The notes beneath the pieces were generated by a model. The model did not search any database and had not been told where the DNA came from. It saw only the letters and a list, made by a program, of their open reading frames with translations. From a virus, in the IMG/VR virus record IMGVR_UViG_3300042465_002671, positions 1 to 29,668 of that record: a stretch of DNA of 29,668 nt, one strand, 5' to 3'. Position numbers and translations under genes: made by a program. Of the stretch, positions 1-29,668 are shown piece after piece (positions within the stretch are counted from its first letter, which is position 1; the number at the start of each line of letters is the position of its first letter).

Positions 1-127
1 TACTTGATAGCGTTATGGGTTCTCTTATGGAGAACGAAAAGGTAGCCAATTTATTTACCAAAGCATTATCGGTCATAAGTGGAACTGCAAGTGCATTGGC
101 TGAAATATTAACACCAGCATTTGAGGC
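1..127. repeat. Terminal direct repeat, left copy
   Basis: Bases 1-127 are identical to 29542-29668. The two copies lie at the same place in one open reading frame, so they are the overlap of a circular or circularly permuted molecule rather than a biological terminal repeat. A length of exactly 127 equals a k-mer size often used by short-read assemblers. Confidence 0.95.
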
Positions 128-1649
128 AATAGGTAACGCAATATCCAATCCAAAGAAAGCATGGGATGATGTTGTAAAAGCATTTAAGGATGGTTCAGCA
201 TGGATAAAAGAGAATCTAATAGACCAAGTTCTTGATGGGTTTATAACTATTGTAAATGACCTATCAATCGGTGTACTAAATTTAAGAAAGAATTGGAATG
301 ATTTTACGGGAGATGCCGAGGAGTCAGCATCAATACAAGAAGAGATTAACGGGTTACTTGCAGAGAATATAGAGATTGCAAAGAAACAAGCAGAAAGGCA
401 AGAAGAGGTAGGGAAAGCAGTAGGAAAGGTTACAAAGTTTTTTAAGGATTCGGTTAGCACTATTGTAGAATCAATTAAGGCAAGTGTTGAAAATGCCGAT
501 GCCTTAAAATCAGCTACTAATAATATCATTGTTCAAACGGCAAAGATTAACGAAAAGATAAAAGCATTAACCGAAGAACAAGCCTTAAACGAAAGTATTG
601 CCAATAACGAAAGATTAAGTTTCCAAGCGAGGATTGATGCTATCACTAAAAATTTAGAACTTAAAAGACAAGAGATTGAGCAGCAGAAATTACTAATACA
701 AAACGAAATAAATCTCTTAGCCTTACAAAATCAAGGTAATAAACAAAGTGCTGAGAAAACTGCTCAGATAACTGCATTGGGTATTACCATGAAGGGTTTG
801 GATTCTACAATAAAAGAAACCGAAATTGCAGTATCGGATACAATAAGAGGAATTGAAGACCAAAGCAAAGATGGTTTAAAAGCCATTACTGATGCTACCA
901 CCGAAAGTAATAGGGCAATACTTGAGGCATCCGCCCAAACTGAAATACTCGAAAAGGATAAACTTAAAAGACAATTAGAAGCCATTGAGACATCAAGACT
1001 TGCCTATGCAACTGCAATAGATGAGCAGATGAGTAAGGAAGTAGAGGGGAGTGCAAAATATAACGAATTACTTGCTGAGAAAATTGCAAAGGATGGAGAA
1101 TTTACGGCAGCAAGAATAACTGGAGAGGCTGAGTATACCGCAGCATTAGCCGATTACGAAAAGGAACAAGCAGCGATTTCATTAGCAGCACTTCAAAATA
1201 AATCACAAGCGATTACAACTGCATTAACTGGAGCAAGTTCATTATTTAAAGAAGACTCTAAAATGAAGAGTGCCATTGCCATTGCTCAAGCTATAATGGA
1301 TACCTATGTAGGGGCAAATACTGCGTTGGCTGCATACCCACCACCTTTTAATTTTATTGCAATGGCTGGAGTAATTGCTACTGGAATTGCCAACGTAGTA
1401 AAGATTAAACAACAAGCAAGTAAATTGGCATCAGAGATTGGTGGGAGTCCGCCATCAGGAGGGAATATACCATCAGTTGGACCATCAATAAATATAGCCA
1501 AATCAAATGTTGATTCCAATACTCAACTCAATGCATCCATCAACGGGGATAAAATGAAACCAACAAAAGCCTATGTGGTATCAACTGAAGTTACAACGGG
1601 AACAAGCCTTGATAGGAAGATTTCACAAAGTGCAACAATAGGAAAATAA
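1..1649 (+). CDS. Tail tape measure protein, 3' part (continues from 29334 across the circular join)
   Basis: This segment encodes the last 548 residues of a 618-residue protein whose start is at 29334; the reading frame is continuous because bases 1-127 repeat 29542-29668. The protein is long, helical and rich in Ala, Glu, Lys and Gln, with a coiled-coil middle and a hydrophobic glycine-rich stretch near the C-terminus (around YPPPFNFIAMAG), followed by a Ser/Gly/Pro-rich tail. This is the usual build of a tape measure, which sets tail length and sits inside the tube. At about 0.15 nm per residue it predicts a tail of roughly 90 nm. It follows the tail-tip genes and a 52-residue ORF that overlaps its start. 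The first in-frame ATG after the break (15) is internal, not the real start. Confidence 0.8.
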   Translation, partial: LDSVMGSLMENEKVANLFTKALSVISGTASALAEILTPAFEAIGNAISNPKKAWDDVVKAFKDGSAWIKENLIDQVLDGFITIVNDLSIGVLNLRKNWNDFTGDAEESASIQEEINGLLAENIEIAKKQAERQEEVGKAVGKVTKFFKDSVSTIVESIKASVENADALKSATNNIIVQTAKINEKIKALTEEQALNESIANNERLSFQARIDAITKNLELKRQEIEQQKLLIQNEINLLALQNQGNKQSAEKTAQITALGITMKGLDSTIKETEIAVSDTIRGIEDQSKDGLKAITDATTESNRAILEASAQTEILEKDKLKRQLEAIETSRLAYATAIDEQMSKEVEGSAKYNELLAEKIAKDGEFTAARITGEAEYTAALADYEKEQAAISLAALQNKSQAITTALTGASSLFKEDSKMKSAIAIAQAIMDTYVGANTALAAYPPPFNFIAMAGVIATGIANVVKIKQQASKLASEIGGSPPSGGNIPSVGPSINIAKSNVDSNTQLNASINGDKMKPTKAYVVSTEVTTGTSLDRKISQSATIGK

Positions 1650-1663
1650 TAGTTATATTTAGT

Positions 1664-2047
1664 ATGAAGACATCATATCAAAAATTTATGGCATCCAGCA
1701 AAGTAGAATCTACTAAATATGAATTAGCTTTAGTTGATGAAGCCAAAAAGGGGATGGATATAGTACTTAAAGCATTTAATAACCCAATATGGAATCAATT
1801 AGAAAGATTACCAAGCAATGTTTCTGAAATTGTATCATCTGCAAGAAGTGTTTTATTGGAAGCATCAAAAGGACAAGCTATGGCAATTGAAAATGCTCGT
1901 AAAATTTCAGCAATGGCAAAAGAGTTAGGAATACCAAACCCGAAGGAAATTGATGCTATATTTAAAAATAATGACTACGATGTATTAGTAGAAGCATTTA
2001 ATAAAGATGTAGATAAGATTATTAATAACGCAAAAATAAATTCTTAA
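1664..2047 (+). CDS. Hypothetical helical protein between tape measure and protease
   Basis: 127 residues, not recognised. It is predicted to be mostly alpha-helical, with many Lys, Glu and Ala and no signal peptide or membrane segment. It lies 14 bases after the tape measure stop and 2 bases before the protease start, so it belongs to the structural block. The ATG is preceded by a GTTATATTTA box that is also seen, with variation, before 2666, 5043 and 23673. It could be a minor virion or assembly protein, but the sequence does not show which. Confidence 0.75.
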   Translation: MKTSYQKFMASSKVESTKYELALVDEAKKGMDIVLKAFNNPIWNQLERLPSNVSEIVSSARSVLLEASKGQAMAIENARKISAMAKELGIPNPKEIDAIFKNNDYDVLVEAFNKDVDKIINNAKINS

Positions 2048-2049
2048 CA

Positions 2050-2649
2050 ATGCGTATAGTTGAACTAATATTAGATGAAGAGCATATTGCTCATGGTATT
2101 GATGCCATCAGCATAGTTTCAGCACCAGCTATTGAGTCCAACTTTATAGCCTTAAAATCTCAGCAAGTCCAATTTGCTACCGTTGATGCCGATAAACAAA
2201 TTTTGATTGGTGCAGCCTTAATTCCTGACAAGCCTATTTATCGTAACCAAGATGGCGAGGAGTTCCATTGCTACTTTTCAAAAGCAACGGTTCGCAGAGC
2301 ATCAGAACTTTATTTGCAGAAGGGGAATCAACATAATGCCACCTTAGAACACCAAGTAAGTCTATCAGGAATATGCTTAATAGAGTCATGGATTAAGGAA
2401 GATATGGTGCATGATAAATCCGCCAAGTATGGCTTAAATGATGCCGTAGGAACTTGGATGGTATCAATGAAAGTTGATAATACCAAAGTTTGGGAGGAAT
2501 ACGTTAAGACTGGATTGGTAAAAGGATTCTCAATAGAAGGTTTCTTTGCAGACAATAGTCAAATCAAAGCAGAGAAGATTACACCTAACCAAGAACTTGA
2601 TGAATTGATAAAATCATTAGGTTACGAAAAATCTAACAAAGTAAATTAA
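2050..2649 (+). CDS. Prohead protease, XkdF-like (peptidase S78_2)
   Basis: 199 residues. This family cuts scaffold and capsid proteins during head maturation. The block from about residue 96 to 166 has the family pattern: NATLEH with candidate catalytic His101, then a strand ending in ES, KYGL, the GTWMVSMKV strand, and GFSIEG with candidate nucleophile Ser161. The short N-terminal part (residues 1-35, ending in SIVSAPAIE) is also typical. The next two genes are a scaffold-like protein and the major capsid protein, the expected order of a maturation module. Family assignment is firm; the exact catalytic residues are inferred by analogy. Confidence 0.85.
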   Translation: MRIVELILDEEHIAHGIDAISIVSAPAIESNFIALKSQQVQFATVDADKQILIGAALIPDKPIYRNQDGEEFHCYFSKATVRRASELYLQKGNQHNATLEHQVSLSGICLIESWIKEDMVHDKSAKYGLNDAVGTWMVSMKVDNTKVWEEYVKTGLVKGFSIEGFFADNSQIKAEKITPNQELDELIKSLGYEKSNKVN

Positions 2650-2665
2650 GTAGTTATTTTAGTAT

Positions 2666-3448
2666 ATGTCAACCGAGAAAAATACCTTAAATAGAGTAAT
2701 GGAGTTACTTGGCTATAAGAAGTCAGTAACTATCGAACTTGCTCAAAAGAAATCTCAGGATGGAGCAACCACATTTGATTCAGAATCATTTGCAGTTGGC
2801 GATGCCATTACAATAGTAACTGAAGATGGAAACATCGCAGTTCCTGAGGGAGAATACGCATTAGAAGATGGAACAATAGTATCAGTAGATGGAGGAGGAG
2901 TAATAGTTGAAGTTGCAACTGCTGGGGAAGAAACTGCTGAAGAGGAAGTTGTTGCATCTAATGTACCTGATGCTGCATCTCAAATACCTAAAACGGTAAT
3001 TGAAACAATGACTAAAGAAACACATTTTGCAGAGGAAATTGAGCCAGTTGCCGAAGTAACAACCGAAGAGCAAGGAGCATTGGTAGATAATTTAGCTGGA
3101 TTAATTGATTCAGTTACACCTGATTCAGTTACACCTGAAATAGCACAAGCAGTTGCTACCGCTATTGCAGATAAGATTGTAAGCATTACCGAAACTGAAG
3201 AAGGAATGGCTATGATAGCAGAATATAAATCTAAAGGTAAGACTAAGATGAGTTCTCAGACTAATATTAAATTAGCTGAATTGATGCGTGAAAATGCAGA
3301 ACTAAAAAATAAGCTACAAACTGAAGAAGGTAGCAGAACTAAATTCAGTCCTGAGAATAAAGCAGACAATAAACTATTGTTTAAATTATCTCCTCAAAGA
3401 ACTGAAACTATCCAAGACCGAGTTATGGCACAATTATTCAACAATTAA
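2666..3448 (+). CDS. Putative scaffold / capsid assembly protein
   Basis: 260 residues between the prohead protease and the major capsid protein, the position of a scaffold. The N-terminal part (about residues 30-80) is beta-rich with DG turns. The middle is strongly acidic and low in complexity, and the C-terminal 60 residues contain a short coiled coil (LAELMRENAELKNKL) and a basic end that could contact the capsid. A perfect 15-bp tandem duplication at 3107-3136 encodes DSVTP twice. The start codon follows a GTTATTTTA box. The function rests on position and composition. Confidence 0.6.
   Translation: MSTEKNTLNRVMELLGYKKSVTIELAQKKSQDGATTFDSESFAVGDAITIVTEDGNIAVPEGEYALEDGTIVSVDGGGVIVEVATAGEETAEEEVVASNVPDAASQIPKTVIETMTKETHFAEEIEPVAEVTTEEQGALVDNLAGLIDSVTPDSVTPEIAQAVATAIADKIVSITETEEGMAMIAEYKSKGKTKMSSQTNIKLAELMRENAELKNKLQTEEGSRTKFSPENKADNKLLFKLSPQRTETIQDRVMAQLFNN
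3107..3136 (+). repeat. 15-bp perfect tandem duplication inside the scaffold-like gene
   Basis: GATTCAGTTACACCT occurs twice in a row (3107-3121 and 3122-3136) and duplicates DSVTP in frame. It is probably a recent slippage event in a linker that tolerates length change. Confidence 0.9.
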
Positions 3449-3453
3449 AAAAC

Positions 3454-4383
3454 ATGAAAAATAGAAACATCCAATTGTCTGGTCCTACATTAAGTACCAA
3501 CACCTATGCTGGAGAGTTCGCAAATAAATACATCGCTGCTGCGTTGTTGAGTGGCGATACTCTTGCTAAAGGTCTTATTACCTTGCATCCAAATGTGGCT
3601 TACAAGGAAGTTATCCGTAACTATGCTACAAGCGTTGTTATTGCAGATTCTACTTGTGATTACACCGATGGTTCATCAGTAACACTTAGCGAGTATGTAT
3701 TGACATTAGCTGAAAAGCAAGTTAACCTTACACTTTGCAAGAAGAGTTTACAACAAACTTGGGAATCTATGCAAATGGGTTTCTCAGCCTTTGATTCATT
3801 GCCACCAACATTTGAAGATTTTGTTTTAGCCCAAACTGCTGCACAGGTTGCCCAGCAAGTTGAACTTGGAATATGGACATCTACATTATGGTATAACGGT
3901 ACATTAGCTGAAGGAATGATTGGCTATTTACTTGATAATACTTGTATCGCAGTAAATGCATCAGGTATCTCAACTGGTTCAAACATTGCTGCTCGTTTGC
4001 AGAGTATGTTAGATGCATCTCCAGCTGCATTATACGGTAAAGAAGGATACCAATTCTATGTTGGTCCATCTACAATGAAAGCATACCAAGCAGCACTTTC
4101 TATTGGTAACTATAATTTCCAATTTTATGTTGGAGAGAAGCCAATGAACTTCCAAGGTATTCCTGTAACATTATGCCCAGGTCTTAACGATTACGATTGT
4201 GTATTAGGTTTGAAATCTGATTTACACTTTGGAACGGGTTTATTGGATAACTATAACGAAGTTAAAATGTTAGACATGGCTGATATAGATGGTTCACAAA
4301 ATGTAAGAATCATCATGAGATTTACGGGTGGCATCATTGCTACTAATGTTGGACAACAAGTAGTTCTAAACGTAACGGTATAA
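3454..4383 (+). CDS. Major capsid protein
   Basis: 309 residues. It forms the icosahedral shell. It lies just after the protease and scaffold-like genes, has a typical coat protein size, and shows mixed alpha/beta composition with no membrane segment. The long helix region (residues about 85-150, including LPPTFEDFVLAQTAAQVAQQVELGI) resembles the spine helix of HK97-fold coats. An acidic-loop region and a glycine-rich C-terminal strand set (RIIMRFTGG) follow. Bases 3540-4380 show a more codon-biased composition (GCT, GGT, AAC) than neighbours, as expected for a highly expressed gene. Confidence 0.75.
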   Translation: MKNRNIQLSGPTLSTNTYAGEFANKYIAAALLSGDTLAKGLITLHPNVAYKEVIRNYATSVVIADSTCDYTDGSSVTLSEYVLTLAEKQVNLTLCKKSLQQTWESMQMGFSAFDSLPPTFEDFVLAQTAAQVAQQVELGIWTSTLWYNGTLAEGMIGYLLDNTCIAVNASGISTGSNIAARLQSMLDASPAALYGKEGYQFYVGPSTMKAYQAALSIGNYNFQFYVGEKPMNFQGIPVTLCPGLNDYDCVLGLKSDLHFGTGLLDNYNEVKMLDMADIDGSQNVRIIMRFTGGIIATNVGQQVVLNVTV

Positions 4384-4385
4384 TT

Positions 4386-4955
4386 ATGGCTTGTAATACT
4401 ATTGATGCTCGTTTAGAGCCTTGCAAAGAATACATCGGTGGTATACAAGGGATATTCCTTATACCATTCGTATGGAGTGACGTTATTACATACGCAACTA
4501 CGGGTTCAAATATTGGTTCAGTTTTAACAATAAAAGATTCTGCTGCCGTATTAAAGACTGGATATTTTTGGGAATTGAAAGGTGCAAGTTCGTTTGAATT
4601 TGCTCCAACATCAGATAGAAATGGAGGTACAACAATGTTTACTACCACTCTAAATGTAAATTTCAAACCATCATCAGTTGCTACTGCAATGAAAGATTTT
4701 ACCGATATGATGACCTTAACACAAGGTAGATTCAGAATTGTAGTTTGGGATAGAAATGATAACTTTTGGTTAATGGGAGAGCAGTTTGGAGCAGATGCTA
4801 CAACGGGAGCTGGTTCATGGGGAACTGCATTAGGAGACCCAAGGACTTATTCAGTAACTTTTATTGGAGAAGAATCAGAGCCACCTAAACCATTGAATAC
4901 TACAACATATGCTGGATTGAGTACAATATTTACTCCTGATAGTACACCATCATAA
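4386..4955 (+). CDS. Putative major tail (tube) protein
   Basis: 189 residues, beta-rich, starting 2 bases after the capsid stop. The opening MACNTIDARLEPCKEYIGGIQ and the later RNGGTTMFTTTLNV, FRIVVWDRNDNFWLMGEQFG and YSVTFIGEE strands fit a family found as abundant small virion proteins in Bacteroidetes phages and usually annotated as tail tube. A single beta-sandwich domain of this size that polymerises around the tape measure is the simplest reading. A head decoration protein is the main alternative. It is the last gene before a strong terminator. Confidence 0.5.
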   Translation: MACNTIDARLEPCKEYIGGIQGIFLIPFVWSDVITYATTGSNIGSVLTIKDSAAVLKTGYFWELKGASSFEFAPTSDRNGGTTMFTTTLNVNFKPSSVATAMKDFTDMMTLTQGRFRIVVWDRNDNFWLMGEQFGADATTGAGSWGTALGDPRTYSVTFIGEESEPPKPLNTTTYAGLSTIFTPDSTPS

Positions 4956-4980
4956 ACTTTTTCCATATTTATTGTACAAG

Positions 4981-5012
4981 TAGCCTTGCAGAGATGTAAG
5001 GCTATTTTTTTT
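4981..5012 (+). terminator. Rho-independent terminator T1
   Basis: TAGCCTTGCA (4981-4990), loop GAGA, TGTAAGGCTA (4995-5004): a 10-bp stem with one G-U pair closed by a GNRA-type tetraloop, followed by eight T (5005-5012). It ends the block that contains protease, capsid and the tail tube candidate. Confidence 0.9.
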
Positions 5013-5030
5013 AACAAAAATTAAGTTTAT

Positions 5031-5042
5031 GGTTATATTAAT
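5031..5042 (+). promoter_or_regulatory. Candidate late promoter box before the portal block
   Basis: GGTTATATTAAT lies directly before the ATG at 5043 and about 20 bases after terminator T1, where a new transcription start is needed. No TAnnTTTG element is present here. Similar boxes precede 1664, 2666 and 23673. Function is inferred. Confidence 0.3.
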
Positions 5043-5390
5043 ATGTACCTTGTACCAAATCAGATATCGTTGAGCATATATCCTTATGTTGTATTCCCAG
5101 CGACTCAAGTTAATATTGACATCATTCATAAGCAGACCAAGACAACCGTTACCGCATTGGTTAGCTATACAAGCACCAATTCACAAATAACGATTACATT
5201 GCCATCTTTGACACCTATAAGTAATGTAGCTAATAATTTAGATGAGTGCATCATCAGGATATATGGAACAACGGGTATTATGTTATATGAATATATGTAT
5301 CTTTGGTTAATTGATTCTGCAAACATATTGCTACATAGAAAAACTTGGACAACAACTGCTAATAACGATAATTCATGGATAACACTATAA
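5043..5390 (+). CDS. Hypothetical beta-rich structural protein
   Basis: 115 residues, not recognised by name. It is rich in Thr, Ser, Ile and Val with alternating strands, few charged residues, and no signal peptide. It is the first gene after terminator T1 and overlaps the portal gene by 16 bases, so it is probably co-translated with it. A small virion protein (head stabiliser or tail completion) would fit the context but nothing in the sequence proves it. Confidence 0.7.
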   Translation: MYLVPNQISLSIYPYVVFPATQVNIDIIHKQTKTTVTALVSYTSTNSQITITLPSLTPISNVANNLDECIIRIYGTTGIMLYEYMYLWLIDSANILLHRKTWTTTANNDNSWITL

Positions 5391-7153
5391 AAGATGGAGT
5401 AAGGATAGTTTCGCTATCTACCTATACAAGCCCAGCTATCATTGAGAAAAACAACAAAGATTGGATTGAGTATGGAGTAGACAATAATTACTACGGTCAT
5501 CTTATAGATATGTATCATGGCAGCCCGACCAATAATAGATGCATCAAAGGAATTGCAGACTTAATATATGGTAAGGGATTGGATGCCAAGCGGTCAAGCA
5601 AAAACTTAGCTGGGTATATTGAACTTAAAAAATTAATAAGCGATGACTGCATGAGAAATGTAGCCATGGACTTAAAGTTATTAGGACAATGTGCATTTCA
5701 GATTGTGAAATCAAAAGATAAGAGTAGAATAGCGAAAGTCTACCATTTCCCGATGCAAACCATCAGACCTGAGAAGTGCAATGAGGATGGAGATATTGAG
5801 GCATACTATTATTTTTATGATTGGACTAAATTAAAAAGAACATCGACTCCAAAAAGGATTGTAAACTTTGAATTAAATCCTGAGGCAGCAGAAAGTATAT
5901 TGGTAGTTAAACCATATTCAACGGGTTCATTTTATTTTTCTCCCGTAGACTATCAAGGAGGAGTTCAATATGCAGAACTTGAAACTGAAATTGCCAATTA
6001 TCACATCAATAACATCATGAATGGTCTTGCACCATCAATGCTTATTAACTTTAATAATGGAGAGCCACCTGAGGAAACCAAATCATTGATTGAGGCAAGT
6101 ATATTGAGCAAATGGAGTGGCAGCAGTAATTCAGGTAAAGCAATAATAAGTTGGAATGATGGAGCAGATAACAAAGCCGACATAACACCAGTTCCATTGA
6201 GTGATGCCCATAACCAATATCAGTTCCTATCAACTGAATCTCAAGATAAGGTTTTGGTTAGCCATGGAATTACAAGTCCATTAATTTTTGGTATTAAGAA
6301 TGCTGGAAATGGATTCTCAAGTAATAGCGAAGAATTAAATACATCGATGGTTCTTTTTATGAATATGGTAGTAAAGCCATTTCAAGAAATACTATGTGCA
6401 GCAGTTGACAAGATACTTATATATCAAGGAGTTTCTTTGGAACTTTATTTCAAATCTTTGAATCCATTAGTTAATGAAGATGCACCTATCAGCCAAACGA
6501 TGAGTACTTCATTTCAGCGTTTCTCAGCCGACTTTTGTGAGCATGATGAGAATGCATGGCTATCCCACTTAGAAACCAAAGGAGAGAAGATAGATGAGGA
6601 AGAATGGGAACTTATAAGTGTAATGGCGGTTGAAGATGCCGAGGAGGAACTTAACCTTAATGAACACAAGTTTTTCAAACGATTTGCAGAGCCTGATGCC
6701 AAGAGTGGAGATGATACGGGTATATACAAAATAAGATACCGATATGCACCTGATAGTGCCAAATCCAATAGCAGAGTATTTTGTAAGAATATGGTAACCA
6801 ATAGGACACAAGGAGTAATATACCGCAGAGAGGATATAGTTCAAATGGGAGATGCTGGAATAAATAAGCAATTTGCACCAAGTGGAGAAAGTGCCTACTC
6901 AATATGGAAATTCAAAGGTGGGGTTAATTGCCATCATTATTGGGAAAGATTAACCTTTAAACGAAAGCAAGTAAAAGGAGCATTTTTACCTTTGCAGCCA
7001 AATGAGATTGGAACAACTGATAGAGACTTAGAAAACTATAAGGAAGTGCCAAATGCTACTGCTAATATCTCAGGAGTTCCTTTTTCGCCACCAAGCTGGA
7101 ATAAGGCTAAAACCAAACCTATTGATATGCCAAATAAAGGAGGACTAAAATAA
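5375..7153 (+). CDS. Portal protein with extra C-terminal Cys/His domain
   Basis: 592 residues. Residues about 1-375 look like a phage portal: the N-terminal region (IEYGVDNNYYGHLIDMYHGSP, NRCIKGIADLIYGKGL), a central helix-rich wing, and the ITSPLIFGIKNAGNGFSSNSEEL clip-like region. Portals form the dodecameric DNA entry ring at one capsid vertex. Residues about 440-560 form an additional domain with C470 (RVFCKNM), YRREDI and NCHHYWER (C519, H520, H521), resembling domains attached to minor head proteins. Portals of similar phages are usually 430-520 residues, so this is a probable fusion. It overlaps the previous gene by 16 bases and the next by one. Confidence 0.8.
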   Translation: MDNTIKDGVRIVSLSTYTSPAIIEKNNKDWIEYGVDNNYYGHLIDMYHGSPTNNRCIKGIADLIYGKGLDAKRSSKNLAGYIELKKLISDDCMRNVAMDLKLLGQCAFQIVKSKDKSRIAKVYHFPMQTIRPEKCNEDGDIEAYYYFYDWTKLKRTSTPKRIVNFELNPEAAESILVVKPYSTGSFYFSPVDYQGGVQYAELETEIANYHINNIMNGLAPSMLINFNNGEPPEETKSLIEASILSKWSGSSNSGKAIISWNDGADNKADITPVPLSDAHNQYQFLSTESQDKVLVSHGITSPLIFGIKNAGNGFSSNSEELNTSMVLFMNMVVKPFQEILCAAVDKILIYQGVSLELYFKSLNPLVNEDAPISQTMSTSFQRFSADFCEHDENAWLSHLETKGEKIDEEEWELISVMAVEDAEEELNLNEHKFFKRFAEPDAKSGDDTGIYKIRYRYAPDSAKSNSRVFCKNMVTNRTQGVIYRREDIVQMGDAGINKQFAPSGESAYSIWKFKGGVNCHHYWERLTFKRKQVKGAFLPLQPNEIGTTDRDLENYKEVPNATANISGVPFSPPSWNKAKTKPIDMPNKGGLK

Positions 7154-7665
7154 TGACCGTAAACGATATTGTATTACTCGTAACCAAGGATGATATCTAC
7201 AAGTATACCCAGCTAAATGGGAATGTAGACGTAGACAAGATTACTCCATTTATAAAAGTTGCTCAAGATATTGAAGTGCAAGAATTACTTGGAACTAATT
7301 TGTATCAGAAAATCTTAACGGATGTCCGATTAAATACTTTAACGGGCAACTATCAAATATTGTTGAGTCAATATGTGCAGCCAATGCTTATACATTATTC
7401 AATGGCAGACTTTCTTCAGTTCCATGGGTATGATATATCCAATGCTGGTATTGTAAGAAATAGTCCTGAGAATACTCAATTGCCTGACAAGAGTGAAATT
7501 GATACTATTGTAAACCGACAAAGGAAAATTGCGGAGACTTATCGTCATCGATTGATTTCATATTTGACGTATTATCCGCAGTATTTTCCTGAGTATACAT
7601 CAAATCAAGCATCAGGAGAATATCCAAGTACTAACCCAAATAATTATTGTGGATGGAACATTTAA
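7153..7665 (+). CDS. Head-tail connector / adaptor protein (DUF6712-like)
   Basis: 170 residues, mostly helical. It starts at TAATG on the portal stop. The pattern of an N-terminal strand, ITPFIKVAQDIEVQELLGTNLYQKI and later helices ending in a Tyr-rich tail matches a family found just after portal or capsid in Bacteroidetes phages and thought to be an adaptor that docks under the portal (gp6/gp15 role). The assignment depends on this resemblance and the position. Confidence 0.6.
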   Translation: MTVNDIVLLVTKDDIYKYTQLNGNVDVDKITPFIKVAQDIEVQELLGTNLYQKILTDVRLNTLTGNYQILLSQYVQPMLIHYSMADFLQFHGYDISNAGIVRNSPENTQLPDKSEIDTIVNRQRKIAETYRHRLISYLTYYPQYFPEYTSNQASGEYPSTNPNNYCGWNI

Positions 7666-7793
7666 AGAAAACCTATAAACCAAAGGCAGACAAATTAATT
7701 AAATTGCAAACTTTTTATACATTATTGAAAAATGAAAAACCGAGAAATAACGAAAATCATTGTCCATTATTCCGACAAGCAGCCAATAAGTAA
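7653..7793 (+). CDS. Possible small basic protein, 46 residues
   Basis: An ATG inside the end of the connector gene opens a 46-codon frame that fills the 66-base gap before 7732 and overlaps the next gene by 62 bases. The product is basic (opening MEHLKKTYKPKADKLIKL). It explains an otherwise empty stretch in a very compact genome, but the long overlap and lack of any recognised family keep confidence low. Confidence 0.3.
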   Translation: MEHLKKTYKPKADKLIKLQTFYTLLKNEKPRNNENHCPLFRQAANK

Positions 7794-8016
7794 ATACCAT
7801 TACCTAATCGATTCCGATGGCTTAATTGAGAATGTAACTATGGTAGTAACACCAACGGGAGAATTTGATGCAGTTTATGTTTGCATTCCACAAGAAACAC
7901 CAAAAGCACATAAAAGCCTTAAAGACATTTTAAAGCGATTTGATGGCATTGAAGTTATATTACCAATTAAGACTATCAAAAAACAAAAAGAATCTAAGGC
8001 AAGTGATGAGGATTAG
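7732..8016 (+). CDS. Small protein resembling a reduced amidase fold
   Basis: 94 residues. Residues 6-38 (ITKIIVHYSD, then YHYLIDSDGLIENV) read like the start of amidase_2 (N-acetylmuramoyl-L-alanine amidase) domains, where the first His is a zinc ligand and YHYxIDxDG forms the next strands. The later AVYVCIP followed by a helix with KSLKDIL echoes the following core. The usual HTxGxN segment and the C-terminal zinc ligands are missing and the protein is half the normal length. It may be a non-catalytic relic or a cell-wall binding module. It precedes the spanin, with an 11-base overlap. Confidence 0.6.
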   Translation: MKNREITKIIVHYSDKQPISKYHYLIDSDGLIENVTMVVTPTGEFDAVYVCIPQETPKAHKSLKDILKRFDGIEVILPIKTIKKQKESKASDED

Positions 8017-8404
8017 TTTTATAGCCATATTAATACTATTAACGGGATGCTCTGCAAATTGGCACATGAAAAGAGCCATTGCTAAAAATCCATCCATCGT
8101 AGATAGTTCATTGGTTGTAAAATTTGACACTACTATTATTACTGAATCGGTTGAATATCGGGATACATTTGTTACCAAGTCTATTGATACAATTGTCATC
8201 ACTAATGGCAAATCAACCACTAAAATTATAAGGCATCATGATACAATAAGAGTTGACCAAATAATAAGAGGAGATACGATAGTCATCAATAAGGAAATAA
8301 GAGTGCCACAAGTAATTTATACCGAGGCTAAAAAACCTAACTATCTCTTATATTTGGTTATATTATTAATAGGACTATTTGGAGTTTATCGACTTATTAA
8401 ATGA
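8006..8404 (+). CDS. Putative unimolecular spanin (lipoprotein with C-terminal membrane anchor)
   Basis: 132 residues from the ATG at 8006; an upstream in-frame ATG (7940) would bury the signal peptide. Residues 1-15 are a lipoprotein signal with lipobox LTGC, so C15 is the likely acylated residue. Residues about 25-105 are periplasmic with alternating strands and Asp/Thr repeats. Residues 113-130 form a hydrophobic helix followed by a basic end. A protein tied to the outer membrane by lipid and to the inner membrane by a C-terminal helix is the architecture of u-spanins such as T1 gp11, which fuse the two membranes in the last step of lysis. It is joined to the next gene by ATGA. Confidence 0.65.
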   Translation: MRISFIAILILLTGCSANWHMKRAIAKNPSIVDSSLVVKFDTTIITESVEYRDTFVTKSIDTIVITNGKSTTKIIRHHDTIRVDQIIRGDTIVINKEIRVPQVIYTEAKKPNYLLYLVILLIGLFGVYRLIK

Positions 8405-8625
8405 AGAATTTCATAGACGTATCGAGGAGTAGTCCTAAGAGTAGAGATAGGGCTTGTCTATGCAAGGACTTGCTAACATATAGTAAGAAATGTTGTGATG
8501 GGACTTTATTTGCTCAAGGAATAGGAAGTATAACAATGCCACCAGCTGAGTTAGGATATTTACTTAACCAAGATGGAACATTTCTTCTACAACAAGATAG
8601 TAGTAAAATTATAATAGAAACTTAA
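8401..8625 (+). CDS. Small Cys-rich conserved phage protein
   Basis: 74 residues, starting in an ATGA junction with the spanin. The N-terminal half (SRSSPKSRDRACLCKD, YSKKCCDGTLFAQGIG) carries four cysteines. The C-terminal part (FLLQQDSSKIII) looks like a short beta repeat often seen at fibre ends. Small proteins of this pattern sit before fibre genes in Bacteroidetes phages. The role is unknown; a small tail-fibre or collar part is possible. Confidence 0.65.
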   Translation: MKNFIDVSRSSPKSRDRACLCKDLLTYSKKCCDGTLFAQGIGSITMPPAELGYLLNQDGTFLLQQDSSKIIIET

Positions 8626-8626
8626 A

Positions 8627-10213
8627 ATGCCTGATAAAAAAATAACCGAATTAACCCAAATAGTAACCATCGCCAATAATGATGTCTTACCTATTGTAGA
8701 TATTAGCGAAAACATTACCAAGAAAATTGACATTGCTCAATTGAAGGCACAAAGCCCAGTACAATCGGTTAATGCCAAAGTAGGAGTTGTAACGCTAAAT
8801 AAAGGGGATATTGGATTAAGTGAGGTAGATAATACATCAGATGCCAACAAGCCTATTTCAACTGCTACTCAAACGGCATTAGATGCCAAGCAAGATACCT
8901 TAGTATCAGGAACAACAATAAAGACTATCAATAGTTCATCTATATTAGGTAGTGGAAATATAAGTGTTGCTCCATCTACTGGCATTGATGCAACTGCAAT
9001 ATCAACGGGAGTAGTTAGCAATGCTGAGTTCAATTATTTAGATGGGGTTACATCAGGAATCCAAGCCCAATTGGACAATAAAGTAGATGAGAATGCAGCC
9101 ATATTAGCTGCAACCAAAACTAAAATAACATACGATGCTAAAGGCTTAATAACTTCGGGAGCAGATGCCACAACCGCAGACATAGCAAGTTCATCAGATA
9201 AGCGTTATGTAACGGATGCTCAATTAGTAGTTGTTGCAAATACAAGTGGAATTAATACGGGAGACCAAACATTAGCTGGATTAGGAGGAGTTGCTGCAAA
9301 TACTGCTATTGTAGGAGCAACAAAGACCAAAATTTCTTATGATTCAAAAGGACTTGTAACATCAGGGGCAGATGCTACTACGGCAGATATAGCCGATAGT
9401 ACAAATAAGAGATATGTTACCGATGCTAATCTTACTACAATAGCCAACACAAGTGGCACAAATTCAGGAGATAATGCAACTAATACTCAATATAGTGGTT
9501 TAGCCGCATCAAAACAAGATGCCTTAACATTAACCACAACGGGTAGTTCGGGAGCAGCAACATTGATTGGTGCAACTTTGAATATTCCACAATATTCGGG
9601 TGGAGGAAGTGGAACGGTTACAAGTGTAGCTGCTTTAACATTAGGCACAACGGGAACGGATTTGAGTTCAACGGTTGCAAATAGCACTACAACACCCGTA
9701 ATTACACTAAATGTTCCAACTGCAAGTGCTACAAATCGTGGAGCATTATCTTCTGCTGATTGGACTACATTCAACAACAAAGCACCATCAAGTGGTATTG
9801 ATGCAACGGCAATAGCTGATGGTTCAGTAACAAGTACTGAATTTCAATACATCAACACGCTAACAAGCAACGCACAAACCCAAATTGATACTAAAAGTGC
9901 AAAGCTAATAACTACCAATAGGCAGACTGCAAGTTATACTTTGGTAATTGGTGATGCAGATAAATTAGTTGAGATGAATGTTGGAACTGCTAATAACTTA
10001 ACTATTCCTTTAAATTCAAGTGTAGCATATAGCATAGGCACTCAAATACTTTTAGCACAATATGGAGCTGGGCAAACAACGGTAGTAGCAACGGGTGGAG
10101 TAACGGTAAGAAGTAGTGGTAGTAAATTAAAATTAAATGCTCAATATAGCGGTGCAACTTTAATTAAGATAGCCACAGATGAATGGTATCTCTTTGGCGA
10201 TATAGCAGCATAA
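8627..10213 (+). CDS. Tail fibre protein with internal repeats
   Basis: 528 residues, rich in Thr, Ser, Ala, Gly, Asn and low in Cys and Met. It has GDIGLSEVDNTSDANKPIS and ALDAKQDTLVSG segments typical of trimeric tail fibres. A 59-residue block (about 158-216) recurs at 227-285 with a 69-residue spacing (TKTKITYDAKGL / TKTKISYDSKGL). A second pair starts with GIDATAI at residues 119 and 390. The C-terminal 100 residues form a more regular beta domain (ADKLVEMNVGTANNLTIPL) of the type found at fibre tips or structural knobs. It probably contacts the host surface or links to the adhesin encoded next. Confidence 0.75.
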   Translation: MPDKKITELTQIVTIANNDVLPIVDISENITKKIDIAQLKAQSPVQSVNAKVGVVTLNKGDIGLSEVDNTSDANKPISTATQTALDAKQDTLVSGTTIKTINSSSILGSGNISVAPSTGIDATAISTGVVSNAEFNYLDGVTSGIQAQLDNKVDENAAILAATKTKITYDAKGLITSGADATTADIASSSDKRYVTDAQLVVVANTSGINTGDQTLAGLGGVAANTAIVGATKTKISYDSKGLVTSGADATTADIADSTNKRYVTDANLTTIANTSGTNSGDNATNTQYSGLAASKQDALTLTTTGSSGAATLIGATLNIPQYSGGGSGTVTSVAALTLGTTGTDLSSTVANSTTTPVITLNVPTASATNRGALSSADWTTFNNKAPSSGIDATAIADGSVTSTEFQYINTLTSNAQTQIDTKSAKLITTNRQTASYTLVIGDADKLVEMNVGTANNLTIPLNSSVAYSIGTQILLAQYGAGQTTVVATGGVTVRSSGSKLKLNAQYSGATLIKIATDEWYLFGDIAA

Positions 10214-10216
10214 ATT

Positions 10217-11086
10217 ATGATATTAGCAAGTAACGGAATATTAGCGAGTTCAATTCAAAATCAAGGTCTATTGTTAGATTTATACCCATCGGCATTAGCT
10301 GCTTATTCAGTTCGTAAATTAAGAACTGCATATACGGGTAATGCCATTAGAGTAAGAAGGTCAAGTGATAACACCGAACAGAATATTGGATTCAGCGCTA
10401 ATAATCTTGACACATCCTCTTTAGCTACATTTTGTAGTGGCACAAATGGTTTTGTGACCACTTGGTATGACCAAAGCGGAAATGCAAGTGATGCTACTCA
10501 AACAACGGCTGGAAGACAACCACAAATAGTAACTTCGGGAACGGTAAATACACTAAATTCAAAACCCGTTATAAGAAATCCGCAGAGAGATGTTATCCGA
10601 TTACTTAATGTGCCATTATCAACTTTACAAGCAAGACCATTATCTATTATTGCTGCTGGTAAAATATATCAATTAACCGTTAATGATGATACTTTTTATT
10701 TAGGTGGAACGGCGGCAACTGGAGGCGGTGGTAGATATGAATTTTATACAAGTAATACCGTTGGTTTTACTGTAGTGAGGCGTAATACTGCTGGTACTAC
10801 AGCAGTTACTAACGGTGCTTTTTCAACCAATCCATTCATTCAGGGCGGTTATTATGGTTCATCTTTATTAACTAATAGATTTAATGGAACTAATGGCTCA
10901 ACTGCTATAAGTGATACTAACCAATTTAATACGGCATCTAATTTTACCTTATTAGGTGGAAATCCTGACCAACCGTTTTTTTTCTCGGAAGTCGGATTTT
11001 TTGAATTTGTATTTTATGCAACAGACCAAACCTCAAATGCTACTGGAATTGAAAATAATATAAACTCATATTACACGATTTTTTAA
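10217..11086 (+). CDS. Concanavalin/arabinofuranosidase-like adhesin domain protein
   Basis: 289 residues. The N-terminal part (AAYSVRKLRTAYTGNAIRVRR, then FCSGTNGFVTTWYDQSGN) is a strong match by eye to the jelly-roll domain of the alpha-L-arabinofuranosidase B catalytic/LamG-like group that is common in Bacteroidetes phages. The following beta-rich 150 residues end with a short helix (NATGIENNINSYY), also typical. A role as glycan-binding receptor protein at the tail tip is likely. Real glycosidase activity cannot be judged from the sequence. It begins 3 bases after the fibre stop. Confidence 0.7.
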   Translation: MILASNGILASSIQNQGLLLDLYPSALAAYSVRKLRTAYTGNAIRVRRSSDNTEQNIGFSANNLDTSSLATFCSGTNGFVTTWYDQSGNASDATQTTAGRQPQIVTSGTVNTLNSKPVIRNPQRDVIRLLNVPLSTLQARPLSIIAAGKIYQLTVNDDTFYLGGTAATGGGGRYEFYTSNTVGFTVVRRNTAGTTAVTNGAFSTNPFIQGGYYGSSLLTNRFNGTNGSTAISDTNQFNTASNFTLLGGNPDQPFFFSEVGFFEFVFYATDQTSNATGIENNINSYYTIF

Positions 11087-11087
11087 A

Positions 11088-11327
11088 ATGTTAGGATATA
11101 AATATGACACGGAACAAGAGGCAATAGATGCCCGTGAGGCTTGTGATGCTTACTATGGCATTCCCGTTGCACCTGATGATATTACACAAAATTGGGTTGA
11201 TTATCAATTTGCAGAATATAATGAGCCTCAGTTTTGGTATATTATTTATGACAATAGCCTATTACCAATACTTGGCGAACCAACAGAATTTAAAATAACA
11301 ACACCACCATTTCCACCAACCGAATAA
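11088..11327 (+). CDS. Small acidic protein accompanying the adhesin
   Basis: 79 residues, acidic, with many Tyr and Trp (NWVDYQFAEYNEPQFWYI) and a proline-rich C-terminus. It lies one base after the adhesin stop and shares a base with the next start. Genes of this pattern often follow the LamG-like adhesin gene in related phages, so an adhesin chaperone or accessory virion protein is plausible but unproved. Confidence 0.65.
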   Translation: MLGYKYDTEQEAIDAREACDAYYGIPVAPDDITQNWVDYQFAEYNEPQFWYIIYDNSLLPILGEPTEFKITTPPFPPTE

Positions 11328-11536
11328 TGATAGAATTAGAAGACCTAAAAGTAGTAGGGGCAAATGTCCTTTGTTTTATAACCATCAATAATGCTGAGTT
11401 AAATATTGTTTTGCAGACCATTTTGTTTTTGGCAACGATAATCTACACCGTAGCAAGAACTCTTAACGAATACAAAAAGTATATTAATGGCAAAAGAAAT
11501 TTAGTCAATTTAAAGGACAAGGATAATGTACAATAG
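11327..11536 (+). CDS. Putative holin (one membrane helix)
   Basis: 69 residues. A single hydrophobic helix lies at about residues 28-47 (VLQTILFLATIIYTVARTL), followed by a basic tail. Its location just before a second small membrane protein and the endolysin is the standard holin position. Holins form inner-membrane holes that time lysis and release the endolysin. Confidence 0.6.
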   Translation: MIELEDLKVVGANVLCFITINNAELNIVLQTILFLATIIYTVARTLNEYKKYINGKRNLVNLKDKDNVQ

Positions 11537-11702
11537 AGTATTTGAAAATTGGAAGACATCATGTCTTGGTTTGGGATTAATGTTAATCTCATTGGTATTG
11601 GTATGGTTAGGCAAGGCATCATTAAGTGATTGCGGCACATTTATTGGTGGGGCAATGGTTTTATTTTTTAGCAAAGATGAAATTACGGCAAATAAAGTTT
11701 AA
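11526..11702 (+). CDS. Small membrane protein, second holin candidate
   Basis: 58 residues. It starts 11 bases inside the previous gene and ends 26 bases inside the endolysin gene. A hydrophobic segment at residues 13-29 (CLGLGLMLISLVLVWLG) and a weaker one at 38-48 (GTFIGGAMVLFF) suggest a hairpin of two helices. It could be an antiholin or the second part of a two-gene holin. No homologue is recognised, but both overlaps and the context support it as a real gene. Confidence 0.55.
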   Translation: MYNRVFENWKTSCLGLGLMLISLVLVWLGKASLSDCGTFIGGAMVLFFSKDEITANKV

Positions 11703-12291
11703 TAATTATTATCCCGTAGAGGAGAAAAAAACTCAAATTTATCTCCATCATACCGCTGGAGGACCATCAGCAGAAAATGTCTTCATGGATTGGCAGAGAA
11801 CTCCAGTTCATGTTGCTACTTGCATTGTCATCGGTAGAGATGGAACAATGGTGCAAGGATTCAATTCCAAACATTGGGCATACCATCTTGGTTTAGCACC
11901 TAAAAATTTTAGTCCGTTACCATATAAGAACCTTGACAAGTTAAGCATAGGAGTAGAAATATGTAACTGGGGCTACCTAACCGAGAAGGATGGCAAGTAT
12001 TACAATTATGTCGGCAAGGAAGTAACTGATGTATGTATCCTTGAGAAGCCTTTTAAAGGGCATATAGCGTATGAAAACTATACGGATGGGCAAATAGATA
12101 GCCTACGAGAGATATTGCTCCTATGGGAGGATAAATACAAAATAGATATCAGTTACAAAGAGGACATTTGGGACATAACCAAAAGAGCCTTGAAAGGGGA
12201 GAACGGATTGTATACCCATAATTCCGTAAGGAAAGACAAATCTGATGTCTATCCTCATCCAAAACTAATTAAAATGTTAAAGACATTGTAA
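11677..12291 (+). CDS. N-acetylmuramoyl-L-alanine amidase endolysin (Amidase_2)
   Basis: 204 residues from ATG 11677; the longer frame beginning with GTG at 11626 adds residues that do not fit the family. Zinc amidase features are H24/H25 in YLHHTAGG, the strand VATCIVIGRDG, and THNSVRKDKSDVYPHP near the C-terminus with H181 and D190 as likely remaining zinc ligands. It cleaves the amide bond between MurNAc and the stem peptide of peptidoglycan. No signal peptide is present, so it depends on a holin, consistent with the two small membrane proteins before it. It overlaps the second one by 26 bases. Confidence 0.88.
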   Translation: MKLRQIKFNNYYPVEEKKTQIYLHHTAGGPSAENVFMDWQRTPVHVATCIVIGRDGTMVQGFNSKHWAYHLGLAPKNFSPLPYKNLDKLSIGVEICNWGYLTEKDGKYYNYVGKEVTDVCILEKPFKGHIAYENYTDGQIDSLREILLLWEDKYKIDISYKEDIWDITKRALKGENGLYTHNSVRKDKSDVYPHPKLIKMLKTL

Positions 12292-12299
12292 AATAATGG

Positions 12300-12314
12300 G
12301 CTTGAATATCAAGC
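12300..12314 (+). other. Short inverted repeat after the endolysin gene
   Basis: GCTTGA, a 3-base loop, then TCAAGC: a 6-bp hairpin 9 bases past the endolysin stop and upstream of promoter P1. There is no T-run after it, so it is a weak terminator candidate or an operator-like site. Confidence 0.3.
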
Positions 12315-12349
12315 ACTTATAAATTATGTTTGATTATTTCTATTTCATA

Positions 12350-12380
12350 TTTGCAATTTGCAATAAAGGTTGTAGATTTG
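12350..12380 (+). promoter_or_regulatory. Promoter P1 (Bacteroidetes type)
   Basis: TTTG at 12350-12353, 19 bases, then TAGATTTG at 12373-12380. This matches the Bacteroidetes TTG/TTTG and TAnnTTTG elements. It lies inside the longest open frame for the next gene, which fixes that gene's start at 12404. The -33 element is extended as TTGCAATTTGC. Confidence 0.8.
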
Positions 12381-12403
12381 CCTACCTTAAAAAATATAAA
12401 AAT

Positions 12404-12658
12404 ATGGAATTTATTAGAAAAGTAACAACAGAAAAGACGGTTAACATTGAGTTTCCGCTAAGTTTTAAATGGAGAAAATTTACTTATGTGCATTATTACT
12501 CCGCAGACAAAGGTATCAGGATTACGGTTAATGAAGGGCATGAGAGCATTGATATGAATCCTTTACTAAGTGTGTGGTACGATGAAGATGCTATTGAGTG
12601 CAGCAAGGAAGAGGTTGAGGCAGCCTACTCATCAGTAATTAATATGCTAAAGTTTTAG
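12404..12658 (+). CDS. Hypothetical early protein
   Basis: 84 residues from ATG 12404. The frame is open from 12326, but promoter P1 (to 12380) would then be within the gene, so the later ATG is chosen. Beta strands with aromatic residues (FKWRKFTYVHYYS) and an acidic C-terminal half (YDEDAIECSKEEVEAAYSS) are visible; no known domain. It is the first gene of the early region and is followed at once by promoter P2. Phage genes at this place often encode host-takeover proteins; this is only a guess here. Confidence 0.65.
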   Translation: MEFIRKVTTEKTVNIEFPLSFKWRKFTYVHYYSADKGIRITVNEGHESIDMNPLLSVWYDEDAIECSKEEVEAAYSSVINMLKF

Positions 12659-12660
12659 TA

Positions 12661-12690
12661 TTGCAATTTGCCAAAAATCAATTATATTTG
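12661..12690 (+). promoter_or_regulatory. Promoter P2, apparently leaderless
   Basis: TTG at 12661-12663, 19 bases, TATATTTG at 12683-12690. The ATG of the HTH gene begins at 12695, only 4 bases later, so the mRNA would start at or next to the start codon. The -33 element extends to TTGCAATTTGC as in P1. Confidence 0.8.
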
Positions 12691-12694
12691 CCAC

Positions 12695-12901
12695 ATGACA
12701 AATAGAGAAGCATTAAATGAAATTTTTAAGTTAGACAACGGGACTTTGGCAGAGAAGTTAAAGTCCCCTTATAACACCATAGCATCTTGGAGATTCAAAC
12801 ATCACCGAGGAGACTTATCTTTGGAGAAGGAAATAGAACTCATAAGTAAAATGAATTACCAATTACAAAATACAATAAAATGGAAAAAAATAGCAAAGTA
12901 A
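12695..12901 (+). CDS. Putative HTH DNA-binding protein (Cro-like regulator candidate)
   Basis: 68 residues from ATG 12695; the TTG at 12668 is rejected because the promoter P2 lies in between. Residues about 15-45 (NGTLAEKLKSPYNTIASWRFKH) have the spacing of a helix-turn-helix: a helix with LAEKL, a short turn, and a second helix starting with NTIASWR. The C-terminal part (LSLEKEIELISKMNY) would pack against it. Being the product of an apparently leaderless early promoter, it may regulate the P1-P4 promoters that share TTGCAA. It overlaps the SSB-like gene by 22 bases. Confidence 0.6.
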   Translation: MTNREALNEIFKLDNGTLAEKLKSPYNTIASWRFKHHRGDLSLEKEIELISKMNYQLQNTIKWKKIAK

Positions 12902-13323
12902 CACAAATCATCGGAAACGGTACATGGAATAGCCCACAATACGGGCTTTTCTACAAATTTGAAATCCACATGGAAAATGGGGACACTGGAGAGTACATGA
13001 GCAAGACTCAAGAGCAATCTAAATTCATTGCCAACAAAGAATGCACTTACAACATTGAAGGCAAGGATTACAACGGCACAACATTCTATCGCATCAAGCC
13101 CGTAGAAATGGCAAAGCCATCATTCCAATCTAAACCAGCAGACCCCGAGAGAGAACTTAGGATAGCACGAATGAGCGTATTGAAGGCATCAACTGATTTA
13201 GTTATTAATGGCATCATCAAACTTGAGGAGATTGTAAAATATTCCAAATTTTTTGAGGACTATGTAATGAACGGAAATGATTCAGTAAATACTACTCCAC
13301 CTAAACAAGAATTGCCATTCTGA
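12880..13323 (+). CDS. ssb: Single-stranded DNA-binding protein (SSB-like)
   Basis: 147 residues. The N-terminal 60 residues look like a shortened OB-fold (VTQIIGNGTWNSPQYGLFYKFEIHMENGD). The middle is helical and the end is PPKQELPF, like the conserved tip of bacterial SSBs (acidic, ending PF) that recruits replication and repair enzymes. The linker is Pro/Gln/Ser-rich. It lies in the replication region and joins the next gene through a one-base TGATG overlap. A role in protecting and organising ssDNA during phage replication is likely. Confidence 0.6.
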   Translation: MEKNSKVTQIIGNGTWNSPQYGLFYKFEIHMENGDTGEYMSKTQEQSKFIANKECTYNIEGKDYNGTTFYRIKPVEMAKPSFQSKPADPERELRIARMSVLKASTDLVINGIIKLEEIVKYSKFFEDYVMNGNDSVNTTPPKQELPF

Positions 13324-13742
13324 TGGATACTAAAATAACAACCGAGAAAATCGTTGACACATTGATGGAGATGGTAATGGCAACGGAAAATGGAGACTTA
13401 AATCCAATAGATTTAAAAATTGCGATTAAGACACTTTTAGATACCTTGGAAGGCATTGATAAGCAAATCAAATCACAATTGATTAGCGAGGCTTTAAAAT
13501 ACAATAAGCAAGACTACAATGGCTACCATATTGATGTTGTAGATGGAGGAGGGAGATATTCATATGACCATATTCCTGATTGGGTAACCAAGAATGCAGA
13601 AATCAAAACTATTGAGCAGCAATCTCAAATTGCCTATAAGTCCAATGACATGATTATGATGACTGAGGATGGGGAGGTAATTCCAGCTGCTAAATTTAAT
13701 CCAACGGCAACTTATTTAAAATTGTCAAAATCTAAAAATTAA
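13323..13742 (+). CDS. Conserved phage protein of the replication region
   Basis: 139 residues, translationally coupled to the SSB-like gene. The N-terminal 55 residues are helical (LKIAIKTLLDTLEGIDKQIKSQLISEAL). The central part has YNGYHIDVVDGGGRYSYDHIPDW and a C-terminal hydrophobic-basic tail. Proteins of this pattern occur next to SSB-like genes in other Bacteroidetes phages, so it may take part in replication or recombination. No catalytic motif is visible. Confidence 0.65.
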   Translation: MDTKITTEKIVDTLMEMVMATENGDLNPIDLKIAIKTLLDTLEGIDKQIKSQLISEALKYNKQDYNGYHIDVVDGGGRYSYDHIPDWVTKNAEIKTIEQQSQIAYKSNDMIMMTEDGEVIPAAKFNPTATYLKLSKSKN

Positions 13743-13752
13743 TATATATTTG
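13722..13752 (+). promoter_or_regulatory. Promoter P5 upstream of the structured leader
   Basis: TTG at 13722-13724, 20 bases, TATATTTG at 13745-13752. The -7 element directly follows the stop of the previous gene. Transcription would begin at about 13757, at the left arm of the large RNA structure. Unlike P1-P4, the -33 element lacks the CAA extension. Confidence 0.65.
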
Positions 13753-13875
13753 TAGTGCGAATCATGTTTAAAAATATTAAAAATATTGGTAGGGGGATTA
13801 ATTCAAATCGTATCGATTTGGACATGGTTCGCACTTCTTTTCTCCCTACCTACAATATTATAGCGAACCGTGATT
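13750..13875 (+). ncRNA. Structured leader with mutually exclusive helices
   Basis: Helix A pairs AGTGCGAATCATG (13754-13766) with CATGGTTCGCACT (13823-13835), 13 bp with one G-U. Inside it, CAAATCG-TAT-CGATTTG (13804-13820) is a 7-bp hairpin. Helix B pairs AATATTGGTAGGGGGA (13782-13797) with the segment 13841-13859, crossing helix A as a pseudoknot. Helix C pairs CATGGTTCGC (13823-13832) with GCGAACCGTG (13863-13872), and excludes helix A. The GTG start at 13870 of the next gene is in the helix C right arm. This suggests a regulatory RNA switch or a structured replication element. Confidence 0.5.
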
Positions 13876-13889
13876 ACAAAAACACTTAA
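13764..13889 (+). CDS. Possible leader peptide ORF, 41 residues
   Basis: ATG 13764 lies 11 bases after the -7 element of promoter P5 and opens 41 codons that run through every helix of the structured leader. The stop (13887-13889) is 17 bases past the GTG start of the next gene. The product is basic with no known domain. Translation of this frame would melt the helices, so it may be a regulatory leader. It may also be a chance frame in a structured RNA. Confidence 0.3.
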   Translation: MFKNIKNIGRGINSNRIDLDMVRTSFLPTYNIIANRDYKNT

Positions 13890-14088
13890 AGACAAAAACA
13901 AGATTATTCTATCAATTCACGAATCCGTTGGTAATGGGTATGTAATCCATTTGGCTGACAATGGAATAGATGAGCCATACGATACAATGGCATATTCTTT
14001 AGATTATGAAGATATCGATGAAATAATAAAGCAACTTTCAATAGTTAAAGATTTAATAGGTAAGAAAAATGGCACTAAGATTCTTTGA
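13870..14088 (+). CDS. Small hypothetical protein with GTG start in structured RNA
   Basis: 72 residues. The frame is closed by TAG at 13861-13863 and has no ATG until residue 39, so GTG 13870 is the only reasonable start. The product has a beta-strand N-terminal half (KIILSIHESVGNGYVIHLADNG) and an acidic helix (YEDIDEIIKQLSIVKDLIGKK). It overlaps the replisome organiser by 20 bases. No known domain is seen. Its start codon is in the alternative helix of the leader, so its translation is probably controlled. Confidence 0.55.
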   Translation: MITKTLKDKNKIILSIHESVGNGYVIHLADNGIDEPYDTMAYSLDYEDIDEIIKQLSIVKDLIGKKNGTKIL

Positions 14089-14791
14089 TACAAATTTCTA
14101 TAAAAGTCCATTTGTAAGGGGCTTACAAGGGGCTTGTAAGGGGCTTTATAGCTTCATTATATGCGACTGCAAAGCAAGTGGTATTTGGGCTAAAGATTTA
14201 GAAGTGGCATCCTTGTATATTGGGTTTAAAATAACTGAAAAAGACTTTGATGTATTTTTAAAATTAGGTAAAGCAATTGACCTTAAAGATGGTAATTATT
14301 TCTTTCCTGACTTTATTGAACATCAATATCCAAAGGGACTAAGCGATAAAAACCCAGCACACATTAACATAATTTTGGACCTTAAAAAATACAATCTAAT
14401 AGATGAAAATTTAAAGGTACTCCCAAGCCCCTTGAAAGGGACTAAGGTAATGGTAATGGTAAAGGTAAAGGAAACGGTAAAGGAAACTGAAACTAAAATT
14501 GAAAAAACCCCTTTGGAGATAAAATTTGAAGAGTTTCTTAAATTTAGGAAAGCAAAGAAAGTACCAGTACTCCCTGAGTCGGTAGATGCACTTAAATCTA
14601 AGTTATGGAAACTGAGCAATAAAAATGAGCAAACTGCAATTGAAATTCTTAACGAATCGATTGCTAATGGATATCAAGGTATATTTGAACTAAAAAATAA
14701 TGGAAAACAATCAGTACTTAACAACAACAAGTCAGTCCGAGAAGAAATTCTTACCCGAGACTTCAATTCACTCCTTAACGGGAATAGTTAA
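14069..14791 (+). CDS. Replisome organiser / replication initiation protein
   Basis: 240 residues. The N-terminal 110 residues (NFYKSPFVRGLQGACKGLYSFIICDCKASGIWAKDLEVASLYIG) look like the winged-helix DNA-binding domain of phage replisome organisers. A low-complexity linker (residues 126-143, alternating Lys/Thr/Met with Val/Glu) is encoded by nine near-identical hexamers. The C-terminal part (PLEIKFEEFLKFRKAKK, then DALKSKLWKLSNKNEQTAIEILNESIANGYQGIFEL) is a helical DnaD/helicase-loader-like module. It would open the origin and load the helicase. The gene itself carries 11-bp repeats that could be that origin. It overlaps the next gene by 92 bases. Confidence 0.65.
   Translation: MALRFFDTNFYKSPFVRGLQGACKGLYSFIICDCKASGIWAKDLEVASLYIGFKITEKDFDVFLKLGKAIDLKDGNYFFPDFIEHQYPKGLSDKNPAHINIILDLKKYNLIDENLKVLPSPLKGTKVMVMVKVKETVKETETKIEKTPLEIKFEEFLKFRKAKKVPVLPESVDALKSKLWKLSNKNEQTAIEILNESIANGYQGIFELKNNGKQSVLNNNKSVREEILTRDFNSLLNGNS
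14114..14146 (+). repeat. Three tandem 11-bp iterons, candidate replication origin
   Basis: GTAAGGGGCTT, ACAAGGGGCTT, GTAAGGGGCTT follow one another without spacer (14114-14124, 14125-14135, 14136-14146). An inverted copy of the core, AAGCCCCTTG, is at 14425-14434. Eleven bases is about one DNA turn and not a codon multiple, so the repeat is unlikely to be selected only for protein. Origins inside the initiator gene are known from lambda O. Confidence 0.5.
14425..14434 (-). repeat. Inverted copy of the iteron core
   Basis: AAGCCCCTTG is the exact reverse complement of CAAGGGGCTT, the core of the middle iteron at 14126-14135. It lies about 280 bases downstream in the same gene. Confidence 0.45.
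14444..14497 (+). repeat. Nine hexamer repeats encoding the protein linker
   Basis: Successive hexamers AAGGTA, ATGGTA, ATGGTA, AAGGTA, AAGGAA, ACGGTA, AAGGAA, ACTGAA, ACTAAA. They start in frame at codon 126 and code for a flexible charged linker. Length change by slippage in units of two residues is likely. Confidence 0.8.
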
Positions 14792-15437
14792 GGTAATTAA
14801 TGATACCAAGTCCATCGCAGTAATGCGAAAAGAAAATGACTTGAATCAGGTAAGGACCATCATTCATGCAGCAACGATGGATGTCTTCGATTACTATCGA
14901 GAAACCTATTCCGAGAATGATATAATAATCTTGGCTGAGCAAATAATGGACATTGGTTATAATTTAAATGGTTTGGACTTTGGTCTTTTTAAAAGCCAAT
15001 GCATCAAAGGTATCTACAAAAATAGAGTGGATATAATAGATGGTAAGCCATTTAAAATAAATTTCTTTAGATTGACACCTGATGTATTTATTGATTGGAT
15101 TAAAGTCTATATAGCAGAGAGAGGGGAGGCATTCATTAACGAAAATCTAAAATCTCATGTGGTAACTAAAAACAATATGGAGTATTCAGATAAGACTATA
15201 TCTCTCCTTAAAGAAGTATCCGAAAAAAGTAAGCTATCTAATGAGGCAGATATTCCAGCTGCTAATGATTGGGAGACAAAGCAAAAAGAGAAATTTAATT
15301 CAATTGTTAAGGACTTTGAAAACTTATGGAAGGACCAAGGTTGCAAGTACATTGGAGATGAATGGGATGGTACTAAATATGTGGTCATAAATAATAAACG
15401 AATGTTACGGTCAGAGTACTTAGAATTAATGTTTTAA
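14700..15437 (+). CDS. Hypothetical replication-region protein
   Basis: 245 residues, not recognised. It starts 92 bases inside the replisome organiser gene in another frame. It is acidic and helix-rich: a helical core at about residues 50-150 (VRTIIHAATMDVFDYY, IIILAEQIMDIGYNLNGLDFGLFKSQC), a polar linker, and a C-terminal segment with many Trp and Lys (FENLWKDQGCKYIGDEWDG). Helicase loaders or partners often follow organisers of this type, but no ATP-binding motif is seen here. A later start is possible because of the long overlap. Confidence 0.6.
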   Translation: MENNQYLTTTSQSEKKFLPETSIHSLTGIVKVINDTKSIAVMRKENDLNQVRTIIHAATMDVFDYYRETYSENDIIILAEQIMDIGYNLNGLDFGLFKSQCIKGIYKNRVDIIDGKPFKINFFRLTPDVFIDWIKVYIAERGEAFINENLKSHVVTKNNMEYSDKTISLLKEVSEKSKLSNEADIPAANDWETKQKEKFNSIVKDFENLWKDQGCKYIGDEWDGTKYVVINNKRMLRSEYLELMF

Positions 15438-15455
15438 AAATAAATATTATTTTGT

Positions 15456-15486
15456 TTTGCAAATATGAAATTAATATATATCTTTG
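15456..15486 (+). promoter_or_regulatory. Promoter P3 (Bacteroidetes type)
   Basis: TTTG at 15456-15459, 19 bases, TATCTTTG at 15479-15486, with the -33 element extended to TTGCAAATATG. It lies in the gap between the replication genes and the small early genes and gives a leader of about 15 bases to ATG 15508. Confidence 0.8.
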
Positions 15487-15507
15487 TGGACACAATTAGA
15501 AACAAAA

Positions 15508-15693
15508 ATGGAAACACCAAGAAATTACACACAAGCCAAAGAAATGGGCTGGATTACAAAAAAAGTATCCGATTACAATGGCGGCAAGATTAGAGTAGAC
15601 TTATGCCCAAGATTCTACAATGGAGGTAAAGCTATTATCTCATTTTGGCTAACTTACAATGGATGCAAACGTTTAGGAATAAAATTTTATTAA
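15508..15693 (+). CDS. Small hypothetical protein
   Basis: 61 residues from ATG 15508. The frame is open from a TTG at 15484, but that codon overlaps the -7 element of P3. The product is basic with aromatic residues (GWITKKVSDYNGGKIRVDL, then FWLTYNGCKRLGIKFY). No domain is recognised. It is the first gene of the P3 transcript. Confidence 0.6.
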   Translation: METPRNYTQAKEMGWITKKVSDYNGGKIRVDLCPRFYNGGKAIISFWLTYNGCKRLGIKFY

Positions 15694-15696
15694 AAA

Positions 15697-15855
15697 ATGA
15701 AATATATAGCTAAGAATTTTGAACATACAAGTTGTGCTGAATTAACGACACAACTAAATAATGAACAAGATTATAAGGTTCATTCAATTATATCATCAGA
15801 ATGGATTGGTAATTGGAATGTGTATCACACAAAAATATTATTAGAAAAAATATAA
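15697..15855 (+). CDS. Small hypothetical protein, 52 residues
   Basis: ATG 15697 opens 52 codons and fills the space between two clear genes. The product (opening MKYIAKNFEHTSCAEL, ending YHTKILLEKI) has mixed strands and helices and no known motif. An A-rich stretch precedes the start, as for several genes here. It lies 3 bases after the previous stop. Confidence 0.5.
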   Translation: MKYIAKNFEHTSCAELTTQLNNEQDYKVHSIISSEWIGNWNVYHTKILLEKI

Positions 15856-15874
15856 CTTTAAACGATTAAAAAAA

Positions 15875-16162
15875 ATGGAAAAATACTACGCAAAAAATTG
15901 GACTAATCAGGAGACTTATGACATAGCTTATAAGATTGCCACCAATGAAGATTATCGCCACAAGTTTCAGAAAATGATTCTGCAACTTAACTACCATCAT
16001 GGACCAGTACTCGAATGGGTTACTGATTTTATCAAAGCTAAATTGTTCCCAATTGGGGAAATAGACTACAACCAATTAACGAAATACTTTTTGGATGATG
16101 CATCAGCCTATTGGAAGTACGCATCACTTGGATTCCCAGCTATGGAGGTGGACTATGAATAA
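15875..16162 (+). CDS. Hypothetical protein
   Basis: 95 residues, helical with many aromatic residues (NYHHGPVLEWVTDFIKAKL, DDASAYWKYASLGFPAMEV). No known family was recognised and no membrane segment is present. It has an A-rich leader and overlaps the next gene by 8 bases. It lies in the early small-gene cluster driven by P3. Confidence 0.6.
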   Translation: MEKYYAKNWTNQETYDIAYKIATNEDYRHKFQKMILQLNYHHGPVLEWVTDFIKAKLFPIGEIDYNQLTKYFLDDASAYWKYASLGFPAMEVDYE

Positions 16163-16457
16163 GACACTACAAGGATATGTACTTAACGCATTAGTTAAGC
16201 ACCCCAAACTACGAGATTCAGATACTCAGCTAAGTGCCTACATATGGCTACAATATGAGAATACTGATTGCATGGCAATAACTGCAAGTACACTACTTAA
16301 TCTGATTGATGACAAGCAGATATCATCAATAGATACAATCTCAAGAGTGCGGAGAAAGATACAATCTGAATACCAAGCTACAAGAGGGAACATTTATGAA
16401 AAAAGACATCAGCACCAAGAGCAAGTTAAGGAGGACTTGGGCTATGGAAAACTTTAA
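16155..16457 (+). CDS. Conserved small phage protein
   Basis: 100 residues from ATG 16155; a start at 16095 would overlap the previous gene by 68 bases. Residues 15-35 (HPKLRDSDTQLSAYIWLQYE) and 60-100 (TISRVRRKIQSEYQATRG, then EKRHQHQEQVKEDLG) follow a pattern common in small Bacteroidetes phage proteins: a possible HTH-like helical core with an Arg-rich helix and a polar C-terminus. DNA binding is plausible but not shown. Confidence 0.6.
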   Translation: MNKTLQGYVLNALVKHPKLRDSDTQLSAYIWLQYENTDCMAITASTLLNLIDDKQISSIDTISRVRRKIQSEYQATRGNIYEKRHQHQEQVKEDLGYGKL

Positions 16458-16680
16458 CCCATGGATAGAAAAAAACGAATGGTATTCCGTATGGAACGAA
16501 TGGTACAATGAACTCATTTATGGCAGAGCAACTGCTCAATATCAGGGGGAAATTTATTTAAAAACGAATACAAGATTAATTAAGAAATATCCATTGCATA
16601 TGTGTACACGAATTACCAATCCTCAAGAAATTAAAAAGCTAAACGAAAGCATTGGAGTATATGAATCACATCAACATTAA
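16444..16680 (+). CDS. Trp/Tyr-rich small hypothetical protein
   Basis: 78 residues from ATG 16444, overlapping the previous gene by 14 bases; the alternative ATG at 16396 gives 94 residues but a 62-base overlap. The N-terminal part is very rich in Trp, Asn and Glu (WIEKNEWYSVWNEWYNEL). The C-terminal part is basic. No known domain. It overlaps the RusA-like gene by 20 bases. Confidence 0.5.
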   Translation: MENFNPWIEKNEWYSVWNEWYNELIYGRATAQYQGEIYLKTNTRLIKKYPLHMCTRITNPQEIKKLNESIGVYESHQH

Positions 16681-16990
16681 GCCATTGTCAGTTAATCAGG
16701 CATGGCAAGGGAAACGATATAAAACTCCAATGTATAAGAAATTTGAATCCGATTGTTTATTTCTGCTGCCAAGAATAAATATTCCAGCTGCTCCTTACCA
16801 ATTTGAATATGAGTTTGGTTTCAGTTCTAATTTATCTGACTTGCTAAATCCTGAGAAACTAATAACCGATATAATTTGCAAAAAATATTGCATTGATGAC
16901 CGATACATAAATCGAATGATATTAAAAAAAACGATTGTATTAAAAGGCAAGGAGTTCATTAAATTTAAAATAACCAGTTATGAAAGATGA
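16661..16990 (+). CDS. rusA: RusA-like Holliday junction resolvase with an altered active site
   Basis: 109 residues from ATG 16661 (TTG at 16652 is less likely). The pattern is that of RusA: IKPLSVNQAWQGKRYKT, a middle strand set, EFGFSSNLSDLLNPEKL, and KKYCIDDRYI. RusA nucleases cut four-way junctions as dimers, resolving recombination or packaging intermediates. The usual acidic motif is DxDN; here it is D60-L61-L62-N63, so the second Asp is Leu. K66 and D70 and the later D79/D80 remain. Activity may be lost or altered. The gene sits among early genes and overlaps the next one. Confidence 0.7.
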   Translation: MNHINIKPLSVNQAWQGKRYKTPMYKKFESDCLFLLPRINIPAAPYQFEYEFGFSSNLSDLLNPEKLITDIICKKYCIDDRYINRMILKKTIVLKGKEFIKFKITSYER

Positions 16991-17129
16991 AGCAATACAG
17001 ATACAACTTAGTGCAGATTTTATTGACTATTGCAATGTCCGAGGCATTGACATTAAAGAATGGTTTAAATGGAAAAAGTATTTAGCAAGGGAGCAGAAGA
17101 AAATACATACTAAGCTATTGAAATGCTAA
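16980..17129 (+). CDS. Small hypothetical protein, 49 residues
   Basis: ATG 16980 overlaps the RusA-like gene by 11 bases and the sigma-like gene by 7. The product is rich in Lys and Trp (FIDYCNVRGIDIKEWFKWKKYL) and predicted helical. No known domain. The chain of short overlaps on both sides argues that it is translated. Confidence 0.5.
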   Translation: MKDEAIQIQLSADFIDYCNVRGIDIKEWFKWKKYLAREQKKIHTKLLKC

Positions 17130-17716
17130 CCTTAGAACGAATTGCATCAAGACATAAGGAATGGATTAAGATAGCCATCTATGTAGGGGCAAACCCTAAT
17201 AATGTCAATGATGCAGTTCAAGATATGTATTTAAAATTAGCAGAGATACAAGAGAAGGAAGGTAACTTGGAACGCATTACTAATTTAGCTGGAGATGTTA
17301 ATACGGTATACATATTTAAGCTATTAACTAATGAATCCATTAAGACACATAAGAAGGATTCTAAGACCATAGAACTGCCAAACGATATAGATATCTCAGA
17401 TAGTAATAACAATGTGCCTGAGGAAGCCTACCAAGAACTAATAACAATAATAAACCAATCCATTAATGAGATGCATTCTTACGAAAAGATGCTCATGGAA
17501 CTTCACTTCGATTACGGGATGTCGATGAGAAAAATAGAACAAAATACGGGTATCCCAACCCATTCAATATTCCATACTTTAAAAAATGCAAAACAAAAAA
17601 TCAAAAGCCAAGCAAGTGAGAGATACAATGAGTATCGCAACGAAAGAAACGACAACCAAACCAATAACGGGAGTGGGAGATGTGATAGCATCAGCAACGA
17701 AGAAACTTGGGATTGA
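17123..17716 (+). CDS. Sigma-70-like (ECF-type) transcription factor
   Basis: 197 residues. Residues about 10-80 resemble sigma region 2 (HKEWIKIAIYVGANPNNVNDAVQDMYLKLAEI) and residues about 118-162 resemble region 4 with an HTH (YEKMLMELHFDYGMSMRKIEQNTGIPTHSIFHTLKNAKQKI). An acidic linker separates them. A phage sigma factor would redirect host RNA polymerase to late genes. Its place at the end of the early block and the absence of TAnnTTTG promoters before late genes fit that role. The C-terminal 30 residues are polar and overlap the next gene by 131 bases. Confidence 0.6.
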   Translation: MLTLERIASRHKEWIKIAIYVGANPNNVNDAVQDMYLKLAEIQEKEGNLERITNLAGDVNTVYIFKLLTNESIKTHKKDSKTIELPNDIDISDSNNNVPEEAYQELITIINQSINEMHSYEKMLMELHFDYGMSMRKIEQNTGIPTHSIFHTLKNAKQKIKSQASERYNEYRNERNDNQTNNGSGRCDSISNEETWD

Positions 17717-18020
17717 CAAGGTAGCCAAGTGGATAGCTGGAGAAGATTGTGGATGCGAAGAACGGGCAGCTAAATTAAACAAGGCATTCCCATTAGTCAA
17801 ACCATTATGTCTTAATGAGGATGAGCATCAATTCTTGACAACATTCTTTGCAACTTATACCAATGTATTGGATGGAAAGGATGCCAATCAACTTGCACAC
17901 ATTTGGTCAAGAGTCTTCAAGTCAAGAAAACTTTATAAGCCATGCTCATGCACTCCTAAATTATGGTTAGCATTAATCGAAGACCTAAGAAAAATATATG
18001 CAAATTATGGAGAAGTATAA
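17586..18020 (+). CDS. Conserved phage protein with CGC and CSC cysteine motifs
   Basis: 144 residues from ATG 17586; an internal ATG at 17628 would shorten the overlap with the sigma-like gene from 131 to 89 bases. The N-terminal 25 residues are basic and polar. The core (GIDKVAKWIAGEDCGCEERAAKLNKAFP) and the C-terminal CSC motif (YKPCSCTPKLW) place cysteines that could bind a metal or form a small zinc site. Proteins with the WIAGEDCGC pattern are frequent in Bacteroidetes phages; their function is unknown. Confidence 0.65.
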   Translation: MQNKKSKAKQVRDTMSIATKETTTKPITGVGDVIASATKKLGIDKVAKWIAGEDCGCEERAAKLNKAFPLVKPLCLNEDEHQFLTTFFATYTNVLDGKDANQLAHIWSRVFKSRKLYKPCSCTPKLWLALIEDLRKIYANYGEV

Positions 18021-18174
18021 TGGAATAATTGCGTATCTTAGTGGAACTAAAATCTTTAGGATTTATCACGAAGGGCAGATATTAGTAGAATTCAAATCAG
18101 TAATGGCTGGAATTGAATATTGTAATTACATAAATAAACATGGGACAACCGATATTTTTAGCAAGTCAAATTGA
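18007..18174 (+). CDS. Small hypothetical protein, 55 residues
   Basis: ATG 18007 overlaps the previous gene by 14 bases and the next by 35. The product is beta-rich (GIIAYLSGTKIFRIYHEGQILVEF) with a short helix, and no known domain. It fills the gap between two well supported genes. Confidence 0.5.
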   Translation: MEKYNGIIAYLSGTKIFRIYHEGQILVEFKSVMAGIEYCNYINKHGTTDIFSKSN

Positions 18175-18520
18175 ATCCATCGGAACACGAGCCGATAGAA
18201 CTTTAAAAGTAGTATTCTCTACTCAGGAACTATCTCCACAAGATGCTGGTAGACTATTCTCGTTGAATCAGAAGATGGCATACATTGGCATTAAGGAGGA
18301 AGCATTCAGTAATAGCGATTTGGATATTGTTAACCAACTCCAAGCAGCACCAAATGATGTCAAGCAGAAGACTCCAAGCCATAGACTAAGAGCCATACTT
18401 TATGTGTATTGGAATGAAGATAACGCTGGTTATCCTGACTTTGATTCTTTTTATACCCATACAATGGAGATAATTATCCAACATTTCAAATCCAAACTTG
18501 ATGTTTTAAAAATTGGATAA
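18140..18520 (+). CDS. Conserved phage protein
   Basis: 126 residues. The N-terminal strand set (ADRTLKVVFSTQELSPQDAGRLFSLNQKMAYIGI) and a C-terminal helical part (SHRLRAILYVYWNEDN, then FDSFYTHTMEIIIQHFKSKLD) follow a two-part pattern often seen in the replication or recombination regions of phages. It could be a small DNA transaction protein, but no catalytic motif is visible. It is the last gene before the methyltransferase. Confidence 0.6.
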   Translation: MGQPIFLASQIESIGTRADRTLKVVFSTQELSPQDAGRLFSLNQKMAYIGIKEEAFSNSDLDIVNQLQAAPNDVKQKTPSHRLRAILYVYWNEDNAGYPDFDSFYTHTMEIIIQHFKSKLDVLKIG

Positions 18521-18554
18521 AAAAATAAATTAAATTTTTCATTTTAAAATACTT

Positions 18555-19184
18555 ATGGAACAACAAGAAACAAACAAAACTTATCGGGCAATTAGACACG
18601 ATATTACAAGAACAAAGCAAAAACTAAATGCTAACGAAGTACATCATCCTGATGAAAAGATTGAGCAAATACAATGTGCTTTAAACTATGAATTTGGATT
18701 GGAAGAAATATCAATACTTGAACTTTTCGCTGGGCAAGGAAACCTTACAAAAATTTATGAGAAGTTTGGAATAGTGGATGCCTATGATAAAAAGTATTTA
18801 AAAACAGGGGATAGTTACTTGGTGTTTCATAAACTGATTGCTGAAAAGAAAAAGTATGATGTGATTGATATTGACCCTTACGGATTTCCAAACAGATTTT
18901 TTCCTGATATATTTTTGCTGATTGAAAACGGAATAATGTTTATTACAATGCCAAAACCGTATGTAAATATATTGAATGGGATTACTCAACTGCACCTTAC
19001 AAGTTATTACGGAAAGCAAAACCCAACCGAAAGTGAAATAATAGAAAGAATAAAATTGTGGGGGATATGCCATTGGAGGCACTTGGATTTACTTGATAGC
19101 AAGAACTTGAAAAGTGTTTGGCGATTTGCATTTAAAGTGAAGAAAGTAAAAGCAACAGAATATACAGGAGTTAGAAACCGATGA
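18555..19184 (+). CDS. SAM-dependent methyltransferase with Trm1-like motif
   Basis: 209 residues. Motif I is ILELFAGQGN (54-63, SAM binding), an acidic residue after strand 2 follows in VDAYDKK, and motif IV is DIDPYGFP (105-112). A DPYG/DPFG motif with following Pro is close to Trm1 (guanosine-26 N2 tRNA methyltransferase), while DNA adenine methyltransferases usually have DPPY or NPPY. The protein is about half the length of Trm1 and lacks its C-terminal part. The target may be tRNA, another RNA or phage DNA. It is joined to the next gene by ATGA. Confidence 0.65.
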   Translation: MEQQETNKTYRAIRHDITRTKQKLNANEVHHPDEKIEQIQCALNYEFGLEEISILELFAGQGNLTKIYEKFGIVDAYDKKYLKTGDSYLVFHKLIAEKKKYDVIDIDPYGFPNRFFPDIFLLIENGIMFITMPKPYVNILNGITQLHLTSYYGKQNPTESEIIERIKLWGICHWRHLDLLDSKNLKSVWRFAFKVKKVKATEYTGVRNR

Positions 19185-19660
19185 ACGATAGCGAATATCA
19201 CATAAAAAAAGAATTGAAAGAAATCCAAAATTGGGATGTAAAAGATGCTCATAATTTAATTGAAAAATTAAGAGATATGTGGGAATACAAAAACTACTTC
19301 ATTGAAAATTGGGGATTTGACCATATACATAAAGAAAGACCAGTTTTAATGCTTGAGTTACATACGGGAGGATGGAGTGGAAATGAAGATTTAGTTGAAG
19401 CATTACAAAAGAATAAATTATTTTGGATGATGTGGTGGTGGAAAACCGAAAGAGGGGGACACTATTATTTCGAGATTGATTTTTCTGCAATAGGATTTAA
19501 GCCAGTAAATAAATTTACTAAAGAAAATAACATTACAAGGCAGTATGTTTCAAAAGCAAAAGCAAAATTTGAATGGGTTAAAATATCGCATACTAAAAGA
19601 CTTATCCGTGCAGTAGCAACAAATAATAGGACTTTAGCAACAAATGGAGATTTTTTTTAA
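19181..19660 (+). CDS. Conserved phage hypothetical protein (GGWSGNED family)
   Basis: 159 residues. The middle (LHTGGWSGNEDLVEALQKNKLFWMMWWWKTERGGHYYFEID) is a sequence pattern that recurs in many phage and plasmid proteins of unknown function. The C-terminal 55 residues (KFTKENNITRQYVSKAKAKFEWVKI) look like a helix-turn-helix followed by a basic helix. It is translationally coupled to the methyltransferase. No enzymatic motif is seen. Confidence 0.65.
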   Translation: MNDSEYHIKKELKEIQNWDVKDAHNLIEKLRDMWEYKNYFIENWGFDHIHKERPVLMLELHTGGWSGNEDLVEALQKNKLFWMMWWWKTERGGHYYFEIDFSAIGFKPVNKFTKENNITRQYVSKAKAKFEWVKISHTKRLIRAVATNNRTLATNGDFF

Positions 19661-19678
19661 TACTAAGTTATAATATTG

Positions 19679-19686
19679 TATATTTG
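19679..19686 (+). promoter_or_regulatory. Possible promoter P6 before the HNH gene
   Basis: TATATTTG at 19679-19686 is a perfect -7 element located 9 bases before ATG 19696. The expected -33 region is a T-run without TTG, so this is a weak or phage-specific promoter at best. Confidence 0.35.
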
Positions 19687-19695
19687 AAAAATAGA

Positions 19696-19947
19696 ATGAA
19701 AGGACACACGAAAATCTATATGGATTATTTTAGCTACGATGTATCAGATTTCATTGGATGCGAAGTATGCGGAACTAAAGCAGTAGATATCCATCATATA
19801 GAAGCAAGAGGTATGGGAGGAACTAAGAAAAACGACACGATAGAAAACCTAATGGCACTATGCAGAAAATGCCACTTAGAATACGGGGATAAATCTCAGC
19901 ATATGGATATGTTAAAATCGAAGCACTTAACAAACTTGACACAATAA
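19696..19947 (+). CDS. HNH endonuclease, packaging-associated
   Basis: 83 residues from ATG 19696. HNH with a zinc ribbon: CxxC at C22/C25, HH at 33-34, N51, CxxC at C56/C59 and H60. HNH proteins of this size next to the terminase genes support DNA cleavage during packaging in many phages (cos systems). Two genes (ParB-methyltransferase and small terminase) lie between it and the large terminase. The TTG start at 19684 is rejected because it lies in the -7 element. Confidence 0.8.
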   Translation: MKGHTKIYMDYFSYDVSDFIGCEVCGTKAVDIHHIEARGMGGTKKNDTIENLMALCRKCHLEYGDKSQHMDMLKSKHLTNLTQ

Positions 19948-19953
19948 AAAAAG

Positions 19954-20004
19954 ATGGAAGAGGATGAATACGATAACTGGTTCCCTGACCAAAGCATATT
20001 ATGA
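19954..20004 (+). CDS. Possible 16-residue acidic micro-ORF
   Basis: ATG 19954 opens MEEDEYDNWFPDQSIL and ends at TGA overlapping the ATG of the next gene (ATGA at 20001-20004). The coupling is typical of this genome, but a peptide this short may only serve translation of the following gene. Confidence 0.25.
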   Translation: MEEDEYDNWFPDQSIL

Positions 20005-21494
20005 AAATAGAAAAAATAAAAATTAATTTAATAAAACCTAATCCTAATAATCCAAGAATTATTAAGGATGACAAATTTGATAAATTGGTAACATCAATTA
20101 TTGAATTTCCAAAGATGCTTGAGATTAGACCTATTGTAGTAAATGATGACATGATTGTCTTAGGAGGTAACATGAGGTTAAAAGCTTGTATTAAAGCTGG
20201 ATTAAAAGAAGTCCCAATCATTAAAGTAAGCGATTTGACAGAGCAAGAACAAAAGCAGTTTATTATCAAAGATAATGTAAGCGGTGGAGAATGGGATTGG
20301 GATATGTTAACTAACGAGTGGAATGCTGAAGAACTTGATGCTTGGGGATTAGATGTACCAAACTTTGGGATACCATTAGAAGCCGAAGAAGATGACTTTG
20401 CAGTACCTGAAAATGGTATTGAAACGGATATAGTATTAGGGGATTTGTTTGAAATAGGCGAACACAGATTACTTTGTGGGGATAGTACGGATAGCGACCA
20501 AGTGGCAAAGTTAATGAACGGACAAAAGGCTGATATGGCTCATAATGACCCACCTTACGGAATGAAAAAAGAAAAAGATGGAGTTCTTAACGATAATTTA
20601 AATTATGCTGATTTGCTTGATTTTAATAGGGAATGGATAGATACTCAGTTTATGAACCTAAAAGAAAATGGTAGTTGGTATTGTTGGGGAATTGACGAGC
20701 CATTAATGGATATTTATAGCGAAATATTAAAGCCATATATAGCAGAACAAAAAGCAACATTTAGAAACTTAATTACTTGGGATAAAGGTAATGGTCAAGG
20801 GCAAAATTCAGAAAATACAAGAAGCTATGCAATAGCAGATGAAAAGTGTTTATTTGTAATGATGGGTGTACAGGGTTTTAATAACAATCAAGACAACTAT
20901 TTTGATAAATGGGAAATAATTAGAATTTATCTAGAACAAGAAATAAAAAAACTAAATGAAACTGATGGGAAAATAGCTACCGCTTTGGGATATAAAGATG
21001 GCAGAACAGTAAATCATTGGTGGAGTAAATCACAATGGGCGATGCCTACTGAAAATAATTATTACAGTTTAAGAGAATATGCAAAAAGTAAAAACATAGA
21101 TGCTTTTAAAAAAGAGTATGAAGAAATTAAAAAAGAGTATGAAGAAATTAAAAAAGAGTATTATTCTACACGAGCATATTTTAATAATACCCATGATAAT
21201 TTCAATAATGTTTGGAAATTTGATAGGCATATAAGAAAAGGAGATGAAGGTGGACACGCTACACCTAAACCAATACCTTTATGTGAAAGAGCAATTAAAT
21301 CAAGTTGCCCAGATGATGGATTAGTTTTAGATGTGTTTCTTGGTTCTGGTTCAACAATGGTAGCTTCACATCAACTTAAACGCAAATGTTACGGAATGGA
21401 ATTAGACCCTAAATACTGCCAAGTAATAATAGACAGAATGAAAGCATTAGACGCAACTTTAATAATAAAAAGAAATGGCATACGACAAGACTAA
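20001..21494 (+). CDS. ParB-like domain fused to DNA methyltransferase
   Basis: 497 residues. Residues 1-115 are a ParB/Srx-type domain (NPNNPRI and GGNMR at 55-59, the GEHR-like box). Residues 145-480 are a DNA methyltransferase of the type with motif IV first (NDPPYG, 182-187) and motif I last (DVFLGSGST, 444-452). DPPY points to N6-adenine or N4-cytosine. The middle region (about 300-390) has GYKDGRTVNHWWSKSQWAMPTE, a probable recognition module, then KKEYEEI repeated (370-387). It may protect phage DNA from host restriction. It overlaps the small terminase by 20 bases. Confidence 0.8.
   Translation: MKIEKIKINLIKPNPNNPRIIKDDKFDKLVTSIIEFPKMLEIRPIVVNDDMIVLGGNMRLKACIKAGLKEVPIIKVSDLTEQEQKQFIIKDNVSGGEWDWDMLTNEWNAEELDAWGLDVPNFGIPLEAEEDDFAVPENGIETDIVLGDLFEIGEHRLLCGDSTDSDQVAKLMNGQKADMAHNDPPYGMKKEKDGVLNDNLNYADLLDFNREWIDTQFMNLKENGSWYCWGIDEPLMDIYSEILKPYIAEQKATFRNLITWDKGNGQGQNSENTRSYAIADEKCLFVMMGVQGFNNNQDNYFDKWEIIRIYLEQEIKKLNETDGKIATALGYKDGRTVNHWWSKSQWAMPTENNYYSLREYAKSKNIDAFKKEYEEIKKEYEEIKKEYYSTRAYFNNTHDNFNNVWKFDRHIRKGDEGGHATPKPIPLCERAIKSSCPDDGLVLDVFLGSGSTMVASHQLKRKCYGMELDPKYCQVIIDRMKALDATLIIKRNGIRQD
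21108..21161 (+). repeat. 21-bp tandem repeat in the methyltransferase
   Basis: Two exact 21-bp units (21108-21128 and 21129-21149) and a 12-base partial third unit encode KKEYEEI, KKEYEEI, KKEY. The units are identical at DNA level, so the expansion is recent. It lengthens a charged helix in the target-recognition region. Confidence 0.9.
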
Positions 21495-21849
21495 AATATT
21501 TGAACAAGCAAAAGAGGTAATAGTAAAACATAAACTATTTTTTATGGATGAAGTACCTGATTTTTTATCTTGTGGTCGTTCAACTTTTTATGCTTTCTTT
21601 CCAGATGGTTCGGATGAATTGGACACATTAAAAGAACTTATTGCTATTAATAAAACACAAATAAAAACTTCAATGCGTTCTAAATGGTATCAATCTGATA
21701 ATGCAACTTTGCAAATGGCGTTAATGAAATTAATTGCAACACCTGAAGAACTTAAAAAATTATCCATGCAATTTATTGAATCAGAAAATAACCATCAAAT
21801 AAAAAAGTTTGAAGTAGAAATAATTGGAAGCAACCAAGATAAGAACTAA
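21475..21849 (+). CDS. Terminase small subunit (putative)
   Basis: 124 residues. The N-terminal HTH-like part (IFEQAKEVIVKHKLFFMDEVPDFLSCGRSTFYAFFP) would bind DNA, followed by a helical oligomerisation segment and a polar tail. It lies directly before the large subunit with a 26-base overlap, as small terminases do. It overlaps the ParB-methyltransferase by 20 bases. The identification depends on position and the HTH-like pattern (fits the DNA-packaging small subunit of several Bacteroidetes phages). Confidence 0.65.
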   Translation: MAYDKTKIFEQAKEVIVKHKLFFMDEVPDFLSCGRSTFYAFFPDGSDELDTLKELIAINKTQIKTSMRSKWYQSDNATLQMALMKLIATPEELKKLSMQFIESENNHQIKKFEVEIIGSNQDKN

Positions 21850-22990
21850 TGTAGTATTTCAACACTTAGCTACATCCAATAAGAGGATAATAGTTGAGCA
21901 AGGAGGCACTCGTTCTGGAAAAACTTATAACATTCTTATGTGGTTAATATTTGGCTATGCATTTCATAATACGGGCAAGACAATAACTATATGCAGAAAA
22001 ACATATCCATCGCTTAGAGCATCATCTATGAGGGATTTCTTTGATATTCTCAAGGAGCATGGAATTTACAATGAGGATGACCATAACAAATCCAATTCAG
22101 AATATCAGCTGGAGGGAAATCTATTTGAATTTATATCTTTGGACCAACCGCAAAAAGTCCGAGGTAGAAAAAGAGCCATCCTATATATTAACGAGGCAAA
22201 CGAGTTATATTATGAAGATTGGCAGCAGCTAATTTTAAGGACTACTGAGAAAGCTATACTTGACTATAACCCATCGGATGAGTTCCATTTCATTTATGAC
22301 AAAATAATACCAAGGGAAGACTGCGATTTCTTTGTAACCACATACAACGACAATCCATTCCTCGATGAAAATATCATCAAGGAGATTGAGAGATTAAAAC
22401 TAATAGATGCTGAGTATTGGAAAATATACGGATTAGGAGAAAGAGGACAATCAAGAAGCCTCGTATTTAGCCATTCATCTATTGATTCAATTCCTGATGA
22501 GGCAAAATTAAAAGCATACGGGATGGACTTTGGATACTCACAAGACCCAACATCTTTAATTGCTATGTATCACTACGGAGATTCAATTTATCTCGATGAA
22601 CTAATATTCCAAACGGGTATGACCAATCAAGATATTGCTAATCGATTAAAGGACCTACAACTTGATAGGAGAGACTTAATATGGGCAGATAGTAGTGAGC
22701 CTAAAAGCATTGAAGAAATACACCGTATGGGCTTTAATATACGCCCAGTTATAAAAGGAGCAGATTCCATTAATATGGGCATAGATATAATGAGGAGGTA
22801 TAAATTAGTAATAACAAGCCGAAGCATTAACCTCATAAAGGAGTTTAGAAATTACAAATACATCGAGGACAAGAATGGCAAGGTATTGAATAAGCCAATA
22901 GATGCCTTTAACCATGGAATCGATGCATCAAGATATGCTTGTATGATGACCTTCAGCAGACCAAATGTGGGGCATTATGCAGTAAGATAG
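21824..22990 (+). CDS. terL: Terminase large subunit, PBSX/Terminase_3 type
   Basis: 388 residues. The ATPase domain has Walker A GGTRSGKT (27-34) and Walker B AILYINEAN (118-126). The nuclease domain has acidic residues in YGMDFGYSQDPT (D235) and WADSSEP (D289) and a late AFNHGIDASRYA. It packages DNA into the prohead and cuts it. The start is TTG 21824: the first ATG (codon 39) would remove the Walker A, so a non-ATG start is needed unless the ORF begins at another non-ATG codon. It overlaps the small subunit by 26 bases and is followed by terminator T2. Confidence 0.92.
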   Translation: MEATKIRTNVVFQHLATSNKRIIVEQGGTRSGKTYNILMWLIFGYAFHNTGKTITICRKTYPSLRASSMRDFFDILKEHGIYNEDDHNKSNSEYQLEGNLFEFISLDQPQKVRGRKRAILYINEANELYYEDWQQLILRTTEKAILDYNPSDEFHFIYDKIIPREDCDFFVTTYNDNPFLDENIIKEIERLKLIDAEYWKIYGLGERGQSRSLVFSHSSIDSIPDEAKLKAYGMDFGYSQDPTSLIAMYHYGDSIYLDELIFQTGMTNQDIANRLKDLQLDRRDLIWADSSEPKSIEEIHRMGFNIRPVIKGADSINMGIDIMRRYKLVITSRSINLIKEFRNYKYIEDKNGKVLNKPIDAFNHGIDASRYACMMTFSRPNVGHYAVR

Positions 22991-23013
22991 TTCTTTTTTA
23001 TCTAATCGTGTAC

Positions 23014-23050
23014 AACCCTATTGCTGCGAAGTAGATAGGGTTTTTTATTT
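23014..23050 (+). terminator. Rho-independent terminator T2
   Basis: AACCCTAT then TGCT (23014-23025), loop GCGA, AGTA, one bulged G, ATAGGGTT (to 23042), then a T-rich tail. The stem is about 12 bp with one G-U pair and a GNRA tetraloop, like T1. It closes the block that ends with the large terminase. Confidence 0.9.
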
Positions 23051-23064
23051 ATTTTTATTTTATA

Positions 23065-23094
23065 TTGCAAATATGGAATATAGTTGTACATTTG
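23065..23094 (+). promoter_or_regulatory. Promoter P4 (Bacteroidetes type)
   Basis: TTG at 23065-23067, 19 bases, TACATTTG at 23087-23094. The -33 element extends to TTGCAAATATG, as in P3. ATG 23103 follows by 8 bases, so the leader would be only a few bases long. It lies just after terminator T2. Confidence 0.8.
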
Positions 23095-23102
23095 CATAAA
23101 CA

Positions 23103-23279
23103 ATGACACACAAATTAATAAAAGACCATTTTTCAGTTTCAAAGCCTTCGTGCCGATACGGCAAAAAGGGCGATAAGGTAAAGATAGTATATGAGCAGAA
23201 CGCAACTTGTATAGTAGAGAACGAACAAAAAGAAAGATTCCACATTAGATTCAACTTATTAGAACCAATTAAAATATGA
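23103..23279 (+). CDS. Small basic hypothetical protein, 58 residues
   Basis: ATG 23103 is positioned 8 bases after promoter P4. The product is basic with strands (CRYGKKGDKVKIVYEQNATCIVENEQKERFHIRF); the KKGDKVKIV segment resembles the KOW-like strand of RNA- or nucleic-acid-binding small beta barrels. It ends in an ATGA junction with the next gene. A function in early expression is possible. Confidence 0.6.
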   Translation: MTHKLIKDHFSVSKPSCRYGKKGDKVKIVYEQNATCIVENEQKERFHIRFNLLEPIKI

Positions 23280-23431
23280 AAACATATAAAGTAATCAACC
23301 GAGAAACTGGAGAGGTAATATGCTCTGAATTAGATTTAGACATGGCTGAGTTTATGCTGCATGACTACGAAAAACAAGATATCCATGATGGTACATTTGT
23401 AAAGGACTTCTACCAAATAATTGAAGAATAA
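23276..23431 (+). CDS. Small acidic hypothetical protein, 51 residues
   Basis: ATGA junction with the previous gene. The product is acidic (ELDLDMAEFMLHDYEKQD) and starts with a beta hairpin (YKVINRETGEVIC). No known domain. It is the second gene of the P4 transcript. Confidence 0.55.
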   Translation: MKTYKVINRETGEVICSELDLDMAEFMLHDYEKQDIHDGTFVKDFYQIIEE

Positions 23432-23433
23432 TA

Positions 23434-23628
23434 ATGGACAAATTTATTGAATACCAAGCGGAAGTATTAGAATACATCTCCAGCCAAAAACAAATGGGAA
23501 TACTTGAGATGCTATTGCTACTTGAAAAATATAACCATCAGCTAAAACAAAATTATATGAACTTCAATGACTCATATGCAGTTGGAGATTTCATTATCTA
23601 CGAAGAAAATCGTATCTTTAATGGCTAA
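23434..23628 (+). CDS. Small helical hypothetical protein, 64 residues
   Basis: ATG 23434 follows the previous stop by 2 bases. Helices (FIEYQAEVLEYISSQKQMGILEMLLLLEKYNHQL) are followed by a short strand-rich end (YAVGDFIIYEENRI). It is not recognised. It closes the P4 cluster; the tail genes start 45 bases later. Confidence 0.55.
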   Translation: MDKFIEYQAEVLEYISSQKQMGILEMLLLLEKYNHQLKQNYMNFNDSYAVGDFIIYEENRIFNG

Positions 23629-23657
23629 TAAGCCAAACCAAACATTTAAACAAAAAT

Positions 23658-23668
23658 AAGTTATATTA
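23658..23668 (+). promoter_or_regulatory. Candidate late promoter box before the tail genes
   Basis: AGTTATATTAA lies 4 bases before ATG 23673, the first gene of the tail block. It resembles boxes before 1664, 2666 and 5043. No TAnnTTTG element is present. Confidence 0.3.
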
Positions 23669-23672
23669 AAAG

Positions 23673-24383
23673 ATGGCAGTTCCACAATCAATTAACGATA
23701 TCAAACTATATCAATGGACTGAGTTCCTTGAATATTTGGACACCAATCCAAATGACAATGATTTGTCAATCATGGCTATCTCATTATTTTGTGAAATAAG
23801 CACCGAAGCAGTCCGCAAATTGAAACAAAAGGAGAAAGAGAGCATCTTATCCCAAATCAATACTGCAATAGCTGAGAGAGTCCCTTTTGCATCTAATTTT
23901 ACATTTAATGGAATTGACTACGGATTTATTCCAAACTTGGATAAGTTATCTATTGGCGAGTTTGCCGATATTGAATCCTACGAAAAAGACAATAAGGACT
24001 TATGGAAAGTTATGTCAATCCTATATAGACCAATAGTAGAGCAGCAGCCATATAACCATTATGCCATTGAGCCATACTCAGGTAGAATGAATGCAGACTT
24101 TAAAAATATGCCCGTAGGAATAGTATTATCTGCCCATGTTTTTTTTTGCAATATCGGACAAGAATTATTGGGTTATATCCTGAAATCTTTGGAGGGAACG
24201 AAGAAGGGAACAGCGATATCAATTTTGAGGGATTCACTAAGAAATGGGGATGGGCTGGATTCATTTATGGACTTTGTAACGGGGACATCCTTAATTTGGA
24301 AAAAGTATCAGAACTCTCTATCCATACCGCCTTTATGTATTCAGCCTACAAAATTGACTGGCAAAGCATCCAAAACAAAATAA
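23673..24383 (+). CDS. Tail assembly chaperone, zero frame
   Basis: 236 residues. Residues 1-158 are the shared N-terminal part, helical and acidic (LYQWTEFLEYLD, then AERVPFASNFTFNGIDYGFIPNLDKLSIGEFADI, MPVGIVLSAHVFF). The position between the terminase block and the tail genes and the WGW-containing continuation in the -1 frame fit a lambda G/GT-like chaperone, which binds the tape measure during tail assembly. After T9 at 24139-24147 the zero frame stays open for another 78 codons, with a plausible helix for about 20 residues and then less convincing sequence. Confidence 0.7.
   Translation: MAVPQSINDIKLYQWTEFLEYLDTNPNDNDLSIMAISLFCEISTEAVRKLKQKEKESILSQINTAIAERVPFASNFTFNGIDYGFIPNLDKLSIGEFADIESYEKDNKDLWKVMSILYRPIVEQQPYNHYAIEPYSGRMNADFKNMPVGIVLSAHVFFCNIGQELLGYILKSLEGTKKGTAISILRDSLRNGDGLDSFMDFVTGTSLIWKKYQNSLSIPPLCIQPTKLTGKASKTK
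24139..24147 (+). promoter_or_regulatory. T9 slippery site, candidate -1 frameshift
   Basis: Zero-frame codons GTT TTT TTT TGC contain the heptamer T TTT TTT. A -1 slip joins codon 158 of the chaperone to the frame beginning at 24146, giving a 244-residue product. The -1 frame ends in an ATGA junction with the next gene. Confidence 0.55.
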
Positions 24384-24406
24384 TAAAAAAAGGGAATAGA
24401 AAATGA
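24146..24406 (+). CDS. -1 frame extension of the tail assembly chaperone
   Basis: 86 residues with no proper start codon, beginning right at the T9 run. From about residue 20 it has natural-looking sequence: NSDINFEGFTKKWGWAGFIYGL, then NLEKVSELSIHTAFMYSAYKIDW, a pattern common in tail chaperone C-termini of Bacteroidetes phages. It stops in an ATGA junction with the 24403 gene, whereas the zero frame stops 19 bases before that gene. It is best read as the tape-measure-binding extension reached by a -1 frameshift. Confidence 0.6.
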   Translation: MQYRTRIIGLYPEIFGGNEEGNSDINFEGFTKKWGWAGFIYGLCNGDILNLEKVSELSIHTAFMYSAYKIDWQSIQNKIIKKGNRK

Positions 24407-24897
24407 ACATAAACCAAAATCACATCGGTACTGGGAATTACTTTTGGAAGACCATAGCTGCAAATTTAGATGCTCAATATTCCCATGGCAGTTTAACTGA
24501 ATTTGATTTTAAGAGTGTAACGGTATTCCCATTGCTCCATATTACTTTGGTAAGAATAGATGTCGATGAAGCCATTACAACACTATCGTATCAAGTTATG
24601 TTTGGAGACCAAAACATAAGCTACTCAACGGATTTCCAAGGCAAGAACTTAGTAGATGTATTTGCCTCAGCTGGATATACCGAAGACACTAATTATGCAT
24701 TCATTTTACAAGAACTATATGTAAGGCTTGTTAAGGCTATCCGCAGTCAGGAGATGGCTATGTATACCAATCTTAATGTTGTAAGACCTTTTACAATGAA
24801 TCCATTTGGAAACTCATTTGATGCGGTATTAAGTGGATTTACCCTTGACATTAATCTAACCATCATTAATCCAATAGTTACCGATGGCTGGTGCTAA
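24403..24897 (+). CDS. Putative tail terminator / neck protein
   Basis: 164 residues, alpha/beta, with HITLVRIDVDEAITTLSYQVMFGDQN and a C-terminal LSGFTLDINLTIINP strand pair. The 100 to 170-residue size and placement just before an HK97 gp10-like gene fit tail completion proteins that cap the tube at the neck. The assignment is inferred from position and fold pattern. It overlaps the next gene by 14 bases. Confidence 0.45.
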   Translation: MNINQNHIGTGNYFWKTIAANLDAQYSHGSLTEFDFKSVTVFPLLHITLVRIDVDEAITTLSYQVMFGDQNISYSTDFQGKNLVDVFASAGYTEDTNYAFILQELYVRLVKAIRSQEMAMYTNLNVVRPFTMNPFGNSFDAVLSGFTLDINLTIINPIVTDGWC

Positions 24898-25426
24898 TAT
24901 GCCTAATACTGAAAAGCAGATTGAGAGGATGGCAGTTGAATTCAAATTGCAGATTCAAGGTCAACTAAGGAGGAAGAGAAAAAGAGTCAGCATCAGGGCT
25001 AAATGGACAAAGGATGGTAAGACATGGAAGCCGAGCAAGATAACCAAAAGCACCTATACAAGTAACTACAAGGCATCGGGAAATTTAATAGATTCAGTCC
25101 GAGTAGAAGGCAAAGGTTTAGATTGGGAAGTTATTATGTTGCCTTATGCCTATTATGTAATTAACGGGAGAAAGAAAGGAAAGGGTATTCCGATTAAAGC
25201 CATGCAACAATGGATTAAGGACAAGAAAATAAAACCAAGGCAATCGGAAACGGGGCAATTCAAATCAATGAGCAGAGAGACCATGGGTTTCCTAATGAAC
25301 AGAAAAATAAAATACTTTGGCATCGAGGGTTTTGATTTTGTAGAACCAGCAAGAAAGGATGTCCTTAAACGATACTCAGGGGCATTGACCAAAGCAGTTA
25401 AAAAAGACATTTTAAATATTATCTAA
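24884..25426 (+). CDS. HK97 gp10-like neck / head-tail protein
   Basis: 180 residues from ATG 24884; an ATG at 24899, just after the previous stop, is an equal choice. The pattern is that of gp10-like proteins: a basic N-terminal helix, YTSNYKASGNLIDSVRVEG, LPYAYYVINGRKKGKGIP, and a C-terminal helical bundle. Members of this group link head and tail. It ends in a TAATG junction with the next gene. Confidence 0.6.
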   Translation: MAGANMPNTEKQIERMAVEFKLQIQGQLRRKRKRVSIRAKWTKDGKTWKPSKITKSTYTSNYKASGNLIDSVRVEGKGLDWEVIMLPYAYYVINGRKKGKGIPIKAMQQWIKDKKIKPRQSETGQFKSMSRETMGFLMNRKIKYFGIEGFDFVEPARKDVLKRYSGALTKAVKKDILNII

Positions 25427-26550
25427 TGGCAATAACATACAACCAACAACCGAGTGGAAGATTAGGAGCAAATAGTCCATTAATATATCAAGTAAGCGAT
25501 GCAGCCAACTCAGGGACTGCTGGATTTTATTACAACTTTGATATCTATGTATGGAGTGGAAGCACAACTACCCCAGCTACTCCAATTGCAACGCTAACAA
25601 AATTGCCTGATACCTATGCATCAAGTAGAGCCTACATAGACATCCATAGAATAGTAACTCAATATATTTCCTTAAACGCATTTGTATTTGGAACACTTCA
25701 GCCAACTATTGGAACTGGAGCATATTGGGTGCTGATAAAAACATCAGGATATAATACTGCAAGTGGAGCAAGTCCTATAAGTGCAATAGTAGACTCTAAT
25801 CGAATATTAGTTACAAGGGGATATAGCTATACAATAGATGGAATAGATGCCGCATATACAAATAAAGTTTATACTGATAGAACATCCATCCTATTGAATA
25901 CTGATTGCACTATGGATTATTTATGGTATGATGCATCAGTAGTTACAAGCATTCAAATAGGAGCAGCAACTTATTATCCAACTGCTGGAACAACAAGCAG
26001 TCTATCCATTCAAGGAATTGAACTTAGGGAAGCATTGAATTTAGCTTTATTATGGGGAACAAATACCCAAATAACATTTGTTGCTGCAAGTGGCAATGTT
26101 GTTATTCCAATCACATTTGAATGTCCAAATAAATATGGCAATACCACTACTTTATTCTTAAACAAGTATGGAGTATGGGAAGGGATGACATGGAATGGAG
26201 TGAGCCAAGCTAATGTATCAGTTACCAAAGAGAATTATGAAAGTGCATTATTTGTAGGTGCAAATATGACTACACAATGGACATATGGCATGAGGCAGAA
26301 GAAGAACTTTAACATCAATACAAAAAAGACATTAAATGTCAACACAAATTGGATACCTGAATCGGCAGTTGAATCAATGGTGCAGTTTACATCCTCTGAG
26401 GCAATACTCATTTGTGATGGAACGGATTACTATGCAGCCAATGTAATAGATTCCCAAGTGGAGGTTAAGAAAGCCACCAATATAAAATTGATACAATATA
26501 CGATGCAGTTAGAATATTCTCAGCCATTAATTAACAAGATTGTTCGATGA
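25426..26550 (+). CDS. Tail structural protein (distal tail-like)
   Basis: 374 residues, mostly beta, rich in Thr, Ser, Tyr and Asn. The segment LFLNKYGVWEGMTWNGVSQANVSV followed by MRQKKNFNINTKKTLNVNTNWI is a recurring pattern in Bacteroidetes phage tail proteins. It lies before the largest tail gene and shares a 4-base overlap with it. A tail-tip or distal tail role is likely; the exact part is not resolved. Confidence 0.6.
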   Translation: MAITYNQQPSGRLGANSPLIYQVSDAANSGTAGFYYNFDIYVWSGSTTTPATPIATLTKLPDTYASSRAYIDIHRIVTQYISLNAFVFGTLQPTIGTGAYWVLIKTSGYNTASGASPISAIVDSNRILVTRGYSYTIDGIDAAYTNKVYTDRTSILLNTDCTMDYLWYDASVVTSIQIGAATYYPTAGTTSSLSIQGIELREALNLALLWGTNTQITFVAASGNVVIPITFECPNKYGNTTTLFLNKYGVWEGMTWNGVSQANVSVTKENYESALFVGANMTTQWTYGMRQKKNFNINTKKTLNVNTNWIPESAVESMVQFTSSEAILICDGTDYYAANVIDSQVEVKKATNIKLIQYTMQLEYSQPLINKIVR

Positions 26551-29198
26551 GATTTAGCCTATCAATATCGGGTGTTACCGCAGATTTATTCCAAGATGAG
26601 ACTATCAGCCTAACAAGGCAGATAAAAGATTTTACGGCATTAAATACGGTATTTACTGATTTTACCCAATCGTTTCAGATTCCAGCTACCGATATTAACA
26701 ACGGTATATTCTATAATTATTTTGAAGAGAATATCGCACTAAATGCAAGTGGATGGAGTCCAGCATTCAAGTTATTAGCTAACATCGAGATTGACTCATT
26801 GCCCGTATTCTTTGGCATCATAGAATTATTATCCGTTGATTATACGGATGGAGTTCCAAGGACTTACAACATATGTTTTTATGGGCAGTCTAAAAATCTT
26901 TTGACAATATGGGGAGAAACATTAATGTCGGATTTGGATTGGTCTTTATATAACCATAACATCGATGATAGTATTGCAGTATCATCATGGACGGGAGGTT
27001 TATTTGCTGGGGACATAGTTTGGGATATTAAAGATTATGGCTTTGGTTTTACATATTCAAAATCAGCCATCAGGAATAATATTGCACAAGGAGTAGGAAT
27101 TACATTTGAAAACCTAAGACCATCAATTCTGCTGAGGAAAGTAATAACAAGAATATTCCAACAAGCTGGATTCACTTTGAGTGGAACATTATTGGCAAGG
27201 GCAGAATTCAATAACTTGTATGTTACACCAATGAATAATGCTGGTGCATTCTTTAATTTTGATACTCCACCATATGGTGTATTCAACGCAACAACTGCAT
27301 CAGTAGCAATTACCAAAGCTACATCATCAATTGCTCCATTGGCAGTATTACCTATTGGAGGAACAATAATAAGTAATCCATCAGGGGCATGGAATAACGC
27401 AACATTTAAATATACCGTTCCCGTTGATGGGCAATTTGATTTTGCATATTCGTTAAATTTATCAGGTTCAGCATCAGCAATATTAACCGTTCAAATTTGC
27501 GTTAATGGTAAATACTTTGCAAGTAATTCAGGCAATGCAGCCTATTGGGATATTGCAGTAAATAAATATACCATACCTCGATTGAAATTTGGGGATGTAG
27601 TTCAATTATTTTATAAGGTAAATTCAACGGGCATGACCATTGTTGATGCAGTTATAGAATGCTACAATGCACCATATAGGGTAAAACCAGCAGTTGTTAT
27701 GGCTAATGCATTTCCTAATGTAAAAGTAACTGATTTCCTTAGTTCTATATTAACTTCATTCAATGCTATTATAATACCAAAAGGCAGCAATGGTTTTGAA
27801 ATCCATAATTTGACTGATTGGTATGCATTAGGAGATACTAAGGAGTACACCAATTATATTGATTGGGCTACCATGAATCAAAAGAAGCAGACTATTCCTA
27901 CTACCGTTGAAATGAAACATAAGGATGGAGAAAGCCAAGCCCAAATGTTTTTCAAGCAAATCTACAAAAGGGAATATGGGGCAATTAACGCAACTCCAAA
28001 TGTAGATTTTAGTGATGGGGATTTAAAGATAGAAACACTATTCAGCATCAATGGACCAACACGAATGAACTTAATAGATTCAGTTGGAACGGTATTAGGA
28101 GAAACTGATATTGATATGCCATGCGTATTTGACAAGGATGCCAAACCAATAAGGCAAGATTTTATTTTGTTTTATTTCCAAGGGACAAAAGCATTGACAT
28201 ATCCATTCTATTTTGGTTCGGTATTAAAGACATCTCAACCCGTCTCAGCATCATACTCAGCTACTCCAACATTATCATCAAGCTATTCACTTGGGTTTGG
28301 ATTAGAAAGCCCAATAGTAGGAGATGTGCCAATCAATAATTTGTATACGGGATTTTGGAATACATTTATTTCAAGATTGTTTTCCAGCAAATCAAGGATA
28401 GTTACATTAAAAGGATATATACCCGTATTGGTATGGCTACAAATGAAACTGAATGATACCATCTCCATATCAGGGAACTATTATAAGATACAAAAAGTAA
28501 CCTATGATTTATTATCCGAGGCAGCAGTATTAGAATTGATAACATATCCTAATGTAGGAAAAATAAATGTAACGGGTTCAAGTGGGAAGAAAGCTACATA
28601 TGACACTCCATCTTCAAGTACAAATGGATTGACATTTATGAATGGTGCTGGAGTGGTTAAATCAATGCTTAACGCTACTGATTTTGGAGGAGTATTGGTA
28701 ACGGATGCATTCAATATTAGCAACTACAATTTAAGCGAGGTATTGAAATCATATCCTATACATGATGAATTGACAAGTAATATTGGACTGAATCAAATCA
28801 ACCTTTATAACTTTGCAGTAGGAGTAGTAAATATAACCACATCATTAGTTACCTTTAATTTAAGTTCTCAAAGCAATTTAGGAGAAACCACTATCTATAC
28901 TGGCAATGGGGCAACATCATCAGTTACCATTAACCAATCAGGACAATATAGAATTAGAGCAGTATTATCATTTTCTATTACGGGTTCATTCAAAGGTATT
29001 AGTAAGATAGTAATTGATGACATAGATACTGAAGCCTATTCAATAATTTCTGGGAATCATGACCATACCGTTAATTTAATTACTTCAACAATAGTAGGTG
29101 CTGGTTCAATAATCAAATTAGCAATGACAAGTGGAGATGGTTCTTCTCATAATGTAACATTTTCAAGGATATCGTTTACAATAGAAAAAATAATATAA
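26547..29198 (+). CDS. Large tail tip / baseplate hub-like protein
   Basis: 883 residues, the largest protein in the genome. The N-terminal part (LTRQIKDFTALNTVFTDFTQSFQIPATDINN) is a strong recurring opening of tail-tip proteins in Bacteroidetes phages. It continues with beta-sandwich segments, a Gly/Ser/Asn-rich middle and a C-terminal jelly-roll-like region (SNLGETTIYTGNGATSSVTINQSGQYRIRAVL) typical of C1q/TNF-like receptor-contact domains. It probably forms the tail tip and its distal host-contact part. Unusually, it is upstream of the tape measure gene instead of downstream. Confidence 0.65.
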   Translation: MRFSLSISGVTADLFQDETISLTRQIKDFTALNTVFTDFTQSFQIPATDINNGIFYNYFEENIALNASGWSPAFKLLANIEIDSLPVFFGIIELLSVDYTDGVPRTYNICFYGQSKNLLTIWGETLMSDLDWSLYNHNIDDSIAVSSWTGGLFAGDIVWDIKDYGFGFTYSKSAIRNNIAQGVGITFENLRPSILLRKVITRIFQQAGFTLSGTLLARAEFNNLYVTPMNNAGAFFNFDTPPYGVFNATTASVAITKATSSIAPLAVLPIGGTIISNPSGAWNNATFKYTVPVDGQFDFAYSLNLSGSASAILTVQICVNGKYFASNSGNAAYWDIAVNKYTIPRLKFGDVVQLFYKVNSTGMTIVDAVIECYNAPYRVKPAVVMANAFPNVKVTDFLSSILTSFNAIIIPKGSNGFEIHNLTDWYALGDTKEYTNYIDWATMNQKKQTIPTTVEMKHKDGESQAQMFFKQIYKREYGAINATPNVDFSDGDLKIETLFSINGPTRMNLIDSVGTVLGETDIDMPCVFDKDAKPIRQDFILFYFQGTKALTYPFYFGSVLKTSQPVSASYSATPTLSSSYSLGFGLESPIVGDVPINNLYTGFWNTFISRLFSSKSRIVTLKGYIPVLVWLQMKLNDTISISGNYYKIQKVTYDLLSEAAVLELITYPNVGKINVTGSSGKKATYDTPSSSTNGLTFMNGAGVVKSMLNATDFGGVLVTDAFNISNYNLSEVLKSYPIHDELTSNIGLNQINLYNFAVGVVNITTSLVTFNLSSQSNLGETTIYTGNGATSSVTINQSGQYRIRAVLSFSITGSFKGISKIVIDDIDTEAYSIISGNHDHTVNLITSTIVGAGSIIKLAMTSGDGSSHNVTFSRISFTIEKII

Positions 29199-29356
29199 TG
29201 TACTCAAAAATAATAACATTACTACAAGCCGATGAATTTATGGGAGTATCTCATGAAGTGGATTTAGCCAAAGGGCATAAGGAAGCACTCCATACATTTA
29301 AGGAAACATTCAAACAAATAAAGAGAAGTTATCATGGCAGAAAATATAAAGTTTAA
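29198..29356 (+). CDS. Small hypothetical protein between tail tip and tape measure
   Basis: 52 residues. The ATG (29198) overlaps the stop of the large tail protein by one base and the end overlaps the tape measure start by 23 bases. The product is helical and basic (FMGVSHEVDLAKGHKEAL, ending KRSYHGRKYKV). No known domain. The overlaps on both sides argue for a translated gene, and the place suggests a tail part or a tape measure partner. Confidence 0.55.
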   Translation: MYSKIITLLQADEFMGVSHEVDLAKGHKEALHTFKETFKQIKRSYHGRKYKV

Positions 29357-29668
29357 AGTTGATGCCGATACCTCCTCTGCATCCAAAGGTGCTGAAAAAA
29401 TAGCATCAAGTTTTAAAAAGGCAGAGAAAAGTGTTGATGACACAAATAAGTCCTTAAAAGAGGGTGGTAAATCAGGCAGTAAATTTGGTTCGATTATCGG
29501 TGGACTTAAATTCGGTGCTGGACTTGCAGCTGGTAAAGGAATACTTGATAGCGTTATGGGTTCTCTTATGGAGAACGAAAAGGTAGCCAATTTATTTACC
29601 AAAGCATTATCGGTCATAAGTGGAACTGCAAGTGCATTGGCTGAAATATTAACACCAGCATTTGAGGC
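29334..29668 (+). CDS. Tail tape measure protein, 5' part (continues at 1)
   Basis: ATG 29334 opens MAENIKFKVDADTSSASKGA; 74 codons later the frame meets the repeated ATG at 29556 (= 15). The N-terminal part has a coiled segment (IASSFKKAEKSVDDTNKSL) and a glycine-rich hydrophobic stretch (SIIGGLKFGAGLAAGKG) typical of tape measures. Codons 1-70 occur only here. The full protein has 618 residues. The ATG lies in the end of the 52-residue gene. Confidence 0.8.
   Translation, partial: MAENIKFKVDADTSSASKGAEKIASSFKKAEKSVDDTNKSLKEGGKSGSKFGSIIGGLKFGAGLAAGKGILDSVMGSLMENEKVANLFTKALSVISGTASALAEILTPAFE
29542..29668. repeat. Terminal direct repeat, right copy
   Basis: Identical to bases 1-127. Removing one copy closes the circle and restores the tape measure frame. 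Confidence 0.95.

Follow-up and report, generated by a model that had tools for sequence, protein, structure and literature searches.

A candidate RNA switch with crossing helices in the leader of a phage replication operon, and leaders of similar design in Bacteroidota phages

What might a strongly structured leader be doing between a promoter and a replication module? The question is raised by the window analyzed here, the whole 29.7 kb stretch of a virus record with Bacteroidota-type promoters, in which a sequence-only reading had seen an attenuator, a translation-coupled riboswitch-like device or a structured origin element. Bacteroidota promoters follow the consensus -33 TTG / -7 TAnnTTTG, and by its match to this consensus a plus-strand promoter is predicted at 13722-13752, with the -33 TTG at 13722-13724, a 20-nt spacer and the -7 box TATATTTG at 13745-13752; the transcription starts of this leader and of its relatives were placed in the same way. 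The next gene on the plus strand (13870-14088, 72 aa) begins with GTG at 13870-13872 and has a near-identical copy in L002/L004 as its sole homologue support, while a protein family search with its product matched none. It is followed by a gene for an O-like replication protein (14069-14791, plus strand; PHROG 678, E = 2e-10). The window has no DNA-level match to known phages, a Rep-protein search across genome contigs gave zero confirmed relatives, and integrase is absent among the scanned proteins of this phage, whose record is possibly incomplete. Elsewhere in the window, a second -7 box TATATTTG ends at 12690 and an ATG 4 nt on opens a 68-aa frame (12683-12697), a predicted near-leaderless gene start, and an N6/N4 DNA methyltransferase fused to a ParB N-terminal domain is encoded at 20001-21494.

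The leader element, on the plus strand throughout, begins at the putative 5' end of the transcript with segment A5' (13754-13766), which lies at the same promoter-relative position in related elements and includes the ATG of a leader open reading frame. A5' pairs with A3' (13823-13835) over 13 bp including one G-U, so that the helix first proposed for 13757-13766 and 13823-13832 exists and extends further. A second helix, B, crosses the first; of the pairing claimed for 13782-13797 and 13841-13859, the 10-bp core between B5' (13788-13797) and B3' (13841-13850) stands, and the outer AATATT pairs only across a 3-nt bulge with little gain. Between B5' and A3' sits the expected internal hairpin at 13804-13820, with 7 bp (13804-13810 with 13814-13820). 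Segment C (13863-13872, GCGAACCGTG) is a second A5'-like copy across the GTG start and, as had been noted, pairs with 13823-13832 over 10 bp with one G-U, which makes A3' the predicted switch strand, with A5' or C as its partner. The leader frame likewise runs through the element as described, from ATG 13764 to TAA 13889 (41 codons), and stops 20 nt past the GTG. From these pairings, A5' and the start region of the next gene are predicted to compete for A3', with B crossing A and holding a pseudoknot. Because only 5 nt separate the 13-bp helix A from B3', the complete pseudoknot may be strained, and the whole of B perhaps does not form together with A.

To compare this architecture with chance, we used a scanner for two crossing helices that scores summed stacking energy. 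The window element ranks first among crossing-helix pairs in the entire 29.7 kb, at -52.0 kcal/mol. Shuffles of the whole window (n = 20) gave a mean of 0.05 pairs at ≤ -42 and none at ≤ -46, and among 3000 local dinucleotide shuffles none reached the score of the window element, the best being -38.1; the pseudoknot-free fold of the element alone has z = -2.4. Segment C was assessed separately, and none of 500 shuffles of the downstream DNA matched its quality. Phage DNA (1.34 Mb, both strands) yielded about 10 elements at ≤ -36 and 4.0 Mb of shuffled DNA yielded 0, frequencies that are rough because the elements are defined by the scanner that found them. Shuffling only the leaders behind promoter boxes left 0.4 per data set at ≤ -36 and 0 at ≤ -40, and a natural-sequence control of bacterial contigs (2862 promoter-like boxes versus 2641) gave two weak matches at ≤ -36 and none at ≤ -38.

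Relatives at the same locus provide the test that the sequence-only reading had called for, namely compensatory change in the paired bases. In addition to a near-identical element on the L002 contig, the sister phage L010, whose upstream gene is 95% identical and whose promoter is nearly identical, has different sequences at this locus, yet every part still pairs, A and B over 13 bp each, C over 10 bp and the hairpin as well, and C again lies over the start codon. This replacement of whole helices with pairing retained is strong evidence for an RNA structure as judged from sequence comparison, although it is not readable as base-by-base evolution. The two leader peptides differ almost entirely and the frame is open in both, so a conserved leader peptide, the rival that had been named for the 13764 frame, is ruled out.

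The same promoter-anchored design, in unrelated sequences, occurs in at least six other phages, with up to three elements per genome. The order promoter, A5', B5', A3', B3' and gene was found upstream of replication-gene homologues in L008, L013, L028, L007, L017 and L054 (immediately before rep in L013 and L054), and scans of whole contigs added L168-16302, L168-6298, L174-9360, L177-10934 and L177-16558. Every related element is preceded by the same -7 box, and across phages the elements lie always behind a Bacteroidota-type promoter and ahead of a start codon; where one phage has a second or third copy, the gene that follows encodes a helicase, an HNH endonuclease or a product of unknown function. 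An AGGGG motif in B5' was discarded as a conserved feature, as it is on the opposite B strand in L172, L168-16302 and L017. The third leader element of L168 (minus strand, 6298) has an extra crossing 10-bp helix, TTCCGGTGAA/TTCACCGGAA, between A and B. Free-standing HNH/NUMOD4-type endonuclease genes follow the leaders at L177 10934, L177 16558, L184 13307 and L187 15215, as if homing endonucleases travelled with their own promoter and leader. On the phage contig L006, long imperfect palindromes with GTTAG-type ends, resembling integron attC sites, occur at 2951, 3332 and 4024.

Isolated phages also host such leaders. The Flavobacterium phages hattifnatt9-1 and snusmum6-1 each have three elements, placed ahead of genes for a helicase and an HNH endonuclease and ahead of a small gene, and Croceibacter phage P2559S has one; in phages 1/32, FpV9 and phi10:1 the scans turned up nothing convincing. 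In the isolated-phage forms, A takes the shape of a loop-loop (kissing) interaction of 6-8 bp that joins the start-proximal hairpin to the apical loop of hairpin B; behind B come a U-run and then the start codon of the gene. One Flavobacterium-phage element, aligned across five phages that represent three distinct sequences, has 31 pairs with 100% of cells paired and 6 pairs changed on both sides; none of 500 shuffles equaled this, and sliding the partners by 1-3 columns left zero double changes. These double changes, together with the L010 replacement, are the compensatory changes that had been sought, and across related phages the predicted design is retained under complete sequence turnover. 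Searches against Rfam gave no gathering-score match, C4 included, and only chance eukaryotic matches appeared at E values up to 10.

We lean, somewhat beyond even confidence, toward an RNA switch that acts in cis from the 5' leader of the phage replication operon, and the best reading of the pairings is a shared leader core that would be joined either to a terminator with its U-run or, in the window form, to sequestration of the start codon by C. As for the sign and trigger of switching, we infer that the GTG start, which lies within C as the sequence-only reading had it, is open by default because A would be made first during transcription and is stronger than C (-19.1 versus -15.4 kcal/mol; -26.3 and -18.2 for the extended A and C), leaving the gene on. 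Occupation or removal of A5' would let A3' pair with C instead and so shut the GTG start, the most likely occupant being a ribosome initiating the leader frame at ATG 13764 inside A5', and the closed gene would be off or reliant on coupling from the leader frame. Relatives whose helix B is followed by a U-run would combine this core with an intrinsic terminator, and there it would work by transcription attenuation. The attenuator or translation-coupled switch put forward at the outset is supported as a class, since the architecture survives even where all helices have been replaced in a compensatory way, promoter and start codon always flank it, and a leader frame is over-represented in a subgroup.

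A pure transcription attenuator, in which the crossing or kissing helix A stabilizes hairpin B so that it works as an intrinsic terminator just ahead of the gene, with C and the leader frame incidental and expression dependent on anti-termination, is a minority possibility that we nonetheless take seriously. In most relatives a U-run sits immediately behind B3', ahead of the ATG (for example L174-1966, L172, L017, hattifnatt 13307 and P2559S), which makes these members look like intrinsic terminators directly before the gene, and in the Flavobacterium-phage forms A and B fold together because presenting stems hold both loops. Against this, a proper U-run is missing in the window, where TACAATATTATA follows B3' and the terminator hairpin with its U-run is not present, and likewise in L175/L010 and L168-11833, and in the window C is significant. 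C is weak or missing in most relatives; it reaches significance (p ≤ 0.002) in the window, L010 and L174-9360, the L010 copy having a different sequence that still pairs and the L174-9360 copy extending over 14 bp, and these three convincing members have poor U-runs. To judge from the sequences, the favored switch seems to combine a common structural core with outputs that can be swapped, the split between them being a trend over few cases.

Activation by leader translation, with the ribosome opening an inhibitory structure and the pseudoknot aiding the next start to turn the gene on, is a reading by analogy with the ColIb-P9/IncB leaders that we consider improbable. The pseudoknot does precede a replication module, and a leader frame that overlaps the next start is over-represented, running through 10 of the 11 E-type elements (the long-A group, window included) against about 1.6 expected as the sum of per-element shuffle probabilities over these eleven. 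However, no leader frame was found in the Flavobacterium-phage forms examined, no antisense RNA is evident, and the gene downstream is often other than a replication gene. Given the leader frames of the E-type group, ribosomes may set the proposed cis-acting switch in this subgroup, where ribosome movement is a plausible trigger without being a family-wide requirement; since C is weak or absent in most members and the Flavobacterium-phage forms lack a leader frame, neither is essential to the family.

A trans-acting immunity RNA in the manner of P4 CI or P1 C4, in which a processed RNA with A3' would act on A5' and C and shut the replication operon, is one of the less likely readings, and we give this analogy very little credence. 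It is favored by the order of the three segments upstream of replication genes, as in P4 seqA-CI-seqC (PMC4825925), and is weakened because the element-bearing Flavobacterium phages are reported virulent (PMC7077304) and most members lack C; moreover, one phage holds up to three mutually unrelated elements. A DNA-level element, with operator or replication-origin repeats merely resembling RNA helices, is fainter still: direct and inverted repeats do lie around the promoter upstream of rep, but crossing inverted repeats with G-U pairs, the fixed promoter distance and the U-runs suit RNA, and the repeats are unlike between elements of one phage.

A structured origin, the third of the original interpretations, is likewise less likely, and an origin-specific role was dropped because elements also stand ahead of genes for a helicase, for HNH endonucleases and of unknown function, with two or three such elements in a single phage. 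Iteron-like repeats sit instead inside the replication gene, where AAGGGGCTT occurs in three direct copies with 11-bp spacing at 14116-14146 and, about 300 bp beyond, an inverted AAGCCCCTT at 14425-14433; the codons of both are conserved at the DNA level, beyond the protein, across divergent replication-gene homologues. These iterons, rather than the leader element, are the likely origin signal. The absence of any conserved sequence leaves a conventional ligand-binding riboswitch unsupported. HDV-like ribozymes, which share the strand order, are expected to have a P4, a catalytic core and conserved sequence, all of which are missing. Also set aside were a type III toxin-antitoxin RNA (tandem repeats and toxin gene both missing) and a frameshift signal (no canonical slippery heptamer found in frame).

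Beyond the window, we put at about even the chance that these leaders form a widespread Bacteroidota-phage family of sequence-free switches, each with a start-anchored pseudoknot or kissing core and, as its output, a terminator or else a clamp on the start codon, in which complementarity alone is selected and several mutually orthogonal copies can therefore coexist per genome. Because its sequence turns over completely, such a family would escape covariance-model searches and hence discovery of the Rfam type; what gives it away here is topology, promoter anchoring and gene position. It is not described in the literature we found, a search that lay largely outside subscription sources, and the predicted structures point to a widespread, as yet undescribed means of turning phage genes on and off. 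Bacteroidota hosts are mostly without Shine-Dalgarno control. If the proposal is true, it shows how their phages time replication, helicase and homing-endonuclease genes, and hattifnatt9-1 and snusmum6-1, being in culture, make the family testable.

Among known systems, the rep leaders of ColIb-P9 (IncI-alpha) and IncB plasmids contain a repY/repZ pseudoknot switch with a leader frame and exclusive pairings ahead of the replication gene. The window is similar in its long-range pseudoknot, its exclusive pairings and its 41-codon leader frame, which lie two genes before the rep start region. Unlike the plasmid leaders, the phage elements have no antisense RNA found (a clear opposing -7 box, a possible antisense promoter, occurs in only one, L008), cover the start codon directly with C in the window form, keep their design without sequence conservation, also precede non-replication genes and are borne by Bacteroidota phages. 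Work on the ColIb-P9 and IncB leaders appears in the reference list of PMC10724649. With P4 CI, which lies upstream of the replication operon, and with P1/P7 C4 RNA, the window, L010 and L174-9360 share a middle segment complementary to both upstream and downstream segments, and the window has a replication operon downstream; the phage elements differ in their crossing helix B, their cis-specificity, their several unrelated copies per phage, the frequent lack of C and of any Rfam C4 match, and, for the Flavobacterium-phage forms, their occurrence in phages reported as virulent rather than temperate.

Plasmid rep attenuators of the pT181/pIP501 type comprise a promoter, a leader with a 5' pre-emptor and a terminator, and then the replication gene. 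Promoter, leader and replication gene follow in the same order in the phage elements, and a G+C-rich hairpin with a U-run lies between promoter and gene in most relatives, though not in the window; the phage elements differ in that an opposing promoter, from which an antisense RNA could be made, is not consistently present, that many lack a U-run, and that A and B can co-fold as a kissing complex. Riboswitches with exchangeable expression platforms differ from the phage elements, which have neither a conserved ligand-binding sequence nor an Rfam match, and resemble them in joining a single structured core to an output by terminator or by start-site sequestration.
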